Source: Candidatus Anaerobutyricum avicola (GTDB lineage: Bacteria > Bacillota > Clostridia > Lachnospirales > Lachnospiraceae). Taken from it: a stretch of 64,000 bases of DNA. This document shows, piece by piece, positions 1 through 64,000 of this stretch (its first letter is position 1; every line of letters starts with the position of its first letter). Both the position numbers and the translations under genes were made by a program. The notes beneath the pieces are model-generated. The model searched no databases. It saw only the letters and a list, made by a program, of their open reading frames with translations, and was not told the DNA's origin. The stretch spans positions 68,608-132,607 of the forward strand of contig DXGQ01000017.1 in the NCBI GenBank assembly GCA_019113845.1, in the 5' to 3' direction.

Positions 1-265
1 TGAGTACCGCGGTGTATCCGGTGACAGCGTCTTCCAGCAGTTCCTCGTCTTCTCCGAGCTTTTCATAGGATTCCACGGTCGGTATGGTGACGATCCCTTC
101 CTGGCCTGCCAGATTAAACTGGATCTCATCGTCGTCGTCATAATAGTTGAAAAAGCAGGAGTCAAAGGAGACCCAGACGCCGCCGACTCTCATATTTCCC
201 ACGATCCCCCGGTAATTGCGCAGCAGAGTGAGAAACTCTGCCGTTTTTGATGGTGTTGTTGCCAT
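1..265 (-). CDS. Hypothetical protein, 3' part truncated by window edge
   Basis: Minus-strand ORF from ATG at 265: MATTPSKTAEFLTLLRNYRGIVGNMRVGGVWVSFDSCFFNYYDDDDEIQFNLAGQEGIVTIPTVESYEKLGEDEE..., open to the window edge; AAGGAAC upstream. Confidence 0.6.
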   Translation of the reverse strand, partial: MATTPSKTAEFLTLLRNYRGIVGNMRVGGVWVSFDSCFFNYYDDDDEIQFNLAGQEGIVTIPTVESYEKLGEDEELLEDAVTGYTAVL

Positions 266-566
266 AATAGTTCCTTCTTTCTGTTTATTTTGAATACGAT
301 CATACCACGTGCGCAGAGAAGAAAGTGCCGCCTGCGCATTTGCTTCTCAGGCCGTGGCTTGCTGGTATAACCCTGCATCAGCACAATCATTATACCATGT
401 GTGCGGAAAAGAAGCATGCAAAAAAGACCAATGAGAGGAAATCAGAGGAAATTCAAAAAACGAAAGAGTGTTTGCCTTTTCTTTCTGAAAATGATATGAT
501 AATTTCATCTTAGTATCGACTTTTTCAGGTTGACAGGTATGGAAAAAGAGAGGAGGAAGAGCAGAG

Positions 567-2327
567 GTGAGAAAGACGATCCGGACATTTATTTTTGTGA
601 TTTTATGCTGTTTTTTCGGCATTTTCTTTTTTCACAGCCCTGTGGAGGCGAGAGTGACGGCGGAGCAGAAACAGGAATATGTCAATGCTCTTTCTCAGCT
701 GATCCGGGACGGTGTGGAACATAAGAAAATGGACCTGTATGCCGAGGCGGCAAAGGGAAGCAGCGGGAAGGCGGCACTGCTGCAGGCAGCCATACAGAAC
801 AGAGCGGCGCTGATGGCGGAGGGGATTGATTTCCTCGACGGTAGCTGGGCGAATTATTACGCGGTGGAGACCGTGGACGGCCGCACCGTTTTTAACAGTA
901 CGAAGACCATAAGCCGGAAGGCTTATCAGAGACGCTATCAGAAGATCATGCAGGCGCTCGGCGAAGTGCTCGCGTCCGTGGAGCCGGATATGACGGATGC
1001 TGATAAAGCGATGGCTGTTTACTATTATCTGGCAAAAAATACTACTTATGTGGAGTCCGAAGACTGTCACAGCGGTTACGATGTTCTGGTGAACCACCAG
1101 GGAGTCTGTGACGGCTTTGCCAACGCCTACGCGCTGGCGCTGAACACGCTGGGGATCCGGTGTGCGGTGGTGAGTAATTATACGAAGGATCACTCCTGGA
1201 ATCTGGTTCAGATTGACGGGCAGTGGTACTTCTGTGATCTGACCAACGGCATTGGCACCGGAGATAATGAAGGCATGGTGGTCAGCTATGCCAGCTTCCT
1301 CGTGGGGATGGATTCTTTTCTGTCCTCTCATCCCGGTTACACCCGGAAGGACGCCTACGGACAGGCAAACTCGGACGGGCTGAACCTGCGGAGTCTTCCT
1401 CTGGCGCAGACAGATTATATCCCTTTGCGTTCATCCATTCGCACAGGCATCTCCGCGAAGACCTGTCTGTTTTATCATAAAGGATACTGGTACTGGGTTT
1501 CCAACGGAAATATGCTGAAGAAGTCCAGACTTACCGGAGAGGATGAGAAGACTGTCTATATGCCGGCGGATGACAAGCACATCGGCTGGGCGGAAGAGTT
1601 CAATGACACGATCTTCATCTCTCTGAATGACACGATCTACCGCATGAATTATAAGGGGGCGTTGAAAGAGCAGGTACGGCAGGTGCAGAGTACGGAATAC
1701 ATGCATGAGGTCACCTCTTATTTCTGGCAGCTTGCCTATGTGGGGCGGTTTTTCAGAGATTCCGATACGACGATCGGGTACTATATCACGGATCTGAGCG
1801 GGGCGAAGCGGGGCACCGGGAAGGTTTCCGTGGCGTACGCAGGCAAACAGTACGGGAAGCCGAAGATCTCGGAGCGTAAGCTGCAGATCCGCGCCGGGTA
1901 CAGAGAGCAGCTGTATGTCATGCGCACGACGCCGGCGGGAGCCCGGACAGTGCAGTGGAAAAGTTCTGATCCAGGTGTGGCGCAGGTGGACAGTTATGGC
2001 TGTGTGACGGCGAAGAAAAAGGGGACGGCGGTCATCACTGCGGTAGTTGGAGAAAAACGTCTGAAATGTACGGTGAAGGTGAGCGGATACACGATCACTT
2101 ATAAAAAGGCCGGCATCAACGCCTCAGGAAATGTGGCGGCGGCCTCAGGCAAAAAAAAGATCACTCTTCTGACACCAAAGAGAGAAGGCTTTACCTTCCT
2201 CGGCTGGTATACCGATAAGGAGCGCGAAAATAGTATCACCTCCATCAAAAAGGGAAACAGCAGAAATTACACGCTGTATGCCAAATGGAAGAAGACAGAG
2301 GAAGGAGAAAAGCATGGCAAAATGTGA
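567..2327 (+). CDS. Secreted transglutaminase-like protein with Ig-like (BIG2-type) and InlB B-repeat-like C-terminus
   Basis: Signal peptide; GVCDGFANAYALALNTLGIRCAVV...DHSWNLVQIDGQWYFCDLT matches a transglutaminase-like Cys/His/Asp core; VQWKSSDPGVAQVDSYGCVTAKKKGTAVITA is BIG2-like; GFTFLGWYTDKE..YTLYAKW is a Flg_new/InlB repeat; GTG start. Confidence 0.8.
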   Translation: MRKTIRTFIFVILCCFFGIFFFHSPVEARVTAEQKQEYVNALSQLIRDGVEHKKMDLYAEAAKGSSGKAALLQAAIQNRAALMAEGIDFLDGSWANYYAVETVDGRTVFNSTKTISRKAYQRRYQKIMQALGEVLASVEPDMTDADKAMAVYYYLAKNTTYVESEDCHSGYDVLVNHQGVCDGFANAYALALNTLGIRCAVVSNYTKDHSWNLVQIDGQWYFCDLTNGIGTGDNEGMVVSYASFLVGMDSFLSSHPGYTRKDAYGQANSDGLNLRSLPLAQTDYIPLRSSIRTGISAKTCLFYHKGYWYWVSNGNMLKKSRLTGEDEKTVYMPADDKHIGWAEEFNDTIFISLNDTIYRMNYKGALKEQVRQVQSTEYMHEVTSYFWQLAYVGRFFRDSDTTIGYYITDLSGAKRGTGKVSVAYAGKQYGKPKISERKLQIRAGYREQLYVMRTTPAGARTVQWKSSDPGVAQVDSYGCVTAKKKGTAVITAVVGEKRLKCTVKVSGYTITYKKAGINASGNVAAASGKKKITLLTPKREGFTFLGWYTDKERENSITSIKKGNSRNYTLYAKWKKTEEGEKHGKM

Positions 2328-3336
2328 GCGATGCGGTGCATCCTTTGATTATGAGGAGCGGGAGGGCGTGTGCCCGAGATGTTGCTTTTACAACCGTCCG
2401 CCGGGAGCTGCCCGGCAGGATACGGAGTGGATGAAATACTATAATGTGGAAGATAACAGCTATCAGCTACCGAAAAGCGAGGGGCTGGCAGATCTGTTTC
2501 CGGAAGAGAAGACCGGCTGGGCGTCCCGCCTGCGGAAAAATCGCCGGACGGCGCAGACAGACCGCCGGGAAAGAAGCGCCCGCCGAAATGACGGGACGGA
2601 CAGCGGGAGGAGCCGCCGGGAGAGAAAACAGAGACAGGCAACTTCCCGCACGGCAGATACCTCCGGAGGAAACGCTGCCCGCGACAGACGGACAGCTGCC
2701 AGAGCGTATCGGACGGAAAGTGCGGACAGCCGTCTGCCCCGTCTGGGAAAGGTTGTCGGTTTCGTCATTCTCGTGTGCATCCTTCTCATTGCCGTGACAG
2801 CATTTTTACAGATCGCGGATGTGAAGGGATGGAAGTTTGGCGGCTCCGAAGAGCCGAAAGCAGCGGACATGATGCGTGTGGAGACCCGGACGCCGGAAGA
2901 AGCGGCAGCCGGAATCACTGCGGGTGATATTACATATCAGGTTGGCGAGGCGAGAACGCTTTTCCGCGAGGGAGAGATCTCCGATCTGCCTGCGGGCGAG
3001 AAATGTATCGGTATTTGGCTGGAGGATAACGAATCTGTGCTGGAATACACCGGTTATGGATGGGAGAGACCGTACGTCTTTGACGGCAGTGATTACCGGC
3101 AGATGCTGGACGTGGGGTCTCTGGATGACGCGGATATCTTCACAACGAATGGTATTCTCTCTTTTCCGGTTTACGGAGCAGGTTATGAAGATGAGAGCGG
3201 CTACGGTATCTTTTTTGTGGACGCCGACGCGACTTCCGTTGTGCTGAGTCTTCCCTGCCAGACGGTAGATGCGGATGACACAGATCGTATGGAATACCAG
3301 GAGGTCATTGACGTTGAAATACCATTGACGGAGTGA
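2314..3336 (+). CDS. Zinc-ribbon membrane protein, unknown function
   Basis: MAKCERCGASFDYEEREGVCPRCC zinc ribbon, Arg-rich linker, one TM segment; ATG at 2314 after GAAGGAG. Confidence 0.65.
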   Translation: MAKCERCGASFDYEEREGVCPRCCFYNRPPGAARQDTEWMKYYNVEDNSYQLPKSEGLADLFPEEKTGWASRLRKNRRTAQTDRRERSARRNDGTDSGRSRRERKQRQATSRTADTSGGNAARDRRTAARAYRTESADSRLPRLGKVVGFVILVCILLIAVTAFLQIADVKGWKFGGSEEPKAADMMRVETRTPEEAAAGITAGDITYQVGEARTLFREGEISDLPAGEKCIGIWLEDNESVLEYTGYGWERPYVFDGSDYRQMLDVGSLDDADIFTTNGILSFPVYGAGYEDESGYGIFFVDADATSVVLSLPCQTVDADDTDRMEYQEVIDVEIPLTE

Positions 3337-3458
3337 CAGGATCTGCAGCCGGAAACAGACCAGGCGGGCGCTGTGCGATGATAGCAACGCCGCAGATGAA
3401 AAGGCAGGCAAGTCATTGCGCGAAATGAGAACGAGTCCGTACACGGAGGGAGAAAGAG

Positions 3459-3974
3459 ATGGAGAAGAAGACGAGCAAGGTGGCATCCGGTATCAAATAT
3501 TTTATCGTGATCATCATTTTTATCAATGTGCTGGCGGGCATCGTTCCGTCACTTCTGAGTGCCTGGGACAGCTTTCGTGGCGGTCAGGATACGGACGTGT
3601 ATTCCAATCTGGAGATCGCGGGAGTTTCCGCGCAGATCGTGCCGGAGTACGCCGGCGTCACGGCGGATGAGGGATATCAGATGTATCGTTTCGATGTGAC
3701 GGTGAATAATAAAGGAACGAGAGAAGAGCAGGTGGACTATGCTCTCTATGTGAACAGCGGCGACGGGTATGTTTTTGAGCAGACTTCCGGCGCCTACACG
3801 GATCCGGAAAGAAATGTGACGGATACAAGGATCATCCCCCGGGGAAGGACGGCGGTCATCACCCTGTATGCGCAGGTGAGTGATGACTCCACCACAGTGG
3901 AGTTTAATACCTACTGTACCCCGGATGATGAGATGGAAACGTACACCTATGCTCTGCCGGATACGGCAGTATAA
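3459..3974 (+). CDS. Membrane-anchored hypothetical protein
   Basis: N-terminal TM helix then a beta-rich region (FDVTVNNKGTREEQVDYALYVNSGDGYVFE). Confidence 0.6.
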   Translation: MEKKTSKVASGIKYFIVIIIFINVLAGIVPSLLSAWDSFRGGQDTDVYSNLEIAGVSAQIVPEYAGVTADEGYQMYRFDVTVNNKGTREEQVDYALYVNSGDGYVFEQTSGAYTDPERNVTDTRIIPRGRTAVITLYAQVSDDSTTVEFNTYCTPDDEMETYTYALPDTAV

Positions 3975-4026
3975 GGACTCGCGCAGGAGTCTTTCTCATA
4001 GTAAGACAGGACAGAAAGGAAATAAA

Positions 4027-5832
4027 ATGGAAGAAATAAAAGCAGTTCCCCGGAGAGAAGAGGGCGACAAAAAGTATCAGTGGCATATTGAAGACCTGTA
4101 TGCCAGCGATGCCCTCTGGGAAGAAGATTATAAAATACTGGAGGAGAGTATCCCGACACTCGCGTCCTACGAGGGACGTCTGGGAGAGGGAGTGCACATC
4201 TTTCTTGCGTATATGGACAAAAAGCAGGAGATCATGAAGCGCTTTGAGGCAGTGTATGTCTATGCCAATCAGAGGTATCACGAGGATACCGGCAACGCCG
4301 TATATCAGAAACTGTCCGCGCAGGCACAGATGCTCTCCCTGAAACTGAGCAGCGCTACGGTTTTTGAGGAACCGGAGCTTCTGGCAGTGGGAAAAGAAAC
4401 GATTGACGGATGGTTTGAGGAATCGGAAGAGATGGAACTGTACCGGCGATTTTTTTATGAGCTGTTCCGGCAGCAGGATCATGTGCTCTCCAAAGAGATG
4501 GAGGCAGTGCTGACGGACGTCAGCGATATGTCTGAGGACATCTCCAATATCTTTTCCATGTTCAATAACGCGGATGTGAAGTTTCCGTCCATCCGGGGGA
4601 AAGACGGGGAGGAGATTCCGGTGTCTCACGGACGGTACAGCCTGCTCATGGAGAGCCGGGACCGGGAGACGAGACGGAAAGCCTTTTCTTCCATCTATTC
4701 TCAGTATGGTCAGTACAGAAATACACTGGCGGCTGTCTACAGCGCCAATCTGAAAAGCAGTGCATTTTTTGCCAAAATGCGAAAATATGATTCTGACCTT
4801 GCCATGGCGCTGGACGGCGGGGAGATTCCGGTTTCCGTCTACACGCAGCTCATTGACACCGTCCATGAGAATCTGCCGCTGATGTACCGGTACGCGGCGC
4901 TGCGCAAAAAGGCGCTGGGAGTAGAAGAACTTCACATGTACGATCTCTACGCGCCGATGGTGGATGAAGTAAATATGAAGATTCCATTTGAGGAAGCGAA
5001 GGAGATCGTAAAGAAAGGACTGGCGCCTCTGGGAGAAGAATATATCCGGGTGCTTTCTGAGGGGATGGACGGCGGCTGGATCGATGTCTATGAGAATCAG
5101 GGAAAGAGAAGCGGCGCGTATTCCTGGGGGGCATACGGCTGCCATCCGTTTGTGCTGATGAACTATCAGGATAACCTGAACAATGTCTTCACGCTCGCCC
5201 ATGAGATGGGACATTCCATGCATTCGTATTATTCGGATAAGAATCAGCCGTACCTCTATGCGGGCTACCGCATTTTTGTGGCGGAGGTCGCCTCCACCTG
5301 CAATGAGGCGCTTCTGATGGAGTATCTTTTGAAACATACGGAAGATAAGAAGGAAAAAGCTTATCTGATCAATTATTTTCTGGAGCAGTTTAAGGGGACA
5401 CTGTACCGCCAGACGATGTTTGCGGAGTTTGAGAAGATCACCCATGAGAAGGCCGGAAAGGGAGAGCCGCTCACAGCGGAGATCTTAAATGACATTTATT
5501 ATAAGCTCAATGAGCAGTATTTTGGGGACGGTGTTGTCATTGACAAAGAGATTGCGCTGGAGTGGTCGAGGATCCCGCATTTCTACACGCCGTTTTATGT
5601 GTACCAGTACGCCACAGGATATTCGGCGGCCATCGCTATCAGCCGGAAGATCTTAAGCGGGGACGAGGAGGCAAGAGAGGGATACATGAAGTTCCTGAGC
5701 GGAGGAAGTTCCATGAACCCGATCGATCTGCTCCGGCTCTGCGGCGTCGACATGACCACAAAGGAGCCGGTGGAATCCGCGTTAAAGCTGTTTGGAGAGC
5801 TGCTGGATGAGATGGAAACGCTGCTGGCGTGA
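4027..5832 (+). CDS. pepF: Oligoendopeptidase F (M3 family)
   Basis: HEMGHSMHSYYS zinc protease motif; full-length M3 architecture; ATG at 4027 after AGAAAGGAAATAAA. Confidence 0.93.
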   Translation: MEEIKAVPRREEGDKKYQWHIEDLYASDALWEEDYKILEESIPTLASYEGRLGEGVHIFLAYMDKKQEIMKRFEAVYVYANQRYHEDTGNAVYQKLSAQAQMLSLKLSSATVFEEPELLAVGKETIDGWFEESEEMELYRRFFYELFRQQDHVLSKEMEAVLTDVSDMSEDISNIFSMFNNADVKFPSIRGKDGEEIPVSHGRYSLLMESRDRETRRKAFSSIYSQYGQYRNTLAAVYSANLKSSAFFAKMRKYDSDLAMALDGGEIPVSVYTQLIDTVHENLPLMYRYAALRKKALGVEELHMYDLYAPMVDEVNMKIPFEEAKEIVKKGLAPLGEEYIRVLSEGMDGGWIDVYENQGKRSGAYSWGAYGCHPFVLMNYQDNLNNVFTLAHEMGHSMHSYYSDKNQPYLYAGYRIFVAEVASTCNEALLMEYLLKHTEDKKEKAYLINYFLEQFKGTLYRQTMFAEFEKITHEKAGKGEPLTAEILNDIYYKLNEQYFGDGVVIDKEIALEWSRIPHFYTPFYVYQYATGYSAAIAISRKILSGDEEAREGYMKFLSGGSSMNPIDLLRLCGVDMTTKEPVESALKLFGELLDEMETLLA

Positions 5833-5900
5833 CGGAGCGCCAAAACGGCAGAAAAGATGGCAGCGGCAAAAGCAGCAGGACAACAGGAAAGGGGAGCATC

Positions 5901-6557
5901 ATGTTTGAGTTTTCGCTATTGAAGAGTCTCTTTTTTGAGATGGACAAATATAAGATGGAGGGGATCACCCAGGAGAAAAAGGGAAAGTCCACCTACCGGA
6001 CGAAGGAAGTGCATTACGCAAATGTACCGGAGATCACTTCCATCACTTCTGAAGAAAGGATTCTGCCTTATGTGGACCGCTATTATTTTTATGTCAATGA
6101 AGAGCGGATGCCGGCAGATCTGAAACGGCCGGAAGTAAAACAGGTCATTTATAAGTTTTATAAAGAACATTTTCCAGAATATCTGAAAGACGGGATTCCG
6201 GAGGACCTCACGGACGTCAACATTCTGGACTGTTTTGAGGTCTTCAACATGCCGGATTACCGGCCAAAGCATGCTTTTCCGGGTCTGGTGACCCTGGAGG
6301 ATATCCGGAATGGAAATGTGCATGATGAAGATAAACCGCGATTTTCCTTCCCGGGTCTGGAACTCTACGCCGGCAGAAAGGATGGAAAACCATCCGTGGC
6401 GGATTATGAGGGCTACACGGCCTTTCACGGGGACAGAGAGAGCGCGCAGAGCAAGATTGACGAGATGAAAAAGCAGTTTGCCTCGCAGCTTGACGGACTG
6501 GATGTGGATGGAATGATTGAAAATGTGATAAAGGAGGACCCGGAACATGTATCGTGA
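5901..6557 (+). CDS. Hypothetical protein, coupled to the downstream DUF815 ATPase
   Basis: ATG at 5901 after AGGGGAGC; stop overlaps the start of the 6547 ORF. Confidence 0.6.
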
Positions 6558-7857
6558 AGTATCCAAGTTGATTTTATACCGGAATCTGGGGGAGGACAGT
6601 ATCCTCCGGAACTTTTCAGAGATTTTTAAACGATTTGACAGCTGCCACTACCGCAGTGAGGAGCTGATCACAGATATTTACAGAGAAGTAAAGCGCCTTC
6701 TGGATCTGGCGACTACCTACGGTTTTGATAAGAACCTGTGGCACAACTACCTTACCTTCGTACTCATCACCAATGAGAACTCGTTCAGCCTGACCTCGGA
6801 GAAGGTGGGCGCCAACGACGGAACGGTCAATCATTTCGCAAAAAATGATTTTCAGGCATTTATGCATCTGTTTCACTATGATTTCCGACCGATCGAGGAG
6901 ACGCTGGGCATCGACTGTTTTTCCACGCTGCTTCAGTATAAGGCAGTGGTGAAAAAGGAACGCATGTACAATAAGAATGTCAGCGAGAAGGTTCAGGTGC
7001 TCTCGGACAAGCTGGCGGCAGCGGAAGATGTGGACCAGTTTTTTGATGCGGTCGTGGACTTTTATAAAGAGTATGGCGTGGGCATGTTCGGACTCAACAA
7101 GGCGTTCCGCATCGTGGAGAGAGAGGAGATGCCGGAGCTGGTTCCGATCAACAACCTGGACAAGGTGGTTCTCGATGACCTGACCGGTTATGAGATTCAG
7201 AAAAAGAAGCTCATTGACAATACGGAGGCTTTCGTGTGCGGAAGGGCAGCCAACAACTGTCTGCTGTTCGGTGACGCCGGAACGGGCAAGTCCACCAGTA
7301 TCAAGGCAATCTTAAATGAATACTATGACCGGGGACTGCGGATGATCGAGATCTACAAGCATCAGTTCAAATATCTGTCTCAGATCATCAGCCATGTGAA
7401 AAACAGAAACTATCGTTTTATCATCTACATGGACGATCTGTCCTTTGAAGAGTTTGAGATTGAATACAAGTATCTGAAGGCTGTGATCGAGGGCGGCATG
7501 GAGACGAGACCGGATAATGTGCTGATCTACGCCACCTCCAACCGCAGACATCTGATCCGGGAGACGTGGAACGACCGCTCCGATATGGACGAAGAGCTGC
7601 ATCGCTCCGATACCATGCAGGAAAAACTTTCCCTCGTATACCGGTTTGGTATCACCATCAACTTCTCCAAACCGTCACAGAAAGAGTACTTTGACATTGT
7701 CCGCAATCTGGCAAAAAAATATCCGCAGATCACGCTTTCGGACGAGGAGCTCTGTGCGCAGGCCAACAAGTGGGAGTTATCTCACGGTGGTATCTCCGGA
7801 AGAACCGCGCAGCAGTTTGTCAATTACCTGGCCGGTCAGGCAGAAACAACATTATAA
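6547..7857 (+). CDS. DUF815-family AAA ATPase
   Basis: Walker [16 protein letters not shown], Walker [22 protein letters not shown]; overall pattern recalled as DUF815. Confidence 0.8.
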
Positions 7858-7913
7858 GATCACATTTCCGTGCTAAAATGTTACAGAAAAGTTACATAGA
7901 AGGAGGTACCAAA

Positions 7914-9383
7914 ATGCAGTTACGTTGGAAAAGCAGGTTGTTCATCCTGATGATGGCGGGAGCTCTGTCACTTGGGATGACGGGATATGCCGTGCGCGCG
8001 GCAGAAAACGGGAATGCTGCTGCCGGCACAGAGACGAGCTCCGGGCAGACGGACATTTCCAAAGGCACTTTTGAGATTGAGCTGGCAAATGAATCTTATA
8101 CATATTCCGGAAAGCCGATCGAGCCGGAGATCAGTAAGGTTACAGTCACGGTTCCGAAAGAGCCGGCGGAGGATCAGACGGACGACACCGGCAGTCAGAC
8201 CGGGGATACTTCCGGCACGGGAAGTGAAGAAAACACCGGAAATACAGAAGACCAGACCGGAGGGACAACCGGAGGAGATGGTCAGACAGGGGAGACAGCC
8301 GGAGGAGAGGATCAGACCGGCGGAGAAACCGAAGAGAATGATCCGAATGGAGAGACGACCGGGGATGACAGCCAGACCGGTGGAAAGACCGAAGAAAATG
8401 ATCAGACCGGGGAAACGACCGGAGAAGACAGCCAGACCGGAGAGGCAGCGGGAGACTCCGAAAAAGTGGAGTTTGAAACTGTGACACTGAAGGCGGACGA
8501 TTATACCGTAAAATACAAAGATAATACCGACGCAGGAACTGCTGCAGTCCAGGTGATCGGTAAAGGAGACTATACCGGAACGATAGAGACGACATTTACC
8601 ATCAGGAAGAAAGACATTGCCGATCTTGAGATGCAGGGAAAGGATAAGCAGTACAAAGGAAGACCGCTCTCTGCGGATGTCAACATGTATTATAACGACA
8701 TGAAGCTGGAACGTTCCAAAGATTACCGCATCAAAGATTACGTCAATAATGAGAACGTGGGCACTGCTTCTGCCACAGTCAAGGGAAAAGGAAACTATAC
8801 CGGTGAGCGGACGATGACGTTCGAGATCACACCGGTGAATCTGTACGATCTTGCCTACACGCCGGATCTGTCACAGATGGTCTATCAGTATAACGGACAG
8901 TATCTGACGCCGGAGGTAACCTTTACTTTCAACATTTTGGGGGAAGACAACAAGGTGTCCGGGCAGAAGACGCTGGTAAAAGATGTGGATTATACGATCA
9001 CCTACGCGGACAATCAGAAAGTCGGTGTGGCAGGCGTCATGATCATTGGAAAAGGTAATTTCAGCGGTTCCAGGGTGATGAGCTTCAAGATCCGTCCACA
9101 GAACACAAAGCTGAAAAAGCTGGTAAAAGGAAAGAAGAAGCTGACGGCAAAGTGGGCGAAAAAAGATAAGCAGGTGACCGGATATGTGGTCATGTGTTCC
9201 AGGAAAAAGGATTTTTCTTCCGATGTGAAGAAGGTGAGAGTGAAGAAAAATACGAAAAAATATACCTTTAAGAAGCTGAAATCCAAAAAGAAATATTTTG
9301 TGAGAGTGCGTACTTACAAGAAAGTGGCAGGGATCACTTACTATTCTGACTGGTCCAATGTCATGAAGATCAAGACAAAATAA
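7914..9383 (+). CDS. Secreted surface protein with low-complexity T/G/E/D/Q linker, MBG-like repeats and fibronectin-III-like C-terminus
   Basis: Signal peptide; repeated DYTVKYKDNTDAGTAAVQVIGKGDYTGT-type units; C-terminal TGYVVMCSRKKDFSSDVKKVRVKKNTKKYTFKKLKSKKKYFVRVRTYK; RBS AAGGAGG. Confidence 0.75.
   Translation: MQLRWKSRLFILMMAGALSLGMTGYAVRAAENGNAAAGTETSSGQTDISKGTFEIELANESYTYSGKPIEPEISKVTVTVPKEPAEDQTDDTGSQTGDTSGTGSEENTGNTEDQTGGTTGGDGQTGETAGGEDQTGGETEENDPNGETTGDDSQTGGKTEENDQTGETTGEDSQTGEAAGDSEKVEFETVTLKADDYTVKYKDNTDAGTAAVQVIGKGDYTGTIETTFTIRKKDIADLEMQGKDKQYKGRPLSADVNMYYNDMKLERSKDYRIKDYVNNENVGTASATVKGKGNYTGERTMTFEITPVNLYDLAYTPDLSQMVYQYNGQYLTPEVTFTFNILGEDNKVSGQKTLVKDVDYTITYADNQKVGVAGVMIIGKGNFSGSRVMSFKIRPQNTKLKKLVKGKKKLTAKWAKKDKQVTGYVVMCSRKKDFSSDVKKVRVKKNTKKYTFKKLKSKKKYFVRVRTYKKVAGITYYSDWSNVMKIKTK
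8240..8455 (+). repeat. Intragenic degenerate repeat encoding DQTGGxTG/EE-type linker
   Basis: Reiterated gaccgg/cagaccggnggagan units encoding DQTGGETEENDPNGETTGDDSQTGGKTEENDQTGETTGEDSQTGE. Confidence 0.7.
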
Positions 9384-9398
9384 AATACAGGATGATGA

Positions 9399-9420
9399 AG
9401 AGTTCCGCCTGCGGAACTCT
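9399..9420. repeat. Perfect inverted repeat (10-bp arms, 2-nt spacer)
   Basis: AGAGTTCCGC-CT-GCGGAACTCT. Confidence 0.8.
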
Positions 9421-9499
9421 CGCGCCGGGCGCGGTCGCTTTGGCGGCAGGTTGCCGTTTCGCGCGAACTTTACTTTCGGACGATCTTCCGGAAACGAAC

Positions 9500-9530
9500 A
9501 ACCCCCGGTAAACGAGATTTACCGGGGGTT
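9500..9530. repeat. Perfect 13-bp-arm hairpin
   Basis: AACCCCCGGTAAA-cgaga-TTTACCGGGGGTT; no T-run directly after it on either strand. Confidence 0.8.
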
Positions 9531-9786
9531 CGCACTTAAAAAAGGAGGAAGCCCATACGCCGTTACCTATGGGCTTCAAAATATGAAAAAAATCTTTAGC
9601 CACAAGAAATAGAGGGATTTCTTTGTTGCTGGTTATAGTATAATAAAAAAGTATGTCTTGATTTTGTACTGTTTTTGAACAAAGTGTGAACTATGAAGAA
9701 AAAATGATTTTGTAATGTTTTGATTTTAGAAAATGCAGAGCAAGTTTTTGTGTACGCATAAAAAAGGAGAAAAGGAGGAGTTCAGC

Positions 9787-9966
9787 ATGGGTGTGGTCAT
9801 TGGAAGAATGGACAGTCAGGTGGAGAAGATTTTTCTCGGAAATAATTTAACAAGAAGTACAAAAAATTATGATAAACTGCTGCAGGACGAAAATCTGCCG
9901 GAGGAAGAACGGCGCCGGATTCTGGCAGCGCAGAAAAAGAAAGAGGATGATGAGATCATCCTGTGA
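9787..9966 (+). CDS. Small hypothetical protein (59 aa)
   Basis: GGAGAAAAGGAGGAGTTCAGC RBS then ATG at 9787; MGVVIGRMDSQVEKIFLGNNLTRSTKNYDKLLQDENLPEEERRRILAAQKKKEDDEIIL. Confidence 0.5.
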   Translation: MGVVIGRMDSQVEKIFLGNNLTRSTKNYDKLLQDENLPEEERRRILAAQKKKEDDEIIL

Positions 9967-10037
9967 GTGTCGCGCGGCCTGCGGAGGGAGGAAAAATCCT
10001 GCGAACCGTGGCAGAAAAATAGGAGTAGGAGGATACC

Positions 10038-10778
10038 ATGAAAGTATCAGTAGCCATGGCATATTATAATGGCGGAGAATATATAAATGAACAGCTTTCG
10101 TCCATCCTCTCGCAGCTTGGCGAAGAGGACGAGGTCATTCTATCTGTGGATGCGGCGGATGACGGTTCGGAGAAGCTGCTGAAAAAAAGAGCGGAGGAAG
10201 ATGCCAGGATTCATCTGCTGCGGGGGCCGGGCAAGGGCGTGGTAAAAAACTTTGCGAGCGCCATCACGCACTGCAGCGGAGACGTTATATTTCTCTCGGA
10301 TCAGGATGATATCTGGTGGGACGACAAAGTAAAGACTGTTCTCCGTGCTTTTCAGGAGAAGGGGACGGCCGCTGTCGTACACAATGCGGAGATCATCGAT
10401 GAGCATGGAGAAAAGACCGGGGAACCGGATCTGTTTGCGATGCGCGGAAGCCACGCCGGTCTCTGGAAGAATTTCTTAAAAAACAGTTATGTGGGCTGCT
10501 GTATGGCTTTTCGCCGGGAACTGCTGCCCGTCATTCTTCCCATACCGGAGCGCATGTACATGCATGATTACTGGATCGGAACAGCGGCAGAACTGTGCGG
10601 CGGCGTCACTTTTATCGGACAGCCGCTCATCGGCTACCGCCGGCACGGAGGAAATGTGACGGAGCTTTCCCACGGGAGTCTGTGGTTTATGCTGAAAAAG
10701 AGAATGAATATCCTGCGGTGCCTGTTCGTCCTCAAAAAGCGGGCGGCACAGAGAAGAAAACTGAAGAGTACAAAGTAA
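10038..10778 (+). CDS. Family 2 glycosyltransferase
   Basis: MKVSVAMAYYNGGEYINEQLSSILSQ..., FLSDQDDIWWDDK motif. Confidence 0.88.
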   Translation: MKVSVAMAYYNGGEYINEQLSSILSQLGEEDEVILSVDAADDGSEKLLKKRAEEDARIHLLRGPGKGVVKNFASAITHCSGDVIFLSDQDDIWWDDKVKTVLRAFQEKGTAAVVHNAEIIDEHGEKTGEPDLFAMRGSHAGLWKNFLKNSYVGCCMAFRRELLPVILPIPERMYMHDYWIGTAAELCGGVTFIGQPLIGYRRHGGNVTELSHGSLWFMLKKRMNILRCLFVLKKRAAQRRKLKSTK

Positions 10779-10839
10779 AAGTGAACTCAGGAAGACATTT
10801 TTATAAATGCCGGTGCCTGAGCAGAGTGAGGTTTATATT

Positions 10840-13443
10840 ATGGAAATCAAAAAAAGGTATCTTTTGCCATTGTCCTTTTTTATTCCCCTGGCAGTGATGA
10901 TCGTCTGCATGGCCATCTTCCGGGTGGGCCCTTTTGGCAGCAATTCTTTTCTGATCATCGACGGACTGCATCAGTACATGCCATTTTTTTCCGTACTGTA
11001 TGACAAATTAAAAGAAGGCGGCAGTTTATTTTACAGTTTTCGGACGGGGCTTGGCGTAAACTTTCTGTCCCTGTTTTCCTACTACCTGTCCAGTCCGCTG
11101 AATCTGCTGATCGTGTTTTTTGACAAGACGCAGCTCAACATGGCGGTCAGCCTTCTGCTCGTGCTGAAGGTCGCCCTGTCCGGGTTGACGGCAGGCGTTT
11201 ACTTTTCTTCCAGAACGAAAAAACCGGGAATCACCGTCCTGCTCTGTTCCACGGCATACGCTCTGAGCAGCTATGTGGTGGGATACAGCTGGAATGTGAT
11301 GTGGATGGATGCGGTCATGATTTTTCCGCTGGTCGTTCTGGGCATAGAGCGGCTGATTGAAAAAAAAGATGGCCGTCTGTATGGGGCAGCGCTTTTTTAC
11401 GCGCTGTACTGTAACTATTATATTGCCTTTATGATCTGCATTTTTTCCGTAATCTGGTACCTGTTCTATTCCTTTCGGAACTTCCGGCAGTTTTTTTTCC
11501 GGGGGATCGTGTTTGCGTTCTACTCTCTGCTGGCGGCGGGGATGGCGGCAGTCCTTCTGATCCCGGCGTATCTCGGGATCAAACAGACCGCGTCCGGCGG
11601 TGATATGGGGCTTCCGGAGCACGGATGGCAGACCGGATTTGCCGACCTTATCACAAGACAGTTTGACCTGGCGTCTCCGGTCAGCCACGATAATTTTGAC
11701 GGAAATGCCAATCTCTATATCGGTGTCTTCGTCATCTTTGCCGTGGTGCTCTACATGCTGAACCGGGAGATCCATCTGACGGATAAACTGAAAAAAGGTC
11801 TGTTGCTCGTATTTTTTTATCTGAGCTTCAGCGAGGATATCCTGAATTTTATCTGGCACGGTTTTCACAATCAGTATGGAATACCGAACCGTTTTTCATT
11901 TCTGTACGGTTTCGTGCTGCTCGTCATGCTCTTTGAAGTGCTGGAACACAGGGAATGTATCAGGAACTGGCAGGTCGTGCTGGGATGTCTGGCGGGCGTC
12001 GGGCTTCTGTTTGTCAGCAGAAACTGGGCGGAGTCTCCGCTGGAGGACGGGATTTACGGCGTGGCAGGCATGCTCATGCTGTTATACGGCCTGATCCTTT
12101 TTGTGATGAGCTTTGACAAAAGACACCAGAAATGGCATGTGACGGCGTTCAGCGTCATTGCCGTGGCGGAAATGTGTGTGACTTCCGTGGTGGGATTTGA
12201 ACATATCGGGCAGATCAGTGTGCCGAAATTCTTCTCCGGGACCGAAGATGTGGAGGAAGCGGCGCGGACGCTGGACGACGGCAGCTTCTACCGGAGTGAG
12301 CTGGCGGACGGCAAGATGGTCAATGAAAATGCCTGGTATCCTTTTCGGGCAGTGGGTCTCTTCGGTTCCACTGCCACAAACGGCATGGTAAAGATGATGG
12401 ATTCCCTCGGGTTCTACACGGGCGCCAATGAATATCTGTATCAGGGCGCCACGCCGGTGACGAATCTCCTCCTGGACGTGCGGTACATTTACTATCACCC
12501 GGAGGACGTGCTGAACACGGACTTCGTTTATAAAGATACGTTCGGAGATTTTGATGTGTATGAAAATCCGGTGCAGGGGATGTCTATCGGTTATATGATC
12601 AATGACAGTATTCAGGAATGGTTTTACGAGAGCGCGTATCCGTTCCGGGTGCAGAATGAGTTCTGTGCTTACGGCTATGGCATTTATGACATTTTTTCTG
12701 TTCTGGACATTCCGGACCCGGCGGTAAACGGATGTACAGCTTCCCGGACCAATGACGGAGAATATTATTTTGAATACGGAGAATCCTTTGATGACAATAT
12801 GGTGTTCACCATTCCGGTGGAAGAAGACATGGAAGAACTGTACATTTTCTATGATGGTACGCAGGTGGAAAATGCGGAGATCGCCGTCGACGGAACGATC
12901 GTGACGCAGGGGGATATTGACAGCTACATGCTTCCGATCGGAAAGGTGGAAAAAGGCAGCACACTGACGGTGCGTTTCAAGCTGAAAGGGGAGACGCCGG
13001 ACGGTTATGTCCGCCTGTCCGCGGCAGATTTTCAGACGCCATTGTTCGAAAGCCTTGTGAAGGCGATGACTGCGCAGGCATTTGAGATAGAGGAGATGAC
13101 AGACCGGCATATCGCCGGGCGCGTCACAGCGGGCGAGAATCAGAAACTGTTGTTTTCCATCCCTTACGATGTGGGCTGGGAGATTCTTGTGGACGGTGAG
13201 CCGGCAGAATCTGAGAAGATCGGCAATGCCTTTCTGGCGGTCTCTCTGACGCCGGGAGAGCATCAGGTGTCCCTCACCTTCACGCCGCCGGGATTCGTCC
13301 CGGGAGCGTGGCTGTCCGTGGGCTGTCTTGGCATCTATATCCTTGTCTGTGCGCTCTCGCCTTTCATCCGGAAGAAACGGCTGGAATGGGAGAGCCGAAA
13401 AAACAGCGAAATACCGACGGATGAGGAACTGGAGAATCTGTGA
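10840..13443 (+). CDS. YfhO family multi-TM membrane protein
   Basis: Many TM helices; DGLHQYMPFFSVLYDKL; C-terminal IPYDVGWEILVDGEPAESEKIGNAFLAVSLTPGEHQVSLTFTPPGF. Confidence 0.85.
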   Translation: MEIKKRYLLPLSFFIPLAVMIVCMAIFRVGPFGSNSFLIIDGLHQYMPFFSVLYDKLKEGGSLFYSFRTGLGVNFLSLFSYYLSSPLNLLIVFFDKTQLNMAVSLLLVLKVALSGLTAGVYFSSRTKKPGITVLLCSTAYALSSYVVGYSWNVMWMDAVMIFPLVVLGIERLIEKKDGRLYGAALFYALYCNYYIAFMICIFSVIWYLFYSFRNFRQFFFRGIVFAFYSLLAAGMAAVLLIPAYLGIKQTASGGDMGLPEHGWQTGFADLITRQFDLASPVSHDNFDGNANLYIGVFVIFAVVLYMLNREIHLTDKLKKGLLLVFFYLSFSEDILNFIWHGFHNQYGIPNRFSFLYGFVLLVMLFEVLEHRECIRNWQVVLGCLAGVGLLFVSRNWAESPLEDGIYGVAGMLMLLYGLILFVMSFDKRHQKWHVTAFSVIAVAEMCVTSVVGFEHIGQISVPKFFSGTEDVEEAARTLDDGSFYRSELADGKMVNENAWYPFRAVGLFGSTATNGMVKMMDSLGFYTGANEYLYQGATPVTNLLLDVRYIYYHPEDVLNTDFVYKDTFGDFDVYENPVQGMSIGYMINDSIQEWFYESAYPFRVQNEFCAYGYGIYDIFSVLDIPDPAVNGCTASRTNDGEYYFEYGESFDDNMVFTIPVEEDMEELYIFYDGTQVENAEIAVDGTIVTQGDIDSYMLPIGKVEKGSTLTVRFKLKGETPDGYVRLSAADFQTPLFESLVKAMTAQAFEIEEMTDRHIAGRVTAGENQKLLFSIPYDVGWEILVDGEPAESEKIGNAFLAVSLTPGEHQVSLTFTPPGFVPGAWLSVGCLGIYILVCALSPFIRKKRLEWESRKNSEIPTDEELENL

Positions 13444-13481
13444 TACAATCGGACAAAAGACTGAGTTGGGAGGTTTTTGCT

Positions 13482-14546
13482 ATGAAGAAAATGATCGTAA
13501 GAGCTTCTGCCCTTGCCATGGCAGGACTGCTGCTGTGCCAGACGCCGGTTCTGGCTGACGGCGTGGAACAGCCGTACCTGTCGCTGGGAGCGGATTTAAA
13601 TAAAGAGGAAAGAGCGACCGTGCTTCGTCTGCTGGGAGTGGATGAGGCGGAGCTTGACAATTATCAGGTGGTGAAGATCACCAATGCGGATGAGCATGAT
13701 TATCTGGATAACTATCTGAGCGCGTCGGTGATCGGGACCCGGGCGTTGTCTTCCGTGCTGATCGAAAAGACGGAGGAAGGCAGCGGAATCAATGTGACGA
13801 CAAAGAACATCACCTACTGTACGGAGGGAATGTATGAAAATGCACTGACGACTGCGGGGATCGCCGATGCGGACGTGGTTGTGGCGGGACCGTTTAACAT
13901 CACAGGTACCGCGGCGCTGGTGGGCGCCATGACCGCCTACGAGGATATGACCGGGGAAGAGATCACGGAGGAGAGCAAGGATGCGGCGACCAACGAGCTT
14001 GTCATCACCAGCGACCTGGCTTCTTCTCTGGATGATTCCGAGAAGGCGGAGCAGTTCCTGGCACTTGTAAAAGAGGAAGTGGTTTCTTCGGACATAAACA
14101 GCGCGGAGGACATCACACAGGTGGTGGAAGACTGCGAGAACAAGCTTCAGATCGAACTGACGGAAGAGCAGCGCCAGCAGATCGCGGAGCTGATGGAAAA
14201 GATCAGTAATCTGGATCTGAATGTCAGCGAGCTGCGGGAACAGGCATCCGATATTTATAATAAACTCAGTGAGCTGGATCTGGATACAAAAGGAATCTGG
14301 GAGACCATCAAAGATTTCTTCGCAAAGATTCTGAACTTCTTCGGAATCGGTCAGGAGCCGGCGCCGGAAGCTTCCACAGAGACCGGAGCGGGTGCGGAAG
14401 GCCAGCCGGAAGCTTCGACGGAATCTGACGGAGAAGCAGGATCGGAAGTTTCGACGGAATCCGGCGAGGAAGATCAGCCGGAAGCCTCGACAGAATCTGA
14501 CGGAGAAGCAGGATCGGAAACTTCCACGGAAGCTGTAAATGAATAA
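13482..14546 (+). CDS. DUF1002 domain-containing exported protein with Glu/Ser/Thr-rich repeat tail
   Basis: Signal peptide; SLGADLNKEERATVLRLLGV, VGPFNITGTAALVGAMTAYE; repeat tail PEASTESDGEAGSE. Confidence 0.8.
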   Translation: MKKMIVRASALAMAGLLLCQTPVLADGVEQPYLSLGADLNKEERATVLRLLGVDEAELDNYQVVKITNADEHDYLDNYLSASVIGTRALSSVLIEKTEEGSGINVTTKNITYCTEGMYENALTTAGIADADVVVAGPFNITGTAALVGAMTAYEDMTGEEITEESKDAATNELVITSDLASSLDDSEKAEQFLALVKEEVVSSDINSAEDITQVVEDCENKLQIELTEEQRQQIAELMEKISNLDLNVSELREQASDIYNKLSELDLDTKGIWETIKDFFAKILNFFGIGQEPAPEASTETGAGAEGQPEASTESDGEAGSEVSTESGEEDQPEASTESDGEAGSETSTEAVNE

Positions 14547-14614
14547 AGAGGAGCTTTCAGAAATCAGACTGCGGATGGACGAGAGGAGAGATTGGCCAGT
14601 TTGTCTTAGTTTCC

Positions 14615-14887
14615 TCAGAAAAAACGCAGCAGATTGGCTCCGTAAGCCAGGATCACGCCGGGGATACCGAGAATCGCGGAGAGAAGTGCCGTGACCGGGT
14701 TGATGCCCAGGCTGGTCGCCACACCTCTGGCGATACAGAAAGAATTGAACAGATGAAGATAGAGAAGGCCTGCAGCGCCGCGCCCCACAAAGGCGAGAAG
14801 CGCTGCGGGTCTTTTTTTGATGTAGGTAAGAAGATAGATACCAAGAGCGATACAGCAGAAAAGAAGGATCATCTGATTTTGACTCAT
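14615..14887 (-). CDS. bofA: BofA-family protein (pro-sigma-K processing inhibitor)
   Basis: Small membrane protein; LFNSFCIARGVATSLGINPVTALLSAILGIPGVILAYG resembles the BofA core. Confidence 0.8.
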   Translation of the reverse strand: MSQNQMILLFCCIALGIYLLTYIKKRPAALLAFVGRGAAGLLYLHLFNSFCIARGVATSLGINPVTALLSAILGIPGVILAYGANLLRFF

Positions 14888-15224
14888 AAAAGAAATCCCG
14901 GTTGTATCATTTCCACTTTCGGATAAGTCATCATGCGAAATGCGGCTGATACAGCACCTTTCCTGTGGTTTTTATATTTTATGTGAGAAAAAATATGATA
15001 TGCAGAAAATAATTTGATATATGGAAAATAATAGTAATGACATTGGGATTAAAAATCTTTTCGCAGGAAAGCTTATGTTGAATCTCCAACTTTTTTTACA
15101 CTGATATAATATGAATAGAAATAAATAGAAAAAATGGAAAAAAACCATAGACAAAAAATGGAAAATATGGTACATTACGGGTGGGATAACAAAACAATGG
15201 AGGAGCGGAAGAAGGGGGACAGGT

Positions 15225-16103
15225 ATGTTTACGATCGTGATCGGAGAGCAGGGAGAGTATGGACGCCGCCTGAGGAACTATCTGGAAACACATTGGGAAG
15301 GTTCTCTCCGGCTGAATAGCTTTACGAAGCCGGAGGCACTTCTGACTTCGGAGGAGAAGGCGGACTGCTGGCTGCTCGATGAAGATTTCTTCCGGATATT
15401 ACAGGAGAAACAGGAGCTTTGGCCGGATATCAGGGAGAGATGTATCCTTCTTTCCGATGAGGAGAAGGAGGGGAGTTTCTGCCGGTATCATCCCCCGGCA
15501 GCTCTTGTGGAGATGATAAAGGAGAGGCAGAGGACTTTATCTGCCGACGGTTCCGGCACGGGGGAGAGCTGTATGGTGACAGCGCTGTATTCTCCGGTGT
15601 TTGAGCCGGAGCTTGCAGCGATCGCCGCGTCCTGTATGGAGACAGGCGGACTGTATCTGGGGATGGAAGATATCGGGACAGCAGTTCCCGGCAGAGGAAA
15701 TATGGGAGATCTGTGCTATTTTATCGGACTTCAGAGTGAGGATATCCTGAGTCGTGTCAGAGAGACGGCGCGGGAGGAGGACGGCATCTGGTATGTGGAT
15801 TCTCCCGGACTGTATTTTGACCTGCTGGAGCTGACGGAGGGAGAGTATCAGTGGTTTTTCCGCAGCCTGAAAGAGAGCGGAGAGTATGCGGAGATTTATG
15901 TGGGTCTTGGCAGCGGAATCCTTGGGACTCTTCCACTGAACGCATTGTTTGACCGGTTTCTTCTCATAGATTCTGACCAACATGAGAGACAGCATATCGC
16001 CTGTGATCATCTGGAGCGGGCACTGCGCTCGGAGTCCCGGCGTTTCCGCGGCAGCTTTGAGCGAAGAAGACGGGAGGAGTTTCTGCATGGAAGTATTCAG
16101 TAA
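15225..16103 (+). CDS. Tad-locus N-terminal protein, possibly a degenerate TadZ/CpaE-like ATPase
   Basis: Position directly upstream of the TadA ATPase; receiver/ParA-like architecture suggested; no Walker A seen. Confidence 0.4.
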   Translation: MFTIVIGEQGEYGRRLRNYLETHWEGSLRLNSFTKPEALLTSEEKADCWLLDEDFFRILQEKQELWPDIRERCILLSDEEKEGSFCRYHPPAALVEMIKERQRTLSADGSGTGESCMVTALYSPVFEPELAAIAASCMETGGLYLGMEDIGTAVPGRGNMGDLCYFIGLQSEDILSRVRETAREEDGIWYVDSPGLYFDLLELTEGEYQWFFRSLKESGEYAEIYVGLGSGILGTLPLNALFDRFLLIDSDQHERQHIACDHLERALRSESRRFRGSFERRRREEFLHGSIQ

Positions 16104-17337
16104 GCAGGAGTTGCGCCGGGAAGTGCTGGAGCGGCTGAATGGATACGGGCGTCCTTCCGATGAGGAGATTTACCGGGAGATCGACCGGGTGATCCTCTCC
16201 GACGGACACAGCCGATACGGCACCCTGCAGGAGAAAAGGATGCTCCGGGAGCAGCTGTTTTATTCCATACGGGGATTTGACGTGCTGGAAGAATATCTCC
16301 AGGATGATACGGTTACGGAGATCATGGTTATCGGAGCGTCCAAGATTTTTGTGGAGCAGAATGGCGTCCTCAAAAAGACGGATAAGACTTTCTTCTCAGA
16401 AGAGGAAGTCTATCGTCTGATCGACCAGATGATCGCACCGCTGAACCGCATGGTAAATGAGTCGGTACCCATTGTTGACGGGCGGCTCCCGGACGGTTCC
16501 AGAGTGCATGTCGTGCTGCCGCCGGTTTCCCTGGAAGGACCGGTTATCACCATACGAAAGTTTCAAAAGGGCGGCATGACGATGGAACGGCTGATGGAGA
16601 GCGGGGAGTTTCCGCCGGAGCTTGCGGCGGTGCTGGCCTGTCTGGTGCGGGGAAGATACAGCATTCTGCTCAGCGGCGCCACCAACTCCGGAAAGTCCTC
16701 TCTGCTCAATGCGTTGGCAGAGTATCTCCTGCCGGATGAGAGGATCATCACCATTGAGGATTCCGCGGAGCTGCAGCTGTATCATGTGGATAATCTGGTT
16801 CGTATGGAGACTAGAAACTCCAATACGGAGGGTGTTAATGAGATCTCCATGAACGATCTGATCAAGGCCAGTCTCCGTATGCGGCCTACCCGGATCATCG
16901 TGGGGGAGGTCAGAGGGGAGGAAGCGGCCGCTCTGCTGAACGCGGCTTCCACCGGACACAGCGGTTCGCTGTCGACGATTCACGGGAATTCATGCCGTGA
17001 TGCGCTGCGGAGGCTGGAGACGATGGTGTTGATGGGGATGGATATTCCTCTGCGGGCAGTGCAGGGTCTGATTGCCTCGGCGGTGGATATTCTCATTCAT
17101 CTTGGCAGACTGTCCACAGGACAGAGAAAGATACTGGAGATTTATGAGCTGCTTGATTTTGACGGGCAGGATTATCAGATGAACGCTCTGTTTCTCTATG
17201 ACAGAGAGGAAGAAGGCAGAGAAGGGAGGCTGATGGCAGCAGGCAGGCTGTCCCGGACAGAGCGTTTGAAAGATTATGGTCAGATGCAGGCTTACCTGCA
17301 GGCCATGGAGGTATTTGATGAAAAGTATGGCACATAA
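16087..17337 (+). CDS. tadA: CpaF/TadA-family secretion ATPase
   Basis: LLSGATNSGKSSLLNALAEYL Walker A, IITIEDSAELQL, RIIVGEVRGEEAAALLNAASTGHSGSLSTIHGNS. Confidence 0.93.
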   Translation: MEVFSKQELRREVLERLNGYGRPSDEEIYREIDRVILSDGHSRYGTLQEKRMLREQLFYSIRGFDVLEEYLQDDTVTEIMVIGASKIFVEQNGVLKKTDKTFFSEEEVYRLIDQMIAPLNRMVNESVPIVDGRLPDGSRVHVVLPPVSLEGPVITIRKFQKGGMTMERLMESGEFPPELAAVLACLVRGRYSILLSGATNSGKSSLLNALAEYLLPDERIITIEDSAELQLYHVDNLVRMETRNSNTEGVNEISMNDLIKASLRMRPTRIIVGEVRGEEAAALLNAASTGHSGSLSTIHGNSCRDALRRLETMVLMGMDIPLRAVQGLIASAVDILIHLGRLSTGQRKILEIYELLDFDGQDYQMNALFLYDREEEGREGRLMAAGRLSRTERLKDYGQMQAYLQAMEVFDEKYGT

Positions 17338-18118
17338 GCGGCAGGAGCGCAGCAGACGTTTCGATGCAAAGAGCAGATTTCGTCGCTGGAAGGAAGAAGG
17401 ACACTGGAAAACACTGCTCTGGTCCGTTCTGGCGGGAGAGAGTCTGGCAGGGATCCTTGCCGTCCTCGCCTACGACAGTTTGTTCTGGATGCTGCCGTTG
17501 CAGATCCTTCTGCTGCCCGTACACCGGGTGATGTGTGCGAAGTGGCAGCAGAGACAGCGCATGCAGCATCTCCGGGGATTTCGGGAGCTTCTGCAGTCGC
17601 TGATGACCTCCCTGCAGGCTGGCTATTCCATGGAAAATGCCTGCCGTGTCTCCCTGAGAGAGCTGGGAAGTCTGTATCGTTCCGGAAAGCACCCGACTGT
17701 CCGGCAGCTGCAGAAGATCGTCCGCGGCATAGAGCTTCATCGCGCAGTGGAGCAGATGTTCATGGAGTATGCAGAGGAGACGAAGATCGAGGAGATTTAT
17801 GAGTTTGCTGTCGTTTTGCATATCGCGAAGAGTACCGGGGGTAATGTCGTCGATATTCTGAAGAATTCCATGGAGCATCTGCAGAATAAGATGGAGGTTT
17901 CGGAGGAGCTGCAGGTCAGTCTGAGCGGACGGATCTTTGAGAAAAATATCATGCTGCTGATGCCGTTTGGAGTACTTTTGTATCTCCGTCTGGCAAATCC
18001 CGGCTATGTGGACAGCCTGTACCGGCTGTCGGCCGGCAATCTGCTCATGAGTATTGTGATCGCGGGGACGGTCCTGTGTTTTTTCTGGACAGAGAAGATC
18101 ATGAACGTCGAACTGTGA
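17318..18118 (+). CDS. tadB: TadB-like type II secretion F-domain membrane protein
   Basis: RELLQSLMTSLQAGYSMENACRVSLREL, TM helices, position after tadA. Confidence 0.82.
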   Translation: MKSMAHKRQERSRRFDAKSRFRRWKEEGHWKTLLWSVLAGESLAGILAVLAYDSLFWMLPLQILLLPVHRVMCAKWQQRQRMQHLRGFRELLQSLMTSLQAGYSMENACRVSLRELGSLYRSGKHPTVRQLQKIVRGIELHRAVEQMFMEYAEETKIEEIYEFAVVLHIAKSTGGNVVDILKNSMEHLQNKMEVSEELQVSLSGRIFEKNIMLLMPFGVLLYLRLANPGYVDSLYRLSAGNLLMSIVIAGTVLCFFWTEKIMNVEL

Positions 18119-18229
18119 GAGAGCCGTTGCCTTTTATGGGAGTCAGCCAGGAGAGGCATTTGACTGAACGGTGGATGGCGCAAGTTATTATCGGATCGCG
18201 GCATTGTACGGGACAGCCGATGGAATATT

Positions 18230-19609
18230 ATGACAGGATGGAAAGAGATCTGCCGGGGTATCGGGAGAAAACCGGCAGAGTGGATGTTTCGAAAGTGTCC
18301 CCGGCGTCTGCGGGTTAAGCTGACAGAACGGGTGAGGAGACAGATGGAAGGTCAGTATGCGGAGTCAGGGCAGCAGACGGAGCAGAGAGCGGAAGAGTTC
18401 CTCATAAAAGAAGGCATTTTGATCTTCTGGGGGATGACTTTGCTCGCGGTGATGCTGGTCAGCCTCGCAGTCTATCAGTCTTTGGAACCGTCCTCTCTCA
18501 TCTTTGAGAGAAATGCTTTCGGCGAAGGAGAAAAAGAGGTCTCCCTCATTCTGCAGAGTGAAGAGCAGAGGAAGGAGTATTCCCTGACACTGGGAGAGCG
18601 GTCGCTGTCCCGGGAGGAGGAAGATGCCCTGAAGGAAGAATTTTTCGGTGAGCTGGAAGAACAGATGGCGGGGGAAAATACTTCCCTGCACAGTGTGGAT
18701 CAGGAGCTGTGTTTTGAGGATGCCCTGCCTTCCTGGCCATTCACCATCACTTATGAGCCGAAAGATACGGCGTGTGTGCGTCTGGACGGCAGTCTGGGCG
18801 AGAGGGGCGCCAATCTGACAGAGGGAGGAGAAGTCACCACAAAGATCGCTGTGACAGCGGAGTACGGGGATTATGTCTGGAAGAAAGACTTCGTCATACG
18901 GCTGGTTCCGGAAAAGAAGAAGGGACAGGAGTCACCGTTTGCCAGGATCGTCCGTCAGCTCAGACAGGCGGAGAAAGAGACGAGAGATGAGAGCAGTTAT
19001 GTGATCTCACCGCAGAATGGCGATGTGCAGATCAGAAGACCGCAGAGAGTTTCTCCGTCCACGTTGTGTCTATTGGGGAGCGTGGTCATTTTGCTTTTGC
19101 TTCTGCGCAATGTTTCGGAACTGAATAACGGGGAGAAAGCTTGCAGAAAAGAAAGTCTTCGGGATTTCCCGGTGATCGTACATCTGCTGACCCTTTATAT
19201 GGGGGCAGGTTTGTCCTTCCCCTCGGCGGTACACCGCATCAGCACGGACTATCAGTCCCGTGCGAACGGCAGAAAAACATATGCTTTTGAAGAGATCCTG
19301 CGCATGGATACCCGGCTGCGTCTCGGAGAAGCACAGCAGGAGGCATGTATGCAGTGGGGAAGGAGATTTAAGGAGCCGGTGTATCAGAAGCTTGCTCTGA
19401 CGCTGCTCCAGGTTATGGCAAAGGGAACAAGAGAGGGAAGAGCGCTGATGAGCCAGATGGAACAGGAGTCTTTTCGTCAGAGGCTGGACCAGGCAAAGAC
19501 GGAAGGGGAGGAAGCTGCCACAAAGCTGCTGTTCCCCATGATCGTGCTGCTCGGCATGGTCATGATCCTTGTCATGTTTCCTGCCATAGCCCGATTTCAG
19601 GGATTTTGA
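18230..19609 (+). CDS. tadC: TadC-like type II secretion F-domain membrane protein
   Basis: DFPVIVHLLTLYMGAGLSFPSAVHRI and C-terminal EGEEAATKLLFPMIVLLGMVMILVMFPAI. Confidence 0.75.
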   Translation: MTGWKEICRGIGRKPAEWMFRKCPRRLRVKLTERVRRQMEGQYAESGQQTEQRAEEFLIKEGILIFWGMTLLAVMLVSLAVYQSLEPSSLIFERNAFGEGEKEVSLILQSEEQRKEYSLTLGERSLSREEEDALKEEFFGELEEQMAGENTSLHSVDQELCFEDALPSWPFTITYEPKDTACVRLDGSLGERGANLTEGGEVTTKIAVTAEYGDYVWKKDFVIRLVPEKKKGQESPFARIVRQLRQAEKETRDESSYVISPQNGDVQIRRPQRVSPSTLCLLGSVVILLLLLRNVSELNNGEKACRKESLRDFPVIVHLLTLYMGAGLSFPSAVHRISTDYQSRANGRKTYAFEEILRMDTRLRLGEAQQEACMQWGRRFKEPVYQKLALTLLQVMAKGTREGRALMSQMEQESFRQRLDQAKTEGEEAATKLLFPMIVLLGMVMILVMFPAIARFQGF

Positions 19610-19666
19610 CAAGGACCGTCAGAAAATAACGGCGTAAAAATAAAAAGAGAAGGGGAGGATTGTATA

Positions 19667-19870
19667 TTGGCTGTTATAAAAAATGCATTTACTGTATTCA
19701 GAAACCGATTTCGTATGGCCATGGCATCCGAGGAAGGCATGGGTGTCGTGGAGGTGATCCTGATCATCGTTGTACTCATTGGTCTGGTCATTATTTTCCA
19801 AACCAATATCAAGAGTGTGGTATCGACGATATTTTCTACCATTGAGACAAATGCCGGAAAGATCCGCTGA
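19667..19870 (+). CDS. Flp-type pilin (Flp1-like)
   Basis: TTG start after AGGGGAGG; MASEEG|MGVVEVILIIVVLIGLVIIF gives Gly at -1, Glu at +5, then a hydrophobic stretch; 67 aa. Confidence 0.8.
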   Translation: MAVIKNAFTVFRNRFRMAMASEEGMGVVEVILIIVVLIGLVIIFQTNIKSVVSTIFSTIETNAGKIR

Positions 19871-21471
19871 TGCTTCGGCGGGAAGAGGGGCAGATCACGG
19901 TCTTTGTCGCATTACTCTTTTTTGTGCTGATGGGAGTTTCCCTGTGTGTGCTGGAAGGTATGTACAGTTTTAGCGAGTCAGCGCTGGCGGAAAGCGCGAT
20001 AAAGGGCGCCGGAAATTATGTTCTCGCCAATTATAACAGGAGTCTGTTTGACAGATATCATCTGTTTTTCCTTGATCCGAGAGAAAGAGAGCAGGTGGAG
20101 CAGGATGGAAAGGCTTATCTGTCTGCAAGTTTTGGAGACAACAGCTTTTTTCAGCCTTCCTGCAGCCGGCTGGAAGTGACGGAGGAGAGGACCGCTGTGG
20201 ATGAGGATGGTCTGTATCTGCGGCATCAGATTCGTGAATGGATGAAGTACCGGGAAGTGGCAAAGGCGGGAGAAACGCTGAAAGAACTGTTTGCTTCTGT
20301 TGCTGATATCCGAAAAGGGGATGATCTGGCAAAAGCAGATATGAGTAAGGCAGAAAATGCCATTGCGAAAGAAAAAGAGAAGTCCGAAGCAAAGAACACA
20401 GAAACAGCCGGAGAAGGCAGAGAGAAAGATTCTTCCGGCGGCGGTGGAGCTGATGATGAGAAAGAGCCTGGCGGTGACACCGAGGCCAGGGAGAAGGCGG
20501 CAGGAGATACCGGAATAAGGTGGAAGGAGATCCTTGAACTTCTCACAAATATTACCCGGTCAGGAATCCTTGTGTATGTGACAGATGACATTGGAGCTGT
20601 TTCGCAATTATCCGTATCAGTAGAAGGACTTCCATCCGGGAGTGCGGCATCAGAAAAGGATGCGGCAGATTTTTTCAGCGGAGCTTTATCTTTTCTTAAT
20701 GTAGACGAGTGGAAGAAGATTCTCTCTGATATTCAGGCAGAGGAAGGAGACAGTCGGGTGTTGTCCGATGAATTCTACCTTCTGGAGTACATAGAGGAGA
20801 ACTTCGGGAGTTATGTCCGGAAGTCGGAAGAGGAGAGCGCGCTGTTGTATGAGACCGAGTATCTGATCGCGGGAAAAGACTCTGACAGGGCGAATCTGAA
20901 AGCGGTGGCGGACAGGATGCTGGGATTACGTTTCCTGGCAAACTATGCCTACCTCTCACAGGATGGCGAATGGAAGACGGCATCCGGGAGCGCCGCCGCA
21001 GTGCTGACCGGTATTCTGGGATTTCCGCAGGCCCGCAAGGCGGTGCAGGTCCTGTTGACGGCGGCGGTAAGCTTCGGGGAATCCATGCTGGACGTTCATG
21101 CGCTTTTCTCCGGTGAGGAAGTGCCGGTGATCAAGGACGATTCCACCTGGAATCTCACACTGGAAAATGCAGCGGTACTTCTGAAAAACAGAGGACCGGT
21201 AAAGCAGGGGAGATGGAATGCCGGCTATGAAGATTACCTGAAACTTTTTCTGGCGTCTCGTCTGGCGAGGAACCGGCTTCTGTTTCGCATGATGGATATT
21301 ATGCAGCTGAACGTCGCTCTTGAGCAGCCGGACTTTCGTATGGAGGACTGTCTGTTTGCCTTTCGGTGGGAGGCAGATTTTTCCTGCGGCGGCTGGCTGA
21401 CATTTTTTCCGGGTATCGGGCAGCATGGCGGAGGCTTTACGATGGAGCTGGAACGGCTGAACAGTTATTAG
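19870..21471 (+). CDS. DUF5702-like / TadG-like pilus-associated protein
   Basis: TGATG coupling to the pilin gene; N-terminal REEGQITVFVALLFFVLMGVSLCVLEGMYSF (TadE/G-like), large ectodomain. Confidence 0.7.
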   Translation: MLRREEGQITVFVALLFFVLMGVSLCVLEGMYSFSESALAESAIKGAGNYVLANYNRSLFDRYHLFFLDPREREQVEQDGKAYLSASFGDNSFFQPSCSRLEVTEERTAVDEDGLYLRHQIREWMKYREVAKAGETLKELFASVADIRKGDDLAKADMSKAENAIAKEKEKSEAKNTETAGEGREKDSSGGGGADDEKEPGGDTEAREKAAGDTGIRWKEILELLTNITRSGILVYVTDDIGAVSQLSVSVEGLPSGSAASEKDAADFFSGALSFLNVDEWKKILSDIQAEEGDSRVLSDEFYLLEYIEENFGSYVRKSEEESALLYETEYLIAGKDSDRANLKAVADRMLGLRFLANYAYLSQDGEWKTASGSAAAVLTGILGFPQARKAVQVLLTAAVSFGESMLDVHALFSGEEVPVIKDDSTWNLTLENAAVLLKNRGPVKQGRWNAGYEDYLKLFLASRLARNRLLFRMMDIMQLNVALEQPDFRMEDCLFAFRWEADFSCGGWLTFFPGIGQHGGGFTMELERLNSY

Positions 21472-21526
21472 AAACGACAGATATAGGAAGAACAGCATCT
21501 ATATACGTATAACCTGAAAATTGAAA

Positions 21527-21572
21527 ACCCCGCCTGTTTCCACCCGGATGTTCCGGGCGGAAACAGCGGGGT
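21527..21572. repeat. Imperfect hairpin after the DUF5702-like gene
   Basis: ACCCCGCCTGTTTCC / GGAAACAGCGGGGT with one bulged C; T-run on the minus-strand side only. Confidence 0.6.
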
Positions 21573-21706
21573 GAAAGAAGGAAGATCTGTGTAACTGCAA
21601 TTTGGCGAAAGGTGGACAGTGACCGGGCGGAACAGGCAAGGATGAAAGAAAGGAAAATCTGTGTAACTGTAATTTGACGAAGGATGGACAGTGACCGGGT
21701 AAGACA
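21571..21706 (+). repeat. Two-copy diverged tandem repeat, about 70-bp period
   Basis: gtgaaagaaggaagatctgtgtaactgcaatttggcgaaaggtggacagtgaccggg and gatgaaagaaaggaaaatctgtgtaactgtaatttgacgaaggatggacagtgaccggg. Confidence 0.9.
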
Positions 21707-21727
21707 GAACGGAGGAGGTGAAACCGG

Positions 21728-22780
21728 ATGCTCTTTGTAAAATACCAGGATCAATCAGACAGTTGTATACCACAAATAAGAAAAACAGAATTCAAAAAAA
21801 TAAATAAAATGCGGTCTCTCCAAGCGCAGGCAGTGATGTGGTGGCAAAAGAGAAAGAGAGCATCTTGTTTTGCTTCCTGCGAGGGGGCAGTCACCGTGGA
21901 GGCGGCGCTGGTTCTTCCGGTTTTTCTGAGCGCAGTCTGCGGACTGCTGCTTCTCGGAAGTCTGCTGCTCACGGAGGCAAAGATCCAATATGCGCTGGCG
22001 AGAACGGCAGATCTCTACGCAGCGCAGAAGGCGGTAGATACGCTTTCCAATGAGAAAAAGAGTACCGGTGCTGCAAAGGGGGAAGGAGCAGACGGACAGG
22101 GACAGAAGCGGACGCCGCAGGGGGCGGCGCAAGACCAGGAAACAGTGCAGAAGCAGGGCAGTCTTTCTGCGATGGCACAGGAGATGGCGGGGACTCTGCT
22201 GACGAAGGCAAACCTGCAGATCTTGTTTGCTTCGGTGTATGAGAATTCCTCCATGGATGATGGCTGTATTCAGGGAGGCAGAGGAGGCATCCGATTGTCA
22301 GAGGTCTCCGGGGAGGGAGAGGAGATCGTTGAACTTCGCGCCAGCTACCGGTTGAAGATCGAACTGCCATTTGTGGGAGAATATGCCTTTGACAGAGAAG
22401 CCGGGGCGGTTCAGCGGATTTTCAGCGGATATACGGAGGGCGGCGCCGGAGAAGGAGCAGAAACGGGAAGCGGAGGCGTTGTGTATGTGACAGAGAGCGG
22501 AAGCGTTTATCACACCAGTCTGTCCTGCAGCCATATCTGTCTGCGTATCTCCGGAAGCAGTGTGGAGAAGATTCTGACAGAAAACCGGTATCAGGCCTGT
22601 GAGAAGTGTATCCATGACGGCGAGATACCTGCCGCGCTTTATGTAACAAAATATGGAGATAAATATCACGCTTCTCTTGGCTGCAGTGGATTAAAAAGAA
22701 CGGTCAGAACGATCCCGCGAGAAGATGCAGAGGGAATGCGGATGTGCAGCCGCTGTGCCGCTTTGGAAAGTCGGAGATAA
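21728..22780 (+). CDS. TadE-like pseudopilin with two C-terminal Cys-rich motifs
   Basis: GAVTVEAALVLPVFLSAVCGLLLLG TadE-like N-terminus; C-terminal YVTESGSVYHTSLSC... and YVTKYGDKYHASLGC..., each followed by CxxC; true start uncertain (internal ATGs). Confidence 0.75.
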   Translation: MLFVKYQDQSDSCIPQIRKTEFKKINKMRSLQAQAVMWWQKRKRASCFASCEGAVTVEAALVLPVFLSAVCGLLLLGSLLLTEAKIQYALARTADLYAAQKAVDTLSNEKKSTGAAKGEGADGQGQKRTPQGAAQDQETVQKQGSLSAMAQEMAGTLLTKANLQILFASVYENSSMDDGCIQGGRGGIRLSEVSGEGEEIVELRASYRLKIELPFVGEYAFDREAGAVQRIFSGYTEGGAGEGAETGSGGVVYVTESGSVYHTSLSCSHICLRISGSSVEKILTENRYQACEKCIHDGEIPAALYVTKYGDKYHASLGCSGLKRTVRTIPREDAEGMRMCSRCAALESRR

Positions 22781-22841
22781 GAAGGGGTGCGGATGCACAA
22801 CCGCCGTGCCGCTTTGGAAAGTTGGAAAATGAGAAGGGGAT
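22738..22841 (+). repeat. Two-copy tandem duplication of the 3' end of the TadE-like gene
   Basis: gcggatgtgcagccgctgtgccgctttggaaagtcggagataagaaggggt and gcggatgcacaaccgccgtgccgctttggaaagttggaaaatgagaaggggat. Confidence 0.9.
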
Positions 22842-22847
22842 GAGAGG

Positions 22848-23381
22848 ATGGCAGATAACAGGATAAAAAAGTTTTGGAGAGAGGATAGGGGAATGATGAC
22901 GGTGGAGGCAGCGGTGATCGTTCCGATGATAGCCATGATTCTTGTGGGAATCGTCTTTTTGTTCCTCTTTTTTATGGATATGGCGGCTGCGAGGAGTGAG
23001 GCGATGCGTGTTGCGGAGGAGACGGCGGCTGCCTGGAAAACGGACGGAGAGCTGGTGACCGGAGAATACGAGGCGGATACTCTGTTGACGAGGAGCATTT
23101 ATTTCCTAGTGACCGGCAGTCGGGAGGAGTTGGAGGCGGAGGCACAAAAAAGGCTGACAGACCGAGTAAACGAACGTCTTCTGGTAACAAGGCTCCGGGA
23201 GAGTGAGGTGGAGACAGGTGCGGGAAAAGTGACTGCGGGGGTCAGCCTGCAGTTTCGCTGGCCTCTTCGCGGTGTAGAAGAAATCATGGGAGAGATGTTG
23301 TCTTTTTCCTGTACGATCGTCTCTCCGGTAGATCATTGGCAGGAAAAGCTTAGATTGGGGGCGAGTTTGCAGTGGAAATAG
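22848..23381 (+). CDS. TadE-family protein
   Basis: RGMMTVEAAVIVPMIAMILVGIVFLFLFFMDMAAARSEA. Confidence 0.82.
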   Translation: MADNRIKKFWREDRGMMTVEAAVIVPMIAMILVGIVFLFLFFMDMAAARSEAMRVAEETAAAWKTDGELVTGEYEADTLLTRSIYFLVTGSREELEAEAQKRLTDRVNERLLVTRLRESEVETGAGKVTAGVSLQFRWPLRGVEEIMGEMLSFSCTIVSPVDHWQEKLRLGASLQWK

Positions 23382-25012
23382 AAAAAGAAGGCCTGCATAC
23401 TTACGGGGTGGCGGCATCGGTTGATAATCCATATTTTCTTTCCGTGGAATATCCGGTCATCCGGCATAACCATCCGGAAAGGCTGCTGCCCATTCTTTTA
23501 CGGGAGCAGGACGGAGACACCAGGCTTCTGTATGATCTCTCGGACGCCAGAAGCCTCGCAGCCTGTTCCAGAGAAAAACATTCGCAGGGAAATAATTTCT
23601 CCAGAGAGGACTGCCAGTGTTTTCTGAGGAATTTACAGCAGCTGCTGAGAGAACTGGATGAGCTGATGCTGTCCCCGACACACATCAGTTTTTCCCCGAA
23701 TCGCATTTACCGGACAGGAGAGGCAGCATTTCGATGGATGTACTGTCCGGATGAGGAATACGATATGGGAGCAGAAGTGCAGCAGTTTTTTTCCTGGATG
23801 TTGTCGGAGATCAATTATGGAGATTCGGAAGCAGTACGTTATATTTATCATGTCTACTGGATGATACGGAACCGAACTTTTTCGGAGACTCTGATTCAGG
23901 AATGTCTGGATTATGAGGAAGAAACAGCACCAAATATCACTTCTTGTGAGAGCTTTTTTGCCGAAAAAGAAGAAAAACAGAAATCACCCGTGCCGGAGGA
24001 AGAAAAAATGTGGCCGCAGACGGAACAGTCGGAGGAGACAGAGAAAAGAGGCCGGCAGAAGACAGTATGGGAAGGGACAGAGGAAGGAAGTCGAAAAAAG
24101 GCATCATGGAAAGAGACAGAAAAAGGAAGCCGGCAGAAGGCATTATGGAAAGAGACAGAGAAAAGAAGCCGGCAGAAGACAGCATGGAGAGGGACGGAGC
24201 AGAAAGAAATCGGACAGGGTGAGAAGGAGCAGCCAGGGACAGGCAGCAGTCATTCGTTGTTTTTCGTACTGGAAGTTATTCTGGGGATTGCGACGGCGCT
24301 TACCGGGGTGACGGTGCTTGCCTCGGCAGCCTATTCTCTCTGGTATGGGTTGCTTCCAATCTATAACCGTTACTGGATCGCCTGTGTGATTTTGTGCGTT
24401 CTTCTTGTGGAGGGAATGTATCAGATTCATAAAAAAAGAAAGCGGGCAGCGGAGGAGCCGGATGAAAAACAGTCGGCAGTGGAACGGTCAGAGAGAAACA
24501 GGCAGTCGGCGGTGGAACGATCAGAGAGAAACAGACAGTCGGCAGTGGAACAATCAGAGGGAAACAGACAGTCGGCCGGAGGGAAGTTCTTGACACAGCA
24601 GAGCAAAGGAAAGGATCAGGATGCCTCTGCGGACCCGCTGTGGAGTGCGGCATCACCATGGGACGAGGAGGAGGGAACTGTTCGCCTGGATATGGGGGTG
24701 CAAAGACCGCAGCCGGTTTTAAAGAGTGAGGAATCTGGTGAGGTCTTTCCATTGCAGAGTTTTCCTTTTTATATCGGAAATCATAAAGGGCTCAATCAGC
24801 TGACGATCTATGATAATACGGTAAGCCGGGAGCATGCGGTTATTGAGAGAGGTCCGGAACCGGAGACATTTTTCCTGCGGGATCTGCAGTCGACCAATGG
24901 AACCTGGGTAAATCAGGTGCGGGTGGAGAGCGGCGCGGTGATGTTGAAAGATGGCGACAGTATTCGGTTTGCCTCACACACTTATCGTTTCAGGATGCAG
25001 GAGATGCTCTGA
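23372..25012 (+). CDS. FHA-domain membrane protein with DUF6382-like N-terminus
   Basis: C-terminal FYIGNHKGLNQLTIYDNTVSREHAVIERG...FFLRDLQSTNGTWVNQVRV FHA core; central TM helices; charged repeat linkers. Confidence 0.85.
   Translation: MEIEKEGLHTYGVAASVDNPYFLSVEYPVIRHNHPERLLPILLREQDGDTRLLYDLSDARSLAACSREKHSQGNNFSREDCQCFLRNLQQLLRELDELMLSPTHISFSPNRIYRTGEAAFRWMYCPDEEYDMGAEVQQFFSWMLSEINYGDSEAVRYIYHVYWMIRNRTFSETLIQECLDYEEETAPNITSCESFFAEKEEKQKSPVPEEEKMWPQTEQSEETEKRGRQKTVWEGTEEGSRKKASWKETEKGSRQKALWKETEKRSRQKTAWRGTEQKEIGQGEKEQPGTGSSHSLFFVLEVILGIATALTGVTVLASAAYSLWYGLLPIYNRYWIACVILCVLLVEGMYQIHKKRKRAAEEPDEKQSAVERSERNRQSAVERSERNRQSAVEQSEGNRQSAGGKFLTQQSKGKDQDASADPLWSAASPWDEEEGTVRLDMGVQRPQPVLKSEESGEVFPLQSFPFYIGNHKGLNQLTIYDNTVSREHAVIERGPEPETFFLRDLQSTNGTWVNQVRVESGAVMLKDGDSIRFASHTYRFRMQEML
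24044..24199 (+). repeat. 39-bp in-frame tandem repeat (4 copies)
   Basis: KRGRQKTVWEGTE/EGSRKKASWKETE/KGSRQKALWKETE/KRSRQKTAWRGTE. Confidence 0.9.
24470..24578 (+). repeat. 33-bp in-frame tandem repeat (about 3.3 copies)
   Basis: QSAVERSERNR/QSAVERSERNR/QSAVEQSEGNR/QSA. Confidence 0.9.
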
Positions 25013-25039
25013 GGCTGTCTGTGATCCTGTCCGGAAGCC

Positions 25040-25096
25040 AGTGTACTGACCTGCTCACATTTCGCATAATGGTGAAAATGAACGGGTCAGTACACT
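25040..25096. repeat. Inverted repeat, 12-bp perfect arms
   Basis: AGTGTACTGACC ... GGTCAGTACACT, 33-nt spacer. Confidence 0.85.
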
Positions 25097-25160
25097 AGTT
25101 GTTATACGGGATATGTCGGGGGAGAGAAAACGGTATTAACCGACAGGCCGCACAGATATG

Positions 25161-25189
25161 TTGAAAAAATGGTAAAATCCTACTATAAT
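25161..25189 (+). promoter_or_regulatory. Putative sigma-A promoter for rhomboid gene
   Basis: TTGAAA - 17 nt - TATAAT. Confidence 0.7.
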
Positions 25190-25253
25190 CACTGTTATGA
25201 TACCGATTGACATGTGTGACTGCTGTGACAGAGCGGTTGTCAGAGGAGGTTTT

Positions 25254-26285
25254 ATGGATTTTATAAAGGAACTGCAGCATTTTTTCAGCAGTCTGGGTTT
25301 TCGGAGGATACAGGTGGAAGGCGGATTGCTGTGGATGGAAGAGGCGGAAGGACGGCTCAGGCTGATAGAGGTCATACCGGAGCTTCTGCCGGGACAGACC
25401 CGTGTGCCGGTCAGCCGCCAGGAGGAGAGAATTCTCCATCTGGAGAATCAGCTGATGATCCGATTCGGAGAGAAGACGGACAGGCTGACGTTGATGCTGT
25501 TTCGTGGAATGCCTGATGAAAAGACGGTGGAAGAGATCGCACCGTATCCGAATATCTGGTGTATTGACAAAAGCAGTGGCAGATTGCTGATCTATGAGAA
25601 TCAGAGAGCGGATTTTTATGGCATGAAAGAGCAGCTGGAGAACTTTTTATCCGCCTGCAGGGAGGAGGAACTCTCTGCAAGCCGAAGAGAACTTCGCAGA
25701 ATGTTTCGTCCGGTCAATACGGTCCTGGTCGCAGCAAATGTGCTGGTATTTATTGTGCTGAGTATGATGGGAAATGTGCTGGACGCGGAATTTATGGCGC
25801 AGCATGGTGCCATGGTGTGGGATGCCGTGGTGGAACGGGGAGAGTTTTACCGGCTGTTTACTTCGACTTTCCTGCATTTCGGAGTGGAACATCTGGCACA
25901 GAATATGTTGATCCTTCTGCTGATCGGAGCGAGACTGGAGAGGATTATCGGAAGCCCGAGGTATCTCGCTGTATATCTCGGCTCCGGTATCGCCGCGTCG
26001 GCAGCGTCTCTTTTTGTTACGCTGGCGAGAGAGCCATATACAGTATCGGCGGGAGCGTCGGGAGCGATTTTCGGCATGATGGGCGGTCTGCTTTTTCTGA
26101 TCCTCAAGGACCTTTTGGAAAAAAGGAGAAAGCGAATTGATGAGATTGGCCTGAGTGGAATGCTTTTTGTCATTTTGTCAGCGCTGTCTTATGGATTTAC
26201 GACGACGGGAGTAGATAATGCCGCTCATGTGGGCGGACTGGTGTGTGGATTCCTTTTGACGGGAATTTTGATGATTCGGAAATGA
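25254..26285 (+). CDS. Rhomboid family intramembrane serine protease with N-terminal cytosolic domain
   Basis: HFGVEHLAQNMLILLLIG, SAGASGAIFGMMG (catalytic Ser), VDNAAHVGGLVCGF (catalytic His); RBS AGAGGAGG before ATG 25254. Confidence 0.92.
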   Translation: MDFIKELQHFFSSLGFRRIQVEGGLLWMEEAEGRLRLIEVIPELLPGQTRVPVSRQEERILHLENQLMIRFGEKTDRLTLMLFRGMPDEKTVEEIAPYPNIWCIDKSSGRLLIYENQRADFYGMKEQLENFLSACREEELSASRRELRRMFRPVNTVLVAANVLVFIVLSMMGNVLDAEFMAQHGAMVWDAVVERGEFYRLFTSTFLHFGVEHLAQNMLILLLIGARLERIIGSPRYLAVYLGSGIAASAASLFVTLAREPYTVSAGASGAIFGMMGGLLFLILKDLLEKRRKRIDEIGLSGMLFVILSALSYGFTTTGVDNAAHVGGLVCGFLLTGILMIRK

Positions 26286-26396
26286 TTTTGTCAGAACTTA
26301 GTAAGTTTTCAAACACATATCGGTCACAACTTTTCTTTATACTATACCCTGTAAGATTAATTCTTATAAAAATCCTCTCCCCTCATAATGGATTTG

Positions 26397-26430
26397 CGGC
26401 AGGCTGCTTCGGCAGCCTGCCGTTTTTTTA
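26397..26430 (+). terminator. Intrinsic terminator
   Basis: CGGCAGGCTGC-ttcg-GCAGCCTGCCG-TTTTTTTA. Confidence 0.9.
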
Positions 26431-26600
26431 TTGCATAGGAATGCAATTCCCATGCAATAAAAATGCTCCGTGAGAATCGCACTGCGGCGGATTAGAAGAT
26501 GTCGCTCCTGCGACCCGCCGCAGGCGGAGAATTCCGCAAAGCAGGATTCTTTCCTGTGGGATACCAGGATATTGCGTGGATAATCGCTGTCTTCCCGGGA

Positions 26601-27674
26601 TCAGTCTCCGAAGGAGATGCCCAGAATCTTTGCCTGCTTGATGATCTGATCGTCTGCGGAAACGTATTTCAGTTTGCCGGCGGTCTCTTTCAGAGGGATG
26701 GAAGATACTTCGTAACCTTTCATGACAACCATTCTGCCGTATTTTTCTTCATGGATCAGTTCGGCAGCGGCAGCGCCCAGACGGCTGGAGATGACACGGT
26801 CGAAAGGTACAGGGCTTCCGCCTCTTTGTGTGTGTCCAGGAATGGTAACACGTACTTCCTGACCGGTAGCTGCCTCAATCTGTGCGGCAAGCTCATAGCC
26901 GACAGTGGAGTACTGGCGGTTGGCAAGTTTCTCTTTGTATTTCTTTTTGGATAACTTGGCATCTTCTTTGGAGATGGCGCCCTCAGCTACTGCAAGGATG
27001 GTAAAGCCCTTGCCCTGCTCGGAACGACGTCTGATCGCCTCGATAACGTGATTTAAGTTATAAGGGATCTCAGGGATGAGGATGACGTCCGCGCCGCCTG
27101 CGATACCGGCATGTAAGGTTACCCAGCCAACCTTGTGTCCCATAAGCTCAACGATGAATACACGGTCGTGAGAAGCTGCGGTGGTATGGATGCAGTCGAT
27201 AGCATTGGTCGCGATATCGACAGCACTCTGGAAACCGAAAGTCATATCTGTACCCCAGAGGTCATTGTCGATCGTCTTTGGAAGGGATACCACATTTAAG
27301 CCTTCCTCACTTAACATGTTGGCGGATTTCTGGCTTCCGTTTCCACCGAGGACAACCAGACAGTCAAGGTCGAGATATCTGTAGGTGGACTTCATGGCTT
27401 CCACTTTATCCACACCGTTCTCATCAGGAACGCGCATTAATTTAAATGGCTGTCTGGAAGTTCCGAGGATGGTGCCGCCTCTTGTCAGGATTCCGGAGAA
27501 ATCTTTGGAGGTCAGACGTTTATAATTACCGTAGATCAGACCTTTGTAACCGTCCTCAAAGCCATAGAATTCCACGTTGCCTTCCAGCTGTGTCAGACCT
27601 TTGACAACACCACGCATGGTAGCGTTTAAGCTCTGACAGTCTCCCCCGCTTGTTAACATACCAATTCTCTTCAT
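26601..27674 (-). CDS. pfkA: 6-phosphofructokinase
   Basis: MKRIGMLTSGGDCQSLNATMRGV, LGGNGSQKSA, LPKTIDNDLWGTDMTFGFQSA. Confidence 0.92.
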   Translation of the reverse strand: MKRIGMLTSGGDCQSLNATMRGVVKGLTQLEGNVEFYGFEDGYKGLIYGNYKRLTSKDFSGILTRGGTILGTSRQPFKLMRVPDENGVDKVEAMKSTYRYLDLDCLVVLGGNGSQKSANMLSEEGLNVVSLPKTIDNDLWGTDMTFGFQSAVDIATNAIDCIHTTAASHDRVFIVELMGHKVGWVTLHAGIAGGADVILIPEIPYNLNHVIEAIRRRSEQGKGFTILAVAEGAISKEDAKLSKKKYKEKLANRQYSTVGYELAAQIEAATGQEVRVTIPGHTQRGGSPVPFDRVISSRLGAAAAELIHEEKYGRMVVMKGYEVSSIPLKETAGKLKYVSADDQIIKQAKILGISFGD

Positions 27675-27773
27675 TGTAGCATTTCCTTTCTTTTCTCTGA
27701 ATGATCAGCAGATGCCGGGATGTGAAAAGATCACAGCCCGCCGGTTGATAAGTGATAGTATATTAAAGGTTAG

Positions 27774-28373
27774 TTATAGCTCAATACGGCCATCCAGGGC
27801 ACGCGAGAGAGTCACTTCGTCGATGTATTCCAGCTCGCCGCCGATTGGGACGCCGCTGGCGATCCGCGTGATCCGGATACCTCTGGGCTTGACCTTCTTG
27901 GTGATATACATGGCAGTGGCTTCGCCGTCCAGACTGGAATTGGTCGCCAGGATAAGCTCTTTGACCGGTGTGGTGTCCAGCCGCTCCATGAGCTCTTTAA
28001 ACCGGATATCATCCGGTCCCTTGCCGAGGCTTGGAACGAGAGTTCCCTGCAGGACGTGGTAGACGCCGTTGTACTGTCCGGTTTTCTCGTAGGCGGCCAG
28101 ATCCTTGGTATGCTCCACTACCATGATCGTGCTGTGGTCCCGTTTGTCGCTGGCGCAGATGGGACAGAGCTCCCCGTCTGTGAGCGTACAGCAGCATTTG
28201 CAATAGCGAATATTCTTTCTTGCGCTGACGAGAACCTCAGCCAGATGTTCCACATGCTCCTGTGGCATATTGATAATATGAAAGGCGAGACGCTGCGCGG
28301 ATTTGCCGCCGATGCCCGGCAGGCGGCGCAGCTCCTCGATCAGATTATTGACCTGTGTGCCATAATAATTCAT
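27774..28373 (-). CDS. recR: Recombination mediator RecR
   Basis: LIEELRRLPGIGGKSAQRLAFHI, C4 zinc finger CKCCCTLTDGELCPIC, toprim region. Confidence 0.95.
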   Translation of the reverse strand: MNYYGTQVNNLIEELRRLPGIGGKSAQRLAFHIINMPQEHVEHLAEVLVSARKNIRYCKCCCTLTDGELCPICASDKRDHSTIMVVEHTKDLAAYEKTGQYNGVYHVLQGTLVPSLGKGPDDIRFKELMERLDTTPVKELILATNSSLDGEATAMYITKKVKPRGIRITRIASGVPIGGELEYIDEVTLSRALDGRIEL

Positions 28374-28726
28374 CAGAAACCAAGACCTCCGCCAAGGCCG
28401 CCGAGTCCTCCGGTGAGCTTGGCCATCTGACTCTGAGAATCTGACTCCATCGCGCGGAGTGCTTCGTTGGTGGCAGCCATGATAAGATCTTCAAGCATCT
28501 CGATATCGTCAGGATCGACAACTTCCTCTGCGATTTTGACAGCGACGACCTCTCTCTTACCGGAAACTGTGACGGAGACAACACCGCCGCCGGCGGAAGC
28601 CTCATAAGTCTTCTCCTCGAGAGCCTGCTGGGTCTCTGCCATCTGTTTCTGCATTTTCTGTGCCTGTTTCATAAGATTATTCATATTTCCCGGCATTCCG
28701 CCAGGAAAACCACCTCTTCTTGCCAT
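28373..28726 (-). CDS. YbaB/EbfC nucleoid-associated protein
   Basis: [44 protein letters not shown]; overlaps the recR start. Confidence 0.93.
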
Positions 28727-28779
28727 AATGATAAAACCTCCATAAATATTTCGTGTACTGTATCAATTACATGTTGCAT

Positions 28780-30495
28780 TTATTCAAAAATCACAGGATA
28801 ATGAATCTTGCTGAGATCAATGAAACCTGAAGACTGTCCGGTCTCCTGTGAACGAACCGAACATTCAAACTTCACGCGCTTGCCCGTCTGCTGTGCGACG
28901 ATATCGGACAGTACGCCCAGATTGTGCTGATGATTCCGCTCAAAATAGCTCTTCTCAATATCATCCCGCTCAAAGATCAGCTGAATGATGCTGCTGTCCT
29001 CCGAGACAGCAATGCGGGCAGCCATGAGAAACTTCTGCATGGGCATGGAAGTCTGTGCGACGATAGACTTCCAGCTGGAAGCGATAGCTTTTAAGTCCTC
29101 GGCTTCCGCCGGAGAGAATCTTTCGTTCAGTGCCTGCTCCGCGCTGACACTGTCCCCTGCCGGAGCGATATTTTCTGCTGCGGCGCCGCCAGTCGGTACA
29201 TTTCCTGTACTGTTTTGCAGCAGAGCGGCGAGAGACGCCAGCTGCTGCGGGGAAAATCCCGCGAGGAGCTCTGCTGCTGTATTTCCTGTTCCGGCGGTGC
29301 CGGATTCTTTTTTTAGATAAGAACTGTTGTCTGTCAGAGGAGCGCCCTCCAGCTTCTTTTCCAGAAGGTGAACCCGCTCCAGCAGGCTGGCGGAATCGGT
29401 CTCCATCTGCGGCGTACACAGCCGGATAAAACCGACCTCCAGAAGGATCCGCTTCTGCGTAGCGTTGCGGATCTGCCCGGATAAATCTGACAGGACCCGG
29501 ATGAAACGGAGCAGAGTGCCTGTCTCGATCCATGCTGCCTCCTCCTGCAGGGAGGCGATGGATTCCGCGGACAGGTCGAGACTGTCCTCCATGCCGTTCT
29601 GGTCCTTGATGATCAGCAGGTTGCGCAGATACCACAGAAAATCGGCCAGGAACTGGGACAGCTCCCGCCCTTCTGTGATCATCCGGTCGATGGTGTGAAG
29701 CACCGCGATGGTGTCCTGCTCCAGAATGCTCCGGAGAAGCTGGCTGAACACAGCGGTATCCACCGTCCCCAGTACTTCAAGAACATTCTCATAAGTGAGA
29801 GTCTGATTCAAATAGAAGGCGATGCACTGGTCCAGAAGACTTAAAGCGTCACGCATGGAGCCGTCGGCGGCTCTTGCGATGTAGCGCAGCGCCTTCTCTT
29901 CCGCGGGAATCTCCTCCTTTTCCATCAGATGTGCCAGATGATTCGTGATGGTATCGATGGAAATGCGTTTGAAATCATATTTCTGACACCGGGACAGGAT
30001 CGTCACCGGAATCTTATGCTTCTCTGTGGTGGCGAGGATGAATATGACGTAAGACGGCGGTTCCTCCAGAGTCTTTAAAAGAGCATTGAAGGCGCCGGAA
30101 GATAACATATGCACCTCGTCGATGATATATACCTTATACTTGCCCTCAACAGGAGAGTACTGTACCTGCTCCCGGATCTCCCGGATGTGGTCCACACCGT
30201 TGTTGGAAGCGGCGTCAATCTCAAGGACATCCAGAGAACTCTGATTGTTGATGGCCTGACAGGACGGACACTGGTTGCACGGATTGCCATCCACCGGATG
30301 CTGGCAGTTGACCGCCTTGGCAAAAAGCTTCGCGATGGATGTCTTGCCGGTTCCACGCGTGCCACAGAAAAGATACGCGTGCCCGATTCTGTCATAAAGA
30401 ATCTCATTGCGCAGGGTGCGGACGATGGCATCCTGCCCCTGAACCTCATCAAAATCGTTCGGGCGCCATTTTCGATATAAAGCCATGTAAGCCAT
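28780..30495 (-). CDS. dnaX: DNA polymerase III subunit gamma/tau
   Basis: MALYRKWRPNDFDEVQGQDAIVRTLRNEI, GTRGTGKTSIAKLFAKAVNC; dnaX-ybaB-recR order; start at 30495 (MAYMALYRKWRP). Confidence 0.95.
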   Translation of the reverse strand: MAYMALYRKWRPNDFDEVQGQDAIVRTLRNEILYDRIGHAYLFCGTRGTGKTSIAKLFAKAVNCQHPVDGNPCNQCPSCQAINNQSSLDVLEIDAASNNGVDHIREIREQVQYSPVEGKYKVYIIDEVHMLSSGAFNALLKTLEEPPSYVIFILATTEKHKIPVTILSRCQKYDFKRISIDTITNHLAHLMEKEEIPAEEKALRYIARAADGSMRDALSLLDQCIAFYLNQTLTYENVLEVLGTVDTAVFSQLLRSILEQDTIAVLHTIDRMITEGRELSQFLADFLWYLRNLLIIKDQNGMEDSLDLSAESIASLQEEAAWIETGTLLRFIRVLSDLSGQIRNATQKRILLEVGFIRLCTPQMETDSASLLERVHLLEKKLEGAPLTDNSSYLKKESGTAGTGNTAAELLAGFSPQQLASLAALLQNSTGNVPTGGAAAENIAPAGDSVSAEQALNERFSPAEAEDLKAIASSWKSIVAQTSMPMQKFLMAARIAVSEDSSIIQLIFERDDIEKSYFERNHQHNLGVLSDIVAQQTGKRVKFECSVRSQETGQSSGFIDLSKIHYPVIFE

Positions 30496-30565
30496 GAAAA
30501 TCACTCTCCCTGTCAAAGTATCTATACCCGAACATTTTAGCATATTTATATAGGAATGACAATTT

Positions 30566-31570
30566 TCATTTCAACAAATTCAGGGAAAAATGCTGTAAAA
30601 AGTTCTGCCTTTCCTGGTTCTGCCCCGGTATTTTCTCCAGCTTTTCCTGCATTTTCGGAGAAATCCAGCTCTTGCGCCGGTTGTAATACTGATTGGAGAT
30701 TTTCCAGAACTTTTCCGGGTACAGGAAGAGGAGATAGAGAAAACGCAGCTCGCTGTCAGACAGCGGCAGCTGGTCCGCATACCCGGCGATTCCGCGGGAA
30801 AAAAGATCCCAGTCATAATGGTTTTTCTCCATTGTTTTGCGAAGAAACAGATAGAGATCTACGAGATAGGGCTGATAACAGATGGATTCGAAACCGACGG
30901 TCGCCACGGAATGATCCGGCAGCATGAGAATATTATGATGCTGGTAGGCGCCGTGGCAGACGCCGCAGGCCGGCAGGGCGTCCTCCGCGCCCAGAGCAAG
31001 GAGGGTGTCAGCGGCATGGACTGCTTCCGCATAAAAGGTATCAAAATATTTCAGGTACAGAAGTTCAAAAGACTTTTTCTTTGTCACTCTGCTCACATAT
31101 CTTCGTATCGTGCGAAGTTCCTGATTTCTCCGGGCGAAAAGCCGGGAGATAGATTCTGTGTGCGGATTCTCAAAAGGAATTTCAGAGATGCCGGCAGAAG
31201 TTTTATGGAGAAGCGCCAGGTTCCGGCAGGCGGCGTAGACATCAGACGCACTGCCAAGATCACATTCCCGCCCGGAAAAATAATGTTTGAGGACGAAAGG
31301 AGTGTGGTATCGGTCATAGACGACAAGGCTGTTGTCTTTTGAAACAAAATACCGGTCCGTCCGGGAAAAACCGGCCAGAGCGAGTTTCTCCTTCCACTCA
31401 TACTCCATGGCCAGCCGGTGGAGGGAATGATGGTATTCCTTTAAAAGGGCAAGCCCCTGGTCCGTCTCACACTGAAAAGTTCCACGGCTTCGAAAGGTGG
31501 AGATGACCTTTATATCATACTGCTCTAACAATTCACGGTACTTATCACTCACAATAATCCCTCCAGACAA
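30566..31570 (-). CDS. CotS-family spore coat protein (kinase-like fold)
   Basis: FQCETDQGLALLKEYHHSLHRL, CHGAYQHHNILM..., PYLVDLYLFLRKTMEKN. Confidence 0.75.
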   Translation of the reverse strand: MSGGIIVSDKYRELLEQYDIKVISTFRSRGTFQCETDQGLALLKEYHHSLHRLAMEYEWKEKLALAGFSRTDRYFVSKDNSLVVYDRYHTPFVLKHYFSGRECDLGSASDVYAACRNLALLHKTSAGISEIPFENPHTESISRLFARRNQELRTIRRYVSRVTKKKSFELLYLKYFDTFYAEAVHAADTLLALGAEDALPACGVCHGAYQHHNILMLPDHSVATVGFESICYQPYLVDLYLFLRKTMEKNHYDWDLFSRGIAGYADQLPLSDSELRFLYLLFLYPEKFWKISNQYYNRRKSWISPKMQEKLEKIPGQNQERQNFLQHFSLNLLK

Positions 31571-31621
31571 AAAGGCAGGTTTCCGGTAGCATGGTCTATC
31601 CTATGACCGGCGCCGGAGGGT

Positions 31622-31735
31622 TATGACAGCAAATGAAGTGAGGAAAAAGCTGTGAAGGAACAGATGCGCCAGCAAATGAAGTGAGGGAAAAAGTCATGAT
31701 GGGACTGAGCAGACAGATGATCAAATGAGGAAAAC
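31622..31735 (-). repeat. Diverged intergenic tandem repeat (2 clear copies and a third partial), about 45-bp period
   Basis: Plus strand: agcaaatgaagtgaggaaaaagctg...ccagcaaatgaagtgagggaaaaagtcatg...atcaaatgaggaaaact. Confidence 0.75.
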
Positions 31736-31758
31736 TCCGGAAAAAAGAGACAGCCCCG

Positions 31759-33114
31759 CTACGGGCGGAGCTGTCGGTAAATCTTGAGAGCAAGCTCTTT
31801 CAGATAAGAATATTCATTCAGTTCCGGATGTTCCAGAACCATGGAGAGGAGAGTCTTTAAGATCGCGCCGATGGTCTTTCCTTCCCGGATGCCGAGCGCC
31901 TTTAACTGGTTGCCGTTGATCTTCAGGTCTTTTAAGGAAAGGCAGTCCTGTTTTTTCAGAATCTCCTCATAGGACTCCCAGGTCTCCTTCAGGATGGAGA
32001 GCTTCTCCGCCTGATAATAATCACTCTGTGAGCGGACGTCCGCTTCCATGACTTTAAGAAGGTATGGAAAGAGGTTCGGACCGATGGAGTGCATGACCTT
32101 CCGGACATGGCGCTGTCCCGAGGTTTTCGGGTTTTTGAAGCGGATATCATGATGCGAGATGAGCTGACAGACAACCTGAATGGTCTTATTGTCAAACTTG
32201 AGCCGTTTTAAGATCTCTTTGCTCATCTCTGCCCCCACCTTATAGTGATTATAAAAATGATCGATCCCGTACTGGTCGGTGGTCTTCGTGGCAGGTTTGC
32301 CCACATCGTGGAGCAGCATGGTGAGCCGCAGGACCGGATTTGGTTCGATCATACACACGGCGTGAAGCGTGTGCTCACCGACACTGTAGCAGTGGTGCGG
32401 GTTTTTCTGTCCGGTATCCATCATCCGGTCGAACTCCGGCAAAAATACGCTGGTCAGACCGGTGGCATAAGCCTCCCGGAAGACTTCCGGATGGTCGGAG
32501 ATGAGAAGCTTCAGAAGCTCCATCTGAATTCGCTCGGCGCTGACGTCCTTAAGGTTATTGTGGCAGGCGATAATGGCCTCCCGGGTGGAGGACTCAATGC
32601 GGAAATGAAGCTGACCGGCGAAGCGGACGGCGCGGAGCATCCGGAGCGCATCCTCCTCGAAGCGGTCCCGGGCATTCCCCACGCAGCGGATGACACGGTT
32701 TTGCAGATCGTCCATGCCGCCGAACAGATCGATGAGGCCGTCCGTATCATTGTACGCCATGGCATTGATGGTGAAATCCCGGCGCATCAGATCCTCCCGG
32801 AGGCTGGTGGTGAAAGTCACATCGTTCGGCCGGCGGTGGTCTTCATACAGACCGTCGATGCGGTAAGTGGTCACCTCATATCCGGTCTTATCCATCATGA
32901 CGGTGACAGTACCGTGTTTGATGCCGGTATCGATGGTTTTGGCAAAAAGCGCTTTTACCTGTTCCGGTCTGGCGGAGGTGGTGATATCCCAGTCGGACGG
33001 CGTCTTTCCGAGAATGGAATCTCTGACGCAGCCTCCCACCGCATAGGCTTCGTAGCCGTGGGAGGACAGGGTCTTTATAATCTCTGCTGCCTGTGTTGGA
33101 ATTAAAATCTTCAT
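31759..33114 (-). CDS. cca: CCA tRNA nucleotidyltransferase (HD domain)
   Basis: YAVGGCVRDSILGKTPSDWDITTSARPEQV, RRDFTINAMAYN, MLLHDVGKPATKT. Confidence 0.93.
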   Translation of the reverse strand: MKILIPTQAAEIIKTLSSHGYEAYAVGGCVRDSILGKTPSDWDITTSARPEQVKALFAKTIDTGIKHGTVTVMMDKTGYEVTTYRIDGLYEDHRRPNDVTFTTSLREDLMRRDFTINAMAYNDTDGLIDLFGGMDDLQNRVIRCVGNARDRFEEDALRMLRAVRFAGQLHFRIESSTREAIIACHNNLKDVSAERIQMELLKLLISDHPEVFREAYATGLTSVFLPEFDRMMDTGQKNPHHCYSVGEHTLHAVCMIEPNPVLRLTMLLHDVGKPATKTTDQYGIDHFYNHYKVGAEMSKEILKRLKFDNKTIQVVCQLISHHDIRFKNPKTSGQRHVRKVMHSIGPNLFPYLLKVMEADVRSQSDYYQAEKLSILKETWESYEEILKKQDCLSLKDLKINGNQLKALGIREGKTIGAILKTLLSMVLEHPELNEYSYLKELALKIYRQLRP

Positions 33115-33271
33115 GGGATGAACACGCTCCTTACCGTTAAAATTTCGCTGTTTCTGGTATTTTAACACATTTTCACATATTTGCTAAGAGGGATTTTGGG
33201 CGGAATAAAAGCGGGAAGATGCCGCATAGAATAAAACGAAAAAATGCGGTCTGCAAAGCGGGAGGGTCACC

Positions 33272-33712
33272 ATAAAAACAGAAAATAAAACATCAGGAAG
33301 GGGTCTGCGCCGGATCGCCGCCCTCCTCTGCTGTCTGCTTACGGCGGTCTTTTTGTCCGGCTGTGTGCAAAATCTCGGAGAGAGCAGACAAAAAGAGGCG
33401 GTGGAGTACGTGATCTGCCAGGAGAGTCATCTGCCGCCGCAGCTTCAGATCTTGCTGGAAGAAAAAAAGAAGAAGCCGGGAACCTTTGTCTACAGAAACT
33501 CCATGTATATGTACCTGGCAGTGTGCTATGGCAGGAAGGAGTACAGCGGGTGCAGTGTCCGGATCGAGGAATGCTGGCGGACGGAAAAGACTCTTTTCCT
33601 GCGGACACAGCTGATGGGACCCGCCCCCGGCGAGGGGGAGGAAGCGGAAACCTGGCCTTTTATCGTAGTCCGGTGCCCGCAGATGGATGTATTCTGTGTG
33701 ATCGAACCATGA
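33272..33712 (+). CDS. Lipoprotein with PrcB-C-like domain; probable non-canonical ATA start
   Basis: Frame from ATA 33272, 5 nt after GGAGGG: KTENKTSGRGLRRIAALLCCLLTAVFLSGC|VQN lipobox; MYLAVCYGRKEYSGCSVRIEECW...LRTQLMGP...WPFIVVRCP resembles the PrcB C-terminal domain. The ORF track starts at TTG 33353, inside the signal peptide. Confidence 0.5.
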   Translation: MKTENKTSGRGLRRIAALLCCLLTAVFLSGCVQNLGESRQKEAVEYVICQESHLPPQLQILLEEKKKKPGTFVYRNSMYMYLAVCYGRKEYSGCSVRIEECWRTEKTLFLRTQLMGPAPGEGEEAETWPFIVVRCPQMDVFCVIEP

Positions 33713-33783
33713 GAAGACGCAGGGAATATATGGGGATGGCTGCGCATATAATGCATAGAACTGAGAAAATGTACCACCTGTGC

Positions 33784-33875
33784 CGCGCAGTCCACGGGTG
33801 CGCATGGCAACGGCGCCTGAGGATGTCCGGAAGGAAGACGGACGCGCAAGTCCATGGGTGCGCACGGCAATGGCG
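33784..33875 (+). repeat. Two-copy diverged direct repeat, 59-60 bp apart
   Basis: cgcgcagtccacgggtgcgcatggcaacggcg and cgcgcaagtccatgggtgcgcacggcaatggcg. Confidence 0.9.
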
Positions 33876-33889
33876 GGAGGGAGGGCCTT

Positions 33890-35464
33890 ATGAAGATTGA
33901 AAAAAAGACGGTGCAGTCCGGTATTTTAAAATTGGAAAAAAATGTGCAGATCACGATAGACCAGGATATGAATGTGCCGGACATGAAGCCGGATGTGGAA
34001 AAGATTGTGGAGAGCCGCGGGGAAGTGCACATCGATGAGGTGGAGATGATGACAGACCGCATCCGTATCCGCGGTATGTTCCTCGTGCAGCTGCTGTATC
34101 TGAGCGCGGAGAAGGAGCAGAAGATTGCCTGCATGGAGCACGAGTTTGCGCTGGAAGAATTTATGAACGTGGAAGGAGCGCAGCCTACGGATACTGCCCG
34201 GGTGGCGGTGGAACTGGAAGACCTGACGATCTCCGTCATTAACTCGAGAAAATGCGGCGTCCGGTCCGTGCTGTTTTTCCACATACATATTTCTGAGAGT
34301 AAATTTGTGGAGTGCAGCGTCGGGGTGGAGCAGAAAGAGCGGGTGCAGTGCCTGTATGAATCCGAGCCGATGACGGAGGTTGTTCTCTACAAGAAAGATA
34401 TTCAGAGGATCCGCGCGGACGCCGCCCTTCCGGCAGGCCGGCCGAATATCCGGGAAATTCTGTGGAATTCCATGCAGCTGCGGGATGCGGATGTGCGGAT
34501 GATGGAGGGAAAACTGTCCATCCGGGGCGAGCTCTTTTTGTTTATCCTGTATGAGAGCGAAGACGCGCAGGAGCCGGTGCAGTATTATGACTGGGAGATT
34601 CCGTTTGACAATGAACTGGAATGTGCGGACAGCAGGGAAAATCTCATCGGCAATATTTCCGTGACATTGGGTAATCATCAGGCAGTCATCAAACCGGATG
34701 AGGACGGGGAGCCGCGGAATGTGGAGATCGACGCGGTACTGGAGCTGGACCTGAAAGCATACCGGGAGTTTCAGCTGCCGGTATTAAAAGATATGTACGC
34801 CAATGACCGCAGGCTGATACTGAAAACCCGCCCGGTCCGCTTTGAGAATCTGATCTTCCAGAATAACGCCCGGACAAAAGTGAATCACCGGGTGACATCG
34901 GGGACCGACCCGCACCGTCTGCTTCAGGTGTTAAATGTGGAAGGAAATGTAAAGATTGAAGACTTCCGGCTGGAAGAAAAGGGGATTGCCACAGAAGGGC
35001 TGATCTTCTGTAAGGTGCTGTACATTGCCGGAGATGACGGGACTCCGATGCAATCGAGGGAAGTGGTGATCCCGTTTGAATATCTGGTAGAGACGCAGTC
35101 GGTAGGCCCGTCCGACCGTTGTGAGATCCGCGGTGTTCTGGAACAGATCGGCGGTTATGTGGTCGATGGAAATGAGCTGGAGATCCGCGCGGTGGCGGGC
35201 ATCTATGTGACTGGCTTTTCCCCAATCGACATGGATATGATCGACGAGGTGGAGGAACTGCCCTACGATGAGGAGGAGCTGGCGAAGATCCCTTCCTTTA
35301 CCGGTTATGTCGTGAAAGACGGCGACACGCTCTGGAGGATCGCCAAACGCTATAACACGACCATCGATAAGATCCGTCAGTACAATGAAAATGTGGAGGA
35401 GCCTCTGGAGACCGGGCAGAAACTTTTTCTCATAAAAGCGATGGATGCGGTGATCGGGAATTGA
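33890..35464 (+). CDS. DUF3794 (SPOCS) and LysM domain protein, likely spore-associated
   Basis: KLEKNVQITIDQDMNVPDMKPDVEKIVESRGEVHIDEVE; C-terminal YVVKDGDTLWRIAKRYNTTIDKIRQYNENVEEPLETGQKLFLI LysM. Confidence 0.88.
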   Translation: MKIEKKTVQSGILKLEKNVQITIDQDMNVPDMKPDVEKIVESRGEVHIDEVEMMTDRIRIRGMFLVQLLYLSAEKEQKIACMEHEFALEEFMNVEGAQPTDTARVAVELEDLTISVINSRKCGVRSVLFFHIHISESKFVECSVGVEQKERVQCLYESEPMTEVVLYKKDIQRIRADAALPAGRPNIREILWNSMQLRDADVRMMEGKLSIRGELFLFILYESEDAQEPVQYYDWEIPFDNELECADSRENLIGNISVTLGNHQAVIKPDEDGEPRNVEIDAVLELDLKAYREFQLPVLKDMYANDRRLILKTRPVRFENLIFQNNARTKVNHRVTSGTDPHRLLQVLNVEGNVKIEDFRLEEKGIATEGLIFCKVLYIAGDDGTPMQSREVVIPFEYLVETQSVGPSDRCEIRGVLEQIGGYVVDGNELEIRAVAGIYVTGFSPIDMDMIDEVEELPYDEEELAKIPSFTGYVVKDGDTLWRIAKRYNTTIDKIRQYNENVEEPLETGQKLFLIKAMDAVIGN

Positions 35465-35509
35465 GTATTGACGATATCATAGAATAGTGCTATGATTAAG
35501 AACAGAAAA

Positions 35510-35692
35510 ATCTGTTTCAGGGCGAGGTGTGATTCCTCACTGGTGGTGACAGGCGAAGACCTTAAGTCCACGAGCTCCGTGCAGAGGGCGTCGTTATCTT
35601 TTCTTTCCGTTTTCGGAGGAGAGGCGGGCGCTGCACAGGGAGTCGAACGGGTTAGAATCCCGTACCAACGGTTACAGTCCGGATGAAAGAAA
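35510..35692 (+). ncRNA. FMN riboswitch (RFN element), divergent
   Basis: TTCAGGGCGAGGTGTGATTCCTCACTGGTGGTGAC...CGGGTTAGAATCCCGTACCAACGGTTACAGTCCGGATGAAAGA; upstream of ribU. Confidence 0.88.
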
Positions 35693-35716
35693 CAATAGCT
35701 GGCGAATGTTTTTTGT

Positions 35717-35748
35717 TGTCCTGAAATGTATGTTTCAGGACATTTTTT
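35717..35748 (+). terminator. Expression-platform intrinsic terminator of FMN riboswitch
   Basis: TGTCCTGAAA-tgtatg-TTTCAGGACA-TTTTTT. Confidence 0.88.
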
Positions 35749-35844
35749 CGTTCATGGAAATCACATTCCTGTGGGAATAAAAACATTCACGGCCACGATA
35801 CCTGGCAGATTCTTCGAAAAATTTATTTTTGAGGAGGAATTTGC

Positions 35845-36471
35845 ATGTCAGAAGAAAGAATGCGCCGTCATCAGGCGCGCGCAAAAGCAGAAGTACACCC
35901 GCAGACAGGAGCCGGCGCTCTGGAGGGAGTCGGAAGAACAAAGAAGATGGTCACCATGGCCATGATGGTAGCGATCTCCGTCGCACTGGTCTATCTGATC
36001 CATTTTCCGATCATGCCGATGGTCCCGTTTCTGGAATATGATCCGGCGGACATCCCGATCCTGATCGGAACCTTTGCCTTCGGTCCGGTGGCAGGGCTGA
36101 TGCTCACGGTAGTCACCTCCGTGGTACAGGGCCTGACAGTCAGTGCGGGAAGCGGTTTTTATGGTATCCTGATGCATATCATCGCGACCAGCGGTCTTGT
36201 CATCGTGGCAGGTACCGTATATTATACAAGAAAGACAAAACGCACGGCGCTCATCGGTCTTCTTGCCGGCATGGCAGTGATGGCGCTCATCATGATACCG
36301 GCTAACCTGGTGATCACCCCGGCGTTTATGGGTGTTCCGACAGGGACAGTGTGGAGCCTTATGCCGTTTATCATCGCGTTTAATATCATCAAAGCGGGAA
36401 TCAACGGAATCGTTACTTTCTATATTTATAAGAGGATTTCCAATTTCCTGCACAGCTTTTTAAATCGATAA
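35845..36471 (+). CDS. ribU: ECF transporter S component, riboflavin (RibU)
   Basis: Multi-TM, PFLEYDPADIPILIGTFAFGPVAGLMLTVVTSVVQGL; FMN riboswitch upstream. Confidence 0.9.
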   Translation: MSEERMRRHQARAKAEVHPQTGAGALEGVGRTKKMVTMAMMVAISVALVYLIHFPIMPMVPFLEYDPADIPILIGTFAFGPVAGLMLTVVTSVVQGLTVSAGSGFYGILMHIIATSGLVIVAGTVYYTRKTKRTALIGLLAGMAVMALIMIPANLVITPAFMGVPTGTVWSLMPFIIAFNIIKAGINGIVTFYIYKRISNFLHSFLNR

Positions 36472-36473
36472 TG

Positions 36474-36545
36474 ACAAAAAAAGGGCTTTCGCCGTCCGGA
36501 TGTCTCAGAAAATGTATTCTGAAGTCCGGGCAGCGGAAGCCCTTT
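36474..36545 (-). terminator. Terminator hairpin between convergent ribU and GntR gene
   Basis: Minus strand: AAAGGGCTTCCGCTGCCCGGAC...GTCCGGACGGCGAAAGCCC-TTTTTTT. Confidence 0.8.
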
Positions 36546-36628
36546 GTGTTTCTGTGAAAAACTCTCCGGGAAAATCGCCCTGCGGCGAAGAAGAGAATAC
36601 CGTTTTGCGGTCTGCCACAAAGGGGAAA

Positions 36629-37300
36629 TCATTCCTGGATCGCCTGAATGACGCCCTCCTGCTGATTTTTGAGATGCGTCCGCATGATCTGTCTGGCGGC
36701 CTCACTGTCATGGTTGAAGATGGCGTGAAGAAGCTGTTCATGCTCTGTCACCAGCACGGTGTGCTGTTCAATGTCACGCACATACTCCATGCGGTAGCGG
36801 TAAAACTGTTCCCGCAGATTGTTGATGATCGTAATCAGTCTCTCGTTGCAGGTGGCCTGGAAGATCGTATCGTGAAACTGTTCATCCTTCTCCACGATGT
36901 CGAGAATGTCTCCGCCGTCCACGGCCTCCACAAAGCGCTGATGCGCCTCCTCCAGTTTTTCCTTTCCTTCCTCTGTGATCCGCTCACAGGCGAGAGAGGC
37001 GGCAAACTCCTCCAGCACGCAGCGGATCTCGATCACGTCCCGCAGGTTCTTCTCTGTGATCTTTGCTACCTGCGCTCCCTTTCTCGGAATCATGATAACA
37101 AGACCTTCCAGTTCCAGCTTACGGATGGCCTCGCGCACCGGAGTCCGGCTGACGCCCAGCCGGTTGGCGAGGGAAATCTCCATCAGGCGCTCGCCGGGCG
37201 CAAACTCTCCGGTGATGATCGCCCTGCGAAGCGTGTTGAAGACCACATCCCGCAGGGGAAGGTATTCATTCATCGTATCTTTTAAATGATCCTGATTCAT
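36629..37300 (-). CDS. GntR-family transcriptional regulator (FCD domain)
   Basis: LREVVFNTLRRAI-like wHTH (FAPGERLMEISLANRLGVSRTPVREAIRKLELEGLVIMIPRKGAQVA) plus FCD-like C-terminus. Confidence 0.9.
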   Translation of the reverse strand: MNQDHLKDTMNEYLPLRDVVFNTLRRAIITGEFAPGERLMEISLANRLGVSRTPVREAIRKLELEGLVIMIPRKGAQVAKITEKNLRDVIEIRCVLEEFAASLACERITEEGKEKLEEAHQRFVEAVDGGDILDIVEKDEQFHDTIFQATCNERLITIINNLREQFYRYRMEYVRDIEQHTVLVTEHEQLLHAIFNHDSEAARQIMRTHLKNQQEGVIQAIQE

Positions 37301-37368
37301 AAGCAAACTCCTGTAAGTACAAAAATATTGAAATACGTTTCTCATAAAGGCAGATGACGGCGGAAGAC

Positions 37369-38274
37369 TCAGCGACCGCTCTGTCCCGCCGATTTTGCGG
37401 GCAGGGACTTGTTAAACGGCCGGACTACGGCAGTCCTTCGCACGGCCGGATGTTTTCCGCATGCCCGGGCCGCCTGTTCCGCGGTCTCTCTGGAAGTAAA
37501 TATGCCAAAGACAGTCGGACCGCTGCCGCTCATCAACGCGTTCAGAGCGCCGTTCTCGACCATGATATTTTTCAGCTCGCCGATGGCAGGGTAGTGCTGA
37601 CTGGTCACCTGCTCCAGCACATTTCCCATCCGACTGGCGACGCCGTCCAGACTGTGGGCGAACAGTGCGTCCACCATGCCGTCAATATCCGGATGCTCTG
37701 TGCGGGCGTCCAGCGTCAGATGTTCGTAGACAAACTTTGTGGACATGGAAAATCCCGGTTTGACGATGAGAAACCAGCAGCCCGGCAGAGGAGGGAGGGG
37801 AGTGAGGATCTCACCGATGCCTTCGGATAGCGCAGTGCCCCGCATGATACAGTAAGGAATGTCCGCGCCGAGGGTCACCCCGTATTCCATCAGCTTCTCC
37901 TGCGTGATGTTCAGAGCAAAAAGCTGGTTCATGCCGACGAAAGCTGCTGCGGCGTCGGTGCTGCCGCCTGCCATACCGGCCGCCACGGGGATCCGCTTTA
38001 TGATGGTGGCGCTGACGCCGTCTTTGATGCCGTACTCCCGCCGTATGATATCGATGGCGCGATAGACAAGATTCTTTTCATTGACAGGAAGGTAGGGCAG
38101 ATTCGTGCGCAGAAAAATATTGCCGGAATGATTCCTCTCCAGAATGATCCGGTCGTACAACTTCACGGTCTGCATGATCATCCGCACTTCATGGTAGCCG
38201 TCCTCCCGTCTTCGGATAACGTCCAGCCCAAGATTCACCTTTCCATAGGCCTTCAAATATAAGGGTTGTGCCAT
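37369..38274 (-). CDS. ispE: 4-(cytidine 5'-diphospho)-2-C-methyl-D-erythritol kinase
   Basis: LKAYGKVNLGLDVIRRREDGYHEVRMIMQTV, IPVAAGMAGGSTDAAA, LMSGSGPTVFGIF. Confidence 0.95.
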   Translation of the reverse strand: MAQPLYLKAYGKVNLGLDVIRRREDGYHEVRMIMQTVKLYDRIILERNHSGNIFLRTNLPYLPVNEKNLVYRAIDIIRREYGIKDGVSATIIKRIPVAAGMAGGSTDAAAAFVGMNQLFALNITQEKLMEYGVTLGADIPYCIMRGTALSEGIGEILTPLPPLPGCWFLIVKPGFSMSTKFVYEHLTLDARTEHPDIDGMVDALFAHSLDGVASRMGNVLEQVTSQHYPAIGELKNIMVENGALNALMSGSGPTVFGIFTSRETAEQAARACGKHPAVRRTAVVRPFNKSLPAKSAGQSGR

Positions 38275-38457
38275 AAAAATTGTTCCTCCCGTGTATCTTG
38301 TATACATGAATTATATCTTATTTTGGCTAAAAATCAAGAAAAGAAGCAGAAAAGTTCAAAAAATTGCAGGTATAATTTCTCATTTCCGCTGAATACTAAG
38401 GAAAAACCCGTGACAGTATAATTTTTTGTCCGGAAGATGTGGGAGGCAGGAGGGGCC

Positions 38458-39981
38458 ATGGAAGCAAGATACAACAGAGAGCAGAAGATCAAAGGCAGGC
38501 TGCAGAAGGATTTTGATAAAGATTATGCATTTTTTGAAAAGGCGCTGGAAAGAAGCGGCGACATGGTAAAAAATGTATTCTATGCGGGCGACGAGAAGAC
38601 GAGAGCGGTGGTCATCTATGTGGATGGTCTGACGGACTCGCAGACGCTGCAGGATTTTGTCATCCGTCCTCTGCAGGAAACGGATCTGTCAGAGCAAAAG
38701 GAGCGACTTTCCTTCGTGGAAAATCATGTGCTCGAGACGGTGGACTGGAAGGATGTGGAGACATACGAGGATGCGCTGACAGATATTTTATCCGGCAATT
38801 CTCTTCTTCTTGTGGAGGGCTGCGAGAAGGCAATCTCTTTGTCCACAAAAAATTTTCCGACCCGGGGCGTCGGAGAGACCACGCAGGAGATGGTCCTGCG
38901 CGGGCCGAAGGACAGTTTCACTGAGAGTTTCCGCACCAACACGGCGCTGATTCGTCGGCGCATCCGCGATCCACGCCTCAAAATGGAACACACAAAAGTG
39001 GGGGAACGCTCGAAAACAGACATCGCCATCTGTTATGTGGAAGATCTGGTGGAGCCGGATCTCCTTGCCCGGGTAAAGGAGAAGATCGGGGCGATCAGTC
39101 TTGATGGAATCTTCGACGGAGGAATGGTGGAACAGTTGATGGAAAAAAATCCATGGACGCCGTTTCCGCAATTTCAGTACACGGAAAGGCCGGACAAGGC
39201 AGCCAGCGGTCTGCTGGAGGGACGGATCGTGCTGGTGGTCGATAATTCTCCGGGGGTACTGCTGCTGCCGGTGACTTACGGGATGTTCTTTCAGTCGGGA
39301 GATGATTATTACACCCGCTCGCTGGCTGCCTCCTTTGCCAGAGTCCTGCGCTTCGCAGCAGCGATTTTTGCCGTCGGATTTCCAGGACTTTATGTGGCGG
39401 TCGCGGGCTTTCACACGGAGATGCTTCCCACCGCTTTTCTGCTTTCGGTGGCGCAGGCGAGGACGGGGATCGTCATTCCCATCGTCCTCGAGGTGCTTCT
39501 CATGGAGTTTCAGTTTGAACTGCTGCGGGAGGCGGGCATCCATATCCCCGGCCAGCTGGGCGGCACCATCGGGATCGTCGGCGGTCTCATCGTCGGGCAG
39601 GCGGCGGTGGATGCCGGGCTGGTCAGCACCATTGTGGTCATTGTGGTATCCTTCACAGCCATCGCTTCCTTTGTCGTACCCAGCGAAGCGTTCGGAGCAG
39701 TCTTCCGGCTGCTGAAGTTTCTGTTTATCCTCGTGGCAGCTGTCTGGGGGATCTACGGCTACCTGCTTCTGTTTGCGGCGCTGCTGTTTCATCTGGCGCA
39801 GCTGGAATCCTTCGGCGTGCCGTATATGCTGCCGTCCGTCTGCGGCGGACATCTGGATTACGACACCAGACAGGATGAGTATGTACGTTATCCGCTCCGC
39901 TACATGAAAAAGCGTCCCCTGTTTACGAGAGTGGGACGGAGAGTGCGGAGAAGACAGAGTGAAAGGAGGAGAGAGCATTGA
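38458..39981 (+). CDS. Spore germination protein GerA/GerKA family
   Basis: VVIYVDGLTDSQTLQDFVIRPL, RGPKDSFTESFRTNTALIRRRIRDPRLKMEHTKVGERSKTDIAICYVEDL, FPQFQYTERPDKAASGLLEGRIVLVVDNSPGVLLLPVTY. Confidence 0.95.
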   Translation: MEARYNREQKIKGRLQKDFDKDYAFFEKALERSGDMVKNVFYAGDEKTRAVVIYVDGLTDSQTLQDFVIRPLQETDLSEQKERLSFVENHVLETVDWKDVETYEDALTDILSGNSLLLVEGCEKAISLSTKNFPTRGVGETTQEMVLRGPKDSFTESFRTNTALIRRRIRDPRLKMEHTKVGERSKTDIAICYVEDLVEPDLLARVKEKIGAISLDGIFDGGMVEQLMEKNPWTPFPQFQYTERPDKAASGLLEGRIVLVVDNSPGVLLLPVTYGMFFQSGDDYYTRSLAASFARVLRFAAAIFAVGFPGLYVAVAGFHTEMLPTAFLLSVAQARTGIVIPIVLEVLLMEFQFELLREAGIHIPGQLGGTIGIVGGLIVGQAAVDAGLVSTIVVIVVSFTAIASFVVPSEAFGAVFRLLKFLFILVAAVWGIYGYLLLFAALLFHLAQLESFGVPYMLPSVCGGHLDYDTRQDEYVRYPLRYMKKRPLFTRVGRRVRRRQSERRREH

Positions 39982-41912
39982 ATGAAAGCAAGATCTCAAA
40001 ACGACAGCTTACGAGAATGATATATATCGAAGGAGTCGGCGCGTCCGGTCTCACATTTCCTGCGGCAGCTGCCCTGCACAGCAATTCGGAGGGTTTCTTT
40101 CCTCTGTTGTTGTATGCCCTGCTTCTGCCGTTGTTTGTCGGCTGGCTGCTCTTTCTCATCCACCGTCTGGAGAGGAGAAATCCGGCGGGCATGTGCGCCG
40201 GCTACGGTTTTGTCCTCAGCAGATGGATGGGCATCCTCTATATGATCCGTCTGTTTATCAATGCGCTGGCTCTCTTTTACTTCTTCGGACTGTCCATCCA
40301 GAAAATCTACATGCCGGACGCCAGCCTGCTCATGATCCTTCTGCCTTTTGCCCTGCTGCTCTGGTACTGTACCCAGACAACTCTGCAAAAACGTGCCCGT
40401 TTTCTGGAACTGCTGTTTCCGTGGGTGATGGCGCTGTTTGTGATTCTGGTGTTCTTTGCGATTCTCGGCCTGGAAGGGAAGGTCCATCTGCCGGAGTTGC
40501 AGGATGACATTTCCACAGTGCTTGGTAACGGATATCTTCTGCTTCTGTGTTCCACACCATTGGAATTTCTGCTGTTTTTGGTCCCGGCGGTGACGAAAGA
40601 TATCTGGGAGAGGCAAAGTCCGCGGGAATTGGCGGATGAGGGCGGCACGATCTCTGTCACCGAGAAGTGTCAGGAGGGGCAATCCGGGGGAAATTGCGTG
40701 GTCCCGGATGATCACTGGTGGAGAAAACGGAGACGCTTTGTCTGGCAGGCGGTGGCGGGTGTTCTTCTCTGGAATGTGCTGCTCTGGTTTGTGACCATCG
40801 AAAATCTGGGCGGAGAGATCACGGCGTCCTCTCCCTGGCCGGTCATAAAAGTCATGCAGCTCATCCGTCTTCCCGGTGGTTTTCTGGAACGGTTTGATAT
40901 CCTGCTGGCGGTTTTCTGGATCCTCTGTCTGGTGGGGGTGCTCAGCGGTTACCTTTATTACGGCAGAAAAATCGGCGAGGAAATCTTTGGCGGACGTGTC
41001 CTCGACGGGCGGACACTGCGGCTGCGGGTGTCCGTTATCACCGGCGTGGTGGCTGTCCTTCTGCTGGTTTTTTCCTGCCTGCTGGCAAAGAGACCGGACA
41101 CGCAGCTCCTCTACGGATTTCTTTTTTATAAAAAATGGATAGACTTTCCGCTGCTTATCCTTCTTCCTCTGCTGGCAATCTTCTTTCATACGGGGAATCG
41201 CAGAAAGCGGGAGGAAAATCGTTCCGGCAGGCGGGGCGGCCGGGCTGCGGCGTTTCTCGCTGTATTTGCGGCAGCGGGAATGCTCTCCGGCTGCGCTCAT
41301 CAGGCGGATGTGGAGGAGAAGAGTTATGTGCTCTCCCTCTATGTGGAGGAAAATGGAACGGATTATGAATACTGGCTCTTTACAGCAGACCTGGCCGATA
41401 TGAAATCACAGGAGGACAGTATTCCGTGCAGCACCATCCATTTTACGGCGAAGGATATGAAGACCATGGAAGAAAAATACGCGAAGACCGAATCGGGCAT
41501 TCTGGAATGGAACCATATCGATACCATCTTCCTGGGCCCGGATCTGGCACAAAATCCGGAGCGCCTTGACACATTTTTGAGAGAATGGGAAGCCTCCTGG
41601 CAGAAATCCCCGGATGTCCTGCTGTCCGTCTGCCTGCAGCAGCCGGAGGAACTCCTCGATATCAAAAACATCCCCGACGGCGCCGCCGGGCAGGAGGTGA
41701 ACCGGATCGTGGAGCGGGCGGAAAAGGGAGAGAAGCGGGTATTTGGATGGAACCTCTCAGAGGCCGGGGATGAGACCGGCGGAATCTCCTGCCGCACCCC
41801 CATCGAAGTGCTGAAGGCAAAGGCGCAGGGAGAGCGGGACATTTACCTCTGCCAGACCCGGGTGCTGTGGAAGCGGCTGGTGGTGAAGCAGGGATACCGG
41901 CTGCCGGGGTGA
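39978..41912 (+). CDS. Fused spore germination permease (GerAB-like) and GerAC-like lipoprotein segment
   Basis: N-terminal multi-TM APC-type permease (ISKRQLTRMIYIEGVGASGLTFPAAAA); after a basic linker a second signal-like helix RRGGRAAAFLAVFAAAGMLSGC|AHQADVEEKSYVLSLYVEE with lipobox; continuous ORF, ATGA overlap with gerA. Confidence 0.8.
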   Translation: MNESKISKRQLTRMIYIEGVGASGLTFPAAAALHSNSEGFFPLLLYALLLPLFVGWLLFLIHRLERRNPAGMCAGYGFVLSRWMGILYMIRLFINALALFYFFGLSIQKIYMPDASLLMILLPFALLLWYCTQTTLQKRARFLELLFPWVMALFVILVFFAILGLEGKVHLPELQDDISTVLGNGYLLLLCSTPLEFLLFLVPAVTKDIWERQSPRELADEGGTISVTEKCQEGQSGGNCVVPDDHWWRKRRRFVWQAVAGVLLWNVLLWFVTIENLGGEITASSPWPVIKVMQLIRLPGGFLERFDILLAVFWILCLVGVLSGYLYYGRKIGEEIFGGRVLDGRTLRLRVSVITGVVAVLLLVFSCLLAKRPDTQLLYGFLFYKKWIDFPLLILLPLLAIFFHTGNRRKREENRSGRRGGRAAAFLAVFAAAGMLSGCAHQADVEEKSYVLSLYVEENGTDYEYWLFTADLADMKSQEDSIPCSTIHFTAKDMKTMEEKYAKTESGILEWNHIDTIFLGPDLAQNPERLDTFLREWEASWQKSPDVLLSVCLQQPEELLDIKNIPDGAAGQEVNRIVERAEKGEKRVFGWNLSEAGDETGGISCRTPIEVLKAKAQGERDIYLCQTRVLWKRLVVKQGYRLPG

Positions 41913-41984
41913 GGGAAGGGCAGGAGTCGAAGCTAGTGTACTGCCCCCTGTTTAATTTTCTCCCATCCTGTCTATCCTTATGAT

Positions 41985-42689
41985 ATGAATGCGAAATATT
42001 ATCAGAAGGATCAGAAAAATAAATCAGTCGGCATTGTCCGGGTCGCTGCGGTGGTGTTGATTTTGCTGTCGGCGGGGTTGCTGTATCAGATGTATGTGGA
42101 GACCCATTTTCAGATCTATGATTCCGCGCTGCGGTTCCATGTGCGGGCGGCGTCTGACGCGCCGGAAGATCAGAGGCGAAAGCTTCTGGTGCGGGATGCC
42201 GTGCTTTGGGAGATCAGGCCGGAGGCGGATCAGGCGGAGAGTGCCGGGGAGCTGGTGGAGAGGATCGAAGAGATGCTTCCGGAAATCGCGGATGTGGCGG
42301 CCGGTATCCTGCGTGAAGACTACGGTGAGAAGACCGGTGGAAGTGAAGGTGAGAGCGATGGAAGCGGCGGAGCAGATTGCGGCGCATACCGTGTGCGTGC
42401 GGCGGTCGTCCGGGAGCGTTTTCCTCTGCGGCGCTACGGAAACATGCTGTTTCCGGCGGGGGAATATACAGCGCTGCGGGTGGATATCGGAGCGGCCCGG
42501 GGGCATAACTGGTGGTGTGCAATTTACCCGGAACTATGTTATAATGCAGAGGAGTCCTCTTCCCTGTCAGGGAAGGGAAAAAAGGACGTGGAAAGAGATG
42601 TTCCCGGGGAAGAAAGACAGGTGCTTTTCGGGGAAAAAGGACGGTTTCGGATGAAGATTTTCGAGTGGTTTTCCGGATTATGGGAATAA
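41985..42689 (+). CDS. spoIIR: Stage II sporulation protein R
   Basis: SALRFHVRAASDAPEDQRRKLLVRDAVLWEI; C-terminal LRVDIGAARGHNWWCAIYPELCY. Confidence 0.9.
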   Translation: MNAKYYQKDQKNKSVGIVRVAAVVLILLSAGLLYQMYVETHFQIYDSALRFHVRAASDAPEDQRRKLLVRDAVLWEIRPEADQAESAGELVERIEEMLPEIADVAAGILREDYGEKTGGSEGESDGSGGADCGAYRVRAAVVRERFPLRRYGNMLFPAGEYTALRVDIGAARGHNWWCAIYPELCYNAEESSSLSGKGKKDVERDVPGEERQVLFGEKGRFRMKIFEWFSGLWE

Positions 42690-42762
42690 GGGACTGTGTT
42701 GTTGCCATCAATTGGTTTTTCGTGGAGGGGCAGGAAAAGTACAGTGAATCAGAGGACAGAAT

Positions 42763-43812
42763 ATGGGAAAAGTATTATCAAATAATGAGAAGATCCTGTT
42801 CTGCGCGCAGATGGGGATGATCTTAAAAGCGGGTCTGTCTGCCACAGAAGGTATTATGATCATGAAGGAGGATGCCGGGCAGGAGGAGAGTTCCCTGCGG
42901 GCGCTCTATGAGCAGATTCAGAAGAATCTGGAGGAGACCGGTATTTTTTACGACGCGCTGGAGGAGACGGGAGCGTTTCCGGACTATATGATCCAGATGA
43001 TCCGTCTGGGTGAACAGACGGGCAATCTGGATGAGGTCATGGATGGTCTGGCGGCTTACTATGAGCGGGAAGAAAATATGGTGCAGGATATCAAAAGTGC
43101 GGTCACGTACCCGCTGTTGATGCTTGGTATGATGCTCGTCATCTTTCTGGTGATGATCGTGAAGGTGCTGCCGGTCTTTGCTCAGGTGTACGAACAGCTG
43201 GGCGGACAGATGACCGGTATGGCGGCGGTGCTGCTGCGGGCAGGCGAGGGCATCCGGCAGTATTACGGATGGATCCTTCTCGTGCTGATCGCCATTGCCG
43301 GCGGTGTTGTCTGGCTGTTTTGTACGGCGAAGGGAAAGGAGATATTCCGGCGTCTTGCGGGACAGTTTTTCGGAACCCGGCAGATCATGAGCCGGATGCA
43401 GACGGCGCGGTTTGCGTCGGGAATGTCCATGGCGCTTCGCAGCGGCATCGATTATGACGGCGCCTTTCAGATGGTGGATGCGCTGCTGGAGGAGGACGCT
43501 GTGATGAAGAAGAAGCTGGAGAACTGCCGGGAGAGCGTGGGAGAGGGCGAGACTTTTTCCACCGCCGCTGTGCAGTCAGGGCTTCTCACCGGTCTGTACG
43601 GAAGAATGCTTTACATAGCGGAGCGTACCGGAGAGACGGACGGGGCGCTCAGAAAGATCGCCGCGCAGGCGGATGAGGAAGTGACGATGCGGATTCAGAA
43701 TTTTATCTCCGTACTGGAACCGACGCTGGTGGCAGTGCTCTCCGTGCTGGTGGGAGGCGTGCTGCTGTCGGTGATGGTGCCGCTCATGGGCATTCTGTCC
43801 AGCATAGGATAA
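42763..43812 (+). CDS. Type II secretion/type IV pilus F-family inner-membrane protein (PilC/GspF-like)
   Basis: MILKAGLSATEGIMIM, MIRLGEQTGNLDEVMDGLAAYYEREENMVQDIKSAVTYPLLMLGMMLVIFLVMIVKVLPVF. Confidence 0.85.
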   Translation: MGKVLSNNEKILFCAQMGMILKAGLSATEGIMIMKEDAGQEESSLRALYEQIQKNLEETGIFYDALEETGAFPDYMIQMIRLGEQTGNLDEVMDGLAAYYEREENMVQDIKSAVTYPLLMLGMMLVIFLVMIVKVLPVFAQVYEQLGGQMTGMAAVLLRAGEGIRQYYGWILLVLIAIAGGVVWLFCTAKGKEIFRRLAGQFFGTRQIMSRMQTARFASGMSMALRSGIDYDGAFQMVDALLEEDAVMKKKLENCRESVGEGETFSTAAVQSGLLTGLYGRMLYIAERTGETDGALRKIAAQADEEVTMRIQNFISVLEPTLVAVLSVLVGGVLLSVMVPLMGILSSIG

Positions 43813-43833
43813 AAAGAAAGTCGGGAGGAACAG

Positions 43834-44166
43834 ATGGAATCTTATCATGTACGGAAAAAACGTTTTGGGCAGATTGTATTGTCTCTGGGCGTCTTTCTGA
43901 TCTTTATGGCTGTATTTTTGACAGGCATTCAGTCGGTTTCTTCTGTGACGGAGGAGACCGAGATGGAAAATATAGAAAAGGCGGTCGTACAGTCGGCGGT
44001 GCTCTGTTACGGGACGGAAGGGGCATATCCGGAGAGTCTTGCGTATCTCAAAGAGCACTATGGACTGCACTATAACGAGGAGAAATATATTGTAGATTAT
44101 GAGATCATCGCGAAAAATATCCGCCCTCAGGTGAGGGTCGTGCGGCTTTCCGGGGAGGGATCATGA
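43834..44166 (+). CDS. Small membrane protein of pseudopilin-like operon
   Basis: Single N-terminal TM; ATGA-type coupling with the next ORF. Confidence 0.6.
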   Translation: MESYHVRKKRFGQIVLSLGVFLIFMAVFLTGIQSVSSVTEETEMENIEKAVVQSAVLCYGTEGAYPESLAYLKEHYGLHYNEEKYIVDYEIIAKNIRPQVRVVRLSGEGS

Positions 44167-44648
44167 AAAAGAATGGCGGAAGCATCCATACGGTAGATGT
44201 ACTGTTTCCCCTTCTGTTTATTCTTCTGTTTTGTTTCTGCGCACTGCTCGTTGTGCTGCAGGGGGCGAGAATCTATGAGAAGACGGCGGCCGGTCTGGAA
44301 GAAAACTATACGGTTCGGACGGTGGTCTCCTATTTGCAGGAGAAGGTGCGGGAGTGCGGCGATGCCTCTTTGATCTCGGTGCAGGAGATGGAAGGACAGC
44401 AGGTTCTGGTGATTGACAGTGTACACGGAGAGGAAATGTACAGTTCGTATATTTATCTGGAAGATGGCAATCTGAAGGAGTTGTTTGTGAAGAAAGCGGA
44501 TTTTGCCGGGCTGGAAGGCGGGCAGGAGCTGGTGGAACTTGAGTCATTTTCTGTGGACAGACCGGAAAATGATCTGCTGGCGCTTTCTGTGTCGGCAGCC
44601 GGGCAGCAGGAGACAGTTTATATCAGATTACCGGTGAGCGAAGAATGA
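44163..44648 (+). CDS. DUF4860-like pseudopilin-type protein
   Basis: GGSIHTVDVLFPLLFILLFCFCALLVVLQGARIYEK; translationally coupled both sides. Confidence 0.65.
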   Translation: MKKNGGSIHTVDVLFPLLFILLFCFCALLVVLQGARIYEKTAAGLEENYTVRTVVSYLQEKVRECGDASLISVQEMEGQQVLVIDSVHGEEMYSSYIYLEDGNLKELFVKKADFAGLEGGQELVELESFSVDRPENDLLALSVSAAGQQETVYIRLPVSEE

Positions 44649-45220
44649 GAAGACGACAACATTCAAGATCAGGATTATTTTTAATTGAATTAACGATCGC
44701 CATCGCATTTTTTGCGGTGACGGCGGCAGTATTTCTGCAGGCTTTTGCAAAGTCCCACACGATCAGCCGACAGGCGGAGGAATTGTTTCATGCCCAGAGT
44801 ATGGCCTCCTCCGTGGCAGAGGTGCTGAGTGGTATCCCGGCGTCGGGTAGCGGAGAACATACACAGAAGACGGTCTCTTTTTCTGCGGCGTTATCCACGT
44901 ATTTTCCGGAAGCGGAACAGGCAGAGGGGCGGGACGGAGCGCGCATTTACTGTGATGATGACTGGCAGGTCTGCGCTCCGGAAGACGGAGTGTATGTGAC
45001 ATCCGTGTTCTGGGAGCCGGACGGTGATCTGTGGGATGTGAATATCACGGTCGGAGAGGTGCGCTATGGCACAGATCCGGATGAAAAAGATTCCGGCGAT
45101 AAAGAACCGGAAGAAGCGGAAAAAATCGGGACAGCGCAGGAAGAGGGCGGAGAGGCAGACTACATTTATCAGCTTCCACTGCGGTTATACTGTCCGCAGA
45201 CAGGAGGCGAGGTATCATGA
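44645..45220 (+). CDS. Type IV pilin-like (pseudopilin) protein
   Basis: SRSG|LFLIELTIAIAFFAVTAAVF: class III prepilin motif with Glu at +5. Confidence 0.75.
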   Translation: MRRRQHSRSGLFLIELTIAIAFFAVTAAVFLQAFAKSHTISRQAEELFHAQSMASSVAEVLSGIPASGSGEHTQKTVSFSAALSTYFPEAEQAEGRDGARIYCDDDWQVCAPEDGVYVTSVFWEPDGDLWDVNITVGEVRYGTDPDEKDSGDKEPEEAEKIGTAQEEGGEADYIYQLPLRLYCPQTGGEVS

Positions 45221-45648
45221 ATAAGAAAAACATTCCCGTCGTCAATGTGGGCATTTCTCTGCTGATCCTCATTTTTATGACGCTGTCGCTGCTGACGTTT
45301 TCTGTGCTTTCGCTGGAAAATGCGGTGGCGGACCGGCGGCTGTCCCGGAAGATGGCGGAGCACACGAGTAACTACTATGCGGCGGTGAGCCGGGTGCAGG
45401 AACAGCTGGCGGAGCAGATGCGCACGGTTGCGGATGAGGGACTGTCGGCCGGCACACAGTTTTCCTTTGCGCAGGAGGTTTCAGACGGACAGCAGCTGGT
45501 GGTCACGGTAAGGCTGACCGACGATCGGACGGGCGGGGAGAATGCAGACACAGAGGAAACGCCGGCATATACGGTGACGCAGTGGCAGCTGATGTCCGCG
45601 GAGGACTGGGAGGCAGACCGCTCCCTCAATGTCTATCAGGGAGAATGA
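45217..45648 (+). CDS. Membrane-anchored protein of pseudopilin operon
   Basis: N-terminal TM helix, overlaps the upstream gene by 4 nt. Confidence 0.6.
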   Translation: MNKKNIPVVNVGISLLILIFMTLSLLTFSVLSLENAVADRRLSRKMAEHTSNYYAAVSRVQEQLAEQMRTVADEGLSAGTQFSFAQEVSDGQQLVVTVRLTDDRTGGENADTEETPAYTVTQWQLMSAEDWEADRSLNVYQGE

Positions 45649-45708
45649 CAGAAAACAGAGAGTCGGAGAAAATAGAGAATCAAAGTTTGGAAAAAAGGAC
45701 GGTATAGC

Positions 45709-46767
45709 ATGGAATTACGGGAATATCTGGAGAAAGCGACAGCGCAGGGGGCGTCAGATTTGTTTATTGTCGCCGGTCTGCCGCTGACCTGTAAGATCAA
45801 CGGGACGATGGTACATATGAGTGAGGAGCGGGTCATGCCGGAGGAGACGGAACGGCTGATCCGGGATATCTACGCGCTGGTGCCGAATCACAGTATGGAG
45901 AAAGTGGAGAAGAAAGGGGACGATGATTTCTCCTTTTCCATCGCTAATCTGGCGCGGTTTCGGGCCAGCATTTACAAGCAGAGAGGTTCTCTGGCCGCGG
46001 TGATCCGTCTGATCGCCTTTCAGCTGCCGGATCCGGAGGAGCTGGAGATCCCGGCCTCCATCCTGAATCTGGCGGAGTACCGGAAGGGGCTGGTTTTGGT
46101 CACAGGGCCGGCAGGAAGCGGAAAGTCCACCACGCTGGCCTGCCTCATTGATAGGATCAACAGTACGAGAGAGAGTCACATCATCACGTTGGAAGATCCG
46201 CTGGAATTTTTGCACCGGCACAAAAAGAGTATTGTCAGCCAGCGGGAAGTGAGTTCCGACACGGAAAGTTATCAGACTGCACTGCGGGCGGCGCTCCGGC
46301 AGAGTCCGGATGTGATCCTTCTCGGTGAGATGCGGGATTATGAGACGATTCAGATCGCCATGACCGCGGCGGAGACGGGGCATCTCGTTTTTTCCACCCT
46401 CCACACGGTGGGAGCGGCCAATGCGGTGGACCGAATCATTGATGTGTTCCCTCCGAACCAGCAGCGGCAGATCACGGTACAGCTGGCTTCCGTGCTCAAT
46501 GCCGTGGTGTCACAGCAGCTGGTGGGCGGCACGGACGGGCGGAGAATCCCTGCGTTTGAGCTGATGACGGTAAATACCGCCATCAAAAATATGATCCGGG
46601 ACGGAAAGGTTCACCAGATCGACGGTATGATCTATTCCTCGGTGGCGGATAATCTGTTTTCCCTGGATCACTATCTTGCCGGACTGTGCCGGCAGGGAAA
46701 GGTCGCGAAGGAGACCGCCATTGCCAATGCCTCAAATCCTGCCATGTTGAAAAAGAAATTGCAGTAA
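45709..46767 (+). CDS. pilT: PilT-like type IV pilus ATPase
   Basis: GASDLFIVAGLPLTCKINGTM, LVTGPAGSGKSTTLACLIDRIN, LGEMRDYETIQIAMTAAETGHLVFSTLHTVGAANAVDRIIDVFPPNQQ. Confidence 0.92.
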   Translation: MELREYLEKATAQGASDLFIVAGLPLTCKINGTMVHMSEERVMPEETERLIRDIYALVPNHSMEKVEKKGDDDFSFSIANLARFRASIYKQRGSLAAVIRLIAFQLPDPEELEIPASILNLAEYRKGLVLVTGPAGSGKSTTLACLIDRINSTRESHIITLEDPLEFLHRHKKSIVSQREVSSDTESYQTALRAALRQSPDVILLGEMRDYETIQIAMTAAETGHLVFSTLHTVGAANAVDRIIDVFPPNQQRQITVQLASVLNAVVSQQLVGGTDGRRIPAFELMTVNTAIKNMIRDGKVHQIDGMIYSSVADNLFSLDHYLAGLCRQGKVAKETAIANASNPAMLKKKLQ

Positions 46768-46839
46768 GTAATTGCAGTGAGGCCGGATCAGTGCGCCGTA
46801 CTCTCCATGCTCAGACCAGACATATCTGCTATAAAATAT

Positions 46840-46898
46840 CATTACATTTTATATGTACAAAAAATGCACATTTTTATAGAAAACCAGAAAATGTAATG
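46840..46898. repeat. Inverted repeat, 11-bp perfect arms, 37-nt spacer
   Basis: CATTACATTTT ... AAAATGTAATG. Confidence 0.85.
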
Positions 46899-46905
46899 GA
46901 ATTGA

Positions 46906-46934
46906 TTGACAGAGAAAAAATCGCATGTTAGAAT
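46906..46934 (+). promoter_or_regulatory. Putative sigma-A promoter of small exported peptide gene, overlapped by 12-bp palindrome
   Basis: TTGACA - 17 nt - TAGAAT; palindrome TTAGAATTCTAA at 46928-46939. Confidence 0.75.
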
Positions 46935-46984
46935 TCTAATATAAAAACGTTAAAAATGTCTTGGTTGGAAGGGAGATGGAGGAC

Positions 46985-47179
46985 ATGTTTCGGAAATGGT
47001 TCATTGTACCTGCAGTTGGTCTTGTGATGGCGATATGCCTTCTGGGAGGCGCTGTGGGCAGTACAGGGGTGACAGCTACCGCAGGTATTTTTGACAGCTT
47101 TTTTGAGACCTACTGGCAGGAAGACGGACCGGAAGATGGCAATCTGGAAGAGGTTGTCGGCGAGTTCGTTCCGATGTAG
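46985..47179 (+). CDS. Small exported protein (about 64 aa), unknown function
   Basis: MFRKWFIVPAVGLVMAICLLGGAVGSTGVTATA|GIFDSFFETYWQEDGPEDGNLEEVVGEFVPM; promoter and terminator flank it; start may be 46976. Confidence 0.65.
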   Translation: MFRKWFIVPAVGLVMAICLLGGAVGSTGVTATAGIFDSFFETYWQEDGPEDGNLEEVVGEFVPM

Positions 47180-47183
47180 GGGA

Positions 47184-47235
47184 AGAGAGGCCGGAGAGCC
47201 GGGGATATACCCGGTGTCTCCGGTCTTTTTGTTTC
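47184..47235 (+). terminator. Intrinsic terminator
   Basis: GAGGCCGGAGAGCCGGGGATATACCCGGTGTCTCCGGTC-TTTTTGTTT. Confidence 0.85.
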
Positions 47236-47341
47236 ATAAATGCAAAAATGAAAGAATACTGCATGGTGTTCAAAGTGAGCGGAATATGATATAGTATTGC
47301 AGAAATGAAAAAAGCAAATGCGAAGAAAGGAACAAGGAAGC

Positions 47342-48403
47342 ATGGCAGAGAAAAATATCGTTGTGATTATGGGCGGCAGATCCTCTGAGCACGAGGTGTC
47401 CCTGATGTCTGCTGCGACAGTTGTGGAAAATATTGATACGGACAGATATAACGTGATCATGGTCGGGATCACGAAGGACGGTCAGTGGAAGTTGATCGAG
47501 TCTATGGATAAGGTGAAGGACGGCTCCTGGGTGGATGGACATACGGAGGCGATCCTCTCTCCGGAGACCGGAAAGAATACATTGTATCTCCTCGGTAAGG
47601 ACCGGGTGGAGAACCTGCATGTCGATGTGGTATTTCCGGTGCTGCACGGGATGAACGGAGAGGACGGCACCCTGCAGGGACTGCTGGAACTGGCGCAGAT
47701 CCCGTATGTGGGCTGCGGCGTGCTGGCGTCGGCCTGCTCCATGGATAAGTTCTACACAAAGATCATCGTGGATTCCATCGGTATCCGTCAGGCAAAGTTT
47801 GTGGGAGTCCGCCGCGCGCAACTGCGGGATATGGACGCCGTGGTGGCAGAGGTGGAAAAGACGCTGCCGTACCCGGTTTTCGTGAAGCCTTCCAAGGCAG
47901 GCTCATCTCAGGGAGTCGGTAAGGCGGAGAACCGGGAGAAACTCGTAAAGGCGCTGGAGCTGGCGGCAAAGCACGATTCCAAGATACTGGTGGAAGAAAA
48001 TATCGTCGGAAGAGAGCTGGAATGTGCCGTACTTGGCGGCGCGGACGCGGAGGCGTCCGGCGTGGGCGAGATCATGGCGGCAGATACGTTCTACAGCTAC
48101 GAGGCGAAGTACAACAACGCCGACTCCAAGACTATCGTGGGACCGGAGCTGCCGGAAGGAAAAGAAGAGGAGATCCGCCGGGATGCGGAGGCGATTTTCC
48201 GGGCAATGGACTGCTACGGACTTTCCCGCGTGGATTTCTTCCTGACAAAAGATACCAACGAAGTGGTCTTTAATGAGATCAATACGCTGCCGGGCTTTAC
48301 CGCTATCAGTATGTATCCGATGCTCTGGGCGGCCAGAGGCGTGGATAAGAAGGCGCTGGTGCAGAAGCTCATCGACCTTGCGATGGTGCGTTATGAAGAA
48401 TAA
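47342..48403 (+). CDS. ddl: D-alanine--D-alanine ligase
   Basis: IVVIMGGRSSEHEVSLMSA, VFPVLHGMNGEDGTLQGLLEL, EINTLPGFTAISMYP. Confidence 0.96.
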   Translation: MAEKNIVVIMGGRSSEHEVSLMSAATVVENIDTDRYNVIMVGITKDGQWKLIESMDKVKDGSWVDGHTEAILSPETGKNTLYLLGKDRVENLHVDVVFPVLHGMNGEDGTLQGLLELAQIPYVGCGVLASACSMDKFYTKIIVDSIGIRQAKFVGVRRAQLRDMDAVVAEVEKTLPYPVFVKPSKAGSSQGVGKAENREKLVKALELAAKHDSKILVEENIVGRELECAVLGGADAEASGVGEIMAADTFYSYEAKYNNADSKTIVGPELPEGKEEEIRRDAEAIFRAMDCYGLSRVDFFLTKDTNEVVFNEINTLPGFTAISMYPMLWAARGVDKKALVQKLIDLAMVRYEE

Positions 48404-48830
48404 GAGCAAACTGCTGCTGACAGTCCGGGGAGTGCAGCGGGGCTTCGGCCAGGAAGAGGTATCGGAGATCACGACGTCGGCGGATTATTTCATAAAGGAC
48501 GGGACCCACTATCTGTTTTATTCGGAGAAAACGGAAGAAGGACGAACCCTGAAGAACCGTCTGACCATCACTCCGGACGTGGTGGAGCTTAAGAAGAGCG
48601 GTGGAGGGGATTCTCTCCTGCGGTTTCGGGAGGGACATTCGGAACCCTGCGTATACCATTCTCCGGCGGGTCCCATGCAGATGGTCTCTGACACAAAGCG
48701 GATTCATCTGCACACGAAAGAGGAGAAGCTCCATCTCACACTGGAGTATTCCTTTTACATGTCCGGGATGCTGGTGTCTGAATACCATCTGACGGTGGAG
48801 GGAAAGACTCTGCCGGAGGAGAGTGAGTAA
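48393..48830 (+). CDS. DUF1934 family protein
   Basis: MKNKSKLLLTVRGVQ...DGTHYLFYSEKTEEGRTLKNRLTI...MVSDTKRIHLHTKEEKLHLTLEYSFYMSGMLVSEYHLTV. Confidence 0.82.
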   Translation: MKNKSKLLLTVRGVQRGFGQEEVSEITTSADYFIKDGTHYLFYSEKTEEGRTLKNRLTITPDVVELKKSGGGDSLLRFREGHSEPCVYHSPAGPMQMVSDTKRIHLHTKEEKLHLTLEYSFYMSGMLVSEYHLTVEGKTLPEESE

Positions 48831-48910
48831 GATATCCTGAAAAATTGCCCGGAAAGGGCTTGTCAGAACAATGACACAAAGAGCAGCAGAAAAAGGTGGC
48901 AATAAAAAAG

Positions 48911-48981
48911 TGCCCCGCAGAATCGATTGCTTCTGTCATGCAGTGATATCCTGCATGCGGCGATATAGATTCTGCGGGGCA
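48911..48981. terminator. Large two-tier hairpin, likely bidirectional terminator
   Basis: TGCCCCGCAGAATC ... inner CATGCAG/CTGCATG ... GATTCTGCGGGGCA between convergent genes. Confidence 0.75.
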
Positions 48982-49051
48982 TTTGTGTCTGTAAAGCATT
49001 GTCGTTTGGAACGACAGTATCCATGCCGCATCCGGGGATGCTTCCCGAATA

Positions 49052-49573
49052 CTATTTTTTCTTTTTCAGTTCTTTTTTTGCTTTGGCCTGTTGTGCCTTT
49101 GCCGCATCGATATTTTCCTGCGCCTTATCAGCGTTCCTGCGAAGTTTGGCCATAAAGCCTTTCTTTTCCGGAGCCGGTACCGGCGCCTTGCGGAAGTTGT
49201 TGATACTCGTAATGTAGATGCCGCTGATCATCGCCTTGACCTCAGCCTTCACAGGAATCTGATCATAGACGTCCTCATCGGCGATCAGAGACATGACCCT
49301 CGGTCCGATCTTTGCTTTTACGACAGGAACCTTTGCCCGGCGTGCTCTCTTCGGAGTCTGGTCGAGAATGACCTGCGGAAGTCCGGAATCGATGAGAGGC
49401 ATTCGTTTTTTGTCGATCACAAGAATGGTGGCCTGCTGTGCTGCTTCCAAAAGCTTGGCCTTCTGCTCAGCCTGCTGTTTTTGCATTTTGGAGCCCTTAT
49501 AATAGAGAAAAGCGAGAACAGCGATGCCAATGACCAAAATGACAGCCGTGATAATCCATGGATTTACATTCAT
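49052..49573 (-). CDS. Membrane-anchored hypothetical protein
   Basis: N-terminal TM, coiled segment, central RAKVPVVKAKIGPRVMSLIADEDVYDQIPVKAEVKAMISGIYI. Confidence 0.65.
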   Translation of the reverse strand: MNVNPWIITAVILVIGIAVLAFLYYKGSKMQKQQAEQKAKLLEAAQQATILVIDKKRMPLIDSGLPQVILDQTPKRARRAKVPVVKAKIGPRVMSLIADEDVYDQIPVKAEVKAMISGIYITSINNFRKAPVPAPEKKGFMAKLRRNADKAQENIDAAKAQQAKAKKELKKKK

Positions 49574-49700
49574 GCTTCATCCTCCTAAGTTCTGTATGTC
49601 CAAAACCGGTGCGGACGGGGAAAAATCCATCCGCCGTTTTGGTCGGTTATTATTACAAACAAATATTGTAACATTTTTTTGCCGGTATGAAAAGAAAAAA

Positions 49701-50444
49701 TTATTCCATATTCATGGATTCCATCTGATGATCCAGCATGACCTGGATGGCGAGCCTGGTGTGCCGGCTGACTTCCCGCTTCTGCTCCTTGGTGAGTTCC
49801 GAAAAACGGAACGGGGTGCCGAAAGAAACCATCACATTGCCCGGGGTGACCCGGAAACCCTCATTCTTTTCAAAAATGCTGCTGGTGCCGGAGATGGCGA
49901 CCGGAACGATCGGTGCGTTGGCCTTCTGCGCCATCTTTAAGCTGCCGCCTTTGAACTCGCCGATGTGACCGTCGCGGCTGCGGGTGCCCTCCGGGAAAAT
50001 GAACATGGAATAGCCCTCTTTCAGGTAGTCCGCGCCGGTGGTGATCATTTTAAGCCCTTCTCTGACGTCCGTTCTGTTCAGGAAAAGGCAGTGGATCAGG
50101 TACATCCAGGAAGAAAGACCCGGAATCTTCTGCAGGCTGTCCTTGGATACAAAGCCGGCGCCGGAAGGGATCACGGTCTCCGTCACGAGGATGTCGACAT
50201 AGCTGTTATGGTTTGCCACGAAGAGACAGGGCTCATCGGGAATGTTATCCAACCCGCTCACTTCAATTTTGACTCCGGCGATGCGCAGCATGTTCCGAAA
50301 CGCCTTTTTTACCTGAAGGTGGGCGATTCGGGAGGCCTCCGCCGGGTCCGTCTCCTCCAGCTTGCGAAGACGTCTGCGCTCCGGCGTGGTCACGATAATA
50401 AAAACAGTTACATAAAACAGAACAAAAAATGCCCGTAAATTCAT
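49701..50444 (-). CDS. plsC: 1-acyl-sn-glycerol-3-phosphate acyltransferase
   Basis: VANHNSYVDILV (NHxxxxD), FPEGTRSRDG. Confidence 0.92.
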   Translation of the reverse strand: MNLRAFFVLFYVTVFIIVTTPERRRLRKLEETDPAEASRIAHLQVKKAFRNMLRIAGVKIEVSGLDNIPDEPCLFVANHNSYVDILVTETVIPSGAGFVSKDSLQKIPGLSSWMYLIHCLFLNRTDVREGLKMITTGADYLKEGYSMFIFPEGTRSRDGHIGEFKGGSLKMAQKANAPIVPVAISGTSSIFEKNEGFRVTPGNVMVSFGTPFRFSELTKEQKREVSRHTRLAIQVMLDHQMESMNME

Positions 50445-50455
50445 AATCCTCTCTC

Positions 50456-52063
50456 CTATCTACCATAAAGATGCGTGATGTCACGGAGACGTGTGGCGAT
50501 ATCGGAGGTCAGAAGGTCTTTTCCGACACGGTAAGCCCAGTTGCCGTCGGCAACACCGGGTATATTCATACGATATTCACTGCCCTGGCAGAGCAGATCC
50601 TGTACCGGGGCGATGGCAATGCGGGCAGGTGAGCCGAAACAGGTGCGGATAAAGTCCCAGCTGATCTGGGAACCGTCCGTGTTCATATAACGGCGAACCT
50701 TATCCCGGATATGCTCCGGCGCGTGGTCATACCAGCCTGTGGAGGTGTCATTGTCATGGGTGCCGGTGTAGCAGATACAGTTGTACGGCTGATTGTACGG
50801 AAGATAACTGCTGTCGCTGTCCTCAAAGGCAAACTGCAGGATCTTCATGCCCGGCAGCCCGTAACGGTCTCTGAGAGCCCGGACCTCATCGGTGATCACA
50901 CCGAGATCCTCCGCGATGATCGGCAGGTCTGTGCCGAGAACGGTCTCGATCTGCTCAAAAAATGAATCTCCCGGTCCCTCGGCCCAGCGTCCCTCGAGAG
51001 CGGTCTCGGCGTCGGCGGAAACTTCCCAGTAACTCTCCAGTCCGCGGAAATGGTCGATGCGGACAATGTCGCTCATGGTGAGCTGTGTCTCGATACGTTT
51101 CATCCACCAGGCAAACTCCGTCTTTTTGTGGTACTTCCAGTCATAGAGCGGATTGCCCCAGAGCTGACCGGTGGCGCTGAAATAATCCGGCGGTACGCCT
51201 GCCACTACCGTCGGGAATCCGTCCTTATCCAGAAGGAAAAGCTTCGGCTGTGACCAGACGTCAGCGCTGTCGCCGGCGACAAAGATCGGGATATCCCCGA
51301 TCAGCAGGATCCCCTTTTCGTTGGCATACGCCTTGAGAGCCTTCCACTGACGGAAAAACAGCCACTGCAGGAACTTCTCATAAGTGATATCCTCATGCAG
51401 CTCTCTCTCGATGACCGTCTTCTGGGACTTGGTAGGCTTGCGGTATTTCTTCTCCCAGTTCAGCCAGTGCGCGCCGTCCTTGCTTTTTTTGATGGCCATG
51501 AACATAGCATAATCAGAAAGCCAGTCCGTATGCAGGCAAAAGTCATCAAACTCTTTTTTCAGTGTGAGAATGTGTGATTCTCCGGACGCTTCCTCCTGCT
51601 TCGACAGAATGTCTGTTTCTTCTTTCTGCTCCGGCAGGATGTCCGCTTCTTCTGCCTCATCCGTTTCTGCCATCAGCATCCGGAATCTCTGAAATGCCTT
51701 GTGAAACAAGTCGTCTTTGTATTCTTTTACCAGTTCATAATCAACTTTTTCTTCCGGAAACTCCGGTTTTTCTTCCAGCTCCCCGTCGGTCAGAAGACCA
51801 TCCTCCCGCAAAAGCTCCGGGCTTATCAGCAGCGGCTGGCCGGCAAAGGATGAATAGCACTGGTAGGGACAGTTGGTATCTCCGGTCGGCCCCAGGGGTA
51901 ATGTCTGCCAGAGGTGCTGGTCTGCTTCCCTGAGAAAATCTACGAAACGATACGCCTCCGGACCCAGGTCCCCGATACCGTACTCTCCGGGAAGAGAGGT
52001 CGGATGCATTAAAATGCCCGAGAGGCGGCGCAGATGTCTGATATTATCAATCTGTTCGCTCAT
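50456..52063 (-). CDS. malQ: 4-alpha-glucanotransferase
   Basis: RLSGILMHPTSLPGEYGIGDLGPEAYRFVDFL, IGDIPIFVAGDSADVW, RIDHFRGLESYW, YTGTHDNDTSTGWY. Confidence 0.96.
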   Translation of the reverse strand: MSEQIDNIRHLRRLSGILMHPTSLPGEYGIGDLGPEAYRFVDFLREADQHLWQTLPLGPTGDTNCPYQCYSSFAGQPLLISPELLREDGLLTDGELEEKPEFPEEKVDYELVKEYKDDLFHKAFQRFRMLMAETDEAEEADILPEQKEETDILSKQEEASGESHILTLKKEFDDFCLHTDWLSDYAMFMAIKKSKDGAHWLNWEKKYRKPTKSQKTVIERELHEDITYEKFLQWLFFRQWKALKAYANEKGILLIGDIPIFVAGDSADVWSQPKLFLLDKDGFPTVVAGVPPDYFSATGQLWGNPLYDWKYHKKTEFAWWMKRIETQLTMSDIVRIDHFRGLESYWEVSADAETALEGRWAEGPGDSFFEQIETVLGTDLPIIAEDLGVITDEVRALRDRYGLPGMKILQFAFEDSDSSYLPYNQPYNCICYTGTHDNDTSTGWYDHAPEHIRDKVRRYMNTDGSQISWDFIRTCFGSPARIAIAPVQDLLCQGSEYRMNIPGVADGNWAYRVGKDLLTSDIATRLRDITHLYGR

Positions 52064-52379
52064 ATGTCCTCCTTAGTATATCTTGATACAGTAATTCTGA
52101 AAAATCATGATGCCAGCCGCACGCCGTCCGCGCGGAGAAAATGTATCTGAAATATGGCATCATATGCTTTGTTTATTATACAGAATTTTCTGAAAAATCG
52201 CAATCAAAAGAGTTGCAGAAAAGAATGTTTTTTAAGAAGATGCCGGTGAAAACAGTCTTTTCTTAAGAAAATACATTTTGAGAAAAAGTATGTAAAATGC
52301 TACGAATAGGCTCTTTTAAAACGTTTGAAAAGGTGCTATAATAACACAATATATTCTGAGAATGAATCTGGTGAAGGAA

Positions 52380-54416
52380 ATGAAACAAAATAAAAAAGTC
52401 TCAACACAAATCAAGTTTAGTTTATGGCTGTCTATTATCATGGTGGCAGCTTTTCTTTTGGTCGGAGTTTCTGTCATCAGCATCCGGCCGGTGTTCGGTT
52501 ATGTGACGATAGCGGGGGCTTTTGTATTTTTGGTGCTGGCAGTGATCCATTATGAGTATTTTGAGAAGATGGCCTCGGCAGAGCTGCTTTCCGCAGGTTT
52601 TGAGCAGGCGCAGATTCAGAAAGATCTCTTAAAAGAACTGCCGATCCCCTATATTCTGACCGACGACAGCGGGCTGGTCATCTGGTACAACAACAGTTTT
52701 GCCGAGATGGCCGGAGAGAAGACGGAGAAGAAAAATATCACGCAGATGTTCGCTTCCCTTTATAAGAAGGTGTTCCCGAAGCCCGGCACCACCAAGAAGT
52801 TCTGCGTTTCCGTGGAGGATAAGAAGTACCGCGTGGAGTGCAGGAGTGTCGTTTTAAGTGAGGAGGGCAGCCAGGAGGAAGCGGAGAGCAGCGCGGAAAA
52901 TATTCTGCTGGCCTTTTATTTCTTTGACGAGACGCAGCTGATGGAATATCAGGAGGAGACCAGGAGCAAGCGGATGGTTGCGGGACTCATTTACATCGAT
53001 AATTATGAAGAGGTCATCGAAAATATGGAGGAGGTGCGCCAGTCGCTCCTTCTGGCTCTCGTGGAGAGAAAGGTTCTGCGCTATATGCAGGGGCTGGACG
53101 CCATCGTGAAGAAGTTTGAGAAGGATAAGTTTTTCTTCGTGTTCGAGGAGAAGAACCTGCAGAAGCTGATGGAGTCCAAGTTTTCCCTTCTCGATGAGGT
53201 CCGGATGATCAACATCGGTAATGAGCTGTCCATGACGCTCAGTATCAGCGTGGGTGTCAATGCGCCGACTTATGTGGATACCTATGAGAGCGCCCGGATC
53301 GCCATGGACCTGGCGCTGGGCCGGGGCGGCGACCAGGCGGTAGTCAAGGACGGCGATTCCATTTCTTATTATGGCGGCAAGACCCAGAAGGTGGAAAAGA
53401 GCACCCGCGTGAAGGCGAGAGTGAAGGCGCATGCGTTAAGAGAAATCATCATGACCCACGATAAGATTTTCATCATGGGGCATAAGCTGCCGGATGCGGA
53501 CGCCGTGGGAGCGGCGCTCGGAATCTACCGGCTGGCCAGAACCTTCGATAAGAATACGTACATTGTGATGGACAAGGACTGTGCGGCCATCCGCCCGATC
53601 ATTGACGGGATGATGAATGACAGCGGCACGGAGGAGTTTCCTTTCATCACAAATGAGCAGGCGCTGTCCTTAAAGGACGCCTCTTCCATGCTGATCATCG
53701 TGGATGTCAATCTGCCGGCCATGACGGAGTGTCCGGAGCTGATCAAACAGATCCAGACGATCGTGGTCCTCGACCATCACCGGCAGAACAACGACACCAT
53801 CAGGAAGGCGGTGGTCTCCTACGTGGAGCCGTATGCCTCCTCATCCTGCGAGATGGTGGCGGAGATATTGCAGTACATTCCGGATAAGCCGAAGCTTCGT
53901 CCGATCGAGGCGGATGCGCTGTATTCCGGTATTCTGGTCGATACGGACAACTTTGTGGTCAAAGCCGGTGTCCGTACCTTTGAGGCGGCAGCCTATCTGC
54001 GCCGTGCCGGGGCGGATGTGACGAGAGTCCGGAAGATGTTCCGGGAGGATATGGAGAACTGCAAGATCCGTGCGGACATTATCAACCGCGCGCAGGTATT
54101 TTATGATGAGTTTGCCATCTCCACCTTCGACGGGCGGAATGTGGATGGCGCGACGGTCATTGGAGCAAAGGCGGCCAATGCGCTTCTGGATGTGCAGGGC
54201 ATCCGGGGAAGTTTTGTCGTCACGGAGCTTTCGAGCTGTATCTATGTGAGCGCGCGTTCCATTGACGATCTGAATGTACAGATCATTATGGAGAAGTTTG
54301 GCGGCGGCGGTCATCTGACCGTGGCGGCAGCGCAACTAAAAGACAGGACCATGAATGAAGTGGTGGACGACCTGAAAAACCTGCTGGCTTCCATGAAGAA
54401 AGAGGGAGATATCTGA
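52380..54416 (+). CDS. gdpP: Cyclic-di-AMP phosphodiesterase GdpP (PAS, degenerate GGDEF, DHH/DHHA1)
   Basis: GHKLPDADAVGAALGIYRLA (DHH family), VLDHHRQNN, GGGGHLTVAAAQ; precedes rplI-dnaB; start could be 52362. Confidence 0.93.
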   Translation: MKQNKKVSTQIKFSLWLSIIMVAAFLLVGVSVISIRPVFGYVTIAGAFVFLVLAVIHYEYFEKMASAELLSAGFEQAQIQKDLLKELPIPYILTDDSGLVIWYNNSFAEMAGEKTEKKNITQMFASLYKKVFPKPGTTKKFCVSVEDKKYRVECRSVVLSEEGSQEEAESSAENILLAFYFFDETQLMEYQEETRSKRMVAGLIYIDNYEEVIENMEEVRQSLLLALVERKVLRYMQGLDAIVKKFEKDKFFFVFEEKNLQKLMESKFSLLDEVRMINIGNELSMTLSISVGVNAPTYVDTYESARIAMDLALGRGGDQAVVKDGDSISYYGGKTQKVEKSTRVKARVKAHALREIIMTHDKIFIMGHKLPDADAVGAALGIYRLARTFDKNTYIVMDKDCAAIRPIIDGMMNDSGTEEFPFITNEQALSLKDASSMLIIVDVNLPAMTECPELIKQIQTIVVLDHHRQNNDTIRKAVVSYVEPYASSSCEMVAEILQYIPDKPKLRPIEADALYSGILVDTDNFVVKAGVRTFEAAAYLRRAGADVTRVRKMFREDMENCKIRADIINRAQVFYDEFAISTFDGRNVDGATVIGAKAANALLDVQGIRGSFVVTELSSCIYVSARSIDDLNVQIIMEKFGGGGHLTVAAAQLKDRTMNEVVDDLKNLLASMKKEGDI

Positions 54417-54501
54417 CAGGAGCCGCATACCGGCAAAACAGGATATGAAAAATAAGGATATTAAATTAAAGTTTCAGATAAGATAAATCAGGAGGAAGAT
54501 C

Positions 54502-54948
54502 ATGAAAGTAATTTTATTGGAAGATGTGAAGTCTTTAGGGAAAAAAGGCGATATGGTAGAGGTAAACAACGGTTACGCGAGGAATTTCATCCTGCCTAAG
54601 AAGCTTGGCGTCGAAGCGACAGGTAAAAATATCAATGACTTAAAGCTTCAGAAGGCACACCAGGATAAGGTGGCGGCAGAGCAGCTGGCGGCAGCCAGAG
54701 AACTGGCGGAACAGATCGCGGAGAAGTCCGTGGAAGTGAAGATGAAAGTGGGCGAGGGTGGAAAGACCTTCGGCGCCATCTCCACCAAGGAGATCGCAGC
54801 GGCGGCAAAAGAGCAGCTGGATCTGGAGCTGGACAAAAAGAAGATCTCCGTGGATGAACCGATCAAAAGCCTCGGCGTGCACAATGTAAAGATCAAGCTG
54901 CATCCGCAGGTGACAGCGACACTGAAAGTAAAAGTATCAGAAATGTAA
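54502..54948 (+). CDS. rplI: 50S ribosomal protein L9
   Basis: [40 protein letters not shown]. Confidence 0.98.
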
Positions 54949-55011
54949 ACAGAGGATCTTGCGGGATGTCTGTCCTGCAAACAGAGCAGATAACGACAGA
55001 GATGTGAAGAT

Positions 55012-56361
55012 ATGCCGACAGTAGACGAGAATTTTATCAAACGAATACAGCCGCACAGCGAGGAGGCGGAGAAGTCGGTGCTGGGCTCCATGCTGATGGA
55101 CAGAGACGCCATTGTGGAGGCGGAAGATATTCTCGTGAAAGAGGATTTTTATCAGAGACAGTACGGGATCCTCTTTGAGGCCATGGTAGAACTCTATCAG
55201 GAGGGCAAGCCGGTGGACCTCATCACCCTTCAGGATAAACTGAAGGAAAAGGATATCCCGGAAGCTCTCTCCAGCCTGGACTTTTTCCGGGAGCTGGTGG
55301 ACATCGTACCCACTTCCACCAACGTCCGGCAGTATGCGCAGATTGTCCATGACAAGGCGACCCTCCGGGCGCTCATCAAGGTGACGGAGGATATCGGAAA
55401 CGCCTGTTACCTGGGAAAGGAAGAGACCCCGGCCATTCTGGAGAAAACAGAGAAAGAGATTTTCGGGCTGCTGCAGAACCGGAACCGGATGTCTGACTTT
55501 GTGCCGATTCAGGAGATCGTGCTGAACTCGCTCAACGCCATCGAGGAGGCGGCTAAGACGAAGGGGCGGGTGACGGGAATCGCCACCGGCTTCACAGAGC
55601 TTGACTATAAGCTGACGGGACTGCACCCGGCAGAGCTCATTCTGGTCGCGGCCAGACCGGCCATGGGAAAGACGGCGTTTGTCCTGAACATTGCCCAGTA
55701 TGCGGCCTTCAAGGATAATCATGCCGTGGCCATGTTCAGTCTGGAGATGTCCAAAGAACAGCTGGTCACAAGACTGATGGCTTCAGAGTCCATGGTCGAT
55801 TCCCAGCAGATCCGGACCGGAGACCTGCGGGATTCCGACTGGGAGAAGCTGCTGGAAGGAGCGGCTCTCATCGGTAATTCCAAACTGATCATCGATGACA
55901 CTGCCTCCTCTCTGGCAGAGATCCGTTCCAAATGCAGAAAGTACAAGCAGACGTACGATATTGACATGGTCGTGATAGACTATCTGCAGCTGATGAGCGG
56001 CAGCAATACAAGAAGAAATGAATCAAGGCAGCAGGAGATTTCGGAGATCTCCCGTGCCCTGAAGGTTCTTGCCCGGGAGTTAAATATCCCGATCATCGCC
56101 CTGTCACAGCTTTCCCGTGCGGTGGAAGCCAGACAGGATCACCGGCCGATGCTTTCGGACCTGCGTGAGTCAGGAGCCATCGAGCAGGATGCCGACGTGG
56201 TCATGTTCCTGTACAGGGATGAATACTATAATCCGGACACAGAAAAAAAGAATATCGCGGAGGTCATTGTGGCCAAGCAGAGAAACGGCGCCACCGGCAG
56301 TATTGAACTTGTCTGGCTGGGCCAGTATACGAAATTTGCCAATAAGGAGCGGATTCAGTAG
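55012..56361 (+). CDS. dnaB: Replicative DNA helicase DnaB
   Basis: EEAEKSVLGSMLMDRDAI, ILVAARPAMGKTAFVLNIAQYAA, VIDYLQLMSG, QLSRAVEARQDHRPMLSDLRESGAIEQDADVVMFLYRDEYY. Confidence 0.98.
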   Translation: MPTVDENFIKRIQPHSEEAEKSVLGSMLMDRDAIVEAEDILVKEDFYQRQYGILFEAMVELYQEGKPVDLITLQDKLKEKDIPEALSSLDFFRELVDIVPTSTNVRQYAQIVHDKATLRALIKVTEDIGNACYLGKEETPAILEKTEKEIFGLLQNRNRMSDFVPIQEIVLNSLNAIEEAAKTKGRVTGIATGFTELDYKLTGLHPAELILVAARPAMGKTAFVLNIAQYAAFKDNHAVAMFSLEMSKEQLVTRLMASESMVDSQQIRTGDLRDSDWEKLLEGAALIGNSKLIIDDTASSLAEIRSKCRKYKQTYDIDMVVIDYLQLMSGSNTRRNESRQQEISEISRALKVLARELNIPIIALSQLSRAVEARQDHRPMLSDLRESGAIEQDADVVMFLYRDEYYNPDTEKKNIAEVIVAKQRNGATGSIELVWLGQYTKFANKERIQ

Positions 56362-56380
56362 AAATCCGCTCCTTTTGTCT
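56344..56380 (+). terminator. Terminator overlapping the dnaB stop codon
   Basis: AAGGAGCGGATT-cagtaga-AATCCGCTCCTT-TTGTCTGTTTTTT. Confidence 0.8.
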
Positions 56381-56566
56381 GTTTTTTGAAGACGAATATC
56401 GTTGAGAACGGAGCCGGAACCTTGCTATACTATGAATATGCCGGTATACCCGTCGGCATGACTGCTTATGCCGTCATGATCCGTTATGAAAGCCGGATGC
56501 CCTGTGTCCCGCACAGCCGCTGTCCGGGGGTTCGAAGTAAATATAGTATGACAGGAGCGAGAAAAT

Positions 56567-57316
56567 ATGAAGGAAAAAAGATATTCCATCTCAGAAGCTT
56601 CCCGGCTGCTGGAGGTGGAGAATCATGTTCTCCGGTACTGGGAGGAGGAGCTGGAGCTCAACATTCCGAGAAATGAACTGGGGCACCGCTATTACAGAGA
56701 AGAGGAGATACAGTTATTAAACTGTATTAAGGAGCTAAAGAATAAAGGATTTCAGTTAAAGGCGGTAAAGGAAGTGCTGCCGGATCTGGAACAGAAAAAG
56801 CTGATCGATGTACATAAGCTGCTCGCCACACAGGTGGAGCTGGAAAACATGGAGAGAGAAGAAGAGGAGCAGGAAAGGACCACTTCCTCTGAGGAGGGAG
56901 AGCAGGAAGAGGAGGATGAAGACGCCCGGTATAACGGGAAGGTAGTCGCTCTCAGAAAAGAGGGAGGACATGCCGGCGCGCATCCTGTGCAGGGCGCCTC
57001 TGCGGCGGGAACGCTTCGAAGCAACGAAGAAAAAATGCGGGAGTTTGAATCCATCATGGGGCGGATCATCGGGAAAGCACTGCGGGAGCAGGCGGAAGCC
57101 ATGGGAGATGTGATGGGCGACCGCATCAGCAACCGGGTGATCCGGGAGATGGACGAGGTACTCGAGGAGAGAGAAGAGCGGGAGGAGGCCCGCTATAAAA
57201 AGCTGGACGAGACGATCCGAAACCATCAGAAGGCAAGGCAGGAGATCGCGGTGACCAAGGAAGACGGCGGACGAAAGAAAAGCCGTTTCTTCCGGAAAAA
57301 CAAGAGAAAGATCTGA
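56567..57316 (+). CDS. MerR-type HTH DNA-binding protein
   Basis: RYSISEASRLLEVENHVLRYWEEELELNIPRNELGHRYYREEEIQLLNCIKELKNKGFQLKAVKEVL. Confidence 0.85.
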   Translation: MKEKRYSISEASRLLEVENHVLRYWEEELELNIPRNELGHRYYREEEIQLLNCIKELKNKGFQLKAVKEVLPDLEQKKLIDVHKLLATQVELENMEREEEEQERTTSSEEGEQEEEDEDARYNGKVVALRKEGGHAGAHPVQGASAAGTLRSNEEKMREFESIMGRIIGKALREQAEAMGDVMGDRISNRVIREMDEVLEEREEREEARYKKLDETIRNHQKARQEIAVTKEDGGRKKSRFFRKNKRKI

Positions 57317-57371
57317 ATCAAGTGATATCGTGCGGGAATTCCGGAAAACGGATGCCGGATTCCTGTGAGGT

Positions 57372-57410
57372 CAAAAAAAAGAGTGCCTGCAGAAACAGAC
57401 ACTCTTTTTA
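57372..57410. terminator. Bidirectional terminator between MerR-type gene and ferredoxin
   Basis: AAAAAAAAGAGTG-cctgcagaaacaga-CACTCTTTTT. Confidence 0.85.
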
Positions 57411-57471
57411 CTGCCCCGGAGGGCTATTTAAGACCTGCTCTCCCGCGATCTGCGGCAAAGCCTGTACTAAA

Positions 57472-57702
<231 letters not shown>

Positions 57703-57902
57703 CTATACTAGATTACCGCCAATATCAAGCGGAATTCTAAGAAAAATGTTGGTAAAATTGTATTATTTTCAAAGCAAAATCGGAAAAATGTGCAGAAACA
57801 GCCGACGGGGATGCACAAATGGCAGCAAAAGGTGAAAACCGGCGCACTTTCCGGGAATCATTACAAATGTGTTAAATTACAATGAAGAATTCTTGTAAAG
57901 GG

Positions 57903-57931
57903 TTGCTAGAACCAATATTATCCATTATAAT
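57903..57931 (+). promoter_or_regulatory. Putative promoter upstream of YARHG gene
   Basis: TTGCTA - 17 nt - TATAAT. Confidence 0.6.
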
Positions 57932-57942
57932 AAAATCATGAG

Positions 57943-57979
57943 AAAAAATGTGTTATTAGCAAATAAAACACATTTTTTT
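57943..57979. terminator. Terminator-like hairpin directly after the promoter
   Basis: AAAAAATGTGTT-attagcaaataa-AACACATTTTTTT. Confidence 0.7.
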
Positions 57980-58052
57980 GTCTGATAAGGACTTTTATCG
58001 GAATTTGATGAGAAGACAGTGTTCTACATAGAGAAAATGAAGGGGGGATTCG

Positions 58053-58652
58053 ATGTGGAATCCTGAGAACGATCAGAAGGTTGGAAGAATGATGATAGGC
58101 GCGGTCGTGCTGGTCTTTTTGCTGCTCGCGGCGGTGATCCTTGGTTTCGTCGTACTGCAAAAGCAGCATGAAAAGACCATCTCAGCGGCCACAGATACAG
58201 AAGGCAAGACGGAGATCGCCATTGAGATCGGCAAGGCCGGAAAAGGAGATGGTCAGGAGACGTCAGAGGGAGAGACCTCCGGGGAAGATGCGGTCAGCGA
58301 CGCGGCAGGGACCAGGGAGAACGAGACGGAGAGTGTTTATCTGATCAAGGGCAATGACACCGGCTCCAATCCCTATGAGAAGGCGGACCATCTTGCCTAC
58401 ACCGACAGTGTGTGCTACACGGAGGAGGAGCTGTCCAGGCTGGATTCGTACGGGTTGTGCATCACGAGAAATGAGATCTACGCGCGCCATGGCCGGATGT
58501 TCAGCGACCAGAATATTCAGGATTATTTCAATCGACAGGACTGGTATGTGGCGCAGACAGCCTCCGCGGAGTTCGACGAATCGGTGCTCAACGAAGTCGA
58601 GCAGTACAATGTGGAACTGATCCATTCCTACGAGATGCAGCAGGGATACTGA
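58053..58652 (+). CDS. YARHG-domain membrane protein
   Basis: One TM; LSRLDSYGLCITRNEIYARHGRMFSDQNIQDYFNRQDWY. Confidence 0.9.
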   Translation: MWNPENDQKVGRMMIGAVVLVFLLLAAVILGFVVLQKQHEKTISAATDTEGKTEIAIEIGKAGKGDGQETSEGETSGEDAVSDAAGTRENETESVYLIKGNDTGSNPYEKADHLAYTDSVCYTEEELSRLDSYGLCITRNEIYARHGRMFSDQNIQDYFNRQDWYVAQTASAEFDESVLNEVEQYNVELIHSYEMQQGY

Positions 58653-58660
58653 GAACCGCA

Positions 58661-58797
58661 GGAGAACGGATGGCGTTCCCGTGTGCGGAGCAGGTGCAGA
58701 GAGAAAGGATACGCCGGACGGCAGCCTGAGGAGACCGGATGAGCAGTCACCGCGTGCGGAGCAGGTGGCAGGGAGAATGGACATGCCGGACAGGCAG
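58661..58797 (+). repeat. Two-copy diverged intergenic tandem repeat, about 68-bp period
   Basis: ggagaacggatggcgttcccgtgtgcggagcaggtgcagagagaaaggatacgccggacggcag and ggagaccggatgagcagtcaccgcgtgcggagcaggtggcagggagaatggacatgccggacaggcag. Confidence 0.88.
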
Positions 58798-58822
58798 ATG
58801 ATTGGAAAAAGGAGACGGCGAT

Positions 58823-59455
58823 ATGGGAAATGTTTATGTGAGAGATGCGGATGATTTTCGGACCGCGGATGCGAAGAATCTGGAAGACTATGTGGAGCAG
58901 CGGCGGCGGAAGCTGGCTGTGATCTTTCCGGGTATCGGGTATCATACGGATAAACCGTTGTTGTATTACAGCAAAAAGCTGGCGTCGGCCTTTGGCTATA
59001 CCATCCGGGAAGTGCGCTATCCGAAGCTTCCGTCCGGCATCAAGGGCAATAAGGACAAGATGATGGAGGCCTTTGAGACAGCCAGCGAGTATGTGACAAA
59101 GCAGCTTTCGGATGTGGATTTCAGTCTCTGGGCGGATGTGCTGTTCATCTCCAAAAGTATCGGCACTGCGGTGGCGGCCGCCTATGCGCTTCGGCACAGC
59201 ATACCGGCAAGGCAGATCTATTATACGCCGGTGGAGGAATCCTTTCTGGCGATCGGAAGTGAGGGCATCGCCTTTCATGGGACTGCCGACCCGTGGGCGA
59301 GAACAGAGGTGATCGAGGAAGAGTGCCGCAAAAGAGGACTGCCGCTGTATGAGACGGCGGGAGCAAATCACTCTCTGGAGACGGGAAATGTACAGGAAGA
59401 CCTGAAAAATCTTGCGGAGATCATGCGGCGGACGGAAGAGTATATCCGCATATAA
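58823..59455 (+). CDS. Alpha/beta-hydrolase-like hypothetical protein
   Basis: LAVIFPGIGYHTDKPLLYYSKKLASAFGY; VLFISKSIGTAVAAAYALRHSI; GTADPWA...; GANHSLETG. Confidence 0.7.
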   Translation: MGNVYVRDADDFRTADAKNLEDYVEQRRRKLAVIFPGIGYHTDKPLLYYSKKLASAFGYTIREVRYPKLPSGIKGNKDKMMEAFETASEYVTKQLSDVDFSLWADVLFISKSIGTAVAAAYALRHSIPARQIYYTPVEESFLAIGSEGIAFHGTADPWARTEVIEEECRKRGLPLYETAGANHSLETGNVQEDLKNLAEIMRRTEEYIRI

Positions 59456-59473
59456 AAATGTAATAAACGAAAG

Positions 59474-59520
59474 AAACTCTCCTGAGAGCAGATAAAAAAC
59501 TGTATCAGGAGAGTTTTTTT
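59474..59520 (+). terminator. Intrinsic terminator
   Basis: AAACTCTCCTGA ... TCAGGAGAGTTT-TTTT. Confidence 0.88.
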
Positions 59521-59544
59521 GTTGTTTAGATAACGAAAGCTGTC

Positions 59545-60777
59545 CTATTTCCGGGAAACAAAGGCCGGGAGGCCGTCCTCTCCCAGAGGAACGTCGACCT
59601 TACCCTGTATCAGCGGGCGGGCGTAAGCGATGAAGTCTTTGGTCACATCGGTGCCGTCGGCGCTGATCCAGGAGAGCGGGACGGTCTTTTCTTTGTTGCA
59701 CACTTCATTGACATCGGTGAGTCCGCATTCCATCTGATAGGAACCGTCAGCGGTATCCAGGCGGTGGAAGGCGACCATTTTTCCGGTCTCTCCCCGCAGG
59801 GCTGCCTGTACGCCGAAGACTCCGGCAGCGGCGGCTTCCTGCTGGTCCGTGGCAGAGAGCATGGAAGCAGAGCAGCGCTGGCTCACATTGAACTCCACAG
59901 AGCGGGCTTTGACGCCCAGACGGGAGCGAACGAGGTTTTCCAGATACTTTCCGCAGCCTGCGAGCATCTTGTGGCCGAAAGTATCTGTGCCTACAGAACT
60001 GTCATACTCACAGATAAATGTACCGTTCTTGTCATGGATGCCTTCTGATACACAGACGATGACATTACAATTCTTCTTCAGGCAGGCGCTGACTTTTGCC
60101 AGGAAATCTTCCTCGTCAAAAGAAGTTTCCGGCAGATAGATGAGCATTGGATTATCCCCGTCATATTTTCTTGCCAGAGCGGAAGCGGCTGTCAGCCAGC
60201 CGGCATGGCGGCCCATGATCTCGAGGATGGTGACAGACTCTTTTTCGTAGACGTTGGCGTCCAGCACGATCTCACGGACGGTGGAAGCCACATACCTGGC
60301 GGCGCTGCCATAGCCCGGCGTGTGGTCTGTCTGCACCAGATCGTTATCGATCGTTTTCGGCTGTCCGATGATGCGGATATCACTGCCGATGGATGCGGCA
60401 TAGCGGGAAAGCTTGCTCACGGTATCCATGGAATCATTTCCGCCGATGTACTGAAAATAACCGATATTCATTTCTTTAAACTTCTCAAACAATTTCGGAT
60501 AAACCGGGTCGTCCAGAGACTCCGGAAGCTTGTAACGGCAAGAACCGAGATAAGCGCCCGGCGTGTATAAAAGCGCGTCCAGCCTGTCCCCCGGCAGGAT
60601 GTCCGCAAAGTCGAGAATGGTGTCATTGAGGAAACCCTCAATACCGTTTACCATACCGTACACACATCCGATGGATTCCGGATGCTGGCGGGCTTCAGAG
60701 ACAACGCCGTAAAGGCTGCTGTTGATGACCGCCGTAGGACCGCCGGACTGGCCGACGATAAGATTTTTAACTGACAT
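59545..60777 (-). CDS. 6-phosphofructokinase, diphosphate-dependent type
   Basis: LIVGQSGGPTAVINSSLYGVV, YIGGNDSMDTVSKLS, GQPKTIDNDLVQTDHTPGYGSAARY. Confidence 0.9.
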   Translation of the reverse strand: MSVKNLIVGQSGGPTAVINSSLYGVVSEARQHPESIGCVYGMVNGIEGFLNDTILDFADILPGDRLDALLYTPGAYLGSCRYKLPESLDDPVYPKLFEKFKEMNIGYFQYIGGNDSMDTVSKLSRYAASIGSDIRIIGQPKTIDNDLVQTDHTPGYGSAARYVASTVREIVLDANVYEKESVTILEIMGRHAGWLTAASALARKYDGDNPMLIYLPETSFDEEDFLAKVSACLKKNCNVIVCVSEGIHDKNGTFICEYDSSVGTDTFGHKMLAGCGKYLENLVRSRLGVKARSVEFNVSQRCSASMLSATDQQEAAAAGVFGVQAALRGETGKMVAFHRLDTADGSYQMECGLTDVNEVCNKEKTVPLSWISADGTDVTKDFIAYARPLIQGKVDVPLGEDGLPAFVSRK

Positions 60778-61103
60778 AGTGTACCTCCTTATAATGCTAG
60801 AATAAAGATGATTTTATTATACTATACGGATAGGAAACTGTCTATTGCCGGTAAAAGAGCAAAAAAAGAGATAAAAAGGAAAAAGAGAAGAAGAAAGCAA
60901 ACGGAAATGTAAGGAAACCGACGGAAATTCTAAAAAATTTTCGTATTTTTTTCGATTTAACCACAGAGCAGACACAGTTGTTTTGTAAAATATTTAGACT
61001 TTAATGTGAAAACGTTTTGAGACGGAAGATTCCGGAGCGAAAACGGGAGATCGATGATAATTACAAAAGAAAGGCGGGGGAAGTCCCCGGATACAAAACA
61101 GCG

Positions 61104-62066
61104 ATGAAACCAGAATTCCTTTGTATTGGATTCCAGAAATGTGGTACGACCACCTTATATGATATTTTAAAGCAGCACGGAAAGATTGTCCTCACGGAGG
61201 GAGTCAAGGAGCCCATGTTCTATCGGGTGCCATTTCTCCGCACGCTTCTCGGGGCGAAGTGGTATGAAAACAGATACTTTGGACACTGCCAGCCAGAGGA
61301 CGGGCAGATAGCCGGGGAAGTGAACGCGGGACTCAGCTTCCGGGGCTGCGCGGATAAGATCGGCGGGGATTTTTCTCCGGAGACAAAACTGATCTTTCTC
61401 ATGCGCGACCCGGCTGACCGCTGTTACTCCGCCTACAAATATTTTCTGGCGCTGGGATTTCTGCCGTGCCGCACCGTGTGGGATGACAGAAAATGCGGAC
61501 ATGCGGAGGCTTTTGACCGTTACGTAAAAAGTATCCTCGGGAGCCGTTTCCACCGGAAATGTATCATGTTCCGCCGGCTCAAGTATCTGTGCTTCTCCCA
61601 GGGAAATTATGCCCGGTGTATCGAAGAGTACCTGCGGTATTTCCCGAAGGAGAATATGAAGTTCGTCTTTTTTGAGGAAATGATCCGGGACGAACAGGGG
61701 ACGGTGGAGGAAATCCTGGATTTTATTCAGGTGGAAAGAGACGCGCGGATCAACTATGACATCAAGAGCAATGAGAGTGTCTTATGTGCCATCTCCCCTC
61801 TGCGCAGCAAGCTCATCTATGCCTGTCAGGGGCTGTATTACACGCTGATCGATTTCCTTCATCTGGGGAGAGATCCGAAGCTCCGCTATCTTATCCGGAA
61901 GTTTTTCCATCGGATCCGTGTATTTTGCATACAGAGAGATACGGACACTTTCCGGATGCTGCCGCAGACCCGGCAGATTTTAAACCACTACTATAAGGAG
62001 GAAGTTGCCCGGCTGGAAGAGATCGTCGGACGGAAAGTACCGGAAAGCTGGGGGAGAACGGTATAA
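61104..62066 (+). CDS. Sulfotransferase-domain protein
   Basis: FLCIGFQKCGTTTLYDILKQHGKI (PAPS-binding 5'PSB-like loop), LIFLMRDPADRCYSAYKYF (3'PB-like). Confidence 0.85.
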   Translation: MKPEFLCIGFQKCGTTTLYDILKQHGKIVLTEGVKEPMFYRVPFLRTLLGAKWYENRYFGHCQPEDGQIAGEVNAGLSFRGCADKIGGDFSPETKLIFLMRDPADRCYSAYKYFLALGFLPCRTVWDDRKCGHAEAFDRYVKSILGSRFHRKCIMFRRLKYLCFSQGNYARCIEEYLRYFPKENMKFVFFEEMIRDEQGTVEEILDFIQVERDARINYDIKSNESVLCAISPLRSKLIYACQGLYYTLIDFLHLGRDPKLRYLIRKFFHRIRVFCIQRDTDTFRMLPQTRQILNHYYKEEVARLEEIVGRKVPESWGRTV

Positions 62067-62142
62067 AATACATTGTACAAATTGAATGAAAAATATATTG
62101 AAATTTCAGTCACATAGAGTTATAATGACTAAGAAATGAAAG

Positions 62143-62322
62143 TCTTCAGGGCGGGGTGTGAGTCCCCACCGGCGGTAATCACAGACCGATGCGTTGCTGT
62201 CGCAGCCGTTTTACGGTTGAGCAGACAGGATGCGCAGTATAGGTCAGTGCGAGCCCGCGAGCCGAAAGGCAGGATTCCGGTGAGATTCCGGAGCCGACGG
62301 TATAGTCCGGATGGAAGAAGAT
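62143..62322 (+). ncRNA. FMN riboswitch (RFN element)
   Basis: TCTTCAGGGCGGGGTGTGAGTCCCCACCGGCGGTAATC...AGCCCGCGAGCC...GGATTCCGGTGAGATTCCGGAGCCGACGGTATAGTCCGGATGGAAGA; upstream of ribD. Confidence 0.96.
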
Positions 62323-62451
62323 GACTGCGTTTTGCGGAGAAGACAGCGGCAGCAGAAGCTGCGGCGTTCCTTTTTGGAGATTTCCGCAGGCGGACTTCCA
62401 GAATATGCGCGAGATCGCGTATATACATAGAATGGCGATACGCCCTGAGAT

Positions 62452-62486
62452 CGATTGCTTTTGGCATTTGGTTTCAGGGCTTTTTT
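62452..62486 (+). terminator. Expression-platform intrinsic terminator
   Basis: GCCCTGAGATC...GTTTCAGGGC-TTTTTT. Confidence 0.82.
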
Positions 62487-62597
62487 AATTTCCGGGATAG
62501 CCTGATGTTCTGAAGATACATTTTCATAAATGTGAGGCGGGGACAAAGGTATTTGGACCCCGGATTCATCAATAGTTCAGAAAGGAGAATGCGCGGT

Positions 62598-63731
62598 ATG
62601 GATGAACAATATATGCGAAGAGCCATCGCACTGGCAAAGAGAGGCAGCGGCCGCGTGAATCCGAACCCTCTGGTGGGAGCGGTGATCGTCCGGGACGGAG
62701 AGATCCTCGGAGAGGGATGGCACGAAAGATATGGCGAGCTTCATGCGGAGCGCAATGCCATCGCCCATGCGAAGGAGGCAGGACACAGTCTTCGGGGGAG
62801 TACGATTTACGTGACGCTGGAACCCTGCTGCCATTACGGGAAGACGCCGCCATGTACGGAGGCGATCATCGAGGAGGGGATCGCCAGAGTGGTGGTCGGC
62901 TCCGATGATCCTAATCCTCTGGTATCGGGGAAAGGGTTTCGTATGCTTCGGGAGCATGGGATCCAGGTGACGACCCATGTGTTGAAAGCGGAATGTGACG
63001 CCATCAATGCGGTTTTTTTTCATTATATCAGCACCGGACTTCCGTATGTGGCGATGAAATATGCCATGACACTGGACGGCAAGATTGCCTGCCGCACGGG
63101 GGATTCCCGTTGGGTGACCGGGGAGGAAGCCCGTGCGCACGTACAGACACTGCGGAACCATTACCGGGGAATCATGGCGGGGATCGGAACAGTGCTGGCC
63201 GACGATCCGATGCTCAACTGCCGCATAAAGAATGGAAGAGATCCGGTGCGGATCATCTGTGACAGCCACCTTCGGATCCCGATGGATTCAAAGCTGGTGC
63301 GGACGGCAAAGGAACAGCCGCTTCTCCTCGCCTGCCTGCCGGAGGCGGACGGGGCGAAAAAGCGGATGCTTGAGGAGAGAGGAGCACAGATCCTGGAGAT
63401 ACCGGCGGCGGACAGTCAGGAAGAAAACGGCCCGGCCGGCGTTGATCTGCGTGTTCTGATGCAGAGGCTGGGCGAGCGGAAGATAGACGGCGTCCTGCTG
63501 GAAGGCGGCGGCAATTTGAATGAGAGCGCGCTGCGGGCAGGTATCGTGTCCGGCGTGTACTGTTATCTGGCACCGAAGATCTTCGGCGGAGCGGACGCAA
63601 AGACGCCGGTGGAAGGCCTGGGCGTCCCGCTGGCAGCGGACGCCTGGCAGTGCAGACAGACCGGCATCCGTAAGCTCGGAGAAGATCTTTTGCTTACGTA
63701 CCAGATGCAGCGGCAAGACGAAGAAAAGTAA
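62598..63731 (+). CDS. ribD: Riboflavin biosynthesis deaminase/reductase RibD
   Basis: MRRAIALAKRGSGRVNPNPLVGAVIVRDG, HAERNAI, TLEPCCHYGKTPPCTEAII, KYAMTLDGKIACRTGDSRWVTG. Confidence 0.97.
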   Translation: MDEQYMRRAIALAKRGSGRVNPNPLVGAVIVRDGEILGEGWHERYGELHAERNAIAHAKEAGHSLRGSTIYVTLEPCCHYGKTPPCTEAIIEEGIARVVVGSDDPNPLVSGKGFRMLREHGIQVTTHVLKAECDAINAVFFHYISTGLPYVAMKYAMTLDGKIACRTGDSRWVTGEEARAHVQTLRNHYRGIMAGIGTVLADDPMLNCRIKNGRDPVRIICDSHLRIPMDSKLVRTAKEQPLLLACLPEADGAKKRMLEERGAQILEIPAADSQEENGPAGVDLRVLMQRLGERKIDGVLLEGGGNLNESALRAGIVSGVYCYLAPKIFGGADAKTPVEGLGVPLAADAWQCRQTGIRKLGEDLLLTYQMQRQDEEK

Positions 63732-63761
63732 CGATGAGATAAGAAGAAAAAGGAGAACACC

Positions 63762-64000
63762 ATGTTTACAGGGATTATAGAGGAAGTGGGCGTGGTAAAG
63801 CAGATAAAGCAGGGCGCCAGATCTGCCGTCATCACCATAGGGGCGCGCCGGGTGATGGAAGATATCCATCTGGGCGACAGCATCGCCATGAACGGTGTGT
63901 GCCTGACGGTCACATCCTTTGACAAAAACAGTTACAGTGTGGATGTGATGCACGAGACATTGCGTCGGACCAATCTGGGAGAGTTAAAGAGCGGCAGCCG
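63762..64000 (+). CDS. ribE: Riboflavin synthase alpha subunit, truncated by window edge
   Basis: MFTGIIEEVGVVKQI...LGDSIAMNGVCLTVTSFDKNSYSVDVMHETLRRTNLG. Confidence 0.95.
   Translation, partial: MFTGIIEEVGVVKQIKQGARSAVITIGARRVMEDIHLGDSIAMNGVCLTVTSFDKNSYSVDVMHETLRRTNLGELKSGS

Follow-up and report, generated by a model that had tools for sequence, protein, structure and literature searches.

Examination of the gap between pilT and ddl in the window (the whole stretch of 64,000 nucleotides from Candidatus Anaerobutyricum avicola analyzed here) reveals a short ORF for a small exported peptide with its own control signals. More broadly, the region at 41985-48403 of the window carries a pil cluster coding for PilC-like, pilin-like and PilT proteins, together with the peptide gene, between spoIIR and ddl. 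The inverted repeat, promoter, palindrome, ORF and terminator named in the original prediction are each present in the sequence, and its description of a self-contained unit holds in the sense of a single promoter, a single ORF and a single terminator. The features are as follows:

46840..46850, + strand: left arm CATTACATTTT of a paired inverted site, kept in four genomes
46888..46898, + strand: right arm AAAATGTAATG of the same site; the ATTACAT and ATGTAAT cores of the two arms start 50 bp apart
46906..46934, + strand: promoter of sigma-70 type, TTGACA-17-TAGAAT, its -10 preceded by TG (11 of 12 matches), from sequence and orthologues
46928..46939, no strand assigned: palindrome TTAGAATTCTAA across the -10, no commoner than chance and lacking conservation, hence not counted as an operator
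46969..46975, + strand: Shine-Dalgarno sequence AAGGGAG, in line with the orthologues
46985..47179, + strand: precursor gene of 64 aa, ATG to TAG
46985..47083, + strand: predicted signal peptide of 33 aa, ending in ATA before a G; a signal-peptidase site of the A-X-A type (S-X-A in one case) is present in 5 of 5 homologues
47084..47176, + strand: predicted mature peptide GIFDSFFETYWQEDGPEDGNLEEVVGEFVPM, 31 aa, without Lys or Arg and with 9 Asp/Glu, from the sequence and the homologue alignment
47184..47230, + strand: intrinsic terminator (-35.1 kcal/mol, z -6.2)

The start codon was assigned to 46985 and not to an in-frame upstream ATG at 46976, because the Shine-Dalgarno sequence and the downstream ATG both align with their counterparts in the orthologues. 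Signal-peptide cleavage was placed by reading the sequence for the pattern of the A-X-A type site. The cut falls before GIF, where it had been anticipated, but leaves a product of 31 residues and not about 28; its acidic character was correctly foreseen, with a net charge of about -9. Across five homologues the mature part is 31-32 aa long and strongly acidic. Its IFDxF..YW stretch is unchanged in four of them and the C-terminal ..VP[LM] is present in all five. Structure prediction gave a single long helix with a disordered tail, at a low confidence (pLDDT 56) that is too uncertain for a fold search.

The proposed promoter and strong terminator are likewise borne out by comparison. TTGACAG is identical in all four orthologous leaders, and the -10 is A/T-rich and preceded by TG in each. 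The three close orthologues have a terminator in the same position with a different sequence (z -3.2 to -4.9), so that position and structure are what is conserved. The -10 regions themselves differ (TAGAAT, GATAATAT, CTACTAT and CTAGTAT), and because of this variation the palindrome over the -10 is private to the window. The window has 16 palindromes of 12 bp where shuffled sequence gives 16.0, and one turns up in 6.4% of shuffles of the local sequence. With a frequency equal to chance and no counterpart in the orthologues, it was rejected as an operator. Thus, the suggestion of operator-like control survives for the conserved inverted repeat upstream, and fails for the palindrome.

Conservation and range of the peptide family

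Orthologues of the peptide occupy the pilT-ddl gap of three relatives, namely Candidatus A. stercoripullorum, Eubacteriaceae bacterium CHKCI004 and Eubacterium sp. An11, at 75, 61 and 59% identity (four genomes with the window's own, labeled G000, G001, G022 and G023, of which G000 is that of the window). A diverged fifth homologue (33% identity) was found in the same gap of genome G011, about 300 bp from ddl, with a profile E-value of 0.007 within that genome. Given this E-value and position, a chance origin of the match appears very unlikely. The G011 homologue has the same layout, with a signal peptide ending in A-X-A, a mature part of 32 aa and the C-terminus DVYEDEVPL. Other weak matches in the genus were set aside, as they consisted mostly of signal-peptide similarity within much longer open frames; that in G011 alone survived.

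Pairwise dN/dS values lie at about 0.14-0.41 and most changes fall at third codon positions. The ORF is under purifying selection and is therefore translated into protein; together with the terminators that the orthologues possess in a conserved position, this selection indicates a translated gene that forms a complete transcription unit. A functionless relic with a signal peptide, or a chance ORF, would also be short and taxonomically restricted. Nevertheless, such an origin is extremely improbable in view of the purifying selection and of a start, promoter and terminator conserved in four genomes at 59-75% protein identity. We therefore regard it as almost certain, on these comparisons, that a clade of Anaerobutyricum carries a real gene for an exported peptide.

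Searches beyond the genus with the single sequence recovered no homologues among 397 genomes of the family. A five-row profile returned only matches at the level of the signal peptide, either in large proteins or in frames that run antisense to ABC transporters. Neither the PDB, PHROGs nor phage records gave a significant match to the peptide, and no Pfam or NCBIfam family scored above cut-off. The conservation in related genomes on which the original prediction had staked its case is thus present: four genomes share the peptide with its signal-peptidase site, its promoter and terminator and its gene neighborhood, and a fifth has a diverged homologue. The peptide thereby appears, with comparatively good support, to define a lineage-restricted orphan family of Anaerobutyricum gut bacteria. 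It resembles the smORF-catalogue proteins of gut bacteria (GMSC, PMC11364881) in being a short ORF with a signal peptide, no known domain and a restricted taxon, and it differs from entries of that type (PMC11364881) in that comparison here defines its transcription unit, its processing site and a control element that it shares.

A paired inverted site at two promoters

The paired inverted site lies directly 5' of TTGACAG, and the total span from ATTACAT to ATGTAAT is 57, 56, 57 and 57 nt across the four orthologues. When the 217-bp leader is dinucleotide-shuffled, an 11-bp inverted repeat whose arms lie within 80 bp arises in 0.65% of cases, so that the repeat first noticed at 46840-46898 is both rare in local shuffles and conserved in four genomes. 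Taken as arms of 7 bp with a separation of 30-50 bp, the pair at the peptide gene is found a single time in the window's genome; the diverged G011 homologue is without it. In the four genomes the motif CATTACATTT outnumbers its reversed control by a factor of 2.8-14. Genome-wide, however, single CATTACATTT sites are no evidence of regulation, because most of them (96 of 140) fall within reading frames.

When all motif sites were screened for a partner arm at spacings from 15 to 130 bp, only the 49-50 bp spacing stood out. The promoters behind this signal belong to the peptide gene and to a gene downstream of sbcC that codes for a secreted hydrolase with two SH3 domains and an NlpC/P60 domain (Pfam SH3_3 and NLPC_P60). 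A covariance model of the paired site, trained on four peptide and three hydrolase promoters and searched against 24 genomes of the genus, matched only the four close peptide-bearing genomes, each at two strong places. Seven of these eight places are the training sites. The eighth (G001:C1:70872, E = 0.002), lying outside the training set and found blind, belongs to the hydrolase orthologue of G001. In G008, G011 and G013, the counterparts of the hydrolase gene have a similar core promoter from which the arms are absent. Given that the model matches four genomes only and that the outside orthologues are without arms, the paired element is, by this comparison, a clade-specific addition at exactly two promoters. 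It is thus probable that the peptide and hydrolase genes share a regulator.

The arms are placed differently at the two genes: at the peptide gene both lie upstream of the -35, and at the hydrolase gene they bracket the core promoter. For this reason the sign of regulation may differ between the two. As a separate observation, the hydrolase promoters have a TTTCCATT element at their -35 position. Unlike its counterparts in the relatives, the hydrolase gene of the window's own genome falls into two halves in different reading frames, at 69% and 82% identity (G000:C19:17164-17867); this could reflect either an error in the assembly or a genuine loss of function. Because of this break, the peptide and hydrolase products are not strictly co-dependent in that genome, unless the assembly is in error. 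G008 and G013 have the hydrolase, and the peptide was not detected in them.

Two further candidate targets were set aside. A LytTR response-regulator gene with ATTACAG 50 bp before ATGTAAT proved too weak as a third target, being missed by the model at E <= 1, and is kept as a lead. AgrC-like sensors in pieces (L220 8291-10942 and L221 8689-14277), namely a SpoOB-type histidine part and, detached from it, a GHKL ATPase part, adjoin a LytTR response regulator, whose leader in the window's genome has this spaced pair. Weak model matches (E of about 0.8) before the gene for a LytR-like membrane protein reflect another motif, TTTCCATTTC, and were dropped; in G022 and G023 (L253 and L254) a conserved inverted pair TTTCCATTTC...GAAATGGAAA precedes this gene.

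Placing a secreted NlpC/P60 hydrolase under dedicated control is reminiscent of WalR regulons (PMC9210968); in Clostridioides difficile the NlpC/P60 hydrolase gene cd630_27680 has two predicted WalR sites and has been linked to WalR (PMC9210968). The arm core TGTAAT also matches one of the two halves of the WalR box (TGTWAH-N5-TGTWAH). Unlike in that box, there is no second half-site 11 bp off, and the two arms stand in inverted orientation at a distance of 50 bp. The window's own leader contains no WalR box, either strict or with one mismatch, and the other seven modules have one perfect box, at the G001 peptide gene, and a one-mismatch version only in the hydrolase promoter of the window's own genome. 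With no match common to both promoter types and none in the window's leader, this box test speaks against membership in a WalR regulon.

The pilT-ddl gap and the type IV pilus cluster

The location of the gene raises the possibility of a pilus accessory, a peptide that accompanies the pilC-pilin-pilT cluster of the type IV pilus island and aids or regulates the pilus at the cell surface. It directly follows pilT in 5 of 5 peptide-bearing genomes, and genomes in which spoIIR adjoins ddl and no pil cluster is found there, such as G005-G008, are without the peptide gene. Furthermore, the corresponding gap of G010, a different species of Anaerobutyricum, contains a c-di-GMP-I riboswitch, a class known elsewhere in pilus control. 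Yet the peptide gene is served by a promoter and a terminator of its own, the pil cluster is present without the peptide in G013, whose gap is empty, and in G009, whose gap holds another exported protein, and the conserved control element is common to the wall hydrolase and not to the pil genes. We accordingly consider a role in the pilus distinctly improbable. A type IV prepilin or pseudopilin (prepilin-peptidase site G|FxxxE, then a hydrophobic helix) was rejected as well, since the hydrophobic stretch precedes the cut and there is no Glu at +5.

Several features of the gap and its surroundings may be recorded alongside. In G005-G008 spoIIR and ddl are directly adjacent. The riboswitch of G010 (C57, L039, 3806-3889, minus strand) is followed by a run of N and stands in place of the peptide gene, and the exported protein of G009 (C24, L038) is about 219 aa long and transglutaminase-like by eye. 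The pilT-ddl gap, to judge from these gene neighborhoods, looks like a site of variable cargo. Elsewhere in the window, FMN riboswitches are situated at 35509-35698 and 62138-62326, the first of which precedes the gene for an ECF transporter substrate component.

Candidate functions of the mature peptide

The small size, export and acidity of the peptide invite comparison with signaling precursors. Like AgrD it is made as a short precursor whose acidic C-terminal end has a conserved Pro, but it differs from AgrD precursors in its cleavable Sec signal and in the absence of a conserved Cys. AgrB (PF04647) is absent from G000, G001 and G022, and the one copy in G023 lies on a different contig. 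An AgrD identity was rejected given that the mature peptide has no conserved ring-closing Cys, that no Pfam or NCBIfam AgrD model matched it and that AgrB is missing from three of four genomes.

Precursors of the PapR, Phr and SHP type combine a signal peptide with a conserved C-terminal hexapeptide. By analogy, the C-terminal residues of the present peptide (DEEVPL, DEFVPL, GEFVPM) could be trimmed off as a linear pheromone and sensed by the same species. The layout of signal peptide, linker of about 25 aa and conserved C-terminal hexapeptide is shared with those precursors, the C-terminal VP[LM] survives even in the diverged homologue, and a lone small gene under tight control would suit such a role. 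In contrast to those systems, no receptor gene adjoins the peptide gene, and RNPP_C (PF18768), a model that does not cover all Rap and Rgg receptors, matches in 0 of 24 genomes of the genus. Moreover, conservation is spread over the whole mature peptide and is not focused at its C-terminal end. We regard a pheromone as rather unlikely.

A secreted bacteriocin or other antagonistic peptide might equally be small, exported and limited to one lineage, and there is a weak NCBIfam match to class IIb bacteriocins (E = 0.4, below cutoff). Against this stand the strong negative charge without a single Lys or Arg, the lack of a double-glycine leader (LSxxELxxIxGG; the GG present falls within the hydrophobic core), and neighbors, pilT and ddl, that leave no adjoining immunity or exporter gene, with no family above cut-off; antagonism is accordingly highly unlikely. 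A lipoprotein was rejected, since in all 5 homologues the cleavage site and its surroundings are free of Cys.

In light of its probable co-regulation with a secreted NlpC/P60 peptidoglycan hydrolase, our leading idea is that the peptide is an envelope accessory. Among signaling peptide, secretion cargo and envelope factor, the three roles originally proposed, this shared control tilts the balance toward the last without setting the three apart. The one-gene unit would give rise to a precursor that is exported via Sec and cut by signal peptidase I to the 31-residue acidic peptide. A single putative DNA-binding protein might hold both arms and switch the peptide and hydrolase genes together, and the fixed arm spacing suggests bridging or looping. 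Outside the membrane, the aromatic N-terminal segment of the peptide could rest on the membrane or on a partner, with the acidic tail exposed, and it would most likely act during wall remodeling by the hydrolase. A role in the envelope rather than in signaling remains a tentative choice, to which we give somewhat less than an even chance. More speculative, and rather improbable as a whole, is a scheme in which a putative regulator bridging two inverted half-sites 50 bp apart switches on hydrolase and peptide, with the peptide tuning the hydrolase or reporting wall status to other cells; this would be envelope control of an undescribed type. For the overall picture of a Sec-exported, signal-peptidase-I-processed 31-residue acidic peptide with an envelope role in a two-gene, clade-specific regulon, the chances appear about evenly balanced.

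What is new to the record is an exported-peptide family in butyrate-producing gut bacteria, together with a previously unrecognized control element. Two of the carriers, Eubacterium sp. An11 and CHKCI004, exist as named strain deposits, which may put culture work within reach. The link of the peptide to one cell-wall hydrolase via a defined element would thus move it from "function unknown" to a testable two-gene regulon.
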